Source: Planctomyces sp.
Lineage (GTDB): Bacteria; Planctomycetota; Planctomycetia; Planctomycetales; Planctomycetaceae
Assembly: GCA_016795105.1 (NCBI GenBank)
Contig: JAEUIH010000008.1
Coordinates: 1-64,000 of the forward strand
Direction: 5' to 3'
Length of the DNA stretch: 64,000 bases
Shown here: one piece after another, positions 1-64,000 of the stretch
Position numbering within the stretch: the first letter of the stretch is position 1
How the letters are laid out: every line of letters starts with the position of its first letter
Notes under the pieces: model-generated
The model's input: only the letters and a program-made list of their open reading frames with translations
Told to the model about the DNA's origin: nothing
The model's database searches: none
Program-made: the position numbers and the translations under genes

Positions 1-224
1 ATCATGGAGGCCGCAATATGATCTCGCAACTTCTCCAGAGCCGGTCGAAACAGCGCCGAACCGCTATACCCGTCATCACAATACTCAATGCCATCGTCGA
101 TTCGCCGCTGGTCGCGTTCAATACGACGAATGAGTTCACTGCGCTGCGACTGAATTGTCATTTCGTCTGCTTGTCGCTGTGAACTGACTCGTGCGTAGAA
201 AGCCGCGCGTCGGAATTCTGTCAT
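1..224 (-). CDS. Serine recombinase (resolvase/invertase family), N-terminal fragment cut by the window edge
   Basis: My translation of the minus strand from the ATG at 224-222 reads open to the edge of the window (about 74 residues). It starts with the resolvase N-terminal pattern: YARVSS near residue 10 (a serine here is the expected nucleophile), followed by an IQSQ segment and a DDGYSGSALFRP segment. The spacing matches the catalytic domain of serine recombinases, which cut and rejoin DNA through a phosphoserine link. The DNA-binding part lies outside the window, so a large serine recombinase and a small resolvase cannot be told apart. The start overlaps the stop of the small upstream gene (ATGA), which suggests coupled translation. 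Confidence 0.8.
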   Translation of the reverse strand, partial: MTEFRRAAFYARVSSQRQADEMTIQSQRSELIRRIERDQRRIDDGIEYCDDGYSGSALFRPALEKLRDHIAASM

Positions 225-418
225 GGCCGGATCTCCAGGGAAAGGCGACTGTGGACTGGTTCAGACGGGGCTTGCAGTACACTCTTAAGGGTCGTCGAAT
301 CGTTGTTTTCCAGGCTGATCAAATTCTGATAGGCTTCTGCTAGATATTCGCTGGCATGCCTGTTCGGCTCGAATCGCAACGCAATCGCTCGCTGCCCCAC
401 CTGTCGTTGCTCTTCCAT
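221..418 (-). CDS. Small protein of unknown function coupled to the recombinase
   Basis: This is a 65-residue product starting MEEQRQVGQRAIALRFEPN. I chose the ATG at 418-416 because GGGAGAG lies seven bases upstream, whereas the longer frame back to 526 has no such site. It has no membrane segment, signal peptide or recognised motif. The last base pairs overlap the recombinase start in an ATGA arrangement, so both are probably translated from one message. A role as accessory or directionality factor for the recombinase is possible, but rests only on position. Confidence 0.55.
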   Translation of the reverse strand: MEEQRQVGQRAIALRFEPNRHASEYLAEAYQNLISLENNDSTTLKSVLQAPSEPVHSRLSLEIRP

Positions 419-646
419 GAGCGACTCTCCCTGAATTTCAGGATTCCCCGAGCCCAGGCAGGCAAAACAGTTGTTTCGTACCGCGTACGCTCCGGCCTTC
501 GCGGGGGCATACGACGTGTACCACAAACCAACTGTTTACAACATCGGACGCCACGTCGTGATGACGAACCCTGGTTATCACCTACGTACGCTGGGTGCAA
601 TCCGGGCGGAAAGCGCGAACGAAAAACACGAACAGCAGGGGCAAGC
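419..646. other. Non-coding stretch upstream of the recombinase pair
   Basis: About 230 bases lie between the small gene and the palindromic repeats. Frames are open here on both strands but overlap one another and show no family pattern, so I do not call a gene. The recombinase promoter would be expected here. An attachment site is possible but was not identified. Confidence 0.3.
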
Positions 647-679
647 GGCTCGGGCAGGAATGCCCAAGCTGCATTTGGG
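647..679. repeat. Palindromic repeat, copy 1
   Basis: The repeat contains GGGCA-GGAA-TGCCC inside a longer imperfect inverted repeat (CTCGGGCA against TGCCCAAG, allowing one G-T pair), followed by a CATTTGGG tail. It is nearly identical to copies at 685-717 and 31734-31763. It resembles a REP-type extragenic palindrome. Confidence 0.8.
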
Positions 680-684
680 AGGTG

Positions 685-717
685 GGCTCGGGCAGGAATG
701 CCCAAGCTACATTTGGG
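685..717. repeat. Palindromic repeat, copy 2, containing the stop of the Rid gene
   Basis: It differs from copy 1 by a single base in the shared 33 bases. The TAG stop of the minus-strand triple-Rid gene (709-707) lies within it, so the last residues of that protein are encoded by the repeat. On the minus strand both hairpins follow immediately after the stop, where they could mark or protect the end of the message. Confidence 0.8.
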
Positions 718-1984
718 TTGGTATGGCGATCATGTCGACGAGTAGGCCTAGTGCGGGATCTCCGACACTGGTGACGACTGCCTTCGAGGCAGACGGCGGA
801 CGTTTGGGGTCGTAGTAGTTTGGTCGAAGCTTATTTAACGCGACACTCGACGAGTCCGTTGAAACGTAGTAAGTCGCTTTGACGAGATGTCTCAAGTCAC
901 TACGGCCTGCCTTCAGGACGCGTTCGAGTGCGCCAAACATTGCGCTGACTTCGCGTTCACCTGAGATCGGAGAATTTGGATCCACCGAATCACCGGACGT
1001 TTGTTGCAGAAATCCGTCAGTATAAATCAGTTCCGGGGATGAGATCTGAACGACTCGGCTATAGATCGGCGAAGTTGTCATTCCCGGTGGCGTCAGGAAC
1101 TCGATGCGGGAATCCGTCGGCTGAGACTTACCACCCCACGCCACAAGCTCAATCTCGACCGGTGTTGTGATACTCGACTTCCACTCAACCAGAACCAGCG
1201 GCGGTACGGATTGGCCCTGATACCAGGAGTTGACCGTATCCGACACGACCCTCGCATCGGACATCGGCATAACGAATGCCTTCAGTTGAACGATATCATT
1301 TCGACTGCGTCCGAGGGCTTTCAAAGTCGCTTCAAGGCTGTCGAGCGTCTTCGCTGTCGCCTCAGAAAGAGATTCACTCTGCTCGGCCTGTCCTGCGACA
1401 AAAATCCTGCGTCCCGGTGGCAGGACCTTCCCCTGACTCGTCCCCTGAACCTGGTCTGATGGAGCTGTCTGACAAACCGCCACGGCATCCAGTGCGAGCA
1501 ACGCACCAGGCTTCGGGAGCTGACTCACGACACAAGTGACAGCCGGGCACTTATCGCGAGTAAACCGGCGTTCCAGCAGTACTCGCGTTTTGGAAGCGAC
1601 ATCATCGTTCAAACAACAAATGTGAACTCGCACCAGCAATGATTGATTTGATCCGAAAGAATTCAGCAATGAAGTCAACTGCTGCAGCAAATCGTCAAAC
1701 TGAGTTTCCAGTACCGTTTCATCTGCATTCAGCGGAAACAGCTGCCCGGTGTGCAGAAGCGGGACGTCGCCCACAACAACTGCGCCCAAACGATCAGATC
1801 TTGAGAACGGAGAAGCTGCATCACGTTCCGGAATGATGTAACGCAACGGCTCGTCTCCAGTACAAACACGGCAGAACCACCCAGGGCTGTTCCCGAAGAA
1901 ACACAGCAGAAGTGAACTGAAAATCAAAATCGGTTTGAAAACTGAGTCTCGATGCAGCAGCACAGGATTGGCAATCAACTGCAT
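707..1984 (-). CDS. Protein with three RidA/YjgF-like domains and an N-terminal hydrophobic segment
   Basis: The 425-residue product has a hydrophobic stretch at about residues 17-33, so it may be exported or anchored. Three Rid-type (YjgF/YER057c/UK114) domains follow, at about 45-165, 180-285 and 300-425. The last ends in the usual pattern with a VDMIAIP strand. Canonical RidA is a single domain of about 130 residues that forms trimers and deaminates reactive enamine/imine intermediates, so three domains in one chain would give a built-in pseudo-trimer. I could not confirm the catalytic Arg in any domain by eye, so activity is uncertain. The start has GGAGA eight bases upstream. The stop lies within a palindromic repeat. 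Confidence 0.75.
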   Translation of the reverse strand: MQLIANPVLLHRDSVFKPILIFSSLLLCFFGNSPGWFCRVCTGDEPLRYIIPERDAASPFSRSDRLGAVVVGDVPLLHTGQLFPLNADETVLETQFDDLLQQLTSLLNSFGSNQSLLVRVHICCLNDDVASKTRVLLERRFTRDKCPAVTCVVSQLPKPGALLALDAVAVCQTAPSDQVQGTSQGKVLPPGRRIFVAGQAEQSESLSEATAKTLDSLEATLKALGRSRNDIVQLKAFVMPMSDARVVSDTVNSWYQGQSVPPLVLVEWKSSITTPVEIELVAWGGKSQPTDSRIEFLTPPGMTTSPIYSRVVQISSPELIYTDGFLQQTSGDSVDPNSPISGEREVSAMFGALERVLKAGRSDLRHLVKATYYVSTDSSSVALNKLRPNYYDPKRPPSASKAVVTSVGDPALGLLVDMIAIPTQM

Positions 1985-2032
1985 TGGGTTGTCTCCTTGC
2001 TTTGTTCAAGTTTCACTGTTCACTACTAACGA

Positions 2033-2046
2033 CTCTCAGCTGAGAG
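2033..2046. other. Short perfect palindrome
   Basis: CTCTCAGCTGAGAG lies between the YdcF-type gene and the Rid gene (both minus strand). It could be a protein-binding site or a weak hairpin. No T-run follows. Confidence 0.25.
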
Positions 2047-2058
2047 AAACCGACCCGT

Positions 2059-2910
2059 TCAGCGACCAACAAGCTCAGCAATCTTTTCTTTCATGAAGGC
2101 GGTGTTGGCCCCAATCGCAAATCCGCTGGGAATCATTGCTTCAATCATCTGACCTGGGGTTCGCTGAGCATCCTGGGGACCGGACCAGAAATCAGCGGGC
2201 AGGGGTTCGGGATAGAAATTCTGATCTTCAGCAAGTCTTAGTGCACGAGACAGATGCCATGCAGATGTGATGAGTCCAACGCGAACCTTCGCCCCCGGAA
2301 ATTTTTCCCCAAGGTTCTTCATTTCTTCCGTTGTGTTTCTTCCGCCAATCTCTTCAATGGCGTCATCCGGCACACCAAGCTGAGTCAACACATCTCGTCC
2401 AATGACCGACGGATCGACTCCGGAAGAATTCATTTCGGCAATCTTCTGGCCGGTACAGATGATCTTCAGGGCCTTCTTCTGATGATAAAGCTGAGCAGCC
2501 AGGATGAAGCGATCCCCAGACCAGTTTCCCTGATAACGCCCGTTGGAACCAACCGTTCCTCCACCGCCAAGCAGTACAACAACGTCGTAGGGCTCCGCCT
2601 GAAACGGATCGATGTCAAGAAACGGCTCCTCAAGAGATCGACCAATCGCATCGGCCACATATCCGTTTCCTGCGACAGACAGAACTGTCCAGCCCAGAAA
2701 CAGACAGACAGCACCCGCTCGTTCACGGATCGCTGCCGCATAGGATGTTGAAAACAGCAGGAACATCCACAAGAGGCCAGCGGGCATCAGCATTGCAGTG
2801 ATGATTTTTTCGGCAACCATCTGACCAAGACTGAGCCAGATGGTGCAGATACCCACTGCAGCAGTTACCGCAAATCGAAATCCGATCCAGAAAAACGAAT
2901 TTCCTCGCAT
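2059..2910 (-). CDS. YdcF/ElyC-type DUF218 membrane protein
   Basis: The 283-residue protein has about three hydrophobic segments in its first 90 residues, then a DUF218 domain. The domain shows the family landmarks: a VVVLLGGG strand-loop near residue 110, an ICTGQ strand near 155, and SAWHLSRAL near 218. DUF218 proteins such as YdcF and ElyC act at the bacterial envelope, ElyC in the lipid-carrier step of wall synthesis. The precise substrate here is unknown. It lies 74 bases upstream of the Rid gene on the same strand and is divergent from rsfS. Confidence 0.75.
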   Translation of the reverse strand: MRGNSFFWIGFRFAVTAAVGICTIWLSLGQMVAEKIITAMLMPAGLLWMFLLFSTSYAAAIRERAGAVCLFLGWTVLSVAGNGYVADAIGRSLEEPFLDIDPFQAEPYDVVVLLGGGGTVGSNGRYQGNWSGDRFILAAQLYHQKKALKIICTGQKIAEMNSSGVDPSVIGRDVLTQLGVPDDAIEEIGGRNTTEEMKNLGEKFPGAKVRVGLITSAWHLSRALRLAEDQNFYPEPLPADFWSGPQDAQRTPGQMIEAMIPSGFAIGANTAFMKEKIAELVGR

Positions 2911-3122
2911 TTTTTCGATCCGTCGAACAGAGAATTGTGTCCACAGGTACGAAGTTTAGCAGGTCCGTCTTCGTTCGCAGCCAAATCACAGCCTGAAAGC
3001 GGACTGAAGCCGGAAAAGACAGGCTGTAATCGATGAACTGATTGTCCATCCACTCGATATTCTGTATACTGTTGCGTTTCCAGTTTGTGATTTCCCATTC
3101 TGCATCAGGCAGATTGTTTTCC

Positions 3123-3839
3123 ATGCCCGAAGATTTGATTCCTCCGAATCGGCAAGGTCTTTCCAGACCCGGGCAACATTGTTCACCTCATCTGCGAGAA
3201 ACCTCCGTGCAGAATCCATCCAGTTCGCTCCCTGACGACGAAGCCTCCCGGCTGAATGATGAAATGCTGAATGATGAGATTCTGAATGAAAGCGATGACG
3301 TCGAATACTCAGATGAAGATTTGTCGGAAGAATTTGACGAACTGGCACGAGAGCCGCTGCAGCTGGCATCAACTCGTTCTCCCGAACTCTACGCGAACAG
3401 CCTCTCAAACGCAGTCATCGCTGCCAAAATCGCCGACGATCTCCGCGGTCAGGATATTGTTGTCCTCGATATGACTCATCTCACGTCAATCGTTGACTTC
3501 TTTGTCATTGTCACCGGCAATAGCCGTCGACAAATGCACGCCATCGCAGACGAAGTCAATCGAAAACTCAAGCACGAAGACGGCAATCGACGTTTCAGCA
3601 TTGAGGGTTATCGAACTGAAGGAAACTGGATCCTGACGGACTACGGCGACGTCGTTCTGCACGTCTTCACATCTGAAGGTCGACTGCTCTATAACCTGGA
3701 ACAACTATGGGCCGACGCAAAGCGAATTGACTGGAAGGGACTATTAGGGAGCGGCGCTGTCAACGCGGGGGCTTTGAATTCCGGTACAACCGGTCAGGGA
3801 GCAGCAAACACAGGCACCCAAAACGCCGAACCGGGTTAG
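3123..3839 (+). CDS. rsfS: Ribosomal silencing factor RsfS with acidic N-terminal and low-complexity C-terminal extensions
   Basis: RsfS (Iojap/DUF143) binds uL14 on the 50S subunit and blocks subunit joining when translation must be reduced. The core runs from about residue 87 to 203 and carries family landmarks: AAKIADDL, TSIVDFFVIVTG, a GYRTEGNW turn, and DYGDVVLHVF near the end. I chose the ATG at 3123; an upstream TTG at 3042 in frame is less likely. The first 80 residues are acidic, with an internal LNDE repeat, and the last 30 are Gly/Ala/Asn/Thr-rich. Both are longer than in typical RsfS (about 110-130 residues). It is read divergently from the DUF218 gene. Confidence 0.88.
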   Translation: MPEDLIPPNRQGLSRPGQHCSPHLRETSVQNPSSSLPDDEASRLNDEMLNDEILNESDDVEYSDEDLSEEFDELAREPLQLASTRSPELYANSLSNAVIAAKIADDLRGQDIVVLDMTHLTSIVDFFVIVTGNSRRQMHAIADEVNRKLKHEDGNRRFSIEGYRTEGNWILTDYGDVVLHVFTSEGRLLYNLEQLWADAKRIDWKGLLGSGAVNAGALNSGTTGQGAANTGTQNAEPG

Positions 3840-3878
3840 ACGGACTCTCCTGTCTCCTAAAGCTGACCACGGAACCTC

Positions 3879-3908
3879 TCGCAGCCTGAACACTCGCAGC
3901 CTGAACAC
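3879..3908. repeat. Perfect 15-bp tandem duplication in the zwf leader
   Basis: TCGCAGCCTGAACAC occurs twice back to back, ending 23 bases before the zwf start. It is probably a slippage product. A regulatory role is not evident. Confidence 0.6.
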
Positions 3909-3931
3909 AGACACAGAGCACGTTTCACCCG

Positions 3932-5497
3932 ATGTCCGATTCATTCAACACCAGCATCCTGATCTTTGGTGCATCCGGAGACCTGACTGCTCGCAAACTG
4001 ATGCCCGCGTTGTTTCATCTTTGCCAGCAGAAATACGTATCCGCTGACGTGCCAATCGTCGGAATCGCCAGAAAAGAAAAGACAGACGAGCAGTTTCGTG
4101 CAGAGGTTCTGGAATCGCTTCGCTCCAGAATCCCCAATGATCGGTTCGACGAAGCGAGGTGGCTGCAGTTTTCAAAACAACTCTTCTATCGTCAACTCGA
4201 CATCTCGAACCCTTCAGAATATGTGGCACTGAAGGAATCGGTGGAAGCAATTGAAAATGAACTGCGTGGAAACAGCGAAGCAACTGCTGCCGGAACACCG
4301 CTCGCCGAGGAGCAGCCTCGACATCGTGTTGTGTATCTGGCGACCACTCCGTCTTTGTTTGCCGCCGCCGTCGAAGGTCTCCATGAAGCTGGAATGATTC
4401 CGGACCGAGCCTCAGCCTCGAATCTGCGAGTTGTCGTTGAGAAGCCATTCGGACACGACCTGATTTCAGCCCAGGAATTGACCGAACAACTCGCAAGAAG
4501 ACTGCGTGAAAACCAGATCTACCGCATAGATCACTATCTTGGTAAAGAGACGGTTCAGAATATTTTGTTGTTTCGATTCGGGAACGCAATCTTTGAACCA
4601 CTCCTCAACCGAAATCACGTTGATCATATTCAGATCACCGTCGCAGAATCACAGGGAATGGAAGGCAGTCGAGGCGGATACTACGACACATCCGGGGCGC
4701 TTCGAGATGTGCTTCAGAATCATGTCCTGCAGCTGCTGTGTCTGATCGCAATGGATCCACCATCATTGTTTCAGGCAAGAGAAATCCGCGATGAAAAGAT
4801 GAAGGTACTTCAGGCGCTCCGACCTGGGGCCTCTGGATCCGTCGGAAACTGGGCCATCCGTGGACAGTATACCGCCGGACTCGTAAACCGACTGCCTGCG
4901 CTCGCTTACCGGGAAGAAGAACGAGTCCAGCCGAATTCCAATACTGAGACTTATGTCGCTATGCGAGTGGCGATCGACAATTGGCGATGGGCCGGTGTTC
5001 CATTTTTCCTTCGCACCGGAAAGCGACTGCCAAAACAGGTTTCCGAAATCGCCATTCAGTTTAAAAAGCCTCCGCTGAACCTGTTTACGACCGTTGAATG
5101 TGAGGGCGATCTGTGTGATCTGGTCGATACTCGTCCAAACCAGCTCATCCTCAGAATTCAGCCTCAGGAAGCCATCTCTCTGAGATTCTCAACCAAGCGA
5201 CCTGGGATGCAGTATCAGGTCCAGCCGGTCTCAATGGACTTTGAATACGAAGATCACTTTCAGGCACACTTGCCGGAAGCATACGAACGGTTACTGCTGG
5301 ATGTGATTCGCGGGGATTCCACGCTCTTTACGCGCAGCGATGAACTGGAAGCAGCGTGGAAATTTGTGACACCGGTTCTTGACGCCTGGCGAAACAGCTC
5401 GGCATCACCGGATCTGTACCCCGCAGGAACCTGGGGGCCGTCGGCCGCTGATCGGCTGATGGCCGAGTGTCGCGCTGCCTGGCGCAGCCCGCGATGA
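3932..5497 (+). CDS. zwf: Glucose-6-phosphate 1-dehydrogenase
   Basis: This enzyme oxidises glucose 6-phosphate to 6-phosphogluconolactone with NADP (or NAD), the first step of the oxidative pentose phosphate route. At 521 residues it is of normal length. The N-terminal nucleotide-binding loop reads GASGDLTARKL (residues 11-21), the sugar-phosphate site reads RIDHYLGKETVQN, and EKPFGHDL precedes it. The last codons overlap the start of the next gene (ATGA). The 15-bp tandem duplication lies in the leader. Confidence 0.96.
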   Translation: MSDSFNTSILIFGASGDLTARKLMPALFHLCQQKYVSADVPIVGIARKEKTDEQFRAEVLESLRSRIPNDRFDEARWLQFSKQLFYRQLDISNPSEYVALKESVEAIENELRGNSEATAAGTPLAEEQPRHRVVYLATTPSLFAAAVEGLHEAGMIPDRASASNLRVVVEKPFGHDLISAQELTEQLARRLRENQIYRIDHYLGKETVQNILLFRFGNAIFEPLLNRNHVDHIQITVAESQGMEGSRGGYYDTSGALRDVLQNHVLQLLCLIAMDPPSLFQAREIRDEKMKVLQALRPGASGSVGNWAIRGQYTAGLVNRLPALAYREEERVQPNSNTETYVAMRVAIDNWRWAGVPFFLRTGKRLPKQVSEIAIQFKKPPLNLFTTVECEGDLCDLVDTRPNQLILRIQPQEAISLRFSTKRPGMQYQVQPVSMDFEYEDHFQAHLPEAYERLLLDVIRGDSTLFTRSDELEAAWKFVTPVLDAWRNSSASPDLYPAGTWGPSAADRLMAECRAAWRSPR

Positions 5498-6159
5498 ACT
5501 ACCTCGCTCACGGCTACCGGTTTCTGGATAATCCGTTGTTCGCCGCGGGCACAGCAGTTCCGGACTGGCTGGGCGTGGTTGATCGACGAGTCCGGGTTCG
5601 CAGCCGACGGCTGAAAGCCGCAACCGGGCAGTTTGATGAATCCACCAATGAAGTGATAACCGGGATTCTCCAGCATCTGTCAGACGATGATGTCTTTCAT
5701 CGGAATCCGACGTTCCTGATGCTCGAATCCGAAATCGGGCGATCGTTTCGGCGGCTAATGCCTGACCCGTACGATCATCGTCCCCCGTTCCTCGGCCATA
5801 TCGTCACTGAACTGATGCTCGACGCATGGATTGCCGAACAAAACCCGTCAATCCTTCCGCAATACTACGACGCCATACGAAGCGTTGATGAAGAATTCAT
5901 CCAGGGCACCGTCAACCAGGTCGCAACTCAACAAACCAGCCAGCTCGCTTATTTCATTCGAAAGTTCTGTGAGATTGAATTCCTCTATGATTACCTGGAT
6001 GATGAGCGAATGCTGGTTCGCTTGAATCAGGTGCTTCACCGAGTCAAACTGCCAGTCATGGAGGCAGAGTGTACGAATGTTTTAGGTGAGGCAAGAACAC
6101 TCCTGCGATCCCATGGAAAATCATTGTTAGCCGCCGTGGAAACAGTTGGCGGCCCGTAA
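5494..6159 (+). CDS. ACP phosphodiesterase-like (AcpH/DUF479-related) protein
   Basis: The chosen start, MNYLAHGYRFLDNP at 5494, overlaps the zwf stop as ATGA, so the two genes are probably translationally coupled. The 221-residue product begins like AcpH (MNFLAH...). It keeps a scattered pattern of His and Asp: DDVFHRNP near 67 and FLGHIVTELMLDAW near 98. AcpH removes phosphopantetheine from acyl carrier protein. Similarity is limited to the N-terminus and the His/Asp pattern, so the activity is tentative, and linkage to zwf does not explain it. Confidence 0.5.
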   Translation: MNYLAHGYRFLDNPLFAAGTAVPDWLGVVDRRVRVRSRRLKAATGQFDESTNEVITGILQHLSDDDVFHRNPTFLMLESEIGRSFRRLMPDPYDHRPPFLGHIVTELMLDAWIAEQNPSILPQYYDAIRSVDEEFIQGTVNQVATQQTSQLAYFIRKFCEIEFLYDYLDDERMLVRLNQVLHRVKLPVMEAECTNVLGEARTLLRSHGKSLLAAVETVGGP

Positions 6160-6192
6160 TCGTCCTTCGCTCTATTCAAAGGATACTCGGTC

Positions 6193-7038
6193 ATGAAGTT
6201 TGGCATGAATATGTTGCTCTGGACTGCCGGAGTTACAGACCAGCATTTCCCGCTGCTTGAGAAGATTAAGGGTTGGGGATACGACGGTGTGGAACTCCCG
6301 ATGTTCGATTTCGACCTGGCGAATGCCAAAAAGGTCGGAGCTGAATTGAAGCGACTGGGGCTGGGGGCTACTGCTGTGACCGTTTGCAACGCCGCTGAAA
6401 ATCCTATCTCTCCGGACGCTGCGGTGCGAAAAGCCGGACTTGAGCGACTCCGGAAAGCAATTGATGCCTGTGCCGCTGCGGGAGCGACTCATCTCTGCGG
6501 CCCTATTCATTCCGCACTGGGAGAATTCTCCGGCGCTGGACGAACAGAAGAAGAATGGAAGCGAGCCACTGAGGTCCTGTCTCAGGCCGCAGATCATGCA
6601 AAAGCAAACAATGTGACACTGGTTGTTGAATATCTCAATCGCTTTGAATGCTACTTCCTCAACAGTGCCGTTGACGCTGCTCGCTTCTGTCGTGAAATCG
6701 GCCACAGCAATCTGAAAATGATGTACGACACTTTCCACGCCAATGTCGAAGAGAAGTCAATTACGTCTGCCGTGATGGCCTGTGCGGATCAGCTTGTCCA
6801 CGTACATATTTCAGAGAACGATCGTTCGACGCCGGGCGAAGGCGGAATCAACTGGGATGAATCTTTCTCAGCTCTCCGCAAAATCAACTACGACGGATGG
6901 ATGATGATCGAGGCCTTTGGTCTTGCACTTCCGGAACTTGCTGCAGCAACACGAATTTGGCGAAGAATGTTCCCGACGGAAGAACACCTTGCTGTGAATG
7001 GACTCCGATTTATGAAGAAACGCTGGGAATCCGCATAA
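6193..7038 (+). CDS. Sugar epimerase/isomerase, TIM barrel (tagatose/psicose 3-epimerase-like)
   Basis: The 281-residue protein fits the AP-endonuclease-2 fold epimerases that interconvert ketoses at C3 using a divalent metal. The expected metal ligands are all visible: Glu in VVEYLNRFE (near 142), Asp in MMYDTFHAN (near 178), His in VHVHISEND (near 203) and Glu in MMIEAFG (near 237). The EYLNRFECYFLN segment is specifically like D-tagatose/D-psicose 3-epimerases. The sugar used cannot be read from the sequence. It is followed by a secreted DUF1080 protein, a common pairing of sugar-processing functions in planctomycetes. Confidence 0.82.
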   Translation: MKFGMNMLLWTAGVTDQHFPLLEKIKGWGYDGVELPMFDFDLANAKKVGAELKRLGLGATAVTVCNAAENPISPDAAVRKAGLERLRKAIDACAAAGATHLCGPIHSALGEFSGAGRTEEEWKRATEVLSQAADHAKANNVTLVVEYLNRFECYFLNSAVDAARFCREIGHSNLKMMYDTFHANVEEKSITSAVMACADQLVHVHISENDRSTPGEGGINWDESFSALRKINYDGWMMIEAFGLALPELAAATRIWRRMFPTEEHLAVNGLRFMKKRWESA

Positions 7039-7082
7039 GCATTGTTACGTCGCTCTTTTTTGATCACTTTTGAGGGAAGAAT

Positions 7083-8075
7083 ATGAAGTCTCTTTTTGCT
7101 TTTTGTGTGCTCACACTCCTGCTTCTGTCTTCAGTCGCTGTTGCTCAGGACGGAAATCAGGAGAAAAAGGCCTATCTGGACGCAGTTTCCGCTGGAGTCC
7201 CGTTTGAAATTCAGGGCGAATATTCCGGGACATTTAAGATCGAAGGCCAGGACGCAAAATTTGGTGTCCAGGTGATCGCTCGTGCAAATAACAAGCTCGC
7301 GTTTGCAGCTTACCACGGCGGGCTTCCTGGAGACGGATGGGATGGTTCGGAAGTCATTCGTGGCGACGGATCAATTTCCGGTGATAGCGGGACCCTGAAA
7401 TCAGAAATGGGGCGTGCTGAAATTAAGGGCGGATCGCTGACCGTCTACACCAATGAAAACGTAAAACTTGGTGAACTTGCCAAGGTCACCCGCCAGTCAC
7501 CGACTCTGGGGGCAAAGCCTCCGGAAGGAGCCACTGTTCTGTTTGACGGGACATCGGCAGACAAGTTTGAAAACGGCCGAATGGACGACGAAAAACTCCT
7601 TATGGAAGGCGTCACCAGCAAAGACAAATTCCAGGATTTCCAGCTGCACGTCGAGTTTCGACTCGCCTTTATGCCCAATGCACTTGGCCAGGCACGCAGC
7701 AACAGCGGTTGCTATCTTCAGGGACGATATGAAGTTCAGATTCTGGACTCCTTTGGGCTGACCGGCGAAGACAATGAATGCGGAGGCATCTACAGCGCCA
7801 GTAAGCCAGGTGTCAACATGTGCTTCCCGCCGCTGAGCTGGCAGACGTATGACATCGAGTTTCACGCTGCAAAGTTCGATGACAGCGGAAAGAAGATCAG
7901 CGATGCATGGACAACCGTTCGACATAACGGAGTGGTCATCCATGAAAAGCGAAAGCTTCCACGAGGAACTCCGGGCGGACCCGTTGGATCCGAAGGCCCG
8001 GAAGCAGGACCAGTATTCTTCCAGGACCACGGCGATCCGCTTCGGTTCCGCAATATTTGGGTGAAGCCTCTGTAA
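7083..8075 (+). CDS. Secreted DUF1080 (3-keto-disaccharide hydrolase-type) protein
   Basis: A clear signal peptide (MKSLFAFCVLTLLLLSSVAVAQ) begins the 330-residue product. The DUF1080 domain covers about residues 155-330, with a lectin-like beta-sandwich pattern including TVLFDGTS, EFRLAFMP, SNSGCYLQGRYEVQILDS and a C-terminal PLRFRNIWVKPL. DUF1080 members are abundant in planctomycetes, and characterised ones hydrolyse 3-keto-glycosides. The first 130 residues form a separate region with no recognised family. It probably acts in the periplasm or outside the cell on glycans. Confidence 0.85.
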   Translation: MKSLFAFCVLTLLLLSSVAVAQDGNQEKKAYLDAVSAGVPFEIQGEYSGTFKIEGQDAKFGVQVIARANNKLAFAAYHGGLPGDGWDGSEVIRGDGSISGDSGTLKSEMGRAEIKGGSLTVYTNENVKLGELAKVTRQSPTLGAKPPEGATVLFDGTSADKFENGRMDDEKLLMEGVTSKDKFQDFQLHVEFRLAFMPNALGQARSNSGCYLQGRYEVQILDSFGLTGEDNECGGIYSASKPGVNMCFPPLSWQTYDIEFHAAKFDDSGKKISDAWTTVRHNGVVIHEKRKLPRGTPGGPVGSEGPEAGPVFFQDHGDPLRFRNIWVKPL

Positions 8076-8120
8076 GTTCAGATCAGGATGGCAAACTCAG
8101 ATCAGAACGGCCGCACGAAG

Positions 8121-8151
8121 CCGAGGCGATTCCCTGTGTGAGTCGCCTCGG
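8121..8151 (+). terminator. Hairpin downstream of the DUF1080 gene
   Basis: CCGAGGCGA (8121-8129) pairs with TCGCCTCGG (8143-8151), a 9-bp stem with a 13-base loop. No T-run follows, so it is either a weak terminator or an RNA-end structure. Confidence 0.4.
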
Positions 8152-8178
8152 TCTGATCGCCAGGAGGCACCCAATCAA

Positions 8179-9099
8179 ATGCCCGGAAAGCTGCTCGAAA
8201 GAGAAGAGTACGTTGAACAGGAGTACTTTTTTCGCGTCTATCGTGAGCGGTTACAGCAGAATGTTCCTTCACAGGAAATCCTGCAGACGATTCACGAAGA
8301 AATCCTTGCAACAACCCGATTGCCCCTCGCCATAGATTTCCTGAGAACAGAAATCCTGCACAGTGGTCGCATCAGCGACGGAATGGCTCGGCTGTCCCAC
8401 TATTTCACACCGTTTCAGGCGTTTGTGATTCAGCGAGCCGAAGATGATGAATCTCGATTCGAGCAACTGACTGCGCTCAGGATCCTTGAAAGCGAGGCGC
8501 ATTACCGAGCGAAGAAGGCAGTTCCAGCCGGGCTGTTCGTGTATCAGTTTGAATGTATCGCACGGAACAGACTCGGCTATGCGGATGGACTCCGGGCCAT
8601 GTCGCTCGATCCCCTTTATGACAGCCGTTGGTCCGACTGGATTCAGCGTCTCTCGCAGGAACTCGGCGCATGCGAGCTGGCCGATATCGTATACAGGGCT
8701 TCGGCTCACTTTCAGTCGCGTCGCACGACTCAGCGAACAGCGACAGAGACCTCCGCAGAACTTCCTGCATCCGAACCGGCTCATCCCCTCGCACTGTTTG
8801 GAAATCAGGAAGGCAGAATTGCAAAAGCAAACATTGGTCGAGACCCGCTCTACTTCTTCGCCGCTCTGCAGCGGCAGCTGGACTATCCGGCCATTCCCAG
8901 AGCCCCTCGAAACGACGACTATGAAAAACTGCCGCCGCACCTTGAAGCGCGGCTCAACAAGATCGAGCAGAAGATCAAGCTGGTAGAAATGGAGCAAAAA
9001 GGTGGCATCGATCTGACTCGCTTTTATCGGGGTGATGAAACTCCTCAGTCACTGACGCCTGGGATGCTGCCGCCAGGGATCTCAGACGTCCCGCCTTAA
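8179..9099 (+). CDS. Protein of unknown function, largely helical
   Basis: I do not recognise a named family in this 306-residue protein. It has no signal peptide or membrane segment. The first 180 residues look alpha-helical, with a YFTPFQAFVIQRAEDD segment and a Tyr/Phe-rich GLFVYQFECIARNR segment. A short coiled coil lies near 257-275. The C-terminus is Pro/Gly-rich. AGGAGG lies 11 bases upstream of the ATG. It is probably a cytoplasmic protein specific to planctomycetes. Confidence 0.7.
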   Translation: MPGKLLEREEYVEQEYFFRVYRERLQQNVPSQEILQTIHEEILATTRLPLAIDFLRTEILHSGRISDGMARLSHYFTPFQAFVIQRAEDDESRFEQLTALRILESEAHYRAKKAVPAGLFVYQFECIARNRLGYADGLRAMSLDPLYDSRWSDWIQRLSQELGACELADIVYRASAHFQSRRTTQRTATETSAELPASEPAHPLALFGNQEGRIAKANIGRDPLYFFAALQRQLDYPAIPRAPRNDDYEKLPPHLEARLNKIEQKIKLVEMEQKGGIDLTRFYRGDETPQSLTPGMLPPGISDVPP

Positions 9100-9206
9100 T
9101 CAGGTCCAGTAACCCGGCAACCCGTCACAGCCTGCTCCATAACCAACACACACGTTCAACTCTGCTCTTCGCAGAAGTGAATCCAATTCTTAGATTGAGT
9201 AACCCC

Positions 9207-9995
9207 ATGGCAGAAGAAACATCGGCCAGCATTTACGACTTCCCAAAGTACTACGACCTGCTCTTCGGATCCGACTGGAAGGCTGAGTTTCACTTTCTGG
9301 AAGCCTGCTTTGCCAAACATGCCGAATGTAAAGTCAAAAGAATCTTCGAGCCTGCGTGCGGCACTGGAAGGTTGTTGATTAAACTTGCTCAGGCTGGCTA
9401 CGAAGTCGCCGGAAACGATCTCAATCCAAAAGCGGTCGCGTTTTGCAACAAACGGTTCGCTCGATATGGACTACCGGAAACTGCTGTCGTTCAGGACATG
9501 TCGGACTTTAAAGTTCGAAGGAAGTTTGATGCTGCTTTCAACATGATCAATACCTTCCGACACCTGCCCTCCGAAGAAACAGCTGCCGCACATCTGCGTT
9601 GTATGGCGGCGGCAATGAATAAGGGCGGAATCTATGTGCTCGGCATTCACCTCGAACCCACGGCTTGCCTGGCAATGCAGGAAGAAGGCTGGTCAGCTCG
9701 CAGAGGCAACCTTGTTGTCAACTCCTATATGTGGTCCAAAGGAATTGATCGAAAGAACAGAATGGAGCATCTGGGCCTGCATGTCGATGTTTTCACCCCG
9801 AGCAAAAGGTTGCGGATCGTTGACCACATGGAATATCGAACCTACCAAAAATCTCAGTTCCTGAGCCTCGTAAAGAAGGTGCCCGAACTTGAGATTGTCG
9901 AAACATACGATTTTTCGTACGAAATTGACCAGCCGATCCGAGTTTCAGCCGCAACAGAAGATGTCGTCTACATCCTCAGAAAGAAAAAGAACTGA
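9207..9995 (+). CDS. Class I SAM-dependent methyltransferase
   Basis: The 262-residue product has the Rossmann methyltransferase order: motif I FEPACGTGRLL near residue 49, an acidic end of strand 2 (VAGNDLNP), then FDAAFNMINTFRHL for motif II/post II. Pro-Ala in place of Asp-x-Gly is a common variation. The start is the ATG at 9207; a GTG at 9177 is an alternative. The acceptor substrate is unknown and the neighbours give no hint. Confidence 0.8.
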   Translation: MAEETSASIYDFPKYYDLLFGSDWKAEFHFLEACFAKHAECKVKRIFEPACGTGRLLIKLAQAGYEVAGNDLNPKAVAFCNKRFARYGLPETAVVQDMSDFKVRRKFDAAFNMINTFRHLPSEETAAAHLRCMAAAMNKGGIYVLGIHLEPTACLAMQEEGWSARRGNLVVNSYMWSKGIDRKNRMEHLGLHVDVFTPSKRLRIVDHMEYRTYQKSQFLSLVKKVPELEIVETYDFSYEIDQPIRVSAATEDVVYILRKKKN

Positions 9996-10111
9996 TCATC
10001 CCAAAGACCTCAAATTCCCATCGGTGGGTCGGGCGATCAGTTCAGATTCGAACTTCGATCGCAATGGAAGTTAGTTCGGCAGTTTACTAAACTTTGCGGC
10101 CGGCAAATGCA

Positions 10112-10145
10112 CCGGGCAATTTTGCCCGGCATCCCTGCCAGGGAT
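10112..10145. terminator. Two adjacent hairpins before the cytochrome c gene
   Basis: CCGGGCAA pairs with TTGCCCGG (10112-10129), immediately followed by ATCCCTG against CAGGGAT (10131-10145). No T-run follows. They lie 117 bases after the methyltransferase stop and 45 bases before the cytochrome start, so they could end the upstream message or structure the leader of the downstream one. Confidence 0.4.
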
Positions 10146-10190
10146 TCTCGCGTTCTATCTTGATTCACGATCGACAGGAGTGCGTTGACC

Positions 10191-10676
10191 ATGAGGTCAT
10201 TGACAGGTTTGTTCTGCGGTGCAGGTTTGTGCGTGGTAGTCCTTATTGGAATGCGCTATGACGCAACGTCGAGCGCGGCGTGGGCAGCATCTGCCACTCC
10301 CGTTGCAGATGGCGACGTGGTACCCGTTGAAGAGAGCATGCACGAATTCATGGAGTATGTCTTCCAGCCAACATACAAGCGACTCAAAGTCTCCATGGCG
10401 GCAGCCCCGGCCGACAACGCCGGTTGGAAGGCCATCAAAGCAGATTCGCTCGTACTCGCAGAAAGCTGCAATCTACTGCTCGGCCGCAAGCCCGACGAAA
10501 ATGCCGCAGACTGGGTCAAACATGCTGAAGCATCCCGAACAGATGGAGCCGCTCTGTATAAGGCTGCCAAAGAAAAGAACTTCGATGCAGCTTCAACCGC
10601 CTACAAGGCTATGCTGAATAACTGCAACGCCTGCCATAAGCAGTTTGAAGAAGGTCGACATATCCTGCAGCCATAG
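10191..10676 (+). CDS. Exported c-type cytochrome, cytochrome c prime-like
   Basis: A signal peptide covers about residues 1-32. The mature part is a small helical protein with a single heme motif CNACHKQF near its C-terminus, as in cytochromes c' (four-helix bundle with C-terminal CXXCH). The start is the ATG at 10191, with AGGAG ten bases upstream; a TTG two codons earlier is too close to it. The location is periplasmic, and the role may be electron transfer or gas/ligand binding. Confidence 0.75.
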   Translation: MRSLTGLFCGAGLCVVVLIGMRYDATSSAAWAASATPVADGDVVPVEESMHEFMEYVFQPTYKRLKVSMAAAPADNAGWKAIKADSLVLAESCNLLLGRKPDENAADWVKHAEASRTDGAALYKAAKEKNFDAASTAYKAMLNNCNACHKQFEEGRHILQP

Positions 10677-10802
10677 TCGGTCCAGCAGCCTCCCGCTCAT
10701 CCATCATTGTTACACCCGGGATAAATTCACCGATACACTTGGGACAGATTCACTGCTACACTTTGAACAGCTTCACAACGGAAACGAAACAGAGAAGGAT
10801 TC

Positions 10803-11990
10803 ATGGCAAAGAAATCAATTGCAGACGTCGACGTAAAGGGCCGTAAAGTCCTGATGCGAGTGGACTTCAATGTGCCGCTTGACGAAAACTGCAGCGTCAC
10901 GGATGACCGTCGAGTTCGAATGGCGATTCCATCGATTAAGTCAGTCATTGATCGCGGAGGACGATTGATCCTCTGCAGTCATCTCGGACGCCCGGAGCCC
11001 GGTCAGGACAACTCTAAAGAGAGCCTCAAACCTGCAGCGGATGTTCTAGGAAGTCTTCTTGGATGTTCCGTTAAGTTCGCGACAGATACCGTTGGACCTG
11101 ACGCAACGTCCAAAGTCGCAGACCTCAAGGATGGCGAAATCCTTGTCCTCGAAAACCTTCGCTTTGAAAAAGGTGAGAAGAAGGGCGACACGAACTTTGC
11201 CGGGAAGCTCGCCGCGTTTGCAGACATCTACTGCAACGACGCTTTTGGTACCTGCCATCGTACCGATGCATCCATGGTTGCTGTGCCTCAGGCAATGTCC
11301 GGAAAGCCTCGAGTCGTTGGGTTTCTGGTCGACAAAGAAATCAAGTACTTGTCCGACACCATTACGAAACCGGCTCGCCCGTTTGTAGCCATCCTCGGCG
11401 GGGCAAAGGTTTCTGACAAGATCAATGTCATTCGTAACCTCCTGTCGATTTGCGACAAGGTTCTCATCGGCGGAGCGATGGCGTATACGTTTTCGCTTGC
11501 AAAGGGTGGTAAGGTTGGAAAGAGCCGAGTCGAAAAAGACAAAGTTGAACTCGCCAAAGAACTCATCCAGGTCGGTGGCGATAAACTTGTACTTCCACTC
11601 GATACACACTGCGGTGATGACTTTAAAAGTACGTGCAACAAAGTGGTTGTGAACGCGGGCGAAATCCCGGACAACTTCGAAGGTCTGGACATCGGCCCAA
11701 AGACGTCAAAACTCTACGCTGAACTCGTCGCTTCTGCGAAAACAGTCGTCTGGAACGGCCCCATGGGCGTGTTTGAAATGGCTCCATTCGATGAAGGTAC
11801 TCGGGTCGTCGCAGAGGCGATCGCGAACTCATCGGCTGTCAGCATAATCGGAGGCGGAGACAGCGCTGCTGCCATTCAGCAGCTTGGCTTCGCAGATCGA
11901 GTATCACATGTCAGCACCGGCGGTGGCGCCAGCCTCTCAATGCTTGAAGGCGAAAAATTTGCAGCAGTCGAACTGCTGGATGAAGCCTGA
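10803..11990 (+). CDS. pgk: Phosphoglycerate kinase
   Basis: The enzyme transfers phosphate between 1,3-bisphosphoglycerate and ADP in glycolysis. At 395 residues it is the expected length. Landmarks are [10 protein letters not shown] near residue 19, [10 protein letters not shown] near 58, [15 protein letters not shown] near 144, [13 protein letters not shown] in the hinge region, and a C-terminal [12 protein letters not shown] nucleotide-binding stretch. The gene stands alone, with an isolated hairpin after it. Confidence 0.97.
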
Positions 11991-12031
11991 ATTCATAAGG
12001 CAGGTTTGCATAAATGATCTGATCGACAGCT

Positions 12032-12053
12032 GGACGGGCCTTCGTGCCCGTCC
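12032..12053 (+). terminator. Hairpin downstream of pgk
   Basis: GGACGGGC pairs with GCCCGTCC around a CTTCGT loop, a GC-rich 8-bp stem starting 42 bases after the pgk stop. No U-tract follows. Confidence 0.5.
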
Positions 12054-12158
12054 ACTTCGCTGCAGCACCAATTGTGATTTCTATCCATCCGGCTAGAATC
12101 CCTCGCAGATTCCAATCTTTTTCAGCAGAGTGCTCGTCACGCAGGTGAGACTGGTTCA

Positions 12159-13175
12159 ATGACATCACTTCCCGTTCTCGAATTTGTTCTGAAGAACTAC
12201 AAGAACTTCAATGCTCGCGTCACACGTGATGCCATCATTGCCTATTGGAATCACCTTCAGGCAGGAGGCAAGATGTTCTGGACGCTCGCCGGAGCAATGT
12301 CATCAGCTCAGCTTGGAATAACACTCGCGCCCGCCATTCGAGAGGGTCTGATTCACGGAATCTCGTCCACCGGTGCGAATCTCGAAGAATCCCTCTTCAG
12401 ACTCGTCGCAAACGACAGCTACAAGGACTTTCCTGACTACCGCTATTTCAGAAAATCAGACGACACACGGATTCTGAAGGATCGAATGCGTCGAGTAACT
12501 GATACGAGTATCCCCGAAGATGAAGCGTTCCGTGCAGTCGAAAAGTTCATCGTACCAATGTGGGAAACGGCTACGAAGAATGGTGAGCGACGGTTCTGGC
12601 ATGAGTACTTCTATGAACTGATTCAAAAGCTTCCGTCGAAACTGCATGAGGGAAGAGCCGATGAGTCATGGTTACTCGCGGCTGCAAAAGCCAATATTCC
12701 AATCGTCGTACCCGGCTACGAAGACTCGACCTTCGGAAACATCTTCGCGTCACACGTAAAGCTGGGTGAGTGCTCTGCCTCCATCGTGAAGTCCGGCATC
12801 GAGTATATGGCAGCCTTCTACGATCAGTATCAGGAGATGTCGACGGGGGAAGGTGTCGGGTTCTTCCAGATTGGCGGCGGCATTGCAGGAGACTTCCCAA
12901 TCTGCGTCGTGCCTTCAATCAAATATGATCTCGGAAAGAAAGCAAAACCCTGGGCCTACTTTTGCCAGATTTCAGACTCAACAACTTCTTACGGCTCTTA
13001 CTCCGGTGCTACTCCAAATGAAAAGATTACCTGGGATAAGCTGACTGAGAAGACACCAATGTTTGTGATTGAATCGGACGCCACGATCGTCGCTCCATTG
13101 ATGATGTCTGCTCTGCTTGAATGTCAGCGAAATCCAAAGGACGCAAACAAACTGATCGCCAAAGCAGCCAACTAG
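12159..13175 (+). CDS. Deoxyhypusine synthase-like protein
   Basis: The 338-residue protein is of DHS-family length, with the family segments SGATPNEKITWDK near 290 and IESDATIVAPLMMSALLE near 310. The DHS active-site lysine sits in a WGK context in the human enzyme; here the aligned residues read WDK, so the lysine is kept. Eukaryotic and archaeal DHS modifies eIF5A, which bacteria lack. Bacterial homologues are linked to homospermidine-type polyamine synthesis, which is the likelier role. It lies 168 bases after pgk. Confidence 0.8.
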   Translation: MTSLPVLEFVLKNYKNFNARVTRDAIIAYWNHLQAGGKMFWTLAGAMSSAQLGITLAPAIREGLIHGISSTGANLEESLFRLVANDSYKDFPDYRYFRKSDDTRILKDRMRRVTDTSIPEDEAFRAVEKFIVPMWETATKNGERRFWHEYFYELIQKLPSKLHEGRADESWLLAAAKANIPIVVPGYEDSTFGNIFASHVKLGECSASIVKSGIEYMAAFYDQYQEMSTGEGVGFFQIGGGIAGDFPICVVPSIKYDLGKKAKPWAYFCQISDSTTSYGSYSGATPNEKITWDKLTEKTPMFVIESDATIVAPLMMSALLECQRNPKDANKLIAKAAN

Positions 13176-13186
13176 TGCTGCGGCCG

Positions 13187-13495
13187 TCAATACACTGACC
13201 TTGAGTGAGACCGTGAGCCTGTCGGCAATCCAGGATTGATTGATTCCGGACCGACCGGCAGCCCTCGCAGAGTCCGCTCTTCTGCGGCCCGCTGAGCCTC
13301 TGATCTCGGACGGTCATAGCCACGCGGAGCAAAATCCGTCGATGGTCCAATGTCCGGGTCCGAAAACGGATTCTGTCGCTGGAATGCGCGGTTTTCCGCC
13401 TGAGGAAAATACGACATGCACTGTGGCATACGAGTATTCTCAGGGTTCATGCAGCCGCAGATTCCGAACAGCAGCACATACCAGAACGATCGCAC
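13187..13495 (-). CDS. Small lipoprotein
   Basis: A GTG start at 13495 gives a 102-residue product beginning VRSFWYVLLFGICGC, a short basic and hydrophobic lipoprotein signal with an ICGC lipobox. The rest is polar, with a QNPFSDPDIGP segment and an Arg-rich stretch ending near LRGLPVGPE. No enzyme domain is seen. A longer frame up to 13693 exists, but its N-terminal part has no signal-like character. The gene converges with the DHS-like gene. Function unknown. Confidence 0.55.
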   Translation of the reverse strand: MRSFWYVLLFGICGCMNPENTRMPQCMSYFPQAENRAFQRQNPFSDPDIGPSTDFAPRGYDRPRSEAQRAAEERTLRGLPVGPESINPGLPTGSRSHSRSVY

Positions 13496-13917
13496 TGCGC
13501 GAACATATTCCCAAACTGCAGCCGCGGTTTCCCGCGTAGCCGCTTCAGGACATTCAGTGTTCGTTGCCGCTGAGATTTTCACGTTTGTGCATCCTGCACC
13601 AGGATCCGTACCAGGCAAAGTCAACAAAAACTCGCTCTGGTTCCTCCGGAATCTACCTGCAATTCCTGCCGAAGAGCAATGCCAATTGCTCAATCGTGCA
13701 GAACGTCAGCATTCGAAATCGCATTGTGTGCGTGGAAACACCCATACAAAAGATGCGATCTTTACGCATTTTGCGACCTATGTTTCATTTGCGTAGTTTA
13801 ATCTCGCGCTGCGGAAGACTGCACAATTTACGCAATCACCCCTATCTCACAGGTTCAGGAAGTTCGAATGCCCTTCGATACTCCCGTCGACTTTGTGGAT
13901 TGAGGGGCGGGGGTTTC
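13496..13917. promoter_or_regulatory. Divergent intergenic region with three TTACGCA-type motifs
   Basis: This 420-base gap separates the lipoprotein gene (minus) from the PilZ-like gene (plus). It holds TTTACGCATT (13761-13770), the inverted form ATTTGCGTA (13787-13795) and ATTTACGCAAT (13826-13836) within 80 bases. Repeats of one core in both orientations in a divergent promoter region look like an operator. The regulator is unknown. Confidence 0.3.
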
Positions 13918-14652
13918 ATGAGTGCAACGGAACAACAGGTGGGACTACCAGGCGTTCGGGGAGGGTTCTCAGGAACTCCCGAAGCGCGTGTCTCAATGTG
14001 CCTTGACTGTGGCGCGCCTTTGCCTGCAATCCTGATGGATGTTGCACGAAATGACGTGCTGATCCTGACAGACCGACCGCTGCGGTTTGGAACTCAACTG
14101 CAGATGGCAATCTACTGCGATTTGATTACAGCGATTTCGTACAATCGAGGCACTGTTCACAGTTGTCGTGCGACTTCGCGGGGCTGGGAAATCGGTGTCT
14201 TTCTCTCGCAGACACTTCCGCTTCGCCTGACCTCGAGAGCATTCGACGATATTCGCGGCCACCTGCGCTATGAATGTGACTGGAAAGCCTGGCTGCTCTG
14301 GGACGGTAACGGGGTTCTTGATCCCATTCGCATTGTCAATTACAGCATCGGTGGTATGCGAATTCGGATGAATTACTGCGTACCGGCCGGAAGCGAATTC
14401 ACGTTGTTTCCATCTGCGGGCAATCGGACTGAGGGTGCAGTTCCGGGTAAACTGCAATGGTGTCGGCAGGCCGGCGATGAGATTTATGCAGGCTGTTTGA
14501 TCTACGGAAATCGTGGTCGTGAACTACCTCGGATGTTTGCTAACCTTTCCGCCGTGCATGTCTCGCAGGGATCACCGCCAAGCCGATTCCTGGAAGAAGA
14601 TAGTCCGGACACACTGCTGCTGGATCTCATGAAAGAAGACCGGTTTCTCTGA
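13918..14652 (+). CDS. PilZ-like protein
   Basis: I start the gene at the ATG at 13918 (GAGGGGCGGGGG upstream), giving 244 residues. The second half resembles a PilZ domain: RGHLRYECDWKAWL supplies Arg residues and is followed by IRIVNYSIGGMRIRM, close to the PilZ (D/N)xSxxG signature. PilZ domains bind cyclic di-GMP. The first half shows a similar beta pattern, possibly a second diverged copy. The canonical RxxxR motif is not clean, so ligand binding is uncertain. Confidence 0.6.
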   Translation: MSATEQQVGLPGVRGGFSGTPEARVSMCLDCGAPLPAILMDVARNDVLILTDRPLRFGTQLQMAIYCDLITAISYNRGTVHSCRATSRGWEIGVFLSQTLPLRLTSRAFDDIRGHLRYECDWKAWLLWDGNGVLDPIRIVNYSIGGMRIRMNYCVPAGSEFTLFPSAGNRTEGAVPGKLQWCRQAGDEIYAGCLIYGNRGRELPRMFANLSAVHVSQGSPPSRFLEEDSPDTLLLDLMKEDRFL

Positions 14653-14840
14653 ACACAGTTCGTGGGCTGAAGAATCGCTAAATCCGGAGAATACTCCGCA
14701 AAGGCCGCTGCCTGCGTCAACTCCCTGATTTCTCATTGAAGTCACTTGAACGAATTGCCGTTTCATGCGATGACGCTGGATTGTGGTGGGCAGCGATCCG
14801 TTGACTTCCACAGATCGAAATTCGGAAAGAGACAGATCAA

Positions 14841-16355
14841 ATGGCAGATCGTCGAAGAATTGTATTGACCGCATCTGAAGCAGTACCGTTCTCAAAGACC
14901 GGTGGCCTGGCAGACGTTATTGGAGCGCTGGCAAAGTCACTCGACCAAATGGGTCATGACGTCGTGATGATCATCCCGGACTATTACGTGCAGCGGCAGC
15001 GGAATCGTAATCTTCCAAAAATCTCGGACACAGGTCTGAGATTCTCGATCGATATGAATGGTCGGCAGATGCCGGCATCCGTCAACTGGACAACACTTCC
15101 GGGGAGTGATGTTCGGGTATTCCTGATTCGCCAGCCGGAGTATTTTGATCGACCACAGCTCTATCAGGAGAACGGTCATGGTTATGTCGACAACTGTGCT
15201 CGTTACTGTTTCTTCAGCCGCGCGGTGCTCGAAGTTTGTCGCCAGATGGTTCTTCGGCCCGATGTGATTCACTGCAACGACTGGCAAACGGGCCTGATTC
15301 CGGCACTGCTGAATACTCAATATGCCCGAGTCCCCGGTTTTGAACGAACGTCATCGATCATGACGATTCACAATATGGCCTATCAGGGGCGATTCTGGCA
15401 CTTTGATATGCCTCTGACCGGAATGGACTGGAGATACTTCAACTACCACCACATGGAAGCGTGGGGAGACATGAATCTCCTGAAGACCGGTATCTCGTTC
15501 GCTGATCAGGTAACAACGGTCAGCCCCACATATGCAAAGGAAATCTGCACAGCCGATGGCGGCTATGGCCTCGAAGGGGTCCTCCGACATCGCAGGGACG
15601 ATCTCATCGGTATACTCAACGGTATCGACGACGATGTCTGGAATCCTGAAAAGGACAGCTTTCTTCCGACCTGTTACAGTCTTGACTCGATTGATCATGG
15701 AAAGCCACAGTGCAAGGCGTTTCTGCAGCAGCGCATGGGTTTGCCGACGCGCAGCGATGTGCCACTGTTTGGAATGGTTTCCCGGATGACGGATCAGAAG
15801 GGATTTGATCTGATCACAGAAGCCGCCGAACGGCTCCTCTCGCGAGACCTGCAGATTGCATTTCTTGGAACAGGTGACCCCTATTACGAAAGTCAGATCA
15901 CAGGTCTTGCACAACGGTTCCCTTCCAAAGTCGCAGTGCAGATTGGCTTTGACGAATCATTGGCACATCAGATCGAAGGCGGTTCGGACGCATTTTTGAT
16001 GCCGAGTCGCTTTGAACCCTGTGGGCTCAACCAAATGTACAGCCTGCGATATGGAACCGTCCCGGTCGTGCGCAATGTTGGCGGACTTGCGGATTCTGTG
16101 ATGGATTTTGATCTGAATCCGCATTCGCTGAACACCGCAAATGGGTTCGTATTCGCAGACTACAACCGTGACGCGCTGGCGGGTACCGTTGAGCGTGCTC
16201 TCGATACCTTCGCACGTCCGCAGGTCTGGAAGCAGCTTGTCCGAAATGGAATGTCCCGCGACTGGTCGTGGAATCGAAGTGCCGAGGAGTATGTTCGGGT
16301 CTATGAGTCCGCGATTGCCAACATCGATTCTCGTGACGAGGATGGTCGCAGGTAG
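14841..16355 (+). CDS. glgA: Glycogen synthase (GT5)
   Basis: The enzyme transfers glucose from ADP-glucose to the growing alpha-1,4-glucan. The 504-residue protein carries the N-terminal KTGGLADV motif (residues 20-27) for ADP-glucose binding. It also has HCNDWQTGLIP, a TIHNMAYQG segment, and the C-terminal GT-B signature SRFEPCGLNQMYSLRYGT. All the expected GT5 regions are present. It converges with the permease gene, with only 19 bases between the stops. Confidence 0.95.
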   Translation: MADRRRIVLTASEAVPFSKTGGLADVIGALAKSLDQMGHDVVMIIPDYYVQRQRNRNLPKISDTGLRFSIDMNGRQMPASVNWTTLPGSDVRVFLIRQPEYFDRPQLYQENGHGYVDNCARYCFFSRAVLEVCRQMVLRPDVIHCNDWQTGLIPALLNTQYARVPGFERTSSIMTIHNMAYQGRFWHFDMPLTGMDWRYFNYHHMEAWGDMNLLKTGISFADQVTTVSPTYAKEICTADGGYGLEGVLRHRRDDLIGILNGIDDDVWNPEKDSFLPTCYSLDSIDHGKPQCKAFLQQRMGLPTRSDVPLFGMVSRMTDQKGFDLITEAAERLLSRDLQIAFLGTGDPYYESQITGLAQRFPSKVAVQIGFDESLAHQIEGGSDAFLMPSRFEPCGLNQMYSLRYGTVPVVRNVGGLADSVMDFDLNPHSLNTANGFVFADYNRDALAGTVERALDTFARPQVWKQLVRNGMSRDWSWNRSAEEYVRVYESAIANIDSRDEDGRR

Positions 16356-16374
16356 CCCGACTCTTATCGATGCT

Positions 16375-17697
16375 TCATTGCCGAATTCCGCCAATTCGTC
16401 GTATAGCAATCCATAGCAGCAGGCCGGAAAAGATCGTCCAGAATGCTCCCTGGATGTTTGCAGAGTTCTCCGACAACATCAACACCACAGCCAGCGTTGT
16501 CGCTCCGACATAGCAGGCTGCCGCAGTCCGAATCACAGACTGCAGCCCTGGCCGAATACCGCCACGAACAAACACATCCGATCCAAACGGTATCAGAGTA
16601 CTGACGGCCAGGGCCGAACTGATTGATAAAGTGGTTCCCATATAATTGAGAAGCTGGTGCAGGTCGGAAACCAGAACGACACCCGCCGCCAAAAATGCCT
16701 GCATCAGTATAGAACGATGCATCACGCCCTTCTCAGCCGCGAAGAATGACGGAAAAACGCCATCATTCGCCATCTGTGCGTACACCCGGGGTCCAGTCAT
16801 CACCATACCGGCTACCGACGTCAACGTCGCCACCGCTATCGTCCCTCGAATCAGTCGTTCAAGCGATACTCCACCCACAGCCCTGGCGGCAATGGCGGCC
16901 ACGTCCGGTTGTCCCGCAATTTCTCTGGCAGGAACAGCCGCCACAAACACTGTATTCAGTGCCAGATAGAGGACTGTGACAATCAACGTGCCCATCAGCA
17001 GAGCATTGGGAATCACTCGCTCACCGTTCGGAACTTCAGAACCCACATAGATCGCAGCATTGAATCCGGCATAACTCAGTGAAATCCACATCACAGCTTT
17101 CGCCATCTCGACAGCGATCTTGTCCCATTTGACAGGAGCGTCGGGCAGCGGTGCCCAGTGCCATCCATGTGAACGGATCACAATGACCACCCAGCCAAGA
17201 AACAATATGAGAGCACCAACCTTCAGGATTACGACAGCGTTTTGAATTCGGGTTGTCATCTCAACAAACCACGAATGCCCGACACCAAATGCCAGGATCA
17301 GCCCAATCGCCGCGACATTCTCAGGCAACCAGGCCGGACGATCAGGAATCGCATACGTCTCAAACGTCATCGCAGTCAATGCAATGGCGCTCGTGAAACC
17401 AGCCGTGAGCGATACCCATCCGGCAATAAATCCAGCGGCAGGATGCAGCTGCCGACTCAGATACAGGTACTCACCTCCGGACTGTGGCATCAGTCGCGCA
17501 AGGACGCCGTAAGAGACCGCTCCGCAAACCGCAATCCCTCCGCCGATCAGCCATGCAATGAGTACCCGCGATGGAGAACCGAGTGACGCGATTGAAAACC
17601 CGGACGTTGTAAAGACGCCGGAACCAATCATGCTGGCAATCACAACACAAATCAGGGTTGTCAGGCCAAATGTTGTCGAACGCTGTTGATGATTCAC
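16375..17697 (-). CDS. APC-family amino acid/polyamine permease
   Basis: About 440 residues with roughly 12 hydrophobic segments. The first contains the APC signature VIASMIGSGVF, where the Gly-rich unwound part of TM1 binds the substrate's amino and carboxyl groups. I chose the GTG at 17697, preceded by GAGGAGG, rather than the upstream ATG at 17778, because the added residues are polar and atypical. It probably imports or exchanges amino acids. The substrate is not readable from sequence. Confidence 0.85.
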   Translation of the reverse strand: MNHQQRSTTFGLTTLICVVIASMIGSGVFTTSGFSIASLGSPSRVLIAWLIGGGIAVCGAVSYGVLARLMPQSGGEYLYLSRQLHPAAGFIAGWVSLTAGFTSAIALTAMTFETYAIPDRPAWLPENVAAIGLILAFGVGHSWFVEMTTRIQNAVVILKVGALILFLGWVVIVIRSHGWHWAPLPDAPVKWDKIAVEMAKAVMWISLSYAGFNAAIYVGSEVPNGERVIPNALLMGTLIVTVLYLALNTVFVAAVPAREIAGQPDVAAIAARAVGGVSLERLIRGTIAVATLTSVAGMVMTGPRVYAQMANDGVFPSFFAAEKGVMHRSILMQAFLAAGVVLVSDLHQLLNYMGTTLSISSALAVSTLIPFGSDVFVRGGIRPGLQSVIRTAAACYVGATTLAVVLMLSENSANIQGAFWTIFSGLLLWIAIRRIGGIRQ

Positions 17698-17844
17698 TTG
17701 CTGAATACCGCCTCCTCTGAAAACACATGTCCAGTGCTCGACAGACTCAAACAGAACATCATGATCAATGGAAACCACGACCTGAGTCTTCCCATTGTTT
17801 GATCCCTTTAGTAGTCACGTCGCAAGCATTCGGTTTGCCAGTCC

Positions 17845-18663
17845 TCAGCTGCTTGCACTTCGATAATGATTCAACGACCAGTGAAACACAGTTCTGGCGA
17901 CCAGAAGTCCTGCCGTTGATGCAATCATGGCCGCCACGGCAAGTCGCCAGTCGGCAAGCGTTCCGAGAATTACCTGCGAAGGAACAGTGATCACAATCAG
18001 AATTGGAACAATATAGGAGAACGCAAACTGAATCACTTCTCCGGTTTCAACCGTCCCGGCAGTCCGCCCATCATAAATGCTGCGTGGATAACGCGCGAAG
18101 ACAGTAATGTAGAACCAGAAGTCATACAGTCCCTGATTTCGCCCAAACAGAATGCTGGTACAGGCCGTTGTGATCATCAGCGAGTAAAAGAACATCACAG
18201 CGACAATCACATAAAACAAATATCCGAGCACCTGGAAAGTCGAAATGGGCGAACCAATCATCCATAACGATCGCACAAGCAGGGCAATCGACAGCAGCAA
18301 CTGGCTGACCATCGAGATGTTGACTCGTTCCAGTGAGATCAGAAATTGTGTGTCGATCGGCTTTGTCAAAGCAAAGTCCAGTCGTCCCGTCCGTATGTTC
18401 TCACTGAATTCAGCACAGTTGGGCATGAAGAACGCTTCGACAATCGAATTCACCAGCATTCCCGTTGCCATGAAGGCAAAGTACTGGTGCTCCGTCCATT
18501 CCCGAATCGTTGTCACCTGCGAATAAATGATCTTGAACAGTGCAATCTGAGCAGAAAACCAAAACAGACGTGTCAGTACCTGGATGACAAAATTCCCGCG
18601 AAACATCGCTTCACGAATCAGCGAATTTCGAAAAAACGTAAGAAATACTCGCCAGTAAAACAT
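17845..18663 (-). CDS. ABC-2 type transporter permease
   Basis: This 272-residue protein has six predicted membrane segments. It fits the bacterial ABC-2 permease group in which an N-terminal FFRNSLIREAMFRGNF-type segment precedes TM1 and an ENIRTGRLDFALTKPID loop follows TM2. Such permeases normally work with a partner permease and an ATPase encoded next to them. Neither is adjacent here, so the partners must be elsewhere. Confidence 0.78.
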   Translation of the reverse strand: MFYWRVFLTFFRNSLIREAMFRGNFVIQVLTRLFWFSAQIALFKIIYSQVTTIREWTEHQYFAFMATGMLVNSIVEAFFMPNCAEFSENIRTGRLDFALTKPIDTQFLISLERVNISMVSQLLLSIALLVRSLWMIGSPISTFQVLGYLFYVIVAVMFFYSLMITTACTSILFGRNQGLYDFWFYITVFARYPRSIYDGRTAGTVETGEVIQFAFSYIVPILIVITVPSQVILGTLADWRLAVAAMIASTAGLLVARTVFHWSLNHYRSASS

Positions 18664-18726
18664 AAGGCTGATTCGCTTGCCACATTCTCAGAATCAAAAT
18701 CAGACTGCCCATCTACGCGCCAAAGT

Positions 18727-19782
18727 TCAGATCAGTCGCACGATCGGTCCCTTGCCACTGTGTTCATCGATTCTGCCAAGCTCGAAGGCGGGATACTCCG
18801 GTGTCGACGCGGCCCTGATCACGGGTGCCACTGCTTCAGGTGGTACCGCGAAGATCATTCCAATCCCCATATTGAAGACTTTGAACATCTCTTCCGTCGC
18901 CACACTGCCGAGCCCCTGAAGCCAGTTGAACACTCCTGGAATCTGCCATGCAGAACGATCAATCGTCGCACACACATGTTCCGGAAGGACACGTTCAAAA
19001 TTGTCTGCGATTCCTCCACCGGTAATGTGGGCAATCGCGTGGACCGAGGCATTTCCGCACGCTTCGAGCACTGCGGCGACGGTATCGGAATAGATTCTGG
19101 TTGGTCGAAGCAATGCAGTCCCGACAGTTTCACTGAGCTCGTTCACTTGGTCGGAGACTTTTAATCCTGTATGTTCAAACACAACCTTACGAACAAGACT
19201 ATAGCCATTGGAATGAAAGCCGGAAGATGGCACGCCCACCAGCACATCTCCGGGGCGTACTCGAAATCTCCCGTCAACAAGTTCATCTCGTTCAGCGGCC
19301 GCCACACAGAACCCCGCCATATCAAAGTCACCCGGGGCGTACAGGTCCGGCATGATTGCCGTTTCACCACCCAGCAGAGCGGCCTTCGCCTGACAACAAC
19401 CGTCGCTCACCCCACGGACCAGATTTTCCAGCAATGTCGGTTCATCCTTGCCCATGGCAACATAGTCAAGAAAGAATAAAGGAGTTGCACCGAGACAAAG
19501 ACAGTCGTTGACGCACATGGCAACAAGGTCTATTCCGATGGTGTCGAATACACCCGCATGAATTGCGACCTTAATCTTCGTCCCCACACCGTCAGTTCCA
19601 GAGACCATCACGGGGTCGCGCCATTGCCGAAGTGCGCCGATTCGAAATAAACCGGCAAACCCGCCCGGAAGATCCATCACACCCTTTGTGTGAGTCCGCT
19701 TCATCAGGGCTGGCAGTTTCAGCATCGCCTGTTCATACAGTTCCAGATCGACCCCGGCAGACCGGTAACTCATTTCCGTCAT
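18727..19782 (-). CDS. purM: Phosphoribosylformylglycinamidine cyclo-ligase (AIR synthetase)
   Basis: PurM closes the imidazole ring in purine synthesis, using ATP. At 351 residues it is normal in length. It shows YRSAGVDLELYE at the start, SGTDGVGTKIKVA near 83, AMCVNDCLCLGATPLFFLDY near 110, LLGGETAIMP near 157, and HITGGGIADNFERVLP near 255. It stands apart from purN (41.2 kb) and purEK (56.9 kb) in the same window. Confidence 0.96.
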   Translation of the reverse strand: MTEMSYRSAGVDLELYEQAMLKLPALMKRTHTKGVMDLPGGFAGLFRIGALRQWRDPVMVSGTDGVGTKIKVAIHAGVFDTIGIDLVAMCVNDCLCLGATPLFFLDYVAMGKDEPTLLENLVRGVSDGCCQAKAALLGGETAIMPDLYAPGDFDMAGFCVAAAERDELVDGRFRVRPGDVLVGVPSSGFHSNGYSLVRKVVFEHTGLKVSDQVNELSETVGTALLRPTRIYSDTVAAVLEACGNASVHAIAHITGGGIADNFERVLPEHVCATIDRSAWQIPGVFNWLQGLGSVATEEMFKVFNMGIGMIFAVPPEAVAPVIRAASTPEYPAFELGRIDEHSGKGPIVRLI

Positions 19783-20030
19783 ACAACGCGCTTTTCTCAG
19801 TCAGGAATTAAAAGTGTCAGGATTCAGCAGGGTTTGGCACCGAATTGCAGAAGCTGCAGGTCGAACTGTCAAGCGGCGTGAAATTCCGGCGTCGAAGTTC
19901 CCGGATTTATGACTTCCGGCCCAGTTTCATTTTGAACTCGATTTCACTCAGGTTGACGCGCCGTTTTTGCCGAATGCACCGATTATATCAGCTTGTCGGT
20001 CTTCTCTCACCGTAGTAAGGCTCTGGTCTC

Positions 20031-20795
20031 ATGTTTGGTCGCCGAAAAACGCCGGCCTGGTTCTTCGAGAGTGAAACCCAGGTAGAAGCAGTTTCCAGAC
20101 TCCTGTATCTGACCGAATCCGGCAATCCACTCGGTTGGCTGACCGGCTCCGGCGGCAGTGGGCGATCAACGGTCATCGAACAAGTTCGTTCCGAACTCAA
20201 ATCTGCCGGAATCAGTACCATTTTTCTGGATGCCTCCGGGATGGACTGTGATGCGCTGTTTTGGCATCTCGCCACATCACTGCATATCCAGACAGCAGCG
20301 TCTGTCAGTCGTTTTGAACTTCTGCTGAGAATCCGGGACGAGCTGCTGGGCAGAATGCAATGCAGAATCAGGACGGCCGTCCTGATCGATAACCTTCATC
20401 GATCCGCCGGAAACCCGGAACCGTTCCTGTCGTGGCTCCTCGCGCAGGCAGAACAACTCGATGGCTGCCTGTACCTGATCGGGGCCGCACATCCTGCGAC
20501 AAAACCCGCCGTGTTCGCACACTTACCACTGTTGCGAATTCATCTGCTCCCGTTCTCGTCTGCAGAGTCCATCAGTTTCATTGAAGACCTGCTGATTGCT
20601 CGGTCCGGCCATCGGATTTCATTCGATCAGCCAGCCAGCCAGGCACTTGTGCAGCTCTGTAACGGGAACCCGGCCCGACTGGTGAGAATGGCGTCTCTGC
20701 TTGAAGTCGTTCAGAAGACGCAACCCGATCTCCGCATCGATCGCGAACTCATTGAATCGGTTGCCGAAGAATTCGCGCCACGAAGAGCTGCCTGA
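20031..20795 (+). CDS. AAA ATPase of the ExeA/TniB-like type
   Basis: A 254-residue P-loop ATPase. The Walker A is GSGGSGRST (near residue 39) and the Walker B-like strand is TAVLIDNLHR (near 118). The C-terminal part has GNPARLVRMASLLE, a sensor-2-type segment. The opening pattern (F..ETQVEAVSRLLYLTESGNPLGWLTG) matches the ExeA/GspA-type ATPases found with secretion, exopolysaccharide or transposition genes. The partner cannot be told here. It ends in APRRAA, like several glycan-cluster proteins at 46-56 kb. It converges with the next gene. Confidence 0.72.
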   Translation: MFGRRKTPAWFFESETQVEAVSRLLYLTESGNPLGWLTGSGGSGRSTVIEQVRSELKSAGISTIFLDASGMDCDALFWHLATSLHIQTAASVSRFELLLRIRDELLGRMQCRIRTAVLIDNLHRSAGNPEPFLSWLLAQAEQLDGCLYLIGAAHPATKPAVFAHLPLLRIHLLPFSSAESISFIEDLLIARSGHRISFDQPASQALVQLCNGNPARLVRMASLLEVVQKTQPDLRIDRELIESVAEEFAPRRAA

Positions 20796-21938
20796 TCATT
20801 CTCGAAAGCCAAGCTTTCCGAGCCAGCGTCGAGAACTCGAGCCTTTGCCCTGATTTCCAGTCGTTCCGGAAATGGTGCCATCCGGGTTGATTGTCAGTCC
20901 CATCTGACGAGCGTTGCGTTCGAGAATCTGTTTTGTGTGCTCCAGCTGAGTCAGCTGCCGAGAGAGTCTTGCACGTTCCAGCGACATTTCGAGCTCACCC
21001 AGCCGGAGCTGTTCATCCATCCGCATCAGAGTATAGCGAATGGCTTTTGCAAGCTCCTCCGGCTGCGTGTCAGTCATCTTTCGAAGCTGATCAACCGTCA
21101 GCATATCACTCTGATTGCCACATTGACGTCGCAGGCGACTACTCAATGCTGAAATCAGCAACTCACGCTTGTAAAACTCTTCTCGCAGCTGTTCGTCACT
21201 GAGCTTTGAAGTGTCAATCGCTTCCGGGATTTCAAACGGCGCATCGTGCGCAGGTAATGAAAATGCCTGAGTCGAACCGGTTGACGGAGACGATGAGTCA
21301 ACGTGTGCTTCATCTTCAATTTCAACGACGGCGATCTCTTCGTTATCGTTTGAAGCTCCCCTCATCAGGTCCTGCCGCATCTCCTCCCAGGACTTTGCTC
21401 GCGGTCCACTCCGTGCTACGGCCTTAGGTTCAGCGATCTCCGAAGCAACAGTTTCATCCCGGACGGCAGCCACTGAGACCTTGATCGTCGATAAATGATC
21501 TTTAATGCGTGCCTCAGAATCAAATAACAACTTCTCAATGTCGGATAACGACATCTGACCTGACGCAGACTGAAAAATCAGGTCTGTCAGAGTTCTCAGG
21601 ACTTCAGACTGAGATGTAGCTGCTGACGTCTGAACCTGCCGCAGACTTTCTACGGAACTTCGGAACTCGTTTTTTAGTGACTCCGCCACGGCAGTCAGTT
21701 CGTCTTTCAGCAACCGACCGATTTCGCCGGACTCGACGCCCGACGCTGACGCCGTTTCCAACATCTGGGCAGGCTGTGAAATTCTCTGGAGCTGATTCTG
21801 AATGTCGTCCAGCCGCCCCAGAATCGCACCCGACTCTTGCGGATCTGTCGACGGAACCGTTGAGGTGCCAGAAGATTTCGCTGGTCGAAGAGCAGGTGTT
21901 TTTGATGTGCTGCCGACTGATTTCTTCTTTGATGTCAT
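20796..21938 (-). CDS. Coiled-coil protein of unknown function
   Basis: The product is about 380 residues from the ATG at 21938. The opening is Lys/Ser/Thr-rich and probably disordered. Long helices follow (about 40-165, rich in Glu/Gln/Leu), then an acidic linker. A C-terminal coiled coil (LRLGELEMSLERARLSRQ) and a Gly/Ser-rich basic tail complete it. No signal peptide or catalytic motif is seen. An upstream extension to 22154 would add a hydrophobic stretch but has no better start. It could be a structural or scaffold protein; this is not established. Confidence 0.65.
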   Translation of the reverse strand: MTSKKKSVGSTSKTPALRPAKSSGTSTVPSTDPQESGAILGRLDDIQNQLQRISQPAQMLETASASGVESGEIGRLLKDELTAVAESLKNEFRSSVESLRQVQTSAATSQSEVLRTLTDLIFQSASGQMSLSDIEKLLFDSEARIKDHLSTIKVSVAAVRDETVASEIAEPKAVARSGPRAKSWEEMRQDLMRGASNDNEEIAVVEIEDEAHVDSSSPSTGSTQAFSLPAHDAPFEIPEAIDTSKLSDEQLREEFYKRELLISALSSRLRRQCGNQSDMLTVDQLRKMTDTQPEELAKAIRYTLMRMDEQLRLGELEMSLERARLSRQLTQLEHTKQILERNARQMGLTINPDGTISGTTGNQGKGSSSRRWLGKLGFRE

Positions 21939-22239
21939 GATGCAACCTGAGAAAGACGACTGGGCGATGCACTGAGAACTTAGCTCACTCGTACCTCTCA
22001 CAACCCACTCCCACCGCAGTCGCCCCTCCTTTGACGGCGAAACACTGCACCAAAACGGCATCAGCGCGATCAGGACAAATAGGAGAGTCGTTGGGGATGT
22101 GCCGATTCTGTCTTCGAATCCATGCAGAACGACAAAATGGCACATGAATGTCATTCAACAATTGAAGTCAGGCCGATCCTCGCGAAGATGAGTGTTAAGA
22201 AGAGGTTGGTTTCCAGATACTGCGCAAGGACCCTGCGAG

Positions 22240-22635
22240 ATGGCTCGGCTGATTCTCCGAAGCACCATATTTCCCGGCGGGGAACTGATCATCGTTCCGG
22301 AAGACCTCCCCGTGACGATCGGTCGAAGCCGCCGCGCCGATGTGGTGATTCCCGATTCACTTCTGAGTCGTGTTCATGCGGAAATACGCAGGAATTCTGT
22401 TGGACATTTCGAGATCGTCGACAACGAATCTACGAATCTGACGATCGTCAACGATCAGGACATTGAATCCGCAGAACTCAAAACCGGAGACCGGATTCTA
22501 CTGGGTGAAACTGAAATCGCAGTCATTGTTGATGATACACCCGTCAGCCTGCATGATCGCACCACTCGAGAATTGCCCACAATTCAGCGAGGCGACACAA
22601 CAGAAACAGATTCTGATGATCAGTCAACGACGTAA
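22240..22635 (+). CDS. FHA-domain protein
   Basis: A short (131-residue) protein that is mostly one forkhead-associated domain. The phosphothreonine-binding landmarks are present: TIGRSRRADVVIPD (GR near residue 28), SRVHAEI (S-R-x-H near 45) and NESTNLTIVND. The tail is polar with Thr/Asp. FHA domains read phosphothreonine made by Ser/Thr kinases, which are abundant in planctomycetes. No kinase is adjacent. Its 3' end overlaps the converging zinc-ribbon gene by 16 bases. Confidence 0.88.
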   Translation: MARLILRSTIFPGGELIIVPEDLPVTIGRSRRADVVIPDSLLSRVHAEIRRNSVGHFEIVDNESTNLTIVNDQDIESAELKTGDRILLGETEIAVIVDDTPVSLHDRTTRELPTIQRGDTTETDSDDQSTT

Positions 22636-23327
22636 AGAATTCGACCACACTCCCGGCACAACAATATCGTTCCGGTGTTCATGCGAACCAAATCCTGAGT
22701 CGTGATCTTGTTGCTGCACGATGTGCAAAAACTGTCCTCCGCAGCAGCAAGTGCCTCAGCACCGTGTGCCAGTCGCAGACGACCATAGGCATTTCTGATG
22801 TCTCCAGCGCTGAGTACAGTTTCCGCCTGGGCAACCTGTGCTTCCAGCTCTGCAATCGTAGCCTTCAACCCGGCCTCCGCTGCCTGAACTTCTGCCTGCA
22901 CATCCTTCAGATGCTGCTCTTTCTGCTTCAGGTCAGCTTCCTTGCCTTTCAATGCCGAAGCAATTTCGTCGGCCGCTTCCATCGCCGTCAATGCGATTTC
23001 TTCAATCGAAGCCTGATCGCCTTTGGCAGTCTGAATCTGGCCCTTCATGATGTCGTATTCTTTGTTGGAAGAAGCCTGATTCAGCATGCCGGTCAGCTTC
23101 ACCAAATCTGTTTCTTTGGACCGAAGCTTCAAGTTCAGTTCATCCGCGTGCTTACGGCTGTTCTTGATTTCCAGCTTCTGAGCTTCAATCGCGTCGCGTG
23201 CGGCTTTGACAGCTTTCTCAGCAACACTAATCCGTCGAGGCCCCTGTGACAAAGTCTTCTCGGCTTCTCCAAGTTTTCTCAGCAGTTCATGGAGTTTCTG
23301 GAGCCCTCGAGAGAGTTCTGTCGCCAT
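22620..23327 (-). CDS. Coiled-coil protein with C-terminal C4 zinc ribbon (DUF164-like)
   Basis: The 235-residue protein is a long antiparallel-type coiled coil (about residues 5-185). It is capped by a zinc ribbon with CTSC (near 201) and CREC (near 225). This is the layout of the C4-type zinc ribbon family often annotated as nucleic-acid-binding. No enzyme motif is visible. The end overlaps the FHA gene tail to tail. Confidence 0.82.
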   Translation of the reverse strand: MATELSRGLQKLHELLRKLGEAEKTLSQGPRRISVAEKAVKAARDAIEAQKLEIKNSRKHADELNLKLRSKETDLVKLTGMLNQASSNKEYDIMKGQIQTAKGDQASIEEIALTAMEAADEIASALKGKEADLKQKEQHLKDVQAEVQAAEAGLKATIAELEAQVAQAETVLSAGDIRNAYGRLRLAHGAEALAAAEDSFCTSCSNKITTQDLVRMNTGTILLCRECGRILYVVD

Positions 23328-23420
23328 GGATGACGTCCTTCGATTCAGAGATCGGATGATTGAAGCTTCAGACAGATTCTAAGCCACAGCCGCATGTCCC
23401 GATACTGTCACACACTCAAC

Positions 23421-24284
23421 TTACTGAATCGCTTCAAGGATTTTCTGGCAGGCATCGGATTTGTTTAACGCATAGAAATGAATGCCGGGTACTCCCGCCG
23501 CCTTTAATGCCTCACACTGCGAAATGGCATGCTCGACACCAATCTCAAACTGCGATGCCGCGTCATCTTTCGCAGCTTCCAGTCGCCTTGACAGCTCTGC
23601 AGGAAACTGAGTTCCACACATCGAAATAATCCGCTGGATTCTGGCAAAATCCGTGATTGGCATAATCCCGGGAACAATCGGTATCCGAATCCCGAGCGTT
23701 TCACAGCGGTCGCGAAAACGAAGGAAGTTGTCGTTCACAAAGAACAATTGAGTAAAGACTGCGTCCGCCCCTGCATCAACCTTTGTCTTCAGATGTGCGA
23801 GGTCCACATCCAGCGACGGTGCCTCCACATGTTTCTCTGGGTACCCGGCTACTCCGATCCCCATCCCGGAATGGACTTCACGAATTAGTGAAACCAACTC
23901 GTTCGCATGACTCAGACCGCCCTCCGCTGCCTGAAATGCAGCCTGCCCGTGCTGAGGATCACCGCGAAGTGCCATGATATTCCGGACACCTCCGGCGACC
24001 GCTTCACTCAGCCACTGTTCTAACTCTTCGCGAGAAGACCCCACGCATGTAAAGTGGGCCATTGCGGTCCGGGTAAGCTCCCCCTGAATCGTCTTACACC
24101 ACTGAAGCGTTCGGTCTCGAGTTGATCCACCAGCCCCATAAGTGCAGGAAATGAATGCCGGATCGAACTGAACCAGCGTTTCCAGGTGCCTTTTCAGGGC
24201 GATATCCCCCTCAACGGTCTTTGGAGGGAAAATCTCAATCGACAAAACAAACTTACGCTGCTGAAAGATCTGAGAAAGCCGCAT
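23421..24284 (-). CDS. metF: Methylenetetrahydrofolate reductase
   Basis: MetF reduces 5,10-methylene-THF to 5-methyl-THF with FAD, providing the methyl group for methionine. From the ATG at 24284 the protein has 287 residues. Key segments are SIEIFPPKT at residue 15 (the catalytic Glu lies in the FEFFPPK-like motif), [13 protein letters not shown] near 48, HFTCVG near 79, ALRGDP near 108, GVAGYPEKH near 147, and PIVPGIMPI near 204. It lies about 50 bases from trpB on the same strand. Confidence 0.95.
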
Positions 24285-24337
24285 GATGGTGTTGCAGAGC
24301 CTCAAGGAACAGATGACAAAGCACAAACAGGTCCGAT

Positions 24338-25558
24338 TTACATCTGCTGGCCGGTCAGGCGAGCAACTTCGTTGACGTCTTTATCGCCTCGGCCTGACAG
24401 ACAAACAACAATCACATCGTCCGGACTTCGCTGGGCAGCCGCTTTCATGGCATACGCTATTGCATGCGATGTTTCAATTGCTGGCAGAATGCCCTCAGTT
24501 CGCGCCATTGTCGAAAATGCGGCCAGTGCTTCATCGTCAAGTATATTCACATAGCTGACTCGGCCGGTCTCCTTCCAGTAACTATGCTCCGGGCCGACTC
24601 CCGGATAGTCGAGTCCCGCAGAGATCGAATGCACGTCCGATGTCTGGCCGTCCTCGTCCTGAAGAACATAGCTGTAACTTCCATGCAGGATTCCGGGCTT
24701 CCCATAAGAAAGAGTACTCGCATGGTCGCCCGGCCGATTGCCTCGACCACCCGCTTCGACTCCGGTGAGCTGTACAGACGAGTCATCAACGAATGGATAG
24801 AACATGCCGGCGGAATTTGAACCGCCTCCAACGCAGGCAACAACTTCATCCGGCAGACGACCAACCTGCTCAAGACACTGCGATCGAGCCTCCCTGCCTA
24901 TCACAGACTGAAAGTCTCTCACCATCATCGGAAATGGATGCGGACCAACAACGCTGCCAATGATGTAATGAGTGTCTCTGACCGATGCCATCCAGTCTCG
25001 CATCGCTTCGTTGATTGCGTCTCTCAACGTTCGTGAACCTGTGGTGACCGGTCGAACCTCAGCACCCATCGTTCGCATAATGAAGACATTCAGCTTTTGA
25101 CGGCGAACATCTTCTTCACCCATATACACCACACACGGGAGCCCAAACCGAGCACATGCGGTGGCTGTTGCGACACCGTGCTGACCAGCGCCGGTTTCGG
25201 CGATCACACGCGTCTTTCCCATCCGCTGAGTCAGCAGGACCTGACCAATTGTGTTATTGATCTTGTGAGCGCCCGTGAGGTTTAGATCTTCTCGCTTGAA
25301 GTAGATCTTTGCACCACCGCATTTTGACGTCAATCTCTCCGCAAAATACAGTGGATTCGGTCGCCCTACATAGTGCTTCAACAAGTCATTCAGCTGAGCC
25401 TGGAACTGAGGATCGTGGCGAGCCGCTTCATAGGCGGCCGTCAACTCATCCAGTGCGAACATCAGTGTTTCAGGCACGTAACGACGGCCAAACTGGCCAA
25501 ATCGCCCACGCTCGTCCGGGACTGCACTTATCGGGTCGGATTTAACGTCTGTTGACAT
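24338..25558 (-). CDS. trpB: Tryptophan synthase beta chain
   Basis: TrpB condenses indole and serine using PLP. From the ATG at 25558 (a TTG at 25576 is less likely) it has 406 residues. The PLP lysine is in [25 protein letters not shown] follows, and [13 protein letters not shown] supplies the phosphate-binding glycines. LSGRGDKDV lies near the C-terminus. No trpA is next to it, so the alpha subunit is encoded elsewhere. Confidence 0.96.
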
Positions 25559-25681
25559 GGATCTCGTCAGACTCAAAAAAACTCTTCAACTCAGCAAAAC
25601 GACTCTGCCCTGACATTGTAACCAACAATCGACGATCACCAAATGCAGCTCTGAATTGTCCCGGGATTTACAACGATTCCA

Positions 25682-26197
25682 TCACTCCGGAGTCCGTATA
25701 TCCGATTGTTCCGGCGGAGCGATCCACGAAAAAGGCTCTCCGGGAACGTTCCGCAGAATGCCAAACAGAATAACACCAATTGCAAACGCCATCGCCAGTT
25801 TACCCGGCGATCGATAGTAAAAACGGCGGCCCAGGTCTCGCCCCGGCAGGTCCCAGATTCGCAAAGTCCAGAACAATCCACTCACGAAAATCCACGGCGA
25901 TGTCAGCACCACCAGGGGATTGTAGTGCATCGCCAGCAAAAAGCGGCCATTCATCAGGTGGTGTATGGCACGCTGAGCTCCACAGCCGGGGCAATGCATG
26001 CCCGTCAGCTGGAATGTTGAACATCGAGGAAAATAGGATGCCTGCCCAGGTTCAAACCACCACAGAATCAGGCACCCAACCAGAGCCCCCGTAACAACAA
26101 AAAAGTTGACAACTCGCTCCGTAATCCACGGGCCACGTTGAACAGCATATAACGTGTTTGATGTGGACTTCTCTTCTGTCACGGCTTTGCTCAACAA
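25682..26197 (-). CDS. DUF2752 membrane protein
   Basis: A 171-residue protein with three hydrophobic segments. It carries the DUF2752 signature: TGMHCPGCGAQRAIHHLMNG near residue 66, a CPxCGxxRA motif, followed by HYNPLVVL. The family is widespread but its function is unknown. The Cys pair could bind metal or serve redox roles. Confidence 0.8.
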   Translation of the reverse strand: MLSKAVTEEKSTSNTLYAVQRGPWITERVVNFFVVTGALVGCLILWWFEPGQASYFPRCSTFQLTGMHCPGCGAQRAIHHLMNGRFLLAMHYNPLVVLTSPWIFVSGLFWTLRIWDLPGRDLGRRFYYRSPGKLAMAFAIGVILFGILRNVPGEPFSWIAPPEQSDIRTPE

Positions 26198-26411
26198 TCA
26201 ATCACTCTCACAAACACTCTCACTGAGAGCCAAACACAAACAATGCGCTGAATGCGACTGCAAACACGAAAGTCGCAATCAGAACAATGTCGTTAGTTGG
26301 GTTCGTCCAAAAGACCAGCTCCAGCGAGGAGTTCGTTCAGGGACGCACTACATTCGCTGGCAGGCCGGCTCTGTCTGGTCAATAATTCCAAAACGCACCG
26401 TGGAAAACGAA

Positions 26412-26726
26412 CTACTGCTGTGTACTCGCCCCAATGATCGCAAGTGCAACAAAAATAAAGTAGGCCACAGTGCCCGCAACTCCCAAACCAATGCTGATGT
26501 TGCCCCATTTGCTGGCCTGATCGGCCGTCTGCTGAGCACCAACATAATCGCCGGCGTCGATCTTCCCGTTCACCTGAGCCGAAAACACAATTGCCACAAT
26601 CCCCAACGGCAAACAGCAGAAGATCGTGGACAAAATTGATTTTACCATATGGTTGTTAATCTGTGGGCGCTGCCCCTGGTTGCCACCAAAGTCACTGCCC
26701 GCTTGATATGGAGATCCACCTGACAT
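26412..26726 (-). CDS. CD225/dispanin-family membrane protein
   Basis: A 104-residue protein with a Gly/Gln/Asn-rich N-terminus. Two membrane segments with the CD225 core follow: ILSTIFCCLPLGIVAIVFSAQVN around residues 31-52 and a second hydrophobic helix near 78-99. Eukaryotic members include IFITMs; bacterial members are of unknown function. The start at 26726 has GGGAGAA upstream. It is 214 bases upstream of the DUF2752 gene on the same strand and could be co-transcribed with it. Confidence 0.82.
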   Translation of the reverse strand: MSGGSPYQAGSDFGGNQGQRPQINNHMVKSILSTIFCCLPLGIVAIVFSAQVNGKIDAGDYVGAQQTADQASKWGNISIGLGVAGTVAYFIFVALAIIGASTQQ

Positions 26727-26898
26727 TGATTCAATTCTCCCGTGTCTTGACTTCTTATCGCTTGTTGTTTTGAAATCACAGTGCACGAGAGTCTAATGAA
26801 CGCCTTCAATTCCGGAATCGAAGGCCTGACCGTTTTCCTCAAATTTTGCACCAGTCTCCCTCAGAGACCAATGTCCTCCCCCCCGTGGATCCCGTGTC

Positions 26899-27573
26899 AT
26901 GAATTTTATTGATCGCCCGTCCATGCAGAATTCGCCCGTATTTTCTTCAAAAAACCAAAAGCGACTCTGGCTCCAATTGGCGGTCATCCTCGTCGTAATC
27001 GCCGTCACTGCTCTAAAACCTCGAATCGAATCGTGGTTTGGCCAAAATGGCACCGCCCCCGAATCCAGCATTGCCGAAAACCTCCCGTCTGCTGATGACC
27101 GGTCGAGCGAGCCAACCAAAGAGCCAACCAAAGAGCCAACGGCCGGCGATCAGAACGATCCGCCAGGTTCTGAAGAACGAAAACTTGGGGAACTCAGGGA
27201 TGTCGGGAACAACGTTCTCGAGTCCACCGCAGGACTCAGATACAAACCCGGAAGCGCCGACGGACATCGATCCGACCATGTCATGGAACACGCTGAAGAC
27301 CAGCCTGATAAACGCGTGCACGGCGTCTTCGATGGTGGTCGCTCTAAGGTCTTCGCCATCATCGATGAAGCGTGGGTTAAGGCAAAGAAGGGCGGTCAAG
27401 ATGTCCGTACAGAAAAACAAAACAACCGAACCGTATTCACCGTTCGGATGAATCGCAGGATTGGTTATGTGGGCGGGCAGGATGGCGAATCACAGGATCA
27501 TCCGGAGTGCCGCAGTATCAGGATTGTGATCGAAGGCACAAGCGACATCATCACCGCCTATCCCACCAGGTAA
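26899..27573 (+). CDS. Membrane-anchored protein with a C-terminal nuclease-like (EndoU/BECR-type?) domain
   Basis: 224 residues with one transmembrane segment (about 24-41). A polar linker with an exact EPTK-EPTK-EPTA repeat follows, then a compact C-terminal domain from about residue 113. That domain opens with GHRSDHVMEHAED (two His spaced by four residues). It continues with a VFAIIDEAW helix and a paired FTVRM and RIGYVGG strand, and ends with IRIVIEG and ITAYPTR. The arrangement recalls BECR-fold nuclease toxins, with an N-terminal His pair and a late Thr/Tyr strand. That assignment is my inference; only the anchor and linker are directly visible. The TAA stop lies within a 30-bp repeat. 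Confidence 0.55.
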   Translation: MNFIDRPSMQNSPVFSSKNQKRLWLQLAVILVVIAVTALKPRIESWFGQNGTAPESSIAENLPSADDRSSEPTKEPTKEPTAGDQNDPPGSEERKLGELRDVGNNVLESTAGLRYKPGSADGHRSDHVMEHAEDQPDKRVHGVFDGGRSKVFAIIDEAWVKAKKGGQDVRTEKQNNRTVFTVRMNRRIGYVGGQDGESQDHPECRSIRIVIEGTSDIITAYPTR

Positions 27574-27634
27574 GTTTAACGGCCAGCCGCAGGCGACTGA
27601 ATCATAAGTTTAACGGCTAGCCGCAGGCGACTGA
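27571..27634. repeat. Pair of 30-bp direct repeats, the first containing the stop codon
   Basis: Two 30-base copies (27571-27600 and 27605-27634) begin TAAGTTTAACGG and end CGCAGGCGACTGA. They differ at one base and are four bases apart. The second contains CGGCTAGCCG, a perfect palindrome. The first starts exactly at the TAA stop of the upstream gene, and the mutY stop lies 40 bases past the second. Confidence 0.85.
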
Positions 27635-27673
27635 GTCCGCACCTGCCTCCGCGTCTGAGCCCCACCAATATGT

Positions 27674-28837
27674 CTACTGGCGGATCTGACCAAGAAGAAC
27701 AGCGACCTGTCGCCCGGTTTTGGACAACGGCAGTTCCAGCAGCTCCTCTCTCGAAACCCATCTGTAACCAGCACCGGATCGCAGACGGCCGCCAACTTCG
27801 GACACATGAAAGCAGAGCAATCGAATCTGAAACCTCGTCACGACATGTCGGATTTCCCGAAGCCCCGCCACAGAACGAGCCTTTAATCCAGTCCGCTCCC
27901 TGAGCCCCTCTATCCACGACTCAGGGATCGTGGCATATCCCGCAGCGGGTTCAAACAACAACTCGGCGGCCGCTGGCTGATCCAAAACCCCACCGTTTTC
28001 GTCGACCTGAAATCGAGCAAAGTCCCATAAACCAGCCCATCGTTCGCCCGGATCGTATTGGCGAAGCAGGTATCGCTCATCACGCTCAACAGCAAACAGC
28101 ACCTCGGTCACCGGTGTCTTTGCCGGGCGTTTTTTCGCAATAGGAATTGATGACTGCTCCCCACTGGCGTTCGCTCTACAAAACTTGGCCAGAGGACATT
28201 CGCCGCACTTCGGCTCCTGCGGACGGCAAACCGAGGAGCCGATGTCCATCAGCGCCTGATTCAAATCGGCAGGAGAACTGGTCACCGAAATCCATTCGGC
28301 AAATCCCCAGAGCTGTTTCTGGCCGGCCGTCGAGTACGGATCAACGGTCAGCCCCATAAGTCGACTATATAGCCTGAGCGTATTCGCTTCCACGATCGGT
28401 GCCTGCAGGCCAAACCCGAACGATGCGACGGCACCCGCCGTGTATCGTCCTACTCCCGGAAGAGTCAGAAGCTCTTCCGGCGTGTCCGGAAATCGGCCAC
28501 CATGCCGTTCAACAATCGTATTGGCAGCGCGATAGAGGTTTCGCGCCCGACTGTAGTACCCCAGCCCTTCCCAATGCCTCAACACATCCGATTCAGGTCC
28601 CCGCGCAAGTGTCTGTACGTCGGGAAATCGGCTTAGAAATCGCTCGAAGTACGGAACAACGGCAGCGACGGTTGTCTGCTGAAGCATAATCTCACTGATC
28701 CAGACTCGATACGGATCAGACGATTCTCGCCACGGCAACCTGCGACCGTGTTTGGAATACCAGCCAAGGATTTCCTTTTGAAGTAAACGCCGCCGATGAT
28801 GACTCGACGGCCCTTCACTTCTCTCAAGACCATCCAT
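27674..28837 (-). CDS. mutY: A/G-specific adenine DNA glycosylase, with catalytic Asp replaced by Glu
   Basis: MutY removes adenine mispaired with 8-oxoguanine. The 387-residue protein has the helix-hairpin-helix LPGVGRYTAGAVASFGFG (near 125-142) and the catalytic Glu in SEIMLQQT (E49). The 4Fe-4S ligands are C203, C210, C213 and C219 (C-x6-C-x2-C-x5-C). A NUDIX-like C-terminal domain follows, from about 240. The usual catalytic Asp (in PILDGNVKR of E. coli) aligns with Glu149 in PIVEANTLR. The glycosylase identity is otherwise clear. Confidence 0.93.
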   Translation of the reverse strand: MDGLERSEGPSSHHRRRLLQKEILGWYSKHGRRLPWRESSDPYRVWISEIMLQQTTVAAVVPYFERFLSRFPDVQTLARGPESDVLRHWEGLGYYSRARNLYRAANTIVERHGGRFPDTPEELLTLPGVGRYTAGAVASFGFGLQAPIVEANTLRLYSRLMGLTVDPYSTAGQKQLWGFAEWISVTSSPADLNQALMDIGSSVCRPQEPKCGECPLAKFCRANASGEQSSIPIAKKRPAKTPVTEVLFAVERDERYLLRQYDPGERWAGLWDFARFQVDENGGVLDQPAAAELLFEPAAGYATIPESWIEGLRERTGLKARSVAGLREIRHVVTRFQIRLLCFHVSEVGGRLRSGAGYRWVSREELLELPLSKTGRQVAVLLGQIRQ

Positions 28838-28889
28838 TCTTCAAATGCCTCGCACTGATCTCAGGCCCCGATGTGGCGGACATCAAACT

Positions 28890-29933
28890 TCAAAGCGTGA
28901 CCAACTGCCCGTTTCCGATGCTCTGAGCTTCTGCCCAGCACATCTGCAGAGCTGACAATGCCACATCTCCCTGCAATGGCCCTGCTTCCCCTTTCCGTTG
29001 AACAGCGTCAACGGCAGTCTGGAGCTCACTTGTGAAGGCGGCACACCAGCTGGTCCCTCCGGCCAGCTCTGGTTTTTCAACTTTACCGTCGTTGGTAATG
29101 ACCGTCAGCGGGCGAGAAACAACCCATTCGCCGCCAATGGTGCCGGCCTCGAAGAGGAGTGTCGCATTTTCAAAGTAGATTTCATACCCGTGAGCAAACT
29201 GCAGTCCGGAGGCCGCAATCCCACCACTCACACAAGTCACCGCAGGTCCGTTTTTGTAAACGTACGATGTATGAACGTGGTTCACAAAGCCATCCTGGAG
29301 CAATCCCGTGGAGAACACGGATACCGGACGCCCGAACGCATGAGCAATGAAGTGGTTGTCGTGGATGTGCAGGTCAATTCCCCAACCACCCAGCTTTCGG
29401 AAGTCGGACATGTCACTCGACCAGTTCGGCCGACAGATGACTCGTTTAAAGTGAGCAGCACGCACTGCACCATAGGCTCCTGATCGAACCGCATCTGCTG
29501 CAAATCGAAACTCAGGGAAAAACGGAAGCACATGAGCAACCATCAGCGGAACACCAGCCGACGATGCCGCCGCAACCATCTGCTCCGCTTCTGACTGGCT
29601 GACCGAAATCGGCTTTTCAACCAATGTGGCTTTACCGGCCCGGATTGAATCCATCACCACCTGGAAGTGCTGATCGGTGGGAAGACAGATATCGACAAGA
29701 TCAATCTCCGGATCGGCCAACAGATCCCGATAGTCTGAATACCGCTTCAGCTCACTGACATCCACATGTCCTCCCGGAGGACCAAAATTGCCCTGAATGG
29801 AAGTCCAGTCGCCGGCAAGCTTCTTCGGATCCCTCGTCGCAATCGCTGCTACACGCGCGCCCTGAAGTCCTCGAGCACCCTCAAAGTGGGTATAGCCCAT
29901 GAATCCGATTCCAATGATGCCGATACGTATCAC
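28890..29933 (-). CDS. Gfo/Idh/MocA-family oxidoreductase
   Basis: An NAD(P)-dependent sugar/cyclitol oxidoreductase of 347 residues. The start is the GTG at 29933, with GGAGGA eight bases upstream; the upstream frame back to 30068 lacks such a site and is compositionally unlike protein. The Rossmann loop is IGIIGIGFMG at the N-terminus, the EKP motif is LVEKPISVS (near 106), and GGWGIDLHIHD (near 182) carries the catalytic Asp/His. The substrate is unknown. Confidence 0.9.
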   Translation of the reverse strand: MIRIGIIGIGFMGYTHFEGARGLQGARVAAIATRDPKKLAGDWTSIQGNFGPPGGHVDVSELKRYSDYRDLLADPEIDLVDICLPTDQHFQVVMDSIRAGKATLVEKPISVSQSEAEQMVAAASSAGVPLMVAHVLPFFPEFRFAADAVRSGAYGAVRAAHFKRVICRPNWSSDMSDFRKLGGWGIDLHIHDNHFIAHAFGRPVSVFSTGLLQDGFVNHVHTSYVYKNGPAVTCVSGGIAASGLQFAHGYEIYFENATLLFEAGTIGGEWVVSRPLTVITNDGKVEKPELAGGTSWCAAFTSELQTAVDAVQRKGEAGPLQGDVALSALQMCWAEAQSIGNGQLVTL

Positions 29934-30421
29934 GTCACCAGTCCTCCACGCGTCTGCTGTTGTTTCTTCATCACGAGCACCTTCCGGCTCCCAAACGCCT
30001 TCCGGGCTCGAGACCGGCATTTCAACCTGCGACCCACGGTCCGGCAAGCCAACCCCCCAACCAATCACCCACCTTCACCCCGAAATCCATTTTCTGACAC
30101 GGCGCCAGAAAGCCAACATTGCGGTAAAAAACGCTGACCAAACACACACCACCACAACTGCGACTGCCCCAAAAACAGGCTGCTCAAAAAGCAGGCAGCG
30201 CTGAGTGTGAGTGTTGTGCTAATTTTATGGGCTATAACGCTTTTCCGGAGATTGGGGTTGGCATCGGATTCACTGAGTGTTATCGTTCTGATGTCGCCAT
30301 CGAAATGATGTCAGGCAGGTTTTGCCGGATGGGGTCGAGGCGATGCAAATTCTGCGGGTTGATCACAAGGTGTGGTCAACACCTTCGGTGCAGGGATGGC
30401 CGATGAACGGGAGATGTTGAG
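29934..30421. promoter_or_regulatory. csrA: Divergent intergenic region upstream of csrA copy 1
   Basis: The 488-base gap separates the oxidoreductase (minus) from csrA (plus). I see no gene in it. The last 35 bases carry AGGGATGG and a Shine-Dalgarno-like GGGAGA ten bases before the csrA start. Both have GGA cores of the kind CsrA binds, so CsrA could repress its own translation. Confidence 0.35.
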
Positions 30422-30622
30422 ATGCTGGTACTGTCACGAAAAACAAGTGAGAGAATTCTGATTGGAGACGAAATTGCGATCACGGTGGTTCGCATTGGTC
30501 CCAACTCTGTACGGATCGGCATCGAAGCGCCGAAGTCGATGAACATAGTTCGCGAAGAACTGTGCGACTTCTCTTCGAAGCAATCCTCCGAAACAAGGAC
30601 GCCTGCAGTCCCCGCATCATAG
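30422..30622 (+). CDS. csrA: Carbon storage regulator CsrA, copy 1
   Basis: CsrA binds GGA motifs in mRNA leaders and changes translation or stability. The 66-residue product begins MLVLSRKTSERILIGD, has the VRIGPNSVRIGIEAPK core, and includes the RNA-binding NIVREEL (Arg near 44). A typical CsrA has 60-75 residues. A strong terminator follows 52 bases later. A second copy lies 1.7 kb away on the opposite strand. The leader GGA motifs suggest self-regulation. Confidence 0.95.
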   Translation: MLVLSRKTSERILIGDEIAITVVRIGPNSVRIGIEAPKSMNIVREELCDFSSKQSSETRTPAVPAS

Positions 30623-30674
30623 CTCAACACAACCATCGCAGGTCTCAGCAGGCCTGCTTCAAACGCAACTCCAG

Positions 30675-30703
30675 AAACCGGATCTCTGATCCGGTTTTTT
30701 TTT
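30675..30703 (+). terminator. Rho-independent terminator of csrA copy 1
   Basis: AACCGGATC pairs with GATCCGGTT around a TCT loop (30676-30696), extended by one A-T pair and followed by a run of nine T. Confidence 0.9.
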
Positions 30704-30787
30704 ATTCCTCAACTCTTATATCGGGTCAAAGGGAAGTGGAATCGTGTGAGGGTTGTGGTTCGCAGAACCTGACGGGAGGAAACTTCC

Positions 30788-31710
30788 ATGAGTAAGACAC
30801 GGACACGTCGTCATTTCAGTGCTGAGCAGAAAGCGGCAGGTGTCAGGAGGCACCCAGGGGAAGAGGGAGCCAAGGTTCTCGCAAAAAAAGACACTGGGCC
30901 GCCATCGCGGTTTGAACGCGGCGATGCCGCCTCTGAAAAGTGATTGGGTTCCCCACAATACTTGCGATGAAATTGTAGATTACATCGGCTACTGGACTGA
31001 GCGGGCTGAATTGCCCTCCAGGCAGCTGCCGGGCGCGGCCTGGAGGACCGGGAACGGCAGGCGATTCTCGACGATCACGACAGCCATCCACTGAATGGTT
31101 ACCGTCAGTTGACGTTCATGATGCTGAACAATGACATCCATGATGCTGAACAATGACATCGTGGCCGTCAGCCCGTCGTCGGTGTATCGAGTCCTGCGAG
31201 ATACCGGTCACCCGGACCGAAGCCGGTGGGTTCCTTCGAAGAAGGGCACTGGTTTTGTTCAGCCTGATGGACCGTATCGACACTGGCACGTGGAGATCGT
31301 CATTCAGAACGCATTGGAGAAGCTCCCCGGTGAAAAGCCGAGGATTATCTCAGACAATGGCTCTCAGTTTACGGCCCGCGATTTCAAACAATTCGTTCGT
31401 ATGGTCGGCAACGATCGCAGAGCCACGAAAACGCGTGCCGAACTATGTGGACCAGTACAACACAGTGAGGCTGCACAGTGCGATTGGATATGTGACACCA
31501 GCCGACAAACGCAACGCGCCTGAAACGAAGACCTTTGAAGAACGTGATCGCAAACTGGAAGAGCCCCGCAAACGCAGAGCTTTGTCGCGACAAGGCTCTG
31601 CGGAGGTACAACCCGAGCGCCATTCCGGGGGCCAAAGACGAATGCGATTCGACAGGATGTCATCACTGCTTCTCGCTAACCGCTATCCTGCAGGATTCCA
31701 CTTGCCCCTG
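30788..31710 (+). pseudogene. Degraded IS3-family transposase
   Basis: Fragments read as an IS3-type OrfA/OrfB. The ATG at 30788 (GGGAGG upstream) begins MSKTRTRRHFSAEQKAAGV, an OrfA-like helix-turn-helix start that then goes out of frame. Further on, VAVSPSSVYRVLRD, KKGTGFVQPDGPYRHWHVE, PRIISDNGSQFTARDFKQFVR and VRLHSAIGYVTPADK are the HTH_21 and rve integrase pieces, in different frames. Much of the catalytic core is missing or broken, so it cannot be active. No clear terminal inverted repeats were found. It sits between the two csrA genes. Confidence 0.85.
31117..31160. repeat. Perfect 22-bp tandem duplication inside the IS3 remnant
   Basis: CATGATGCTGAACAATGACATC occurs twice end to end, interrupting the transposase frame. 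Confidence 0.8.
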
Positions 31711-31733
31711 AACCAAAACAACGCGCCAGACGC

Positions 31734-31763
31734 GGCTCGGGCAGGAATGCCCAAGCTACATTT
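31734..31763. repeat. Palindromic repeat, copy 3
   Basis: 30 bases identical to the core of copy 2 (685-717), 31 kb away. On the minus strand it lies eight bases after the stop of the isochorismatase-family gene, the same placement as copies 1 and 2 after the Rid gene. It also borders the transposase remnant. Confidence 0.8.
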
Positions 31764-31771
31764 CTTTTATT

Positions 31772-32386
31772 TTAGCGGGCTTTGACGAGTTGGCTCAGAG
31801 CTTTGAATTCTGGAGTGCCGGCCTGGGCGCAAAGCTCAAACGCAATCGCTTCTGCTGTCGTCAGAATACAGCCAGCGGACCGCATGCGTTCCAGAGCAAC
31901 CAACCGATCGTTGCAATGACGACTGGCAACAGCATCGGTGATGACAAACACAATAAATCCGGCAGCGATGAGCTCGAGAGCCGTTTGAGCAACACAAATG
32001 TGGGCTTCGACTCCGCACAAGATTACGTGTCGCTGAATGACCTCAGTACAAAGATCACCCGTCGGTTCTGCAAGTTGCGAATTGGCCGAAGCCTGAAACT
32101 CGGCGGCGGCACTGAACCGCAGCTTCTCAAATCGCGACCGGACGGCAACATGGTTTGCCAATGGAGTCACGGTACTCCCCAGTCCTCTCGGGTACTGTTC
32201 CGATAGGGAAGCCGGAATCCCAAGAATTCTGCAACACTCCAATAGGAAAAGACAATTCTTCACAACATCGTCCCGATCAGGAATCGATGGTAGAAGCTTC
32301 TCCTGCAAATCAATCAGCAGCAAATGGCATTGCTCACGTCGAGCAAGCAAATGGGAATTACTTCGCGGAGGATCTTGGTGTCTCAT
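31772..32386 (-). CDS. Isochorismatase-family cysteine hydrolase
   Basis: The 204-residue enzyme has the isochorismatase/nicotinamidase fold landmarks: LLLIDLQEKL near residue 24 (catalytic Asp), RFEKLRFSA near 85 (Lys), and GVEAHICVAQTALEL near 125 with the nucleophilic Cys. Substrates of the family range from isochorismate to nicotinamide and ureides, and the sequence does not choose between them. The start at 32386 lies inside csrA copy 2 (29-base overlap), so the two are probably one coupled operon. Confidence 0.85.
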   Translation of the reverse strand: MRHQDPPRSNSHLLARREQCHLLLIDLQEKLLPSIPDRDDVVKNCLFLLECCRILGIPASLSEQYPRGLGSTVTPLANHVAVRSRFEKLRFSAAAEFQASANSQLAEPTGDLCTEVIQRHVILCGVEAHICVAQTALELIAAGFIVFVITDAVASRHCNDRLVALERMRSAGCILTTAEAIAFELCAQAGTPEFKALSQLVKAR

Positions 32387-32570
32387 TTACAGAACCGACT
32401 GCTGTGGGCGTCATCGGCTCGTCCAGGAGAATCTCCTGTCTTACAATTCGAACCGATTTCGGGGCATTGATGGACAATCGGACACGCCCTCCACGAACTT
32501 CCGTCACGGTGACGGAAATGTTGTCCGAAATCTGAATTGTTTCACCAACTTTTCTACTTAAGACGAGCAT
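32358..32570 (-). CDS. csrA: Carbon storage regulator CsrA, copy 2
   Basis: The 70-residue product begins MLVLSRKVGETIQISD and includes VRLSINAPKSVRIVRQEI. This is the CsrA fold with the RNA-contacting Arg near 44. It differs from copy 1 throughout, so the duplication is not recent. Its leader has three GGA cores: ATGGAAG, AGGGAGA and CAGGATG. The middle one overlaps the Shine-Dalgarno site. Its 3' end overlaps the hydrolase gene. Confidence 0.95.
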   Translation of the reverse strand: MLVLSRKVGETIQISDNISVTVTEVRGGRVRLSINAPKSVRIVRQEILLDEPMTPTAVGSVNETPRSSAK

Positions 32571-32600
32571 CCTGCATCTCCCTTTCTGCTTCCATTTATT
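32571..32600 (-). promoter_or_regulatory. csrA: CsrA leader with three GGA motifs
   Basis: Read on the minus strand, the 30 bases before the start hold ATGGAAG, AGGGAGA and CAGGATG. The GGGAGATG block is shared with the csrA copy 1 leader. Such clustered GGA sites around the ribosome-binding site are the usual basis of CsrA self-repression; binding here is inferred. Confidence 0.4.
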
Positions 32601-32896
32601 ATGATTTGTTGCTTCGGTTCGATTCTGCCGAGCAAAAATCAGCCCATTTCCGGCAAGAATTGCCGATTTGCAGTAGGACTACGGAGTTACACCGTCAAAA
32701 CTGACAAAACTGTCTAAAGATTCCCCCTGATCCTGCAGAATTATCAGGAAATTCTCATCTTCCGGATTGGCCAACTCATCACGACAGCCGTCTACGGAGA
32801 ACAATCTGTGCGAATTTGATACAGACGCTGTACTGTTTCAAACCACCCTACTCAAAGTCCAGAACTTCGAGATCGACTCGGCAATCGAGAAAACCA
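32601..32896. other. Intergenic region between csrA copy 2 and the BFD gene
   Basis: About 300 bases between divergent genes. Both promoters are expected here, but no convincing -35/-10 pair or hairpin stood out. Confidence 0.3.
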
Positions 32897-33181
32897 ATGG
32901 GACCGGATGATAAACTCTGCTACTGCTTTCATGTCTCTTGCCGAAAGGTTCAAAACTTCATCCGTATTCACCGCCCAAAGGTGCCCAGCCAGGTCAGTGA
33001 ATGTGGAGGGGCCGGAACCGGTTGCGGCTGGTGCGTGCCTTTTATTCGTCGCCTGTTCGAAATGAACCAGGGCGAATCCGCGAACGTGATTGAGTCAACT
33101 CCCGAAGAATATGCGGCTCAACGCGCCGAATACGTAAAGCAGAACAACAAGAAACTTCCTCCAGGCGCAACACCCACCTAA
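32897..33181 (+). CDS. BFD-type [2Fe-2S] ferredoxin-like protein
   Basis: 94 residues from the ATG at 32897. The BFD pattern is evident: LCYCFHVSCRKV near residue 6, then GAGTGCGWCVPF near 38, supplying the four Cys ligands of a [2Fe-2S] cluster. BFD domains pass electrons, for example to bacterioferritin or in assimilatory reductases. The tail is charged. It is transcribed just upstream of the L,D-transpeptidase, but no functional link is evident. Confidence 0.82.
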   Translation: MGPDDKLCYCFHVSCRKVQNFIRIHRPKVPSQVSECGGAGTGCGWCVPFIRRLFEMNQGESANVIESTPEEYAAQRAEYVKQNNKKLPPGATPT

Positions 33182-33376
33182 AACTGCCACCTACTGAGCT
33201 CGGCCCCCCCGCTAAACGTAGCGCCTCCAGAACACGTTGCAACCCAGGTTTCCCGCCCACGGGCTGAAAAAGGGGACTGTGAGAACGGGAGGGAGCTGCA
33301 AAGTTCGAGTAGATCGAATCGGGCATTCGTGAGATAATCACGACTCTTACGGAGATCATTGCAGAAGGGCACGGAT

Positions 33377-34507
33377 ATGCAGCCATTTCTTCAGAAAACC
33401 AATCAAAAATCACGCCGCCCCTGGCAAATGGCAGCAGGCCTGGCGGCCGTCTTTGTCATTTGGTACCTCGATTTTCTCCCCGATATTCGTTACCCGGCAA
33501 CGGGCTCGTTAGCTACATCGCCTACATCCGATCTTTCTTCAAATCCAGTAAGCAATCACTGGGAACCAATCATCGATCGCACTTCAGGGAGGTCTGACTC
33601 TCCGTCCGAAAGGTCGACTGAATCCGGATCCGTGCGGCATGCAATCGCGGCGCAGTCAGAACCAATCGGTGATGGGCTTCCCGAATTTCGAGATGAGCCC
33701 GACGTCAAAGATTCTCCTATTCAACAGGTCTCCGCTGAAGTCACTTCATACATTGACAACATCGAAGACTCAGAGCCAACGAGTACTCAGCCAGAGATTC
33801 CAACGGTGATCTCGGCGGAACTTGCCGGGCAACTTCGTCAGATCGATGAAGACTACAGGCAGGGAAAGATCATGGATGCACACGCAAAGCTATCAAAGAT
33901 CTACTGGAAGTCTCCTCAGGATCGCTCACTCATCCGAGACCGAATTGAACATACGGCATTCCTGGTGTTCGTCTCTCCTGATCATCAGTTCTCGGAACCT
34001 CGAATTGTCCAGGCTGGTGAAACTCTCGGTGCGATTGCTTCAGAATATCAGGTCACCGCTGAATACCTGGCAAGACTGAATCACACCAGCCCGGATCAAA
34101 TCAAAGCTGGGCAGTCACTCAAAGTCGTCCGTGGACCGTTTTCCGCGGTCGTGGATCTCAATGAGTTTGCGATGACGATCCATGCACATGGCTGGTATGT
34201 CCGAAGATATGCAATCGGCACCGGCGAAGGAGACCGCACTCCCGTTGGGTCGTTTAAAGTCGAAGAGAAGCTCCGGAATCCAACCTGGTACAATCCGGAT
34301 GGTGGAGTCGTCGATGCAGATGATCCCGAGAACCCCCTTGGGGAACACTGGCTGGGATTGGGGAACCACATCGGGATCCATGGAACAATCGATCAGTCCA
34401 CCATCGGTCAGGCCGCGTCTCGCGGATGTATTCATCTCGGTGAGGACGATATCGAAGAAGTCTTTACACTTCTTCGCCCGGGTTCGGAAGTAAAAATCCG
34501 CCGGTAA
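33377..34507 (+). CDS. LysM and L,D-transpeptidase (YkuD) protein
   Basis: 376 residues from the ATG at 33377 (GAAGGG upstream). An N-terminal membrane segment covers about residues 17-32, followed by a polar disordered region to about 145. A LysM domain (QAGETLGAIASEYQVTAEYL near 215) and a YkuD catalytic domain complete the protein. The catalytic motif HGTID...SRGCIHL is present, with the nucleophilic Cys near 348. L,D-transpeptidases form 3-3 links in peptidoglycan or attach proteins to it. The site is periplasmic. Confidence 0.92.
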   Translation: MQPFLQKTNQKSRRPWQMAAGLAAVFVIWYLDFLPDIRYPATGSLATSPTSDLSSNPVSNHWEPIIDRTSGRSDSPSERSTESGSVRHAIAAQSEPIGDGLPEFRDEPDVKDSPIQQVSAEVTSYIDNIEDSEPTSTQPEIPTVISAELAGQLRQIDEDYRQGKIMDAHAKLSKIYWKSPQDRSLIRDRIEHTAFLVFVSPDHQFSEPRIVQAGETLGAIASEYQVTAEYLARLNHTSPDQIKAGQSLKVVRGPFSAVVDLNEFAMTIHAHGWYVRRYAIGTGEGDRTPVGSFKVEEKLRNPTWYNPDGGVVDADDPENPLGEHWLGLGNHIGIHGTIDQSTIGQAASRGCIHLGEDDIEEVFTLLRPGSEVKIRR

Positions 34508-34557
34508 AAGCAAATCGCCTTCACGCACCCCAAAGCATTGGTGCATTGTCAAAAGAA

Positions 34558-35000
34558 AACGCAGAGACGCAAAGAACAATCGAGGCACCTGCTGGCATTC
34601 TCTGCGTCCTTGCGGCTCTGCATTCACTATCCCTGCAACCCTGGAACCCTCTTCTTCTGAGTGCATTCGCGGGCATTCAGTGGTGTTCCTGGTGCTCTCG
34701 AATTTAACGCAGAGACGCAAAGAACAACCAAGGCACTTGCTGTCTTCTCTGCGTCTTTGCGCCTCTGCGTTCACTTTTCCGACAACCCTGGAACCCTCTT
34801 CTTCTGAGTGCATTCGCCGGCATACAGACGCGGTCCTGGTGTTCTCGAAATTTAACGCAGAGACGCAAAGGCGCAGAGACGCAAAGAACAACCGAGGCAA
34901 CGGCAGTCTTCTCTGCGTCTTTGCGCCTCTGCGTTCACTTTTCCTACGCCCCTGAACCCCATTCCTCTGAGATCACTCGCAGGCACACCAACGCGGCAGC
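34558..35000. repeat. Three 148-bp tandem units, each with a long imperfect hairpin
   Basis: AACGCAGAGACGCAAAG starts at 34558, 34706 and 34854, an exact 148-base period, with a third partly diverged unit. Inside each unit that block pairs with a CTTTGCGCCTCTGCGTT-like block about 50 bases later, giving a long hairpin. The remaining part is a shared GAACCCTCTTCTTCTGAGTGCATTCG-type spacer. The array fills the space between the L,D-transpeptidase and the metzincin gene. Confidence 0.85.
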
Positions 35001-35044
35001 GCGGGACCAGAGGGATGTGCTCGGCAGGAAATGAGCAGCCTATA

Positions 35045-35079
35045 AAGACAAAGAGCCATCACGCAAAGCGTGATGGCTC
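35045..35079 (-). terminator. Terminator of the metzincin-like gene
   Basis: GAGCCATCACGC pairs perfectly with GCGTGATGGCTC around three bases (35053-35079). On the minus strand a T-rich stretch follows, consistent with rho-independent termination. Confidence 0.85.
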
Positions 35080-35097
35080 GATCTGTTCTTAGTGAAA

Positions 35098-38000
35098 CTA
35101 CTCAGCAGCAATCACAGGAAGCTGCTGCATCAGGAACTCGCCAATCAAAGAAGTTGATGGGTCTGCAATCTCTGACATCACAGCGACGTATTCAGCCTGT
35201 TCGCGGAGATCGGCTTCAACGACTTCTGGCTGAGCCCCTTCCGAGGAAGATTCCTCAGAGACCACTGGCTCGTCGGCAAGCGGAGCCAGCAGTGCGGTGA
35301 GTTCTATCTTTTCAGGATCAGCGTTAGGAATCGTCAATCCGGAATCCAGTGAAGCCTGAATCGCGAACGTCTTTGAAGCACTCCAGGCACTCGCCGTACC
35401 CTGACTGTTAAACGCTCGAATCCAGAATCGATATGTCCCGTTCGTCAGTGCCTTGTCTGACGGCAGAGTGTAGGAAGCAATTGTTCCTGCAGGATTCACC
35501 TGAAACGTTCGCACATTCAGGACAATGTTTTCCTGACGTTCGAGGTCACGAACCATGATCTCGTAGCGAACAGAACCCGATGAGTGCACCCACTCGAACG
35601 TTGGAGTCTTCGTCCGAATTGTATTGTTGGGACCGATGATTTCAGGTGTCGACGGATTTGGTACATCGATAACAAACCGGAATGCGTTACTCCACTCACT
35701 GAACTCACCGGCAGTATTGCCAGCTCGAACCCATGCGGTAAATCGATGTTCATCAAACCTAAGGGCATCGGGAACCGTATATGATTCGCCGACGATCATC
35801 GGAACACGAACGACCTGAGACTTCTGCAGTGTATTGTTGTCAATCCACAGATCGTAGAAATCGGCGTGAACGTCAAATGTCCAGGTGAAGGTCGGTGTTG
35901 AATCTTCAATCGAACCTGCGGTGTTTGGAGCCGGACCTGTGAATACAGGAATTGATGGAGTCGGATCATCCACGGAAAACGAGTACTCGTCGCTCCATGG
36001 TCCAACTTCTCCCGCACTGTTTTTTGCACGAATCCAGGCCTTGTAGCTGCCTTGAGTCAGCGAAGTCAGTGACGTAAATGACGTTCCAGTCAGCTCCTGC
36101 TCGCGGATGAACTGCACCACACCGGTTGTCACGTTATTGACCCACAGATCGTATTTCGCACCGCGATCTACAGCATTCCACCGAAACTCAGGATTTGCCG
36201 ACGTCACCTTTGTGCTGCCATTTTCAATCGGAGCAGTCAATTTAGGCTTACCAGGCGGAAGGATATCAACCGTGAACGTATACGGCGCACTCCAGCCACT
36301 TACCTCGTCATTTCCATTTCGAGCACGTACCCAGGCGACATACGTTCCCTGTGGCAATGCAGCAGGATCGTAGAAGTTCTTACCCTGGATGTTTGTGTCT
36401 CGAATATACTGGCTGATTCCCGCATTTCGATAGTCCACCCACAGATCGTATTTCCAAACGTCTTCACCCTGAGTCCAGACGATTCTGGGGTTCACGTTGT
36501 TGGTGACAATCGTTGGTGCGGTGATCGTCGGAGCCACCGGTGTCGGAGCATCAATCGAGAACTCGACAAAGTCACTCCACGGACTGGCCTCACCAACCGA
36601 ATTCGTTGCTCGGACCCAGGCACGATAGGTGCCATCAGCCAGCGGATTAAAGTGCTTATACGCGGTTGTCAGATTGTTTGTTCGATAAATGACTCGCTGG
36701 CCATTCGCAAAATTATTCACCCACACATCGTAAGAGGCCGCGAAGTCCACGGGATTCCAGATGAATTCCGGAAACGACGTCGCCAGTTCACCCACAGGCC
36801 GAGTCATAATCGGCTTGGCAGGAGTCGGGATGTCAATCGTAAACTGAATGAAGTTGCTCCACTCACTCTTCGATCCATCTGCGGCCACCGTTCGTACTCG
36901 AGCCTGGTAATTTCCCTGTGTAAACTGTTGCTCTGCCTGATGCGTCGTGGAACCCGTGACGTTTCGAACATAGACCCCGGCACGACCGGTTGTGAGGTTA
37001 TCAACCTGAAGTTCGTAGTAGAATGCATTGGCTCCGACAGTCCATTCAAAGACCGGCACCGGCTGAGTCAACAACCCGGATGGACCAATCATGGATGGAG
37101 TGGTCGGAAGCGGGATGACGTTCCCTGTGAGCGTATAATTCCCCAAAGCACCATACTCACCGGTGGTTGTGACCTGAACGTAATACTTACCCACCGCAAC
37201 CGATGCACTCACCGAAGCAAACAGACTGTTCGTCGGATTATCTTCAGCAATCAGGACGCCCGTGGAGCTGTAAAGACGAAGTACGAGGTCAAGATTTGTG
37301 CCGGGGTTCAAATTGTTTTGGTTGAAGACAGTTCGAAGATCAAGCCCCGTGACAGAAAATGAAATGTCGCCCGTATTCGTTTCAATCTCAAAAAAGTCAG
37401 AATCCGCAGGTCTTTCAATACGCCCGCTCTGGCTGATTGCCGGAGTTGTTACGTTGATTTTCCGAGCAGTCGAAATGATGTTCCCGGTATCGTCATTTCT
37501 TAGAGCAAACGTCTGATTCGCCGCACGTGTCATAACCGCCAGGTCGTCCTGGATGCTGTTGACGCCATTTGAATCCGGAGCATTTGCCCAGGTCTCGCGC
37601 TCCGATCCATATGGTGCTCCCATGATTGGACCCAGCGTCGCCGAGCCTGGATCGTATTCTGCCGTCTTGTTGCCGCCAGCGTCATAAACGCTGTGGTGGA
37701 GCAATCCCAGCATGTGGCCGACTTCATGAGAAACCGCCATTGCAGTTCCCTTCATGTGATCGACACCACCCCGCCCTGTGTTATCACTGAAGACGTATGT
37801 TGTGTTGACGAGCCCGTTGCTGAATGAGTCAATCCATGCAATTCCGCCCGGGCTGCCAATCCATGCGCCGTCGCCACCGATGGATACAAGCACGGCTTCA
37901 AAGTTGTTATACGTTCCAGGATCAACAGTCGTTACGTTCACGCGAAACGGAGCATAGTCTTCCGCAACTCGATACCAGACTTCTTCAATCATCTGAAGTT

Positions 38001-38319
38001 CTGTATCGCTGAACGTTGTAAAATCATTGTCGATATCAAACACGGGCGTTACCACGGGACCGCTTTGGCCGTCGGTTCGAGCACCCGGCCAGTCCTGCGT
38101 TTCTGTATGCCCGTCAAAGTCCAGGTAAATGGTGACTGGAGCACCCGCGAAGCTGTTCAGCTGAGGAATTGATGTCAGCGGGTTCGTCAGCAACAGCCGC
38201 GACTCCAGCTCTTCCAGACCAATTCGACGCTTGCGACCAAGGGAGTTTCGGCGAGTTCCCTTCTGTTCACGTGCAGACAGTCGAAAGAAAGAAGTCAACG
38301 TTTCCAGTGTCGATGCCAT
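35098..38319 (-). CDS. Large secreted metzincin-like metalloprotease with six tandem beta repeats
   Basis: About 1073 residues from the ATG at 38319 (GGGGTGG upstream). The N-terminus has a basic segment and then LEELESRLLL (near 36-45), an LEPR-XLL-type export motif common in planctomycetes. A zinc-protease domain follows, with HEVGHMLGLLHH near 198 (HExxHxxGxxH) and a possible Met-turn in IMGAPYG. A PPC-type beta domain (about 275-400) comes next. Six repeats of about 95 residues then follow, each with a PxFxWxxxxxAxxYxxWV-type core, resembling fibronectin III folds. The C-terminus is acidic. It probably acts on surface or extracellular proteins. Confidence 0.85.
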   Translation of the reverse strand: MASTLETLTSFFRLSAREQKGTRRNSLGRKRRIGLEELESRLLLTNPLTSIPQLNSFAGAPVTIYLDFDGHTETQDWPGARTDGQSGPVVTPVFDIDNDFTTFSDTELQMIEEVWYRVAEDYAPFRVNVTTVDPGTYNNFEAVLVSIGGDGAWIGSPGGIAWIDSFSNGLVNTTYVFSDNTGRGGVDHMKGTAMAVSHEVGHMLGLLHHSVYDAGGNKTAEYDPGSATLGPIMGAPYGSERETWANAPDSNGVNSIQDDLAVMTRAANQTFALRNDDTGNIISTARKINVTTPAISQSGRIERPADSDFFEIETNTGDISFSVTGLDLRTVFNQNNLNPGTNLDLVLRLYSSTGVLIAEDNPTNSLFASVSASVAVGKYYVQVTTTGEYGALGNYTLTGNVIPLPTTPSMIGPSGLLTQPVPVFEWTVGANAFYYELQVDNLTTGRAGVYVRNVTGSTTHQAEQQFTQGNYQARVRTVAADGSKSEWSNFIQFTIDIPTPAKPIMTRPVGELATSFPEFIWNPVDFAASYDVWVNNFANGQRVIYRTNNLTTAYKHFNPLADGTYRAWVRATNSVGEASPWSDFVEFSIDAPTPVAPTITAPTIVTNNVNPRIVWTQGEDVWKYDLWVDYRNAGISQYIRDTNIQGKNFYDPAALPQGTYVAWVRARNGNDEVSGWSAPYTFTVDILPPGKPKLTAPIENGSTKVTSANPEFRWNAVDRGAKYDLWVNNVTTGVVQFIREQELTGTSFTSLTSLTQGSYKAWIRAKNSAGEVGPWSDEYSFSVDDPTPSIPVFTGPAPNTAGSIEDSTPTFTWTFDVHADFYDLWIDNNTLQKSQVVRVPMIVGESYTVPDALRFDEHRFTAWVRAGNTAGEFSEWSNAFRFVIDVPNPSTPEIIGPNNTIRTKTPTFEWVHSSGSVRYEIMVRDLERQENIVLNVRTFQVNPAGTIASYTLPSDKALTNGTYRFWIRAFNSQGTASAWSASKTFAIQASLDSGLTIPNADPEKIELTALLAPLADEPVVSEESSSEGAQPEVVEADLREQAEYVAVMSEIADPSTSLIGEFLMQQLPVIAAE

Positions 38320-38704
38320 CTGTTCCACCCCAGCAAGTCAATACGGATCATCCGCCGCTTAGACGTCGATGCTCACGTCCGTGGTCTTCACGCCCGTGAT
38401 CTGCACGCCCGTTTTCCACCTATCGGACGAAGAACCGCATAGAAAACCAACAGAACAAGCCTGATGGTATCGAAATCTTGCCAAAATCGCCCAGTGTCAG
38501 GGTCTTTCAGGTCGTAGCGGTCAGAAAAAATCGTTTCGTGACACCTTTTCACTCAAGATCACAAAAGTCAACTCGACCGGAAAACACCATCTATGAATCC
38601 ATTCCCCTGAAAATCGGCTCCAAACCCAAACCTATGACCACCAATAAAAGCGCACAAATGAATACACCCAATACACATCTCAAGTACTACGTAATATTGC
38701 GGAG
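38320..38704. other. Intergenic region between the metzincin and YjbQ genes
   Basis: About 385 bases with no convincing gene. It contains several CACGCCCGT-like repeats around 38370-38413 and an A-rich stretch at 38600-38700. It must hold the metzincin promoter. Confidence 0.35.
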
Positions 38705-39127
38705 CTACTCGCCGATCACTTTTACCAACACCCGCTTTGGTCTTCGCCCGTCAAATTCGCCATAGAAAATTTGTTCCCAGGGACCAAAGTCAAGCCGCCC
38801 AGCAGTAATCGCCACCACCACTTCGCGTCCCATAACCTGCCGCTTCATGTGAGCATCCGCGTTGTCTTCACCCGTCCGATTGTGGGCATAACGCCGTGGA
38901 GAAGCGTCGAAAGGCGCCAGTTGTTCGAGCCAAACCTTGTAATCTTCATGCAGTCCAGGTTCATCGTCATTGATAAAGACCGACGCTGTGATGTGCATCG
39001 CATTGCACAGCACCAATCCCTCGTGAACTCCACTTTTCTGCACAATCTCTTCAATCTTCGACGTAATGTTCTGAAACGCCATTCGCGCCCCCAGGTGAAA
39101 CGTCAGGTATTCTGTATGTGATTTCAT
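38705..39127 (-). CDS. YjbQ-family protein (UPF0047)
   Basis: 140 residues from the ATG at 39127 (AAGAAGAG upstream). The protein has the YjbQ pattern: [30 protein letters not shown] near 39-68, [19 protein letters not shown] with conserved His/Asp, and [14 protein letters not shown] near the end. The family has been linked to weak thiamin phosphate synthase activity. The true role is unclear. Confidence 0.88.
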
Positions 39128-39308
39128 ATCTCTTCTTAACCCCTTCTTTTTCGCAATAATACTGCGTTTCTGCATGGACCGATCACGAGTTCAGTCTCAA
39201 ATTGATCTCAAAAACGGGCTGATAAATTGCGAACCCTCTCTGGCACGAAGAACCCCAAAATGCCTAAACTTCGCAGGCTCAATTATCTGCGAACGGAAGG
39301 CGCTTGAA

Positions 39309-41225
39309 ATGAAACGGCTGACAGGATTCTGGCTGTCAATCTGCATTTGGTTGCTCGGAGCGACCACAATTTTCGGTCAGGCGACCGAATTGCCTCCATT
39401 TGAACCGCTGCCTTTTGAACCTGAGCCGCGTACACCCGCTCAGGATTCGTCTGCCTCCCGCGAACCCGACTCCCCCGCGACTCGAGAATCGTTACCTGCC
39501 AGTGAACGGCCTGCTCGATTCAACTGGAGGTACCAGCGAACATCGGAAGCCGATCTGTTGATTCCGGAACCCGGCATGCCGGTGACCGTGCAATTTAAAC
39601 ACAGAGATCCATCATTCACGGATTTGGAGGTGCGGGCATACAGTGACCTATTGAATGCAATCCAGGAGCAGCAATTCAAGCTCCGAGCCAACTCCGATGA
39701 CGTGACGTTCAGTGAAGCTGACGCCGCAAATCGCTGGGAGCAGGCGTTTTATCGATTTGAGCAAGCTCGACGTCAGGCATGGAAAAATGGAAAGTTGTCA
39801 CTGAACGACGAGTTTCCTGAACTTCCAAATCCGTTTGGACCTGCTGGAAATGCACCGACACAGATTCGGCGTCAAAAGCCCGCGATCGAAACGTATTCTC
39901 TGTTGAAGGATATGTCCGTCTATCCAGATGATTATATTGGTCGTCCGGTGGTATTGTATGGCAACTACAGGTTTGATGGTCAAATCCAAATACCGGATCC
40001 GGCTCTGACGCGTTCAGAGAACGGCATCATCGTGTTGAATCGCGGCCGGCTACGAAGTCTGGTCAGCTCCGATTTGATCGCCATGGTGGACACGCTCGGA
40101 TATCGGGGGCCGAACAATCAGAGCCAGATCAATCCGACCTGGCCGGGTGAAAAGGGGACGGAGGTCCCGGTGCTGATCAAGGGCTGGTTTATCAAGCTGT
40201 GGGGCAGGCAGCCTCTCATTGTCACAGAATCCGTACGCATTCTTACTCCGAGACCACTTGAACAACTGATCGTGGAATATTCACCGAACGGTACGAGTAT
40301 TCGGGAAGACGAGGAGTGGCTTTACTATGAGACACTTCGGCAACTGCAGCTCACCGACGCCAAACCTCAGGCCGCCTTGGCTCAGGCCGTTCAGCAGATG
40401 CGAATTCACGAACTCATGAAAGAACTCACAGAGAAGGCTGAGGCCGAGAAAACGCTGCTCGCAACGGACCTCAAACAACTGCGCATCACAGAAGATCAGT
40501 ATCGCACGGGCGAACGCCGACTGAATCGACAGCTGCAGTCCAGAATCGCCCGCTACAAAAGATACCTGACCGACGAGTCTGCTTTTCCCACATACGTAGA
40601 TCTCTACAATCATTGGGACAAATGGCGAGGATCACTGGTCACACTGCGAGGGCATGTGAGACGTGTGATCACAACGCCTGGCGATGAAGCGATGTTTCAG
40701 GGGGCTCCCTTGCATGAGCTTTGGCTGTTCACCGACGATTCTCAGCACCATCCCGCCGTGATTGTCACCGCGTCTCTTCCAAAGGACTTTCCGGTAAATG
40801 CCGAGGTGATTGATCGAGTCACAGTCACCGGATGCTTTTATAAAATGTACACGTATCCCGCATCAACGGACCGCCGAGCCGCTCCATTGCTGCTAGCCGG
40901 TCATGTTGACTGGAGTCCCGTTGATTCTCAAATCATCGAACTGGCCAACGCTGGCCACCTTTCCAGGGAATCGTCTCTGTACCTTGCCGCTGCCCGCCGT
41001 GCCAGTGGTAATTGGAGCGAGACCGGAGTGATGTTGTTTGGTTTCCTGATGATTCTGATCATGATGACTGTCTGGGGACGTGTTCAGAGAGATCGTCGAG
41101 AACGAGCAAGAATCCTTGAGCGAGTGGACTCGAGTCGCAATTTCGGAGAGACTTCTGTCGAAGTTTTGACGTTCCCCGTTTATGACAACAGCTCTGACCG
41201 AATCCACGATCGAATCCACGGATGA
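39309..41225 (+). CDS. Exported membrane protein with paired OB-like domains, function unknown
   Basis: 638 residues from the ATG at 39309, which directly precedes a signal peptide (MKRLTGFWLSICIWLLGATTIF). A Pro/Glu-rich linker follows. Two beta-rich domains (about 235-345 and 455-560) each contain a GRPVVLYG or GSLVTLRGHV strand that looks OB-like. A coiled region lies between them, and there is one transmembrane segment at about 600-615 before a basic tail. I do not recognise a named family. Its stop overlaps the purN start as ATGA, so it is coupled to purN. Confidence 0.65.
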   Translation: MKRLTGFWLSICIWLLGATTIFGQATELPPFEPLPFEPEPRTPAQDSSASREPDSPATRESLPASERPARFNWRYQRTSEADLLIPEPGMPVTVQFKHRDPSFTDLEVRAYSDLLNAIQEQQFKLRANSDDVTFSEADAANRWEQAFYRFEQARRQAWKNGKLSLNDEFPELPNPFGPAGNAPTQIRRQKPAIETYSLLKDMSVYPDDYIGRPVVLYGNYRFDGQIQIPDPALTRSENGIIVLNRGRLRSLVSSDLIAMVDTLGYRGPNNQSQINPTWPGEKGTEVPVLIKGWFIKLWGRQPLIVTESVRILTPRPLEQLIVEYSPNGTSIREDEEWLYYETLRQLQLTDAKPQAALAQAVQQMRIHELMKELTEKAEAEKTLLATDLKQLRITEDQYRTGERRLNRQLQSRIARYKRYLTDESAFPTYVDLYNHWDKWRGSLVTLRGHVRRVITTPGDEAMFQGAPLHELWLFTDDSQHHPAVIVTASLPKDFPVNAEVIDRVTVTGCFYKMYTYPASTDRRAAPLLLAGHVDWSPVDSQIIELANAGHLSRESSLYLAAARRASGNWSETGVMLFGFLMILIMMTVWGRVQRDRRERARILERVDSSRNFGETSVEVLTFPVYDNSSDRIHDRIHG

Positions 41226-41920
41226 CTAACGCGTTTGCTCCGCCCGACAATCCGGCGCCAATGATTCAGATACCCGGTGTGCGGGATCGCCCTGTACGCC
41301 TGGGCGTACTGATCAGCGGCGGCGGAACAACACTGTTGAACTTTCTTGACCAGATTCATTCCGGCCACCTGCGGGCAGAAGTACCACTGGTCATTGCCAG
41401 TCAGAAAAGCTGCCGCGGTGTCGAGCGAGCACGAAACGCAGGGCTGCGTTGCGAAGTCCTTCGTCCACGGGATTTTTCCGGCGTCGAACAGTTTAGCTCC
41501 GCGGTATTCAATCTCCTTCGCGAGTCCCGGATTGACCTCGTCACGCTGGCCGGATTTCTCAGCCTGCTGACAATCCCGGACGACTTCAGCGGCCGTGTCC
41601 TCAATATTCATCCATCACTGATCCCCGCGTTTTGTGGACATGGATTCTATGGACATCATGTCCATGAAGCAGCGATCGCCCGAGGTGTGAAAGTCAGCGG
41701 ATGTACGGTCCACTTCGCTGACAATCACTACGACCATGGGCCAATCCTTCTCCAGCAGTGCGTCAATGTGCCCGATGGAGCAACCCCGGATCAGCTCGCC
41801 GCTCTGGTCTTCGAACAAGAAAAGACGGCCTATCCGGAAGCAATCCGATTATGGTGCTCCGGACGGCTCCGCATCGAACACGGACGCACCGTATTGGGTG
41901 AACTGCCTCAGGACGTCTAA
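41222..41920 (+). CDS. purN: Phosphoribosylglycinamide formyltransferase
   Basis: PurN transfers a formyl group from 10-formyl-THF to GAR. The 232-residue protein shows LISGGGTTLLNFLDQ near 29 and LNIHPSLIPAFCGHGFYG near 122, with catalytic Asn and His. SGCTVHFADNHYDHGPI near 155 supplies the catalytic Asp. It is slightly longer than E. coli PurN (212) because of an N-terminal tail. It overlaps the upstream gene by four bases and ends tail to tail with the cysteine desulfurase gene. Confidence 0.96.
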   Translation: MTNAFAPPDNPAPMIQIPGVRDRPVRLGVLISGGGTTLLNFLDQIHSGHLRAEVPLVIASQKSCRGVERARNAGLRCEVLRPRDFSGVEQFSSAVFNLLRESRIDLVTLAGFLSLLTIPDDFSGRVLNIHPSLIPAFCGHGFYGHHVHEAAIARGVKVSGCTVHFADNHYDHGPILLQQCVNVPDGATPDQLAALVFEQEKTAYPEAIRLWCSGRLRIEHGRTVLGELPQDV

Positions 41921-43092
41921 CTGCGAGCGAGGTCGCCAATCACTTCGATCGCCCGATCGACTTCGGCTTCGGTCGTAAAATGTCCCGGACTTAGTCGAAC
42001 TGTGCCTCCAAGCTGAGTGGTTCCAAGACCTTCGTGAGCGAGCGGTGCACAGTGAAGCCCTGCGCGACAGATCAACCCAGCCTGCTGTTCCAGGATCATG
42101 GCCACATCATGGCTTTCAAGCCCATTCAACGAGAACGAGACAATCCCAACAGTCGACACGGTATCAGTTGTCTCAGGCAGACAGCCCTGAGGGTACAACA
42201 GAACATTGCTGAGTTCTCCAAGGTGCGTACGGAGCTTTCCTGCGTGGCGATTGATCTGCCGACAGATCTCTGAGGGCGTTACATCCTGAATCCACTGGAC
42301 TCCCGCAAGCAATCCGGCGATACCAGGCAGATTCAGATTGCCACTTTCAAACTTGGAAGGCATCGACTCCGGCTGCATCAGCGATTCGCTGGCAGACCCG
42401 GTTCCGCCGGCCCGCAGGCTGACAACCTGCGGTTCGATTCCCTGCTTTATCCAGAGTATTCCGGTTCCAAGCGGCCCCATCAGTCCTTTGTGCCCGGGCG
42501 CGGCCAGCAAATCCACTCCAAGCGACATAACATCCATTGGAATATGCCCCGCGGTTTGAGCAGCATCAAGCAGAACAAGTGCTCCAGCATCCCTGGCCAA
42601 TTGAGCAAGCTCTGCGACCGGTTGTATCACGCCCGTGACATTCGATGCATGGTTAATGACGACCAGTTGCGTACGGCCGCGATTCAGGCAGGTGCGAAAA
42701 CTATCAACATCGATTAAACCTGTCAGTGGATCAAACTTCGCCAGTTCAATGGACACACCATGTCGATGTGACAGCTCATTCAATGGCCGCAGGACAGAGT
42801 TATGATCCAGAGTTGATGCCACAACCCGATCTCCAGGGCACAGCAGTCCTCGAAGGATCAGGTTGAGGCTGTCGGTTCCGTTCAGAGTAAAGGCCAGCTG
42901 TCGGGGAGAATCCAGCCCAAGCAGCGAACAGATCGAACTACGGCAGATGTCGACCATCTGAGCCGCTGAGACCGCGGCAGAATGCAAACCTCTCCCAAAA
43001 GCCGCCGGTTGTTCTCGCATCCAGCGGTCGCTGGCGAGATAGACCGACTGCGGCTTTGGGAATGTGGTTGCCGCATTGTCGAAGTAGATCAT
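41917..43092 (-). CDS. Cysteine desulfurase-like PLP enzyme (class V aminotransferase)
   Basis: 391 residues from the ATG at 43092. The family start MIYFDNAATTFPKP is typical. PLP-binding is shown by LDAAQTAGHIPMD (Asp near 192) and APGHKGLMGPLG (Lys near 212). The mobile Cys loop reads CRAGLHCAPLAHEGLG near 345. It could supply sulfur for Fe-S clusters or thio-cofactors. No sufBCD genes are nearby. It lies 35 bases downstream of the SEC-C gene on the same strand, so co-transcription is likely. Confidence 0.9.
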   Translation of the reverse strand: MIYFDNAATTFPKPQSVYLASDRWMREQPAAFGRGLHSAAVSAAQMVDICRSSICSLLGLDSPRQLAFTLNGTDSLNLILRGLLCPGDRVVASTLDHNSVLRPLNELSHRHGVSIELAKFDPLTGLIDVDSFRTCLNRGRTQLVVINHASNVTGVIQPVAELAQLARDAGALVLLDAAQTAGHIPMDVMSLGVDLLAAPGHKGLMGPLGTGILWIKQGIEPQVVSLRAGGTGSASESLMQPESMPSKFESGNLNLPGIAGLLAGVQWIQDVTPSEICRQINRHAGKLRTHLGELSNVLLYPQGCLPETTDTVSTVGIVSFSLNGLESHDVAMILEQQAGLICRAGLHCAPLAHEGLGTTQLGGTVRLSPGHFTTEAEVDRAIEVIGDLARS

Positions 43093-43094
43093 GT

Positions 43095-43136
43095 GCTGAC
43101 TAACTCTGACGAATGAACTCTGGCTGACTAACTCTG
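43095..43136. repeat. 14-bp direct duplication spanning the stop of the SEC-C gene
   Basis: GCTGACTAACTCTG occurs at 43095-43108 and 43123-43136. The second copy contains the SEC-C gene stop (43130-43128, minus strand). Confidence 0.7.
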
Positions 43137-45296
43137 GCCGGGCAGCCAAAGTGAGCTTCCACCGGCAGCCGGCGCTGCCTGTGCTGATCCCGGAGTCCAA
43201 AGTCCTCCGGCCGAACTCATGACAGCCTGAGGTGTCACTTCGGGGATCAGGTGCTCACAATTTGAAGTCACGAGCTGCTCAATGATCAGTTCATAGACTT
43301 CTGGTAACTTAGGAATGAACTTATCGCGCAGGCGATGCAGAACAGCAACGATCTGGGGGTCTGTCGGATCATCGAGCCGCATTGCAAGCTCTCGAATGTT
43401 CAACTCCAGCAGCTTGCGGAATGAATCCTGTTGAGTCGCACACCATTCACGAACCTTCTCGCAGCACTCCGTCAACTTTGAAAGATCGTCTTCACTGCGA
43501 GCAATTGTCGAGAGCATCATGTAGGTTCGATACACGCCGTACTCTTCCATGGCCTCCGGACGCGTTGTCAATACTTCCAGCCCTGCACGGGTTTGAGGCA
43601 CCAGCCCCAACGCTCCAGAGCGACCAACAAATTCGCGGAGCTGCCTGTCGTTCAAATCCGCGGGATCAAGCCGCATCAGCTGGAACAATGGCAACGGAAG
43701 AACGTTTTGTCCTTCAGCAAGCTTAAGAGTGGTAAACGCAGGAAGGCCCAGCCGCTGACACAGGGCAGCCGGATCGAAAACGTCTTCTTTGGAAGCATTT
43801 GCGGAATGAACGGCATAAACCAGTCCCGCCAATCGTCCCTTCAGCTCTGCAATTCCAGAGGCTTCGAGGGGTGTCTTACCTCCTAAGGATGCAGCAGGTG
43901 TCGTAAGCCACTTCTCTGTCGCCTGAGCCAAAGCGTCTTTAACCAGTCGGCGATGTCGGGAAACACTCATTCCGTCGGGTCGATAGAGCCCAAAATCAAA
44001 TATCAGGCTGTCGCGAAATGCTGTCATCGACTGTACAACAACACGATTCTCGGGAGCCGTATCTACAAGTCCGGTCCCAAGCGAATTCAGAAATTGAATT
44101 GCTTCGTCGAAATGCTGGGACGGTCCGGACAGTACGATATGTGGACCAGCAACCGAACCATTCTCGTCGCTCGAATCGTCCGTGACGTCAAACATCTCGA
44201 TTTCGACAACAGATCGAGGCAACTGTTCAAAAGACTCCACCTCGTCAACCAGAGGTCGATCGAAGAGTTCAAAGCCACCGGTCTTGATGATACCCTCAGC
44301 GGCTTCCCGATTTTCTTCATCATCGTCTTCGTCCACATCAAATTGTTTGACCAGTTTGTTCGTCGCCAGCTGATTGACGAGTTCCGATGGATTCAGAACG
44401 TTGAGTCGAATTGCTTCGATCCGATAATGTCGTTCCGGCTTCTCCATTTCCAGAAGCACGGCAAGTGATTCTGCCTCAACGACCGACTCCCATTCCTGCA
44501 GCAGAGACGCCGCCTTATGAAACGCCTCAGTCGCTTCTGTGATTCGAGCATCCCATGCGCGGCACAAACCAAGATTGAACCAGATCGCTCCGTTTGCAGG
44601 ATCGGCTTCTGACATCCGAGTATAGAGAATTGCTGCAGGTTCCCAGCATCCGATGAGACTGAGCTTTCGAGCCCGAAGGTCCTGCTGTTTAAGTTCTTCA
44701 GAACCCGAAATTGGCAACAGCCCGTGCGACGATCGCAAAGGCATCGGAATCCCTGAGTCTCCCTCGATAGACGCAAGTGCCTGAAGCAATGCCATCGCCA
44801 GAGACTGATCGACTGAAGCGAGCCTGACACCCAATGCCAGATGTTCGCGTGCTGCCATGAACTGGTTTCGCCTTGAAAACCACATCCCCAGCATTCCGAC
44901 GATTCTTGCGAGTTCAGTCGGGCAGACTTTTGATGCGATCTGCAAAGCACGGTGCAGGATTCGCCGCGAACTTTCGAAGCCTTCATCCAGAACACACTGT
45001 GTTGCGAGGCGTACTAAAACTCGAGGATTGTCAGGGTGGTTTTTCAAAAATCCGGTCAAAAGCTCGCGGGATTCCGCTCGTCTCCCGGCATGGTCAAGCA
45101 GTTCGACCAGTTCGAGCAGCAGATTTTCTTTCTCAGGGAAACGCTGAACAAGCGAACGAATCAGAGACTCCGCAGCAGATGGCTGGTGCTCCACCAGACG
45201 TCGAAATCGTTCGAGATCGTCGAGGACCTCCGCGCAGCAGAATTTCAGTTTTTTTCCACTGCCGCAAGGACAACTTGCATATGGATTACTTGCCAT
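43128..45296 (-). CDS. SEC-C motif and TPR protein
   Basis: 722 residues. The N-terminus has a SEC-C zinc motif (CPCGSGKKLKFCC, residues 9-21), the element SecA uses to bind SecB. A long series of TPR-like helical repeats follows to about residue 290, then an acidic segment (DEDDDEE) and a helical C-terminal half. It is probably a scaffold protein, possibly coupled to export or translation. It lies upstream of the cysteine desulfurase gene. Confidence 0.75.
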   Translation of the reverse strand: MASNPYASCPCGSGKKLKFCCAEVLDDLERFRRLVEHQPSAAESLIRSLVQRFPEKENLLLELVELLDHAGRRAESRELLTGFLKNHPDNPRVLVRLATQCVLDEGFESSRRILHRALQIASKVCPTELARIVGMLGMWFSRRNQFMAAREHLALGVRLASVDQSLAMALLQALASIEGDSGIPMPLRSSHGLLPISGSEELKQQDLRARKLSLIGCWEPAAILYTRMSEADPANGAIWFNLGLCRAWDARITEATEAFHKAASLLQEWESVVEAESLAVLLEMEKPERHYRIEAIRLNVLNPSELVNQLATNKLVKQFDVDEDDDEENREAAEGIIKTGGFELFDRPLVDEVESFEQLPRSVVEIEMFDVTDDSSDENGSVAGPHIVLSGPSQHFDEAIQFLNSLGTGLVDTAPENRVVVQSMTAFRDSLIFDFGLYRPDGMSVSRHRRLVKDALAQATEKWLTTPAASLGGKTPLEASGIAELKGRLAGLVYAVHSANASKEDVFDPAALCQRLGLPAFTTLKLAEGQNVLPLPLFQLMRLDPADLNDRQLREFVGRSGALGLVPQTRAGLEVLTTRPEAMEEYGVYRTYMMLSTIARSEDDLSKLTECCEKVREWCATQQDSFRKLLELNIRELAMRLDDPTDPQIVAVLHRLRDKFIPKLPEVYELIIEQLVTSNCEHLIPEVTPQAVMSSAGGLWTPGSAQAAPAAGGSSLWLPGQS

Positions 45297-45624
45297 GAAA
45301 AGACCGTCCAGTCACTGAAAATGTTTTCCTTGTGAGAGGGAGAGCCCGAAGACTCACAGTTCGGTCCTGTGAACATCACACAGAAACCGGCAGCACCTCT
45401 CGTAATTTATCGCCGCAGTTGACACTTCATCCAACGGATTGTCCAGCGAAAGCCACGCATGGAACCAAAAAGCCGATTTAAATACGAGCCCATTTTTCAG
45501 CGAATTCTGCCGAACGAAACACGGGTTGTGTCATTTTTACTGATTCGCTAGAGTTCAAGCTGATGGCGGTGTGCATGGATTCGGCACACCTGACAATTTT
45601 GTTCAACCATGGACGGTTGCAGAC
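45297..45624. promoter_or_regulatory. Divergent region with a candidate promoter for the glycan cluster
   Basis: This 328-base gap separates the SEC-C gene from the plus-strand cluster. A weak sigma70-like pair is TTGTGT (about 45526-45531) with TAGAGT 17 bases later. The match to consensus is partial, so this is a guess. Confidence 0.25.
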
Positions 45625-46107
45625 ATGACATCACACTCTTCAACGACCTCGTTCAATTCATCGAATACTCCTGCCACAAACTCTGCGGACGGTCGTTCCG
45701 TGTTTGTGACGCAGTGCACGTCAACACCAGACGCAATCGCCAGTGTGCTGCTGGCAGGCGATGCTGTACTGAATCTCTCCGGGAAAATGCTCAATGCTCC
45801 CGCAAACACCGCGTTTGTGCGTGAGTCGCAGGGGAGATTGCTGGTGGCACATGGACCACACACTGTCAGTTGGCAGCCGCATCTGACTCCTGCCCTCAAA
45901 CCTCTGATCTCTCGGGATATCTCTCGGATTGTCGTTGTCGCAAATGATCAGCAATCCGACGCGGATGCTGCGGTTGCCGCGATTTCACAACAATCAATTC
46001 CTGTTTCGTACTGCGTTCTCAGCGACACTTGTCAGGCAGATGACTTCATGGATGAAGCAGATGCAGAGGCAGTTGCCGAACGCCTGCGGCAACTGGGCTA
46101 CCTCTGA
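45625..46107 (+). CDS. Small protein of unknown function at the head of the glycan cluster
   Basis: 160 residues from the ATG at 45625. The first 30 are Ser/Thr/Asn-rich. The rest alternates beta strands and helices (VAHGPHTVSWQPHLTPALKPL, then IVVVANDQQSDADAAVAAISQQ), resembling a small alpha/beta domain. No motif allows assignment. It precedes the AlkP gene by 52 bases. Confidence 0.55.
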   Translation: MTSHSSTTSFNSSNTPATNSADGRSVFVTQCTSTPDAIASVLLAGDAVLNLSGKMLNAPANTAFVRESQGRLLVAHGPHTVSWQPHLTPALKPLISRDISRIVVVANDQQSDADAAVAAISQQSIPVSYCVLSDTCQADDFMDEADAEAVAERLRQLGYL

Positions 46108-46159
46108 AGATTCCGAAATCACGGAATTGAGTCAGCACTTGTTCGGGGGGTAACACACA

Positions 46160-47443
46160 ATGAAACAGTTCTTGCTTGGTATCGATGGACTTCCTCGCTG
46201 GATGTGGCAGCAATTTGCGGATTCAGGGGTCATGCCCAATAGCCACAAGCTGCTCCGCACTGGAACGCTGGTTCCTATGAAGTCTTCGCTCCCGGAAGTC
46301 TCTTCGGCTGCATGGGCATCAATCGTCACAGGCCAGAATTCCGGCGGACACAATGTTTTCGGCTTTACGGATTTGATGGACAACAGCTACACGCTTGGAT
46401 TCACATCCGCTCGAACGTTCAAAGCCAAACCATTCTGGATGCTGGACAACGCTGGTCCAAGCCTCATCATGAATGTCCCCCAGACCTACCCTGCTCAACC
46501 CATGCCAGGGATGCTGGTCTCCGGATTCGTGGCACTCGATCTGAAGCGAGCAGTTCATCCGCCCGAACAGCTGCCGTGGCTTGAAAGTATTGGTTACTCC
46601 GTTGACGCTGACATGTCACTCGTTGAAAAAGGCAAGCAGCGATTTGTTGACGAGCTCCTGCGAGTTATGACAGCACGCTGCCAGGCGCTGCATCATCACT
46701 GGGACCGTGAACCCTGGCAGAATGTGATGTTCGTCTTCACGGGCACTGATCGACTCAATCACTATCTGTGGGAAGACTACGAAGATACCTCTTCTCCGTT
46801 TCACCAGACGTTTCTGGATTACTATCACGAAGTTGACCGCCAAATCGGAGAAATCCTCAGCCGCCTGGATGACAATACGCTGCTTTCCGCGGTCTCTGAC
46901 CATGGATTCGGCCGTCAGCGGATCAGTGTGAATGTGAATTGCCTGCTGGCCGAGGCCGGCTATCTTTCACTGAAGCCATCTGATCGCCCTTCGTACATTG
47001 ATATGCTGCCGGAAACGAAAGCATTTGCAATGGATCCAGGCCGGATTTACCTCCACCGACAGGGACGCTACCCCGGTGGCACCGTGACCCAGGACGAGGC
47101 CGAAAGCCTCATGCAGAACCTCACCACCTACTTTCAGAATTGCACGGTCGGTGGAATGCCAATCGCATCCGAAGTACTTCGTGGTACCGACGTTTACTCC
47201 GGACCATTTGCACATCGTGCCCCTGACCTGATCATCATGCCGGCAAAAGATGTCGCTCTCTCCGGCAGAATGAACCTGTCTGCACTCATCGAACCAACTG
47301 CCATCAATGGTAAACACACCTGGACCGAATCAACCTTCTTTGTTCGAGGTGACGCGGCTTCGCGTATTCCCGCTGACATGAAGGTGGAAAACGTTCTGGA
47401 TGTCTTGATGCCTGCCACTGAATCCGTTCGCAAAGCCGCTTAG
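46160..47443 (+). CDS. AlkP-superfamily phosphodiesterase/phosphohydrolase, tail RKAA
   Basis: 427 residues matching type I phosphodiesterase/nucleotide pyrophosphatase-like proteins. LLGIDGLPRWMWQQF supplies the first metal-binding Asp and EVSSAAWASIVTG supplies the nucleophile (Ser or Thr). FVFTGTDRLNHYLW and AVSDHGFGRQR supply metal ligands. No signal peptide is seen, so it is probably cytoplasmic. Its C-terminus is SVRKAA. It opens a plus-strand cluster of glycan genes and could act on a phosphorylated sugar or nucleotide intermediate. Confidence 0.82.
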   Translation: MKQFLLGIDGLPRWMWQQFADSGVMPNSHKLLRTGTLVPMKSSLPEVSSAAWASIVTGQNSGGHNVFGFTDLMDNSYTLGFTSARTFKAKPFWMLDNAGPSLIMNVPQTYPAQPMPGMLVSGFVALDLKRAVHPPEQLPWLESIGYSVDADMSLVEKGKQRFVDELLRVMTARCQALHHHWDREPWQNVMFVFTGTDRLNHYLWEDYEDTSSPFHQTFLDYYHEVDRQIGEILSRLDDNTLLSAVSDHGFGRQRISVNVNCLLAEAGYLSLKPSDRPSYIDMLPETKAFAMDPGRIYLHRQGRYPGGTVTQDEAESLMQNLTTYFQNCTVGGMPIASEVLRGTDVYSGPFAHRAPDLIIMPAKDVALSGRMNLSALIEPTAINGKHTWTESTFFVRGDAASRIPADMKVENVLDVLMPATESVRKAA

Positions 47444-47606
47444 CTTGCAAAGCCGCATAGCAACGTCTTTGCTGCCCACACAACGTTCTGGTTTGACTGT
47501 CACATAACGTCCTGGCTTCACTCTTACTCAACACCTGGGCTTCGCTGTTCAACATCGCTGCCTGTTTCAATCATCACTGCCTGTTTCAATCATCGACTGC
47601 TTCCGA
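47430..47606. repeat. Degenerate array of about 24-bp units starting with a stop-spanning duplication
   Basis: GCAAAGCCGCTTAG (47430-47443, containing the AlkP stop) is repeated at 47447-47460. The rest of the spacer to 47606 consists of five or six degenerate units that begin AAC and contain CTGG or CTGC plus a pyrimidine-rich tail. Read on the minus strand it would give an 8-residue periodic peptide, probably not made. Confidence 0.55.
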
Positions 47607-47624
47607 TCATTCTGAGGTTAACCT

Positions 47625-49106
47625 ATGACCGGTTCGAACTCATGCCACAATGGAAAGAACACCTGCTGGAGTTGTCCTGCCGTTGAGTTTAAAGGGCACG
47701 TGGACTTCAGAGCCTGTGGACAGGCTGCGTTTCGAAAGGCGGCCATGGGGCAGCTTGTCGTCGAATGTAAACGACGTCCGGAGATCGGGTACTTTGATCC
47801 GATGTCCATTACGTTTGATTCGTGCAGCGAGTGGAAAAAGACCGAGTGCGGCTATCTGATGGATGGCATGAAAGTCATGATTCTCGGCATGGATGGGTAT
47901 CTCGGATGGCCGCTGGCTCTCAAGCTCGCAAAGCTTGGATGTCGAGTCTACGGAATCGACAACATGCTCCGCCGCGAGCTTGTCGCTGAACGCGGCGCTC
48001 AGTCGGTTACCCCGATTCTCACAATGAAGGAACGAGTGGAAGCCGCGAAGAAGCACCTTGGAGTCGATATCGATTTCCGAGAAATGGATCTGATGGATCG
48101 GGAATCGCTCTTCGCCTTCATCAAAGAAGTGCAGCCGGAGTCCATTGTTCAGTTCGCTGAAATTCCAAGTGCACCATACAGCATGGCATCTGTTGATAAA
48201 GCTGTGGCTACCATTCAAAACAACGTAGTTGGAACGCTCGGACTGTTGTTTGGTGTCCGCGACCATGCCCCCGACGCGTCGATCATAAAACTCGGAACCA
48301 TGGGAGAATATGGAAGCCCTCTAACAGGTCGCCCGCTGTTCGAAGGTCTGTTTCCGGGCGATGCAGTCCTCCAGTACAAGGGTCAGGAGTGGAGTCTTGG
48401 CGGTGAACTGACTCCAAGAGACCCCGTCAGCTTTTATCATGTCAGCAAAGTTCAGGGTACATTTAGTGTGTACGAGGCCTGCAAGTACTGGTGGCTCCGC
48501 AGCTACGACGTGATGCAGGGAGTGATCTATGGAAATTCCTCCGATGAACTGAACACTCACGCGGATTTGAATACTCGTTTTGACATCGACGAATGGTGGG
48601 GAACGGTTGTCAATCGCTTTGTTGCCCAGGCAGTCATTGGAATGCCGCTTACAATTTACGGCAGTGGAAATCAAAAGCGAGGATACATCACTCTTCGTGA
48701 TGCGATGCAGTGCATTACTCGACTGATTGCCGCACCACCGGAACCTGGGCAGTATGATGTCGTCAATCAGGTCACTGACGTATTCTCAGTCATGCAGATC
48801 GCGCAGATGGTCGCCACGATCGGCCGCGAATTCGGACTCGATGTTGAAGTTCAGCGAATCGAAAACCCCAGAGTCGAGGCCGAAGAGCATCCATACGAAG
48901 TCATTCACGAAAAGCTGACCGATCGATTTGGCTTCGAATCCGAGTCAGGATTCGCAGATGAAGTTCGGCATCTGTTTCGAGTCCTCACTCAGCCTGAAGC
49001 AAAACAGCGAATCGAAGCACAGCGAGACACTCTGTTTCCAAAAACAAAGTGGTCCGGCGAACACGGCAAGCTGGAAGTGCTCGAGACCTGGCGTCCGGCT
49101 GCTTAA
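47625..49106 (+). CDS. UDP-sulfoquinovose synthase-like protein with an N-terminal Cys-rich domain, tail RPAA
   Basis: 493 residues. From about 82 on it aligns with SQD1/SqdB: MDGYLGWPLALKLAKLG with the nucleotide-binding loop, EIPSAPYSM, KLGTMGEYG (Thr), SFYHVSKV (Tyr-x3-Lys), GVIYG and NPRVEAEEHPYEV near the end. The enzyme makes UDP-sulfoquinovose from UDP-glucose and sulfite. Residues 1-81 are an added Cys-rich part (C7, C14, C17, C31, C48, C67, C75) after a good ribosome site, GAGG at 47613. The protein ends TWRPAA. The domain resembles a metal- or thiol-binding module of unknown function. Confidence 0.85.
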   Translation: MTGSNSCHNGKNTCWSCPAVEFKGHVDFRACGQAAFRKAAMGQLVVECKRRPEIGYFDPMSITFDSCSEWKKTECGYLMDGMKVMILGMDGYLGWPLALKLAKLGCRVYGIDNMLRRELVAERGAQSVTPILTMKERVEAAKKHLGVDIDFREMDLMDRESLFAFIKEVQPESIVQFAEIPSAPYSMASVDKAVATIQNNVVGTLGLLFGVRDHAPDASIIKLGTMGEYGSPLTGRPLFEGLFPGDAVLQYKGQEWSLGGELTPRDPVSFYHVSKVQGTFSVYEACKYWWLRSYDVMQGVIYGNSSDELNTHADLNTRFDIDEWWGTVVNRFVAQAVIGMPLTIYGSGNQKRGYITLRDAMQCITRLIAAPPEPGQYDVVNQVTDVFSVMQIAQMVATIGREFGLDVEVQRIENPRVEAEEHPYEVIHEKLTDRFGFESESGFADEVRHLFRVLTQPEAKQRIEAQRDTLFPKTKWSGEHGKLEVLETWRPAA

Positions 49107-49169
49107 ACCGAAAACCTGCGTAAGGTCGCGTCTTGTCAGACACCTCCGGTGCAAGGAAGCAACAGAGAT

Positions 49170-50093
49170 ATGGAAATCCGAGATAATGATTTTAGCGAAA
49201 TGGTCCTCCAGTCCGACCGACCGGTTCTCGTCGACTTCTGGGCTTCATGGTGCCCTCCCTGCAAAATGATGCAGCCGGTCGTTGATAAGCTGAGTCTCAA
49301 AGTGGGCGACTGGGCGGATGTCTTTTCGGTGAACATTGATCGCTGCCCGGGACTGGCAAGCCAGTTTCAGGTGTCGGGAGTTCCTACTTTCATTTCTTAT
49401 GCAGGTGGACAGGCTGTCGATCGCCGCACTGGAGCTCTGACCGAAGGCCAGCTCCTGAATCTGCTGTACTCCGCCCGTGACAAGATGCCAGTCACCGCTT
49501 CAGAGGCCTTAACACAGCCCGAAGGAGGTGAAAAGATCACAATCGTCTCCGGGCTTCCCCGCTCCGGTACTTCTATGATGATGCGTATGCTTGAGGCGGG
49601 TGGAATTCCTGCACTCACCGATCAGCAAAGAACACCAGACGCGGACAACCCGAATGGTTACTACGAATTTGAGGACGTCAAAAGTCTGGCAAATGACACC
49701 GGCTGGCTCGCAAATGCTTCCGGCAAGGCCGTCAAGATGGTTTACAGCCTTCTGAAACATCTGCCCAATGACCGCGAATATCAGGTGATCTTTATGCGTC
49801 GCAACGTCGACGAGATCCTCCAGTCTCAAAAGAAGATGCTGGAACGAAACGGGATCCCCACAGAGATACCGGATGCCACAATGAAGATGCTGTTTGATCG
49901 TGAACTCAGACAGTTCTATTCGTGGCTTCCGGAACAGACTCACCTCAAGCTCATCAATGTCAGCTATAACGATCTCCTCAGTTCCCCGGCCAGTACTGTT
50001 CATCAGATTAATCGACATCTTGGCGACTGCCTGAATACCGACATCATGATTCAGATGGTTGATCCCACCCTTTACCGACACCGCGCAGCATAG
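49170..50093 (+). CDS. Thioredoxin-sulfotransferase fusion, tail HRAA
   Basis: 307 residues from the ATG at 49170. Residues 1-105 are a thioredoxin domain with FWASWCPPCKMMQP (WCPPC, near 26-30) and VSGVPTF. A short linker leads to a sulfotransferase-like P-loop domain: GLPRSGTSMMMRMLEAGG (PAPS 5'-phosphosulfate loop, near 127), DNPNGYYEFED, and the 3'-phosphate segment FMRRNVDEILQSQKK. It ends LYRHRAA. The domain pairing is unusual and lies between two sugar-nucleotide genes. Whether the enzyme binds PAPS, or acts as a kinase-like P-loop protein, needs testing. Confidence 0.85.
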   Translation: MEIRDNDFSEMVLQSDRPVLVDFWASWCPPCKMMQPVVDKLSLKVGDWADVFSVNIDRCPGLASQFQVSGVPTFISYAGGQAVDRRTGALTEGQLLNLLYSARDKMPVTASEALTQPEGGEKITIVSGLPRSGTSMMMRMLEAGGIPALTDQQRTPDADNPNGYYEFEDVKSLANDTGWLANASGKAVKMVYSLLKHLPNDREYQVIFMRRNVDEILQSQKKMLERNGIPTEIPDATMKMLFDRELRQFYSWLPEQTHLKLINVSYNDLLSSPASTVHQINRHLGDCLNTDIMIQMVDPTLYRHRAA

Positions 50094-50126
50094 ACGAAAC
50101 ACCGCACAATACTTCAGGAACATACA

Positions 50127-51245
50127 ATGAGCTTCTTCTCAGGCAAAACAATTCTGGTTACGGGCGGGTGCGGCACTGTTGGGCGAGAAATCGTACGGCA
50201 GCTGCTGGATCATTCTCCGCAGGAACTCCGAGTCATCGACAGCAATGAATCGGAGATTTTCTTTCTTGAACAGGAACTGCTGACGCATTCACGTCAGAAT
50301 CCCAAATGCCAGATCACCAGCCATTGCCAGGTCGGCGACATCCGCGATGCCGATAAACTTACGATGATGTGCGAAGGTGTCGACATCGTTCTTCATACTG
50401 CTGCACTGAAACACGTGATTCTCTGCGAGCGTGCTCCATTTGATGCAGTGCAGACAAACATCATGGGAGTTCGGAATGTTATTAACGCAGCTCTCGTCAA
50501 CAATGTTGAACGCGTAATCTTCACAAGCTCCGACAAGGCAGTGAACCCAACAAACGTAATGGGCACTTCAAAGCTCATGGGCGAACGCCTCATCACAGCG
50601 GCCAACAGCCTGAAGCTCAAACGCCGGACCATTTTTAGTTCCACACGATTCGGAAATGTACTCGGATCCAGAGGATCGGTGATCCCGATCTTTGCTCGGC
50701 AAATTCAGAATGGCGGTCCGGTCACCCTTACAGACTCAAGGATGACCCGCTTTATCATGACTCTTGAAGAAAGCTGTCGACTGGTGCTGCTCGCCGCTGA
50801 AAAGGCACGCGGCGGTGAAGTGTTTGTCACGAAGATGCCCGTTATTCGAATCGCCGACCTCGCGCATGTCATGATCGAAGAGTTCAGTCGACACCTTGGC
50901 TTTGATGCCAGAAAAATGCCGGTTACGGAAATCGGATCAAAACCAGGTGAGAAACTCTACGAAGAACTTATGTCCGATGAAGAGACGCGACGAACTGTCG
51001 AACTGACCGAAATGTTCAGTGTCCTGCCGGCGTTCCGAAGCGTGTACGAAGACATTGCGTATGACTATGACGACATTGTGACCAGCGAAGTCACCGACCC
51101 ATACGTCAGCAGTCCTTCAAACTCGATGTCACGTGAGGCACTCAAGTCGTTCTGCCGACAAAATGGGCTCTTCGACGAATATCTTGGCGGGATCAAGCTG
51201 CCGGATGTTTCTGGTCAAACAACCTCCATTCGTCGAGCCGCCTGA
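50127..51245 (+). CDS. Nucleotide-sugar dehydratase/epimerase of the CapD/PseB type, tail RRAA
   Basis: 372 residues, short-chain dehydrogenase fold. It has TGGCGTVGREIV (NAD(P) loop, near 13), HTAALKHV, SSDKAVNPTNVMGTSKLMGE (the Met/Lys form of the active site seen in CapD/PseB/FlaA1-type enzymes) and FGNVLGSRGSVIP. It is probably a UDP-GlcNAc 4,6-dehydratase or 5-epimerase for surface-sugar synthesis. It ends SIRRAA. It is followed nine bases later by the flippase gene. Confidence 0.9.
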   Translation: MSFFSGKTILVTGGCGTVGREIVRQLLDHSPQELRVIDSNESEIFFLEQELLTHSRQNPKCQITSHCQVGDIRDADKLTMMCEGVDIVLHTAALKHVILCERAPFDAVQTNIMGVRNVINAALVNNVERVIFTSSDKAVNPTNVMGTSKLMGERLITAANSLKLKRRTIFSSTRFGNVLGSRGSVIPIFARQIQNGGPVTLTDSRMTRFIMTLEESCRLVLLAAEKARGGEVFVTKMPVIRIADLAHVMIEEFSRHLGFDARKMPVTEIGSKPGEKLYEELMSDEETRRTVELTEMFSVLPAFRSVYEDIAYDYDDIVTSEVTDPYVSSPSNSMSREALKSFCRQNGLFDEYLGGIKLPDVSGQTTSIRRAA

Positions 51246-51254
51246 TTTTGATAT

Positions 51255-52607
51255 ATGTCCACAACCGCCGTTCGAAATATCAGCCTCTTCTCAGATGCGT
51301 TTGGCACACTTGCCGTGCGCATTCTGGGAATCGGACTCGTATTCATCACAACGGCAGTACTTGCCCCAATGCTGGGGCCCCACGAGTATGGAACGTACAG
51401 CGCTGGCCTTTCGCTGGCAGTCGTGCTTTCAAGCCTCGTCCCGCTGGGCACGGATCGAGTCCTCACTCGCAACCTGGCAACCGTTCACTGCCCTGAAGAT
51501 GCCGGCGCGGAGACCGCCGTGGCACACATCAGTTCTCTGCTCACCAGCCTTCTGGTCTTCGTACTCGGCAGCCTTCAGTTCTGGTTCAGTGATTGGCTGC
51601 CGTTGTCCGTGGCGTGGTACGAGTCCTGCATGATTGCCGCAATTCTGTTTGTTCCCGTTACACTGACAAATCTGCGACAGTGGATTGCCATCCCGCTGAT
51701 TGGCACTCGTCATGCTGTATTACCGGAACAAACCATCCTGCCAATCTTGTTCCTGCTGTCTGCAGGCTTTGCATATGCACTCAAGCTTCCATTTACGGCG
51801 ACCTCAGCGGCTCTGAGCTTCGCCGGCCTGAGTCTCGTTGTCTGGCTAGTATCGCTTTCGAATCCATCGATTCAGATTGCCTACCGAACTGCCATTCGAC
51901 ATCGACCATCCGCCCGTGAAGTGACCTGCGCTATTCAGACTGCACTACCATTCGTCAATGTTTCGTTTGGTGGAATTCTTCTTCAGCGATGCATTCCATT
52001 GATCACTGCGGAGACCTGCGGATTTCAGGAAACGGGGCAGTTTGCAGTGGCCCAGCAATTCGCCGGCCTGCCTGCTATTCCACTCGGAGTCGCCACGCTT
52101 GTCATTCTCCCAAGATGCACGCGTCATTTTCGGATGAACGAAACCGAAGAAGCGACTCGAACAATCCGTGACTCCGCCACAACCACCTTCCTGCTTGCAG
52201 TCCTGGTCGCAGCGATCGTCTGGGTCAGCCGCCCCCTGATGCCTTTGATCTTTGGTGGCTCGTTTTCACGAGTTGAAGAAGTTTTGCCCATCCTTCTGCT
52301 TGCCACAATCGCGGAAGCAGTCTCCGGACCATCCATGGCGGTGATGCAGGCCATGAGAATCGAACATACGCTTGCTCGCTGTCTTATTGGATTTATCCCC
52401 GTACAGCTTGGACTTGTGTATCTATTCAGCCAATGGTTTGGACTGGAAGGCGCGGCTCTCGGGTTGCTCGTCTCCCGGCTCCTGTGGATCGGCCTCGTTG
52501 TTCGAATCATCTATGCCTCCAGTCGGATCCTCTCGGTGCCTTCACTCCGGTTTCCGAAGTTCGGACTGAATTCATTCCGATCACGTCATCACTCCTCAAA
52601 TCCCTGA
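51255..52607 (+). CDS. Wzx-type oligosaccharide flippase
   Basis: 450 residues with about 12-14 hydrophobic segments. The opening LVFITTAVLAPMLGPHEYGTYSAGLSL and a GTDRVLTRNLA loop fit the MOP/polysaccharide transport family. It would move lipid-linked sugar repeat units across the inner membrane. Two conserved positively charged patches lie in cytoplasmic loops. It lies directly after the dehydratase gene. Confidence 0.85.
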   Translation: MSTTAVRNISLFSDAFGTLAVRILGIGLVFITTAVLAPMLGPHEYGTYSAGLSLAVVLSSLVPLGTDRVLTRNLATVHCPEDAGAETAVAHISSLLTSLLVFVLGSLQFWFSDWLPLSVAWYESCMIAAILFVPVTLTNLRQWIAIPLIGTRHAVLPEQTILPILFLLSAGFAYALKLPFTATSAALSFAGLSLVVWLVSLSNPSIQIAYRTAIRHRPSAREVTCAIQTALPFVNVSFGGILLQRCIPLITAETCGFQETGQFAVAQQFAGLPAIPLGVATLVILPRCTRHFRMNETEEATRTIRDSATTTFLLAVLVAAIVWVSRPLMPLIFGGSFSRVEEVLPILLLATIAEAVSGPSMAVMQAMRIEHTLARCLIGFIPVQLGLVYLFSQWFGLEGAALGLLVSRLLWIGLVVRIIYASSRILSVPSLRFPKFGLNSFRSRHHSSNP

Positions 52608-52632
52608 ATTCCGCAGTTGCTGAAAAACAGCC

Positions 52633-53853
52633 ATGTCCATCCTCATTCTGATCTTCGTACTCCTGATCACCGGCATCACGTCCGTGGTTTCACACCCACT
52701 GACGTTGCTCGGTTCAGCCGCCACGGCGATCTCGTTTACGTTCCTCGGAATCCTGAATCCGTCCTGTCGAATTAAACCTCTGTATTTCGCCTCCTCAGTC
52801 CTCCTCTGTATTCTGTGCCTCCTCTCATTCGAACGGAACGTAGCCACCACGTCGAGCACGATGCATATTCTTGCCTGCTACTCGTCTCTCGCCGGGCTCT
52901 CCGTTGCGGTTCCTCAATTCTCCGACTTCTGCCGAAAAGTCTGCGTTATCGTGTTCGGTGTTCTCAGTTGCTGGATTCTGGCTCAGACCATTCGGGCAGG
53001 TACCGTGGCGTCCTGGACAGTCTCCGGGACAGCTGCCGCCGGGAATCTTATGGCAGCGCAGCTCAACATGATTCTCCCCATGATTCTGATCATGGCGTTC
53101 GATACATTTGGAACTCGCCGAAACATGCTGTTGGTTTTTGCCGGCGTCGGCATGGCGGCCATCGTCTGCGTGGGTTCACGAAACGGAATCGGCAGCCTCC
53201 TGATCACTCTTACCCTCATTACACTTTTCAAGCATATTCGATCGGCAATCCTGATCTGCAGTACTATGATGGGTACGATCATGATGAGCGAAGAGCTCAT
53301 GCAATTGCCGTTTATCGCTTCAGTTCTCCACCGATTCCGCTTTGTGGGGTATCGATCCGAAGCTCCCAGATCACTGATCTGGTCAGTCTGTTCGGAGTAC
53401 ATTTTTGCCCGACCATGGCTTGGCATTGGACCAGGCAGGACTGCGAGCGTACTTGCCGTCATGGATATTAACCACGCCCATAACAACTTTGTGCAGGTTG
53501 CCATTGAATGCGGAATTCCGGCCGCACTGATCGCAGCCTTTGTCTTCGGTTCACTACTGCAGCTGCCAGCATCAGGGTTGCTGCACAGTCGTCGAGCCTT
53601 TGTGTTGTCACTTTCCGTAATTGCCTATCTGGCCCATTCAATGACCGATATTCCGATGCACCATCCGCAGCAGACACTGTTGTTGATCCTGTGTGTCAAC
53701 GAGGCACGTCGAGCACTTCTTGAAGTACCGGAGACGGCCCAAAGTACAGCCATGTATAGAACTTCAGCGTTCGGTTCAGATGTTGACAGGATATCCGGAA
53801 GACGTGAAACTCCCGCATCACAACCAGCGGGTTTCCAGATGAAGGCTCGGTAG
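52633..53853 (+). CDS. O-antigen polymerase/ligase-like membrane protein (Wzy/WaaL type)
   Basis: 406 residues with about ten membrane segments and one large outer loop near 240-290 containing PWLGIGPGRT and VMDINHAHNNFVQ, typical of Wzy_C/O-antigen ligase proteins. It would polymerise or transfer glycan units after flipping. Its stop lies within a 15-base sequence repeated 23 bases later (53845-53859, 53868-53882). Confidence 0.85.
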   Translation: MSILILIFVLLITGITSVVSHPLTLLGSAATAISFTFLGILNPSCRIKPLYFASSVLLCILCLLSFERNVATTSSTMHILACYSSLAGLSVAVPQFSDFCRKVCVIVFGVLSCWILAQTIRAGTVASWTVSGTAAAGNLMAAQLNMILPMILIMAFDTFGTRRNMLLVFAGVGMAAIVCVGSRNGIGSLLITLTLITLFKHIRSAILICSTMMGTIMMSEELMQLPFIASVLHRFRFVGYRSEAPRSLIWSVCSEYIFARPWLGIGPGRTASVLAVMDINHAHNNFVQVAIECGIPAALIAAFVFGSLLQLPASGLLHSRRAFVLSLSVIAYLAHSMTDIPMHHPQQTLLLILCVNEARRALLEVPETAQSTAMYRTSAFGSDVDRISGRRETPASQPAGFQMKAR

Positions 53854-53882
53854 ACATCGAGCAACGAGCTCGGTAGACATCG
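53845..53882. repeat. 15-bp direct duplication spanning the stop of the polymerase gene
   Basis: GCTCGGTAGACATCG occurs at 53845-53859 (with the TAG stop at 53851-53853) and again at 53868-53882. Confidence 0.75.
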
Positions 53883-53916
53883 GGCGGTAAGCTCGCTCAG
53901 AAAGGAGTCAGGGGTT

Positions 53917-54813
53917 GTGGGAAGTCTGGCGAAACAAATGCGATATCAGGTCACGGCCGCTTTGCAGCGGTTCGGGATCCATGAGCAGGCGCTGGACGCT
54001 CTACGACTCTTCGATCCTCGCAGTCGTCCATTCCGTAAACAGAAACAGTTCTCTCTGGACGTAGGAAACACAACTGTTCGCTTTCATACTGACGACCCGT
54101 ACTCAAACGCATGGTTTTACCCGCGACTGTCAGAATGTCGCACTCATGAGCAATCTCTCACTGAACGGCTGGTTTCAGGGCTGCAGAATGTACGATGCTT
54201 TGTTGACATCGGTACGAACCTTGGCTGGTACACGTGCATTGCCGCAAGTCTGCTGCCTCAGGGTGTCGTCTACGGGTTTGAGATGGATAAGGTCAATTTC
54301 GGGCTGCTTCAGCGAAATCTCTCACTGAACCGAGCCACCAATGTGCTGGCCTATCACCTTGCAGCTTCTGACACAGACGCTGTTGAAACGTATCAGCGAA
54401 ACGGGATTCGGCCGGGCACTCATTTCCAATTGAACAAGCATGGCCGCGGACTCCCGGTTGAAGTGAAGTCTGTGACTATGGATCGTTTTTTCGATCACAC
54501 CAGAGTTCCACCGGATGTGGTCAAGATTGATGTGGAAGGAGCGGAGCACAGGGTACTTCTGGGTATGAAGCGGCTGTTGGTGGAACAGCGACCAACGATC
54601 TTCATGGAGCTTCACCCGCAACTGCTTCCGAACTTCGGATCCACATCAAAGGATGTCATCGGACTGCTGATCGGTCACAACTATCAGATCACTCGACTCT
54701 CAGCCAACCATTCAGGTTCCGCTTCACCGGCCCGGCTTTCACTTTATCAACCGATAACTTCCGACACGCACTTCTCTGAAAATGACCACTTGCTGGCAAC
54801 GCCTCTCCAATGA
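53917..54813 (+). CDS. FkbM-family methyltransferase
   Basis: 298 residues from a GTG start with AAAGGAG nearby upstream. FkbM landmarks are FVDIGTNLGWYTCIAASLL (motif I, near 94), YGFEMDKVNFGLLQRNLSLN, and VVKIDVEGAEHRVLLGM near 203. FkbM enzymes O-methylate sugars or other hydroxyls. The last four bases overlap the glycosyltransferase start, so they are coupled. Confidence 0.9.
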   Translation: MGSLAKQMRYQVTAALQRFGIHEQALDALRLFDPRSRPFRKQKQFSLDVGNTTVRFHTDDPYSNAWFYPRLSECRTHEQSLTERLVSGLQNVRCFVDIGTNLGWYTCIAASLLPQGVVYGFEMDKVNFGLLQRNLSLNRATNVLAYHLAASDTDAVETYQRNGIRPGTHFQLNKHGRGLPVEVKSVTMDRFFDHTRVPPDVVKIDVEGAEHRVLLGMKRLLVEQRPTIFMELHPQLLPNFGSTSKDVIGLLIGHNYQITRLSANHSGSASPARLSLYQPITSDTHFSENDHLLATPLQ

Positions 54814-55943
54814 CCACTGACCGCTCACAAAGATACGCGCTGTGTCTGACGGGGGCTCGTTCTCTGAATAAGCGAATGTCGCTGTTCATGGAAGGAGTTA
54901 TCTCGGAGGGTGGCGCTGTGACGGTCTGGGCGTTGCCCCGCGGCAAATGGTCAACTCAGCGATTCGAGTCACCTCAAACAACAATCGATGCCGGAATCTT
55001 CAGCCTGAGAATTCGCGGAAGTCACCGCCCACTGATCTCCGTCATCTTCTGTTTCCACTGGATTATGCTGCCGGTCGCTGTAGTAGTAGGCATGCTACGT
55101 CGAGTCCCGGTGATTTATGATGAACATGATCACTACGAAATCAACACGCTTGAAGGCGGAGGAAGCCGATTCAAAAAGTGGATGAACCAGCAGCTTGTCC
55201 GCTGGGTTCACCGCACGATGCTGCCTTTTGTTTCTATGGTCACATGTATTCATCTGGCGAACGAACAATTGAAAAAACACCTGCAGCAATGGCAGGCGAA
55301 TGTCGTGGAACTTCACAACTTTCCGGTTCGTGCATGGAAGGACGTGCCGCAGAATTTTTCCTCCAGCGGCAAGCTCTGTTTTGTCTACATGGGTGGTATC
55401 TTCGCGGAGAAGGGCGTTGGTCAGGCAGCGATCGCATTTCAGAAATTGCCCGACCACATCCGGGATTCCTGCGAGCTTCACATTTTCGGCGATGGAGATC
55501 GAGACCTGTTGACTCGACTTCATGACATGCCCAACATCATTCTGCATAACAATCAATCACCGGAGCAGCTCAGGAAATTTGCCTCACAGCACCGATGCTG
55601 CGGACTTGTGCTTTACAATGAACATCCGAGATATCGACTGATCGGTACGAATTCCAGAAAGCTGTACGAATACCTGGCGCTTGGGATGCCTGTCATTGCA
55701 ACGAGTGTTGGGGAACTGCCGCGGTTGCTGCTGGAGCACAATATCGGCATTCTGATTCATGCCCGTATCGAAATTCAGGAACTCACCGCTGCGATGTATC
55801 AAATCGCAGACGAACCGGGCAGCTGGAATTCTTTTTCACAACACGCTCGTGACCTTATGAATCGCCCCGAAATGACATGGGAACATGAATGGGACAAAGT
55901 GCTTCGATCAGGGTTTCTTGACCCACTTCGAAAAGCAGCCTGA
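54810..55943 (+). CDS. Glycosyltransferase family 4, tail RKAA
   Basis: 377 residues, GT-B fold. The second half carries the GT4 pattern: FVYMGGIFAEKGVGQAAIAF, ELHIFGDGDRD, then NSRKLYEYLALGMPVIATSVGELPRL (the donor-binding E-x7-E region). It ends DPLRKAA. It starts inside the FkbM gene's last codons (ATGA). It probably adds a sugar in the surface glycan. Confidence 0.9.
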   Translation: MTTDRSQRYALCLTGARSLNKRMSLFMEGVISEGGAVTVWALPRGKWSTQRFESPQTTIDAGIFSLRIRGSHRPLISVIFCFHWIMLPVAVVVGMLRRVPVIYDEHDHYEINTLEGGGSRFKKWMNQQLVRWVHRTMLPFVSMVTCIHLANEQLKKHLQQWQANVVELHNFPVRAWKDVPQNFSSSGKLCFVYMGGIFAEKGVGQAAIAFQKLPDHIRDSCELHIFGDGDRDLLTRLHDMPNIILHNNQSPEQLRKFASQHRCCGLVLYNEHPRYRLIGTNSRKLYEYLALGMPVIATSVGELPRLLLEHNIGILIHARIEIQELTAAMYQIADEPGSWNSFSQHARDLMNRPEMTWEHEWDKVLRSGFLDPLRKAA

Positions 55944-55989
55944 CTCGATGAAATCCCCTGTCGTCTCGCATACCTGAAGGATCAGACTA

Positions 55990-56901
55990 ATGTCCACAGC
56001 CATATCTTCCGTCGCTCAGACTTCCGGACAACCGGCTTCACTCATTTGTCCGGCATGTGGAACATCCTCAGCCCTGGCAAGTCGCGCATGGCGCTTCGTG
56101 AATGCTCGCGGTGAGACCGAATGGCTGCGCTGTCCGGCATGTGATTCCTATTTCATGGATGGGGAATACAGTCTTGAGAGCGAAATCAGTCATACTCAAC
56201 AGATGACATGGGGTGACACCGAACACGGCGAACAACTCAATAACTTCAAACAGCGGATGTATAACAGCATACTGAAAACGATCACGCAGCACGTTCAGCC
56301 CGTTGGAAAGAGTCTCCTCGATGTTGGTTGCTCTTACGGCGGGTTTATGGAGGCTGCTCGAGCAGAAGGATTCGATGTCTATGGTTTTGACATTGTGCCG
56401 CAGGCGGTACAGCGAGTCACGAAGTCGGGCATGCGAGCTCAGTGCTGCGGTCAGGTCTGTGACTTCACCCTGCGGACTGAACCGTTCGATGTGATCAGCG
56501 TCCTCGATGCAAACATCTACTGGCCCAACCAACCTGAAGAGCTGGCAGAGATTTATCGGCGACTCAAACCTGGTGGATTACTTGTCATGAGAATCGTTGA
56601 CAAATCGTGGATGGCCCGAATCGGAGCTGCCCTGCAACGTGTTTCCGCGGAAAGAGGTCAAAAACTTTTGAGACGAGCCGTGAACGATCACAGGTTTTCA
56701 ATGCCCGTGGGCAGCTTCCTCAGCGTCCTGCGGAAAACAGGGTTTAACGTTGTCAGCGCGTCACCCCGAGGTGCGGTTCACAGTGATCAAACGAGTCTTC
56801 CCGTGAAACTTTCGTTTGCAGTTGGGATCGCTCTCTGGCAAACTCTCGGGGTTTTCATGGCGCCAGGGGCAGTGGTTGTCGCTGAACGGCCACTCAACTG
56901 A
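55990..56901 (+). CDS. Zinc-ribbon class I methyltransferase
   Basis: 303 residues. The N-terminus has a zinc ribbon with C20-x2-C23 and C48-x2-C51. The methyltransferase domain has SLLDVGCSYGGFMEAARAEG (motif I, near 106). LKPGGLLVMRI follows about 90 residues later. The C-terminus is partly hydrophobic. The ribbon-plus-methyltransferase layout recurs in sugar-modification clusters. The acceptor is unknown. Confidence 0.85.
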   Translation: MSTAISSVAQTSGQPASLICPACGTSSALASRAWRFVNARGETEWLRCPACDSYFMDGEYSLESEISHTQQMTWGDTEHGEQLNNFKQRMYNSILKTITQHVQPVGKSLLDVGCSYGGFMEAARAEGFDVYGFDIVPQAVQRVTKSGMRAQCCGQVCDFTLRTEPFDVISVLDANIYWPNQPEELAEIYRRLKPGGLLVMRIVDKSWMARIGAALQRVSAERGQKLLRRAVNDHRFSMPVGSFLSVLRKTGFNVVSASPRGAVHSDQTSLPVKLSFAVGIALWQTLGVFMAPGAVVVAERPLN

Positions 56902-56935
56902 TCGCATTTGATGAAAATCGCTCGAGATACTTAAG

Positions 56936-57466
56936 ATGACGACACCAGCGCCCGGGACGGGTACGAAACCAGCATCGATCGTGGGAATTGTTATGGGCAG
57001 CCGTTCTGACTGGGAAACCATGTCGGCTGCCTCAGACATCCTCAGAGAATTCGATGTTCCCCATGAATGTCGAGTCGTTTCTGCGCACCGCACTCCGATG
57101 TGGATGGCTGAGTACGCGGCTACCGCCGAAGAACGCGGACTCAAAGTGATTATCGCTGGCGCCGGAGGAGCAGCCCATCTCCCGGGGATGATTGCATCAC
57201 AGACAGTTCTTCCGGTCCTTGGAGTACCGGTGCAAAGTCGCGCTCTGAATGGCCTCGATTCTTTGCTTTCGATCGTTCAAATGCCCGGTGGAATTCCTGT
57301 TGGAACATTGGCCATCGGTACGGCCGGCGCTAAGAATGCCGGGCTTCTGGCGGTCCGAGTCCTTGCGATTCAGGATGAACGGCTCAAATCCAGACTGCAT
57401 GCATTTCAAAAGCAGCAGACGGACACCGTCATGGCCGACTCCTGGCTGGACTCAAATCCGGATTGA
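56936..57466 (+). CDS. purE: N5-carboxyaminoimidazole ribonucleotide mutase
   Basis: PurE rearranges N5-CAIR to CAIR. The 176-residue protein shows [14 protein letters not shown] near 16-30, [11 protein letters not shown] near 46, [14 protein letters not shown] near 72, and [33 protein letters not shown] near 95. This fits the bacterial class I enzyme, which works with PurK, encoded next. Confidence 0.97.
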
Positions 57467-57555
57467 ACCGGCGGGCTGCTTCCTTTTCATTACTCGCCGC
57501 TTGCATTAACGTTCCGATCCAACTCCTGATTCCAGTCAAAAATGCAGGTTAGCCC

Positions 57556-58725
57556 GTGTCAGAAATGGTTCGAAAACGCGCCCGGATTCTGTCCCCAGGC
57601 GCAACAATCGGTATGCTCGGCGGTGGCCAGCTCGGTCGAATGTTCGCTTTGGTCGCCAGACAGTTTGGCTATTCCGTTCAGGTCTTCGGAGATTTGCCGG
57701 ATTCACCGTGTGGTCAAATCAGTGACCGAGTCTGGAACAATCCGTTTACAGATGAAACGGCTCTCAATGAATTTGCCAGGTCGGTTGACGTTGTCACATA
57801 CGAGTTCGAGAACATTCCGGTCAGCACTGTGTCATACCTTACTGAGCGGGTTGAAGTTCGTCCGGGCGTAGAACTCCTCAGGGCAGCACAGCATCGCCTG
57901 CTTGAAAAGAATGGTCTGCGGGCGATCGGAATCCCAACGGCCGACTTTCTCAGAATCTCTTCTGTGCAGGAACTCCGTGAAGGCATCCGACAGCTGGGCG
58001 GTTCCGGAATCCTGAAGACCGTGACGATGGGTTATGATGGAAAGGGACAGGCAAAGCTGAATCAAAGCTCAGACGTTGATGCAGTCTGGACGAAGTTCAA
58101 TGTCAAGGAAGCCATCCTCGAACAGGAAATCCATTTCGACTGCGAGATCTCAGTTGTCGGTTCCAGATTTCCGGATGGGACCATTCATTGTTTCCAGCCA
58201 TCCCTCAATCACCATGAAAATCACATCCTTGATGTTTCGGTCACGCCCGCTCCAGTGATCAGCACCAATGTGGTACTCGAAGCAAAGCAGATCACATCTG
58301 CAATCCTTGAACATTTTGATGTGATCGGTGTACTATGCGTGGAGTTCTTTCTTTCACGCGACGGAAGTCTACTGGTTAACGAAATCGCGCCGCGACCGCA
58401 CAACAGCGGTCATTTGACAATTGATGCCTGTGGTTCGAGTCAGTTTGAACAGCAATTGCGTGCCGTTTGCGGGCTTCCTTCAGGTGATGTAACTCAACAT
58501 CGTCCCGCCGCAATGATCAATCTGCTCGGCGATCACCTTCAGGTTGTGGACAGCGACTGCTGGAAACGTGTCTTTGGCCTGAAGGACGTCCATGTTCATA
58601 TGTACGGAAAGTCAGAAGCCCGTATCGGCAGAAAGATGGGGCACATGACTGCGATTGCAGACACCGATCAAACAGCAGAGGCCCTGGCTCGACACGCACG
58701 AGCAATCCTGATGAAGACTGTCTGA
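57556..58725 (+). CDS. purK: N5-carboxyaminoimidazole ribonucleotide synthase
   Basis: An ATP-grasp enzyme that carboxylates AIR with bicarbonate. 389 residues from GTG 57556, or ATG 57565. GMLGGGQLGRMFA near 21 is the start, VVTYEFENIP near 78 follows, and LKTVTMGYDGKGQ near 155 is the ATP-grasp loop. VNEIAPRPHNSGH near 273 supplies metal ligands. It lies 89 bases after purE and is likely co-transcribed. Confidence 0.96.
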   Translation: MSEMVRKRARILSPGATIGMLGGGQLGRMFALVARQFGYSVQVFGDLPDSPCGQISDRVWNNPFTDETALNEFARSVDVVTYEFENIPVSTVSYLTERVEVRPGVELLRAAQHRLLEKNGLRAIGIPTADFLRISSVQELREGIRQLGGSGILKTVTMGYDGKGQAKLNQSSDVDAVWTKFNVKEAILEQEIHFDCEISVVGSRFPDGTIHCFQPSLNHHENHILDVSVTPAPVISTNVVLEAKQITSAILEHFDVIGVLCVEFFLSRDGSLLVNEIAPRPHNSGHLTIDACGSSQFEQQLRAVCGLPSGDVTQHRPAAMINLLGDHLQVVDSDCWKRVFGLKDVHVHMYGKSEARIGRKMGHMTAIADTDQTAEALARHARAILMKTV

Positions 58726-58749
58726 ACTGTCTGCGGAAGTCGACCGGGC

Positions 58750-59244
58750 CTACGGGCTGCGTCGAACGGGAATTCGAAAAACGACGCAGAGCCCAACAAT
58801 TCCAAGAATCACGTTGGCAATCTTCCATGGTGTGCTGATGGATGTAACAGAAAGACTCAGACAAAGCCCCAGCACAACAACGATTGCAGCTGCATAACGC
58901 ACATGAGGTCGAATCGAACGATATCTGCGCCATTCTTCGATGTATGGGCCGAAAACTCGTGAGCGAATCAGAATGTCATACAAAGCGGGCGACGATTTCG
59001 CAAACAGTGCAGCCGCGAGCAGAAGGAATGGTGTGGTTGGCAATCCAGGCAGGAGAATCCCAATTGCGCCCAGAATGACCGAGCTGCACCCCGCGAGTAT
59101 CAGCACAGGGCGAACGGCCTTTCGTTGTACCCAGCTTCCGGCAGCGGGCGTACTCTTCTCCACAGAAGAATCCTCAACTGGATTTATTCGGGGAGACATG
59201 ATGGAACTTTGGAGCGTATGTGGAATTGCAGCGGATTGGCTCAT
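58750..59244 (-). CDS. DUF454 (YbaN-type) inner membrane protein
   Basis: 164 residues with three hydrophobic segments. PGLPTTPFLLLAAALFAKSSP near 70 is the DUF454 signature. The family's function is unknown. The start at 59244 is tentative; the ATG at 59199 is the alternative. It converges with purK. Confidence 0.82.
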   Translation of the reverse strand: MSQSAAIPHTLQSSIMSPRINPVEDSSVEKSTPAAGSWVQRKAVRPVLILAGCSSVILGAIGILLPGLPTTPFLLLAAALFAKSSPALYDILIRSRVFGPYIEEWRRYRSIRPHVRYAAAIVVVLGLCLSLSVTSISTPWKIANVILGIVGLCVVFRIPVRRSP

Positions 59245-59331
59245 AGCATCTTCGTATTCTTACGGAATGGTGCAAAAATCAAATCGAGGCCGACCGAATT
59301 CCCTGTTGAGGGGTTGCCGACACAAATCCAG

Positions 59332-60216
59332 CTAAAACAGTTCGACAGTGCCTGTTTGAGGAGTGGAGGAATGGCTTTGACCGCCACCAGGCTCCGTTTG
59401 ACCTCCACCAATCTCCGGAGGCAGTCCCGGTCGACTGTGAAACCAATCCAGCCAATGGCTGCTTCTTTCTTCGACGGCCTCACCATGTGCAAATTTCGCA
59501 AATGGCTGAAGGTCATTGCTCAGTGCGTCCAGTGCGTCGGACACTGCGATGAGCCTCTGGAAGGCCAAATCCTGAAACTGAAGTCCGATGACCGTGCTCG
59601 CTATGTCACCGGACAGGTTTACGCTCAACTCTTCAGTTTTCTTCATTGAAAGCAGTAGACCATGGTGCATCTCACTGAGCTTGGACAGAGACTCCCGAAT
59701 CCGGCGACTGGCCGTTGAAGTCTGTACAGACAGATTGGTTGTCTCCATAGCAACCACATTAAATGCCGCACCAAACTGCCCGGCTCGCACTGCCTCAAGG
59801 CGACCATTGATTCCCACAATTCTGGCTTCGTCGGCAATATCGTCCATCTTCTGCAGGCTGCGTCCGACCATATCGAGAACCTGATCTCGGTTTCCGTAGC
59901 AGGTGAGTCCCTGCCTTGAAACGTCAACGGCTCCCCTTGCAGTGTCAACGATGGAACTAAACCCTCCGCTGACCTTATGAACTGATGATTGCATATACAT
60001 GGCAGTGTCTCGAACGAGTTCAGACATACTGCCTAGCAACGGCAGTATCGCGGCGATCTCATCATGCGCAGGCGTCGACAGCGGTGTTGGTGGATCAACT
60101 GCAATCGATTCCCGACAAACGTCGGGAGTCGGCAGACTCGCTCTACAGAATCTGAACCGAAGACGATCTGTGCATAGCCGGATGCCATGACCAAGCATGG
60201 ACAACAGTCTCAGCAC
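59332..60216 (-). CDS. Soluble helical protein with an MCP-like signalling segment, tail VELF
   Basis: 294 residues from a GTG at 60216, preceded by AGGAGGA at seven bases. No membrane segment. The central part includes ARIVGINGRLEAVRAG and VVAMETTNLSVQTSTASRRI, close to the hairpin tip of methyl-accepting chemotaxis proteins (the ~NA..AArAGE.G.GF.VVA.E segment). The C-terminus is Gly-rich and ends GTVELF. It is read divergently from STAS, MCP-like, CheY and CheA genes. It could be a soluble receptor or a CheY-phosphatase-like partner. Confidence 0.6.
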   Translation of the reverse strand: MLRLLSMLGHGIRLCTDRLRFRFCRASLPTPDVCRESIAVDPPTPLSTPAHDEIAAILPLLGSMSELVRDTAMYMQSSVHKVSGGFSSIVDTARGAVDVSRQGLTCYGNRDQVLDMVGRSLQKMDDIADEARIVGINGRLEAVRAGQFGAAFNVVAMETTNLSVQTSTASRRIRESLSKLSEMHHGLLLSMKKTEELSVNLSGDIASTVIGLQFQDLAFQRLIAVSDALDALSNDLQPFAKFAHGEAVEERSSHWLDWFHSRPGLPPEIGGGQTEPGGGQSHSSTPQTGTVELF

Positions 60217-60658
60217 GGGACATTCCTCCTCAATAACCTCGAACACATAGATCAACCGGAATCGACTTCAGTCTTCGACCTGTTCTCCGGAATCTTGACT
60301 TAAAGATCAACATTTAATTCGACAGGCCTGGTATCACCCCACGGTGCACAATCTGTTCATGCGCGTGAATGACTGATGCATCGATTTCTCAGGTTCTGAG
60401 GAGCCCATGGGCGTCGTACCCAGGGGGTAAAGCAGTAGAAAAACAATCCACATCGCGCAATCGGAACGCACAACATGGGGGGCACCCGCATGAGTTCCGA
60501 AATCCTGGTATTCGGCGTCAAATTCTACGCAAGTTACTCGATTTGCCTGAGCAGAAGAAAATGTGAGTTTCAGATCCGGTTTACTCACCCTTCTCAATCG
60601 ACACGTTGGCGAACAGACGATTGCGAAGCACCAAAGACGCCACATCGAAAGCAATAGG
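60217..60658. other. Divergent intergenic region of the chemotaxis-like module
   Basis: About 440 bases. Short frames are open on both strands but lack family patterns. It must carry promoters for the VELF gene (minus) and the STAS gene (plus). No strong promoter was recognised. Confidence 0.3.
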
Positions 60659-60988
60659 ATGCCCGAGGTTATTGAAGTGACTCAGATGAAAGACAGCGAA
60701 CAGTTGACTGCATCGCAGTTGCATCTTCCATTGATGCAGCTTTCAGGATCGCAAACGATAGCGAATGCCGAAGAGCTTCATCGGTCTCTTCGAGATGCCG
60801 TTACTGCACATTCACGAGTGAACGTCCTGCTTGATGACGTTACTGAACTTGATGCAGCGGCTTTGCAGATTCTTGCAACTGCTGTCAAAGATCAGGTTGT
60901 TGAATTGCAATTTCAACGCCCCGTCTCAGCAGACCTGCAGTACTGGTTCCAACTGGCGGGGCTGTCATCTCTGCTGCCTGCTGTTTGA
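60659..60988 (+). CDS. STAS-domain protein
   Basis: About 109 residues. The STAS fold shows HLPLMQLSGSQTIANAEELHRSLRDAV, then VNVLLDDVTELDAAALQILATAVKDQV. The conserved spot for a phosphorylated Ser reads DAAALQ, so the phosphorylated serine appears replaced by Ala. STAS proteins act as anti-anti-sigma factors or scaffolds. It is probably part of the phosphorelay with CheA/CheY. Confidence 0.82.
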   Translation: MPEVIEVTQMKDSEQLTASQLHLPLMQLSGSQTIANAEELHRSLRDAVTAHSRVNVLLDDVTELDAAALQILATAVKDQVVELQFQRPVSADLQYWFQLAGLSSLLPAV

Positions 60989-61061
60989 AGCATTCTCAAT
61001 TCTGTGTCACCAGGAATTCTGTCCGGAACGGTTCCGACTCCCTCATGCAGGTAGTAAAAGC

Positions 61062-61895
61062 ATGTTTTTAAATCTGATACGGATCATTTCCGAATTCGTT
61101 CTCGGCAAGCCCGGGAAGATCGGGTCTGAGTCCCCACCATCATTGTCGGACTACGATGCGGCATGTCGCTCAAGCTCGTCTCCGTTCGCATGTTGCCAAA
61201 AGCACCTCGTCATCAACTCAGACATCGACGAAATCGCAGCCTGTCGAAAAGTGATTCGCAGGCTCGAGCAACAACTCAATAACAGCGTCATGGATCTCCG
61301 AAACTCGGCACAGGATGCTACAGATGGATTCTGCGAAATCGCACGGTTGTCCCGAAACTGTATTGAATTAGCGGAAACCAGTCTGGCCGAGGCCGCTCGG
61401 GGCCGGGAAATGGCCGAAGTCGTCTGTCGCATCCGGGGCACGCTCGACGGCATCGCACTTGAACAGATGCTTTTTCAGTCCAGGTCTTCCGGTCACAGCC
61501 ACAATCATCAGGAATTCGACCGAGAATCCCTCACGTCGCTTGCGGGGCAGCTGAATGAACTCGACAGAATGATTGCTTCATCCAGAGTCAATATGGTCAA
61601 CGCTTCAGTCACACTTTCGCAGGAAATCTCCGAAACGCTGATGGCGCTACAGCTGCAGGACCGCGTCAGTCAGCAGATTGAACATGTTGCTGCTGCACTC
61701 TCTGCAATTCAGGACAGTATGCGTCCATTCGAGCAGATTGCGGTTCCTGGAATGGTACAGGCTCGCCTGAAGAAATGGACCGAATATCTCAAAGGCAACT
61801 GCACAATGGAATCTGAACGGATGCTGCTCCATACAACTGAATCACAAGAGACGCTTCCGCCAGCTGATGATGCTCAGCCGGTTGAGCTTTTCTGA
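61062..61895 (+). CDS. Soluble helical signalling protein, tail VELF (second VELF protein)
   Basis: 277 residues from the ATG at 61062. The N-terminus has one hydrophobic segment and the rest is mostly long helices (near 60-115 and 170-240). The C-terminus is QPVELF, the same ending as the divergent neighbour. The region LMALQLQDRVSQQIEHVAAALSAIQDSM, with LQLQDR, matches the other protein's GLQFQDLAFQRLI. Shared LQxQD and VELF elements suggest a related pair. LQxQD is a CheZ-type motif, so both may be CheY-P phosphatases; this is an inference. Confidence 0.6.
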   Translation: MFLNLIRIISEFVLGKPGKIGSESPPSLSDYDAACRSSSSPFACCQKHLVINSDIDEIAACRKVIRRLEQQLNNSVMDLRNSAQDATDGFCEIARLSRNCIELAETSLAEAARGREMAEVVCRIRGTLDGIALEQMLFQSRSSGHSHNHQEFDRESLTSLAGQLNELDRMIASSRVNMVNASVTLSQEISETLMALQLQDRVSQQIEHVAAALSAIQDSMRPFEQIAVPGMVQARLKKWTEYLKGNCTMESERMLLHTTESQETLPPADDAQPVELF

Positions 61896-61942
61896 CGGCA
61901 AATTCATACCAGATCATTTACTTTACAGGGGGGATTCCGCTC

Positions 61943-62308
61943 ATGGCGAAAGTGGCTTTGGTCGTTGACGACTCAACTTCAATGCGACAGATGGTTGCCT
62001 TTACACTGCAGTCCGCCGGGTTTCAGGTCATAGAAGGCGCTGACGGAAAGGATGCACTGGGAAAGGTATCAGGGAAGGCCGTCAACCTCGTTGTTACTGA
62101 TCTCAACATGCCAACGATGGATGGCATATCGCTCATTCGGGAGTTGCGCAAGATCCCAAACTTTAAGTTCACTCCGATTCTGATGCTGACAACAGAATCT
62201 CAGGATGCCAAAAAGCAGGAGGGTAAGGCTGCCGGGGCAACCGGCTGGCTTGTGAAGCCATTCAATCCTGACCAGCTGCTGGCCGTCGTGGGCAAAGTCG
62301 TCCACTAA
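61943..62308 (+). CDS. cheY: CheY-type response regulator
   Basis: 121 residues, a stand-alone receiver domain. Acid pocket DD at 9-10, phosphoacceptor D53 (TDLNMP), T83/T84 (MLTTES), and K105 (LVKPFNP) are all present. It probably takes phosphate from the CheA encoded next and diffuses to its target. Confidence 0.95.
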   Translation: MAKVALVVDDSTSMRQMVAFTLQSAGFQVIEGADGKDALGKVSGKAVNLVVTDLNMPTMDGISLIRELRKIPNFKFTPILMLTTESQDAKKQEGKAAGATGWLVKPFNPDQLLAVVGKVVH

Positions 62309-62415
62309 CGAAGGATCGCCGTTCGCTTCTGCGCAGATGAGCTTTCCACAGTGAATCACTGTGTGCGATAGAAATACGTACAGAATTTAGTTCGAATTTC
62401 CCTCCGAGGTCTGAA

Positions 62416-64000
62416 ATGCAAATCGATCTGAACCGATTTCGCGCTGCGTTCTTTGAAGAAGCCGACGAACACCTTACGAACATGGAAGCGGCACTATTGC
62501 AGCTTGAAGCGTCGCAGGAAGACCCCGAAATCCTGAATACAATCTTCCGGGCCGCCCATAGTATCAAAGGCGCCAGTTCCACATTCGGTATTGATCAGGT
62601 GGCTCGCTTCACTCATGTTCTGGAGAATCTTCTCGATCGTATGCGTGACGGTGAGATCATCGCCACTACAGATCTTTGCCACCTTCTCCTGCAGTCGACC
62701 GATGTGCTTTCAGACCTGATTCACGCTGAACGACAACAACAGCCTGCCCCTGGTTCCATGGAGGAGATTCTCACAAAGCTTCATCTGGTTGCGGGAGCAT
62801 CAACACGTTCTGCAATGCAGCATTCGCAGGACCGAAGTCCGGAATGCCAACCCGCGAATCAAATCCATCAATTTCAGGTACGCTTTCAGCCTTCAAGAGA
62901 TTTCTTTCTGACCGGACAAAATCCGCTGCTCCTCATCAATGAGCTGCGATCAATGAGTCAGGCATTTGAAGTCGAGGCTGATGTTTCGCAAATCCCGGCC
63001 CTCTTTGACCTCGATCCGGAGTCGCTTTATCTCGCATGGAACATCACTCTGGAGACAGACCGGCCCGAGACCGTGATCCGTGATGTGTTCATGTTTGTTG
63101 ATGACGGAAATTGTGTCTCAATCCAGCGAATTGAATCTCAGTCGCCAGAATCGGCAGGATTGAAATCAGAGATTGTTCAGGGCACGCCTGCTCCGATGAT
63201 CGCCGCTTCGACCGTCGCAGAAAATCGCCAGCGCCCGGAAGAACGCAGAAGCGGGGATGAACGACGCACTTCCGACGACCGCGGTGTCGGCCGTGAGACG
63301 GTTCGGGTTGACCGCGAACGACTCGACAAAATGATCAATCAGATCGGGGAGCTAGTGATTGGCACTTCGATGGTTGAACAGGACTGGAGTCGGTTTCACG
63401 GCGAAATGGAGTCAAGCGCACTTGTTCAGCTCGGAAAGATTGTGCGAGATCTTCAGGAGATGAGCCTCTCCCTGAGAATGGTGCCCATCGCTGCTACATT
63501 TCAGAAAATGGCAAGAATCGTCCGGGACCTCAGCCTTCGGCTTGGAAAGCAAATTCGATTTGAAACCGAAGGAGAAGACACGGAACTCGATAAGACCGTT
63601 GTCGATCAGATCGGCGATCCACTGCTGCATATGATCAGAAACTCAGTGGATCACGGTATTGAACTGCCGGCTCAGCGACTTGCCGCCGGAAAGCCGGCAG
63701 AGGGTCGAGTTTGCCTTCGCGCTTATCACCAGGGCGGCAACTTCATCATTGAAATTCAGGATGACGGTCGGGGGCTTGATCGTGATCGAATCCTGAAGAA
63801 AGCTATCGATCGTGGAATTGTCAGTGAATCTGACAATTTGACGGACGACGATGTGTACGCTCTCATCTTCGCCCCAGGATTCTCAACAGCTGAACAGGTG
63901 ACAGATGTCTCTGGTCGCGGTGTTGGAATGGATGTCGTCCGGCGAAACGTTGAAGCCCTTCAGGGAAGCATTTCGATCCGGTCGACACCAGGGAAGGGCT
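62416..64000 (+). CDS. cheA: CheA histidine kinase, 3' end beyond the window
   Basis: The frame from the ATG at 62416 (GAGG six bases upstream) is open to the edge, about 528 codons. My translation gives an HPt domain with the phosphorylated His48 (FRAAHSIKGASSTFG). A region with no clear P2 follows, then a charged RRSGDERRTSDDRG linker, the dimerisation helices (LDKMINQIGELVIG), and the ATPase with HMIRNSVDHGIE (N box), DDGRGLD (G1) and GRGVGMDVV (G2). It would phosphorylate the neighbouring CheY. The CheW-like C-terminal domain is off the edge. Confidence 0.93.
   Translation, partial: MQIDLNRFRAAFFEEADEHLTNMEAALLQLEASQEDPEILNTIFRAAHSIKGASSTFGIDQVARFTHVLENLLDRMRDGEIIATTDLCHLLLQSTDVLSDLIHAERQQQPAPGSMEEILTKLHLVAGASTRSAMQHSQDRSPECQPANQIHQFQVRFQPSRDFFLTGQNPLLLINELRSMSQAFEVEADVSQIPALFDLDPESLYLAWNITLETDRPETVIRDVFMFVDDGNCVSIQRIESQSPESAGLKSEIVQGTPAPMIAASTVAENRQRPEERRSGDERRTSDDRGVGRETVRVDRERLDKMINQIGELVIGTSMVEQDWSRFHGEMESSALVQLGKIVRDLQEMSLSLRMVPIAATFQKMARIVRDLSLRLGKQIRFETEGEDTELDKTVVDQIGDPLLHMIRNSVDHGIELPAQRLAAGKPAEGRVCLRAYHQGGNFIIEIQDDGRGLDRDRILKKAIDRGIVSESDNLTDDDVYALIFAPGFSTAEQVTDVSGRGVGMDVVRRNVEALQGSISIRSTPGKG

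Follow-up and report, generated by a model that had tools for sequence, protein, structure and literature searches.

The fusion gene in the window (the whole stretch of 64,000 nucleotides that was analysed) encodes a real two-domain protein: an intact thioredoxin (Trx) tethered to a compact sulfotransferase-type domain that carries both PAPS motifs. The surrounding module suggests that the sulfur of sulfonated or sulfated sugars of the cell surface may be handled by a dedicated unit. The explanation that we prefer, and hold tentatively, is that the Trx is the dedicated reductant or thiol partner of the neighbouring UDP-sulfoquinovose synthase-like enzyme (SqdB), which has a cysteine-rich extension, and that the tether joins it to a PAPS-dependent sulfotransferase acting in that glycan pathway.

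A thioredoxin tethered to a sulfotransferase-type domain

The gene runs from the ATG at 49170 to the stop at 50091-50093 in a single unbroken frame of 307 aa; the GTG at 49149 given as the start in the ORF listing is superfluous, as the relatives start at the equivalent methionine, ME(I/L)R. The initial annotation had read this frame as a complete thioredoxin (WCPPC) joined to a sulfotransferase-like P-loop, and profile searches of the two halves bear it out, Pfam matching Thioredoxin and Sulfotransfer_3 above the curated cut-offs. The neighbourhood is also as described there: the UDP-sulfoquinovose synthase-like gene lies directly alongside, ending at 49106, 63 bases upstream, and a sugar-nucleotide gene, the UDP-GlcNAc dehydratase-like one, lies downstream. 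Coordinates of all features are collected in Table 1.

Table 1. Features of the fusion gene and its neighbourhood (positions in the window)
Feature	Position	Strand	Basis
Small conserved protein, first gene of the module, C-terminal tail EAVAERLRQLGYL	45571..46107	+	position conserved
AlkP-superfamily phosphodiesterase-like gene (PF01663)	46160..47443	+	Pfam Phosphodiest, E 4.9e-29
UDP-sulfoquinovose synthase (SqdB/SQD1)-like gene with N-terminal Cys-rich extension	47625..49106	+	SQD1 match, NCBIfam, catalytic residues
N-terminal extension of the SqdB-like protein, invariant C7, C14, C17, C31, C48, C67	47625..47867	+	identity, invariant cysteines
Thioredoxin-sulfotransferase fusion gene, 307 aa	49170..50093	+	ORF, Pfam, conserved fusion, AlphaFold2 mean pLDDT 87
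Thioredoxin domain, residues 1-104	49170..49481	+	Pfam, structural comparison of the model
WCPPC redox motif, residues 27-31	49248..49262	+	25/25 Trx rows of the clusters
Interdomain linker, residues 105-121, variable	49482..49532	+	pLDDT, linker lengths in relatives, higher pN
Sulfotransferase-type P-loop domain, residues 122-307	49533..50090	+	Sulfotransfer_3 in 15/15 relatives scanned; profile against solved sulfotransferases
Predicted 5'-phosphosulfate-binding loop SGLPRSGTS, residues 127-135	49548..49574	+	at least 90% conserved, 59 aligned rows
Predicted 3'-phosphate-binding motif, R211-x7-S219	49800..49826	+	at least 90% conserved, 59 rows; aligns with SULT1A1
UDP-GlcNAc 4,6-dehydratase-like gene (PF02719), last core gene	50127..51245	+	Pfam E 6.4e-100; same place in relatives
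Glycan assembly genes: flippase-like, Wzy-like, FkbM methyltransferase, glycosyltransferase, methyltransferase	51255..56901	+	Pfam

The N-terminal half is matched by Pfam Thioredoxin (PF00085) over residues 3-98 with an E-value of 1.1e-24, above the curated cut-off, and residues 1-103 of the AlphaFold2 model superimpose on solved thioredoxins with Z up to 19.1 and an rmsd of 1.1 Å over 103 residues; the score against the NCBI thioredoxin equivalog TIGR01068, 95.1 bits, lies just below its cut-off of 96.8. WCPPC and the cis-proline loop GVPTF are kept in all 25 Trx rows of the module, while the Trx paralogues of the same genome whose motif was read have WCGPC. As both motifs are invariant and the thioredoxin fold is matched, this half should be redox active.

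The C-terminal half, of about 185 aa, scores 43.1 bits against Pfam Sulfotransfer_3 (PF13469; cut-off 27), with the best stretch at residues 168-285, and the same family was matched in all 15 relatives scanned. The core of its predicted 5'-phosphosulfate-binding loop, PRSGTS, occupies residues 130-135. Searched against the PDB, the family profile retrieved almost exclusively solved sulfotransferases, SULT1A1 best (E 3e-4), and the SULT1A1 segment VARNAKDVAVS (RNAKDVAVS) aligned with the R-x7-S of the window; designed armadillo repeats, returned by a single-sequence PDB search with this half, were dismissed as spurious, the profile having given sulfotransferases instead. A kinase identity for the P-loop half would have overturned the annotation, but neither Pfam nor NCBIfam gave a match to any kinase family (E ≤ 1). 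The family alignment has no conserved cysteine in this domain, and PF01507 was unmatched (E ≤ 1), so that the fusion was also rejected as a CysH-type PAPS reductase. AlphaFold2 gave pLDDT mostly above 90 here; the structural match lists were filled by thioredoxins and barely probe this half. The best Foldseek match was 7scd, an engineered Trx-3OST5, with an alignment that covers both halves.

Relatives of this domain are common in planctomycetes as stand-alone genes of about 190-210 aa and occur in many phyla without Trx or SqdB; the module points to a widespread small sulfotransferase-type family. Six loci from several phyla (L147, L160, L170, L173, L207, and L209) have an ATP-sulfurylase and/or APS kinase gene beside or near the relative, and in four of these (L147, L170, L173, and L207) this gene adjoins it directly on the same strand. 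At least four such neighbours in 76 loci correspond to P = 1e-6 to 6e-4, given a chance of 0.1-0.5% per locus, which is our own rough estimate. These neighbours tie the family to PAPS, and we infer that the C-terminal half of the fusion uses it.

The family also occurs in other company. Four proteins of about 900-990 aa (L074:2255-5071, L075:9500-12475, L159:7892-10594, and L178:6054-8759) combine an AlkP-type phosphodiesterase with a sulfotransferase domain of the window type, in L075 with tetratricopeptide repeats between the two. In Planctomycetota and Thermodesulfobacteriota records, among them L044, L053, L055, L056, L059, L060, L063, L176, and L194, a recurring operon places a stand-alone member of this sulfotransferase family together with two AlkP-family phosphodiesterase genes and one more small gene, which is membrane-protein-like in L055.

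A search anchored on the neighbouring SqdB-like gene found the module itself in three genera, in 25 of the family's 170 genomes. Trx and sulfotransferase share one stop-free frame in 14 further complete loci from two genera, likewise near sqdB-like genes, with linkers of about 18-105 aa; a fifteenth relative, L043, is cut by a contig end and stands outside this count. The third, Fuerstiella-like genus (L046, L117, L124, L125, and L126) has the two as separate but adjacent genes, as does the named record L142. In L118, L123, L127, and L129 a contig end prevented the pair from being read, and L130 (Fuerstiella sp. Bin_49_1) has the same gene order as L041. Compared with four relatives, both domains have pN of 0.15-0.19 and pS of 0.62-0.85, and the linker has pN of 0.24-0.56: purifying selection acts on both halves and far more weakly on the linker, which is disordered, with pLDDT below 50 at residues 110-117. 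This selection, together with the recurrence of the fusion without stops, rules out a frame error, a chimeric assembly, or chance.

A tree built from 60 sulfotransferase domains groups the fused rows in a single clade (SH-aLRT 97) and the unfused rows of the module in a second one (98), and the fused state therefore needs one change on the tree, a count that by itself does not separate fusion from fission. Fusion of neighbouring genes is the natural reading, because the unfused pair stands in the same order.

A conserved module around a Cys-extended SqdB-like enzyme

In every readable locus the genes follow the same order: small protein, AlkP-type phosphodiesterase, SqdB-like enzyme, Trx, sulfotransferase, and UDP-sugar dehydratase. 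The small first gene, whose product has no Pfam match, is found at the same place in L041, L042, L043, L046, L110-L117, L119, L120, and others. The tail of the sulfotransferase L201:1199-2032, KARLSELGYM, resembles the EAVAERLRQLGYL of this small protein.

Orthologues of the AlkP-like gene are 74-84% identical in the module elsewhere, and it is conceivable that the sulfotransferase half mainly serves this phosphodiesterase, for example in the turnover of a sulfated or phosphodiester-linked intermediate, with Trx and SqdB as mere pathway neighbours. The recurring operon does combine AlkP-family genes with stand-alone sulfotransferases, L074, L075, L159, and L178 have the two fused, and L201, a Nitrospirota locus, has an AlkP-type gene immediately after its sulfotransferase. 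We nevertheless regard such a role as improbable: the AlkP genes of most such operons are only 25-33% identical to that of the window, many sulfotransferase relatives have no nearby AlkP match, and the Trx fusion would be left unexplained.

Downstream of the core, several of the Wzx/Wzy-type glycan assembly genes keep their order in L041 and L042. Sister glycan clusters hold extra full-length sulfotransferase genes (L042:3745-4728 and L046:7284-8213), and for this reason the glycan product is probably also O-sulfated.

The SqdB-like protein matches Arabidopsis SQD1 (1i24) with an E-value of 8.3e-86 and keeps the catalytic residues of SQD1/Agl3 (T225, E228, Y229, Y271, and K275). Its score of 426.6 bits against NCBIfam UDPsulfquin_syn (NF041015) lies below the equivalog cut-off of 575, and on this account we call the gene SqdB-like rather than proven SqdB and treat a sulfo-sugar product as uncertain.

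The protein also carries an N-terminal extension of 80 aa, which is 79-88% identical across the module loci, with six invariant cysteines, and has no Pfam match. Among 397 genomes of the class searched, it was found in the module genomes alone; a further, weak match in G673 (E 2.7e-4) contains an internal stop and overlaps a longer integrase-like ORF on the opposite strand, and was set aside as chance. The AlphaFold2 model of the SqdB-like protein, made from a six-row alignment, has a pLDDT of 45 and is uninformative on the extension.

Other planctomycete SqdB homologues align from residue 81-82 onward and lack the extension. Around five of these, the 12-20 kb read contained nothing matching a Trx or a sulfotransferase, and three of the five have a close dehydratase homologue directly upstream. 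The dehydratase-SqdB pair thus occurs without the rest, and the Cys extension, the Trx, and the sulfotransferase come together. In L225, L226, and L227, from a distant planctomycete family, the UDP-GlcNAc dehydratase-like gene shares 55% identity with that of the window and is followed directly by an extension-less SqdB homologue. This arrangement hints that the sulfonated sugar may derive from UDP-GlcNAc.

A proposed thioredoxin partner and the supply of sulfur

Of 109 other loci, a single one, L142, clearly has a Trx beside a member of the sulfotransferase family, and L142 is the same module; the search was made on the DNA level, so that ORFs below 120 aa were covered. Since the co-occurrence is confined to clusters with a Cys-extended SqdB, the Trx goes with that enzyme and not with these sulfotransferases generally, although a module known from one family represents few independent events. 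Sulfotransferase relatives outside the module have no Trx beside them, and the most economical view is therefore that the Trx serves SqdB or its sulfur supply, with the tether bringing in a sulfotransferase from the same pathway; gene order points to the SqdB-like enzyme as the putative partner.

The same data bear on whether the protein is an ordinary glycan O-sulfotransferase whose fused Trx is a solubility, folding, or docking module without redox coupling to SqdB. The Trx follows the Cys-extended SqdB and not the sulfotransferase family, a separate Trx gene occupies the same place in the Fuerstiella-like genomes, and WCPPC and GVPTF are kept in 25 of 25 cluster rows, which would be needless for a mere scaffold. 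With the family widespread as stand-alone genes, a linker that is variable and disordered, and other sulfotransferases in the sister clusters, a scaffold Trx retains some appeal; on balance, we consider it rather unlikely.

The fusion protein need not be the source of activated sulfate or sulfite. Genes for CysD, CysNC, and a separate APS kinase are present in the genome, as is one for a CysH-like reductase that has CC and C..C motifs, so PAPS and sulfite would be expected without it; Sulfotransfer_3 has eight matches in the genome in all. Elsewhere (L010/L088, G000:C221), the gene after an APS kinase gene encodes a thioredoxin-like protein of 339 aa that appears to be exported.

A bolder possibility, in line with the channelling between sulfate and sulfite proposed in the initial annotation, is that the unit generates sulfite itself: the sulfotransferase half would pass the sulfuryl group of PAPS to a thiol of the Trx or of the SqdB extension, the Trx cysteines would resolve the S-sulfo bond, and sulfite would be released beside the SqdB-like enzyme as its dedicated donor. 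Sulfotransferases normally act on O or N acceptors, and we know of no sulfotransferase that works as a PAPS-to-sulfite relay. The domain here has no conserved cysteine, its relatives occur across many phyla without Trx or SqdB, and a CysH-type sulfonucleotide reductase is already present elsewhere in the genome; a relay therefore seems quite unlikely to us. The parts are nevertheless compatible with one, and what speaks for it is the fixed SqdB-Trx-sulfotransferase order, the strict association of the Cys extension with the module Trx (and of a Trx beside the family with Cys-extended SqdB clusters), the PAPS link of the sulfotransferase family in a genome able to make PAPS, and a gap in what is established for these enzymes: how sulfite reaches UDP-sulfoquinovose synthases in vivo is described as unresolved, while the SQD1 of plants is purified together with a partner, ferredoxin-dependent glutamate synthase (PMC4388408).

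In our preferred reading, with the Trx as partner of the Cys-extended SqdB, the sulfotransferase half would transfer sulfate from PAPS to an intermediate of that glycan pathway, and the Trx half would serve as reductant or thiol partner for the Cys-rich extension, the flexible linker holding the two kinds of sulfur chemistry together. Such a pathway would yield a glycan with a sulfonated sugar, probably with sulfate esters too. With a Cys-extended SqdB-like enzyme, a dedicated Trx, and a sulfotransferase side by side, the module offers a bacterial system in which to probe sulfite supply, a question that it makes testable with few purified proteins.

Comparison with known systems

Each part belongs to a known family; our literature search returned nothing relevant on a natural thioredoxin-sulfotransferase fusion, and the combination of such a fusion with a Cys-extended SqdB was likewise absent from the literature searched. 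The N-terminal half shares with thioredoxins (PF00085) the whole domain, the CxxC motif, the cis-proline loop, and the close structural match, and differs in having CPPC where the Trx read from its own genome have CGPC, in its tether to a sulfotransferase, and in its sub-equivalog score. The neighbouring enzyme resembles the UDP-sulfoquinovose synthases SQD1, SqdB, and Agl3 in its SQD1-like sequence and its catalytic Thr, Glu, Tyr, Tyr, and Lys, but carries the 80-aa Cys-rich N-terminal extension and likewise scores below the equivalog level.

With the PAPS-dependent sulfotransferases (PF13469/PF00685, of which SULT1A1 and tyrosylprotein sulfotransferase have been solved) the C-terminal half has in common the PRSGTS P-loop, the R-x7-S motif, and the Pfam and profile matches, whereas it is compact, fused to a Trx, and located in a sulfoquinovose-type cluster. 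PAPS/APS reductase (CysH) acting with thioredoxin embodies the same concept, an activated-sulfate site joined with a thioredoxin, but the fusion has no PAPS_reduct match and the CysH-like gene stands separately, elsewhere in the genome. The closest counterpart in domain order, a thioredoxin followed by a sulfotransferase, is the engineered Trx-3OST5 crystallisation fusion (7scd, 7sce): unlike the natural protein described here, it was built in the laboratory, its thioredoxin being a tag, and its domains are placed differently, with an rmsd of 14 Å.
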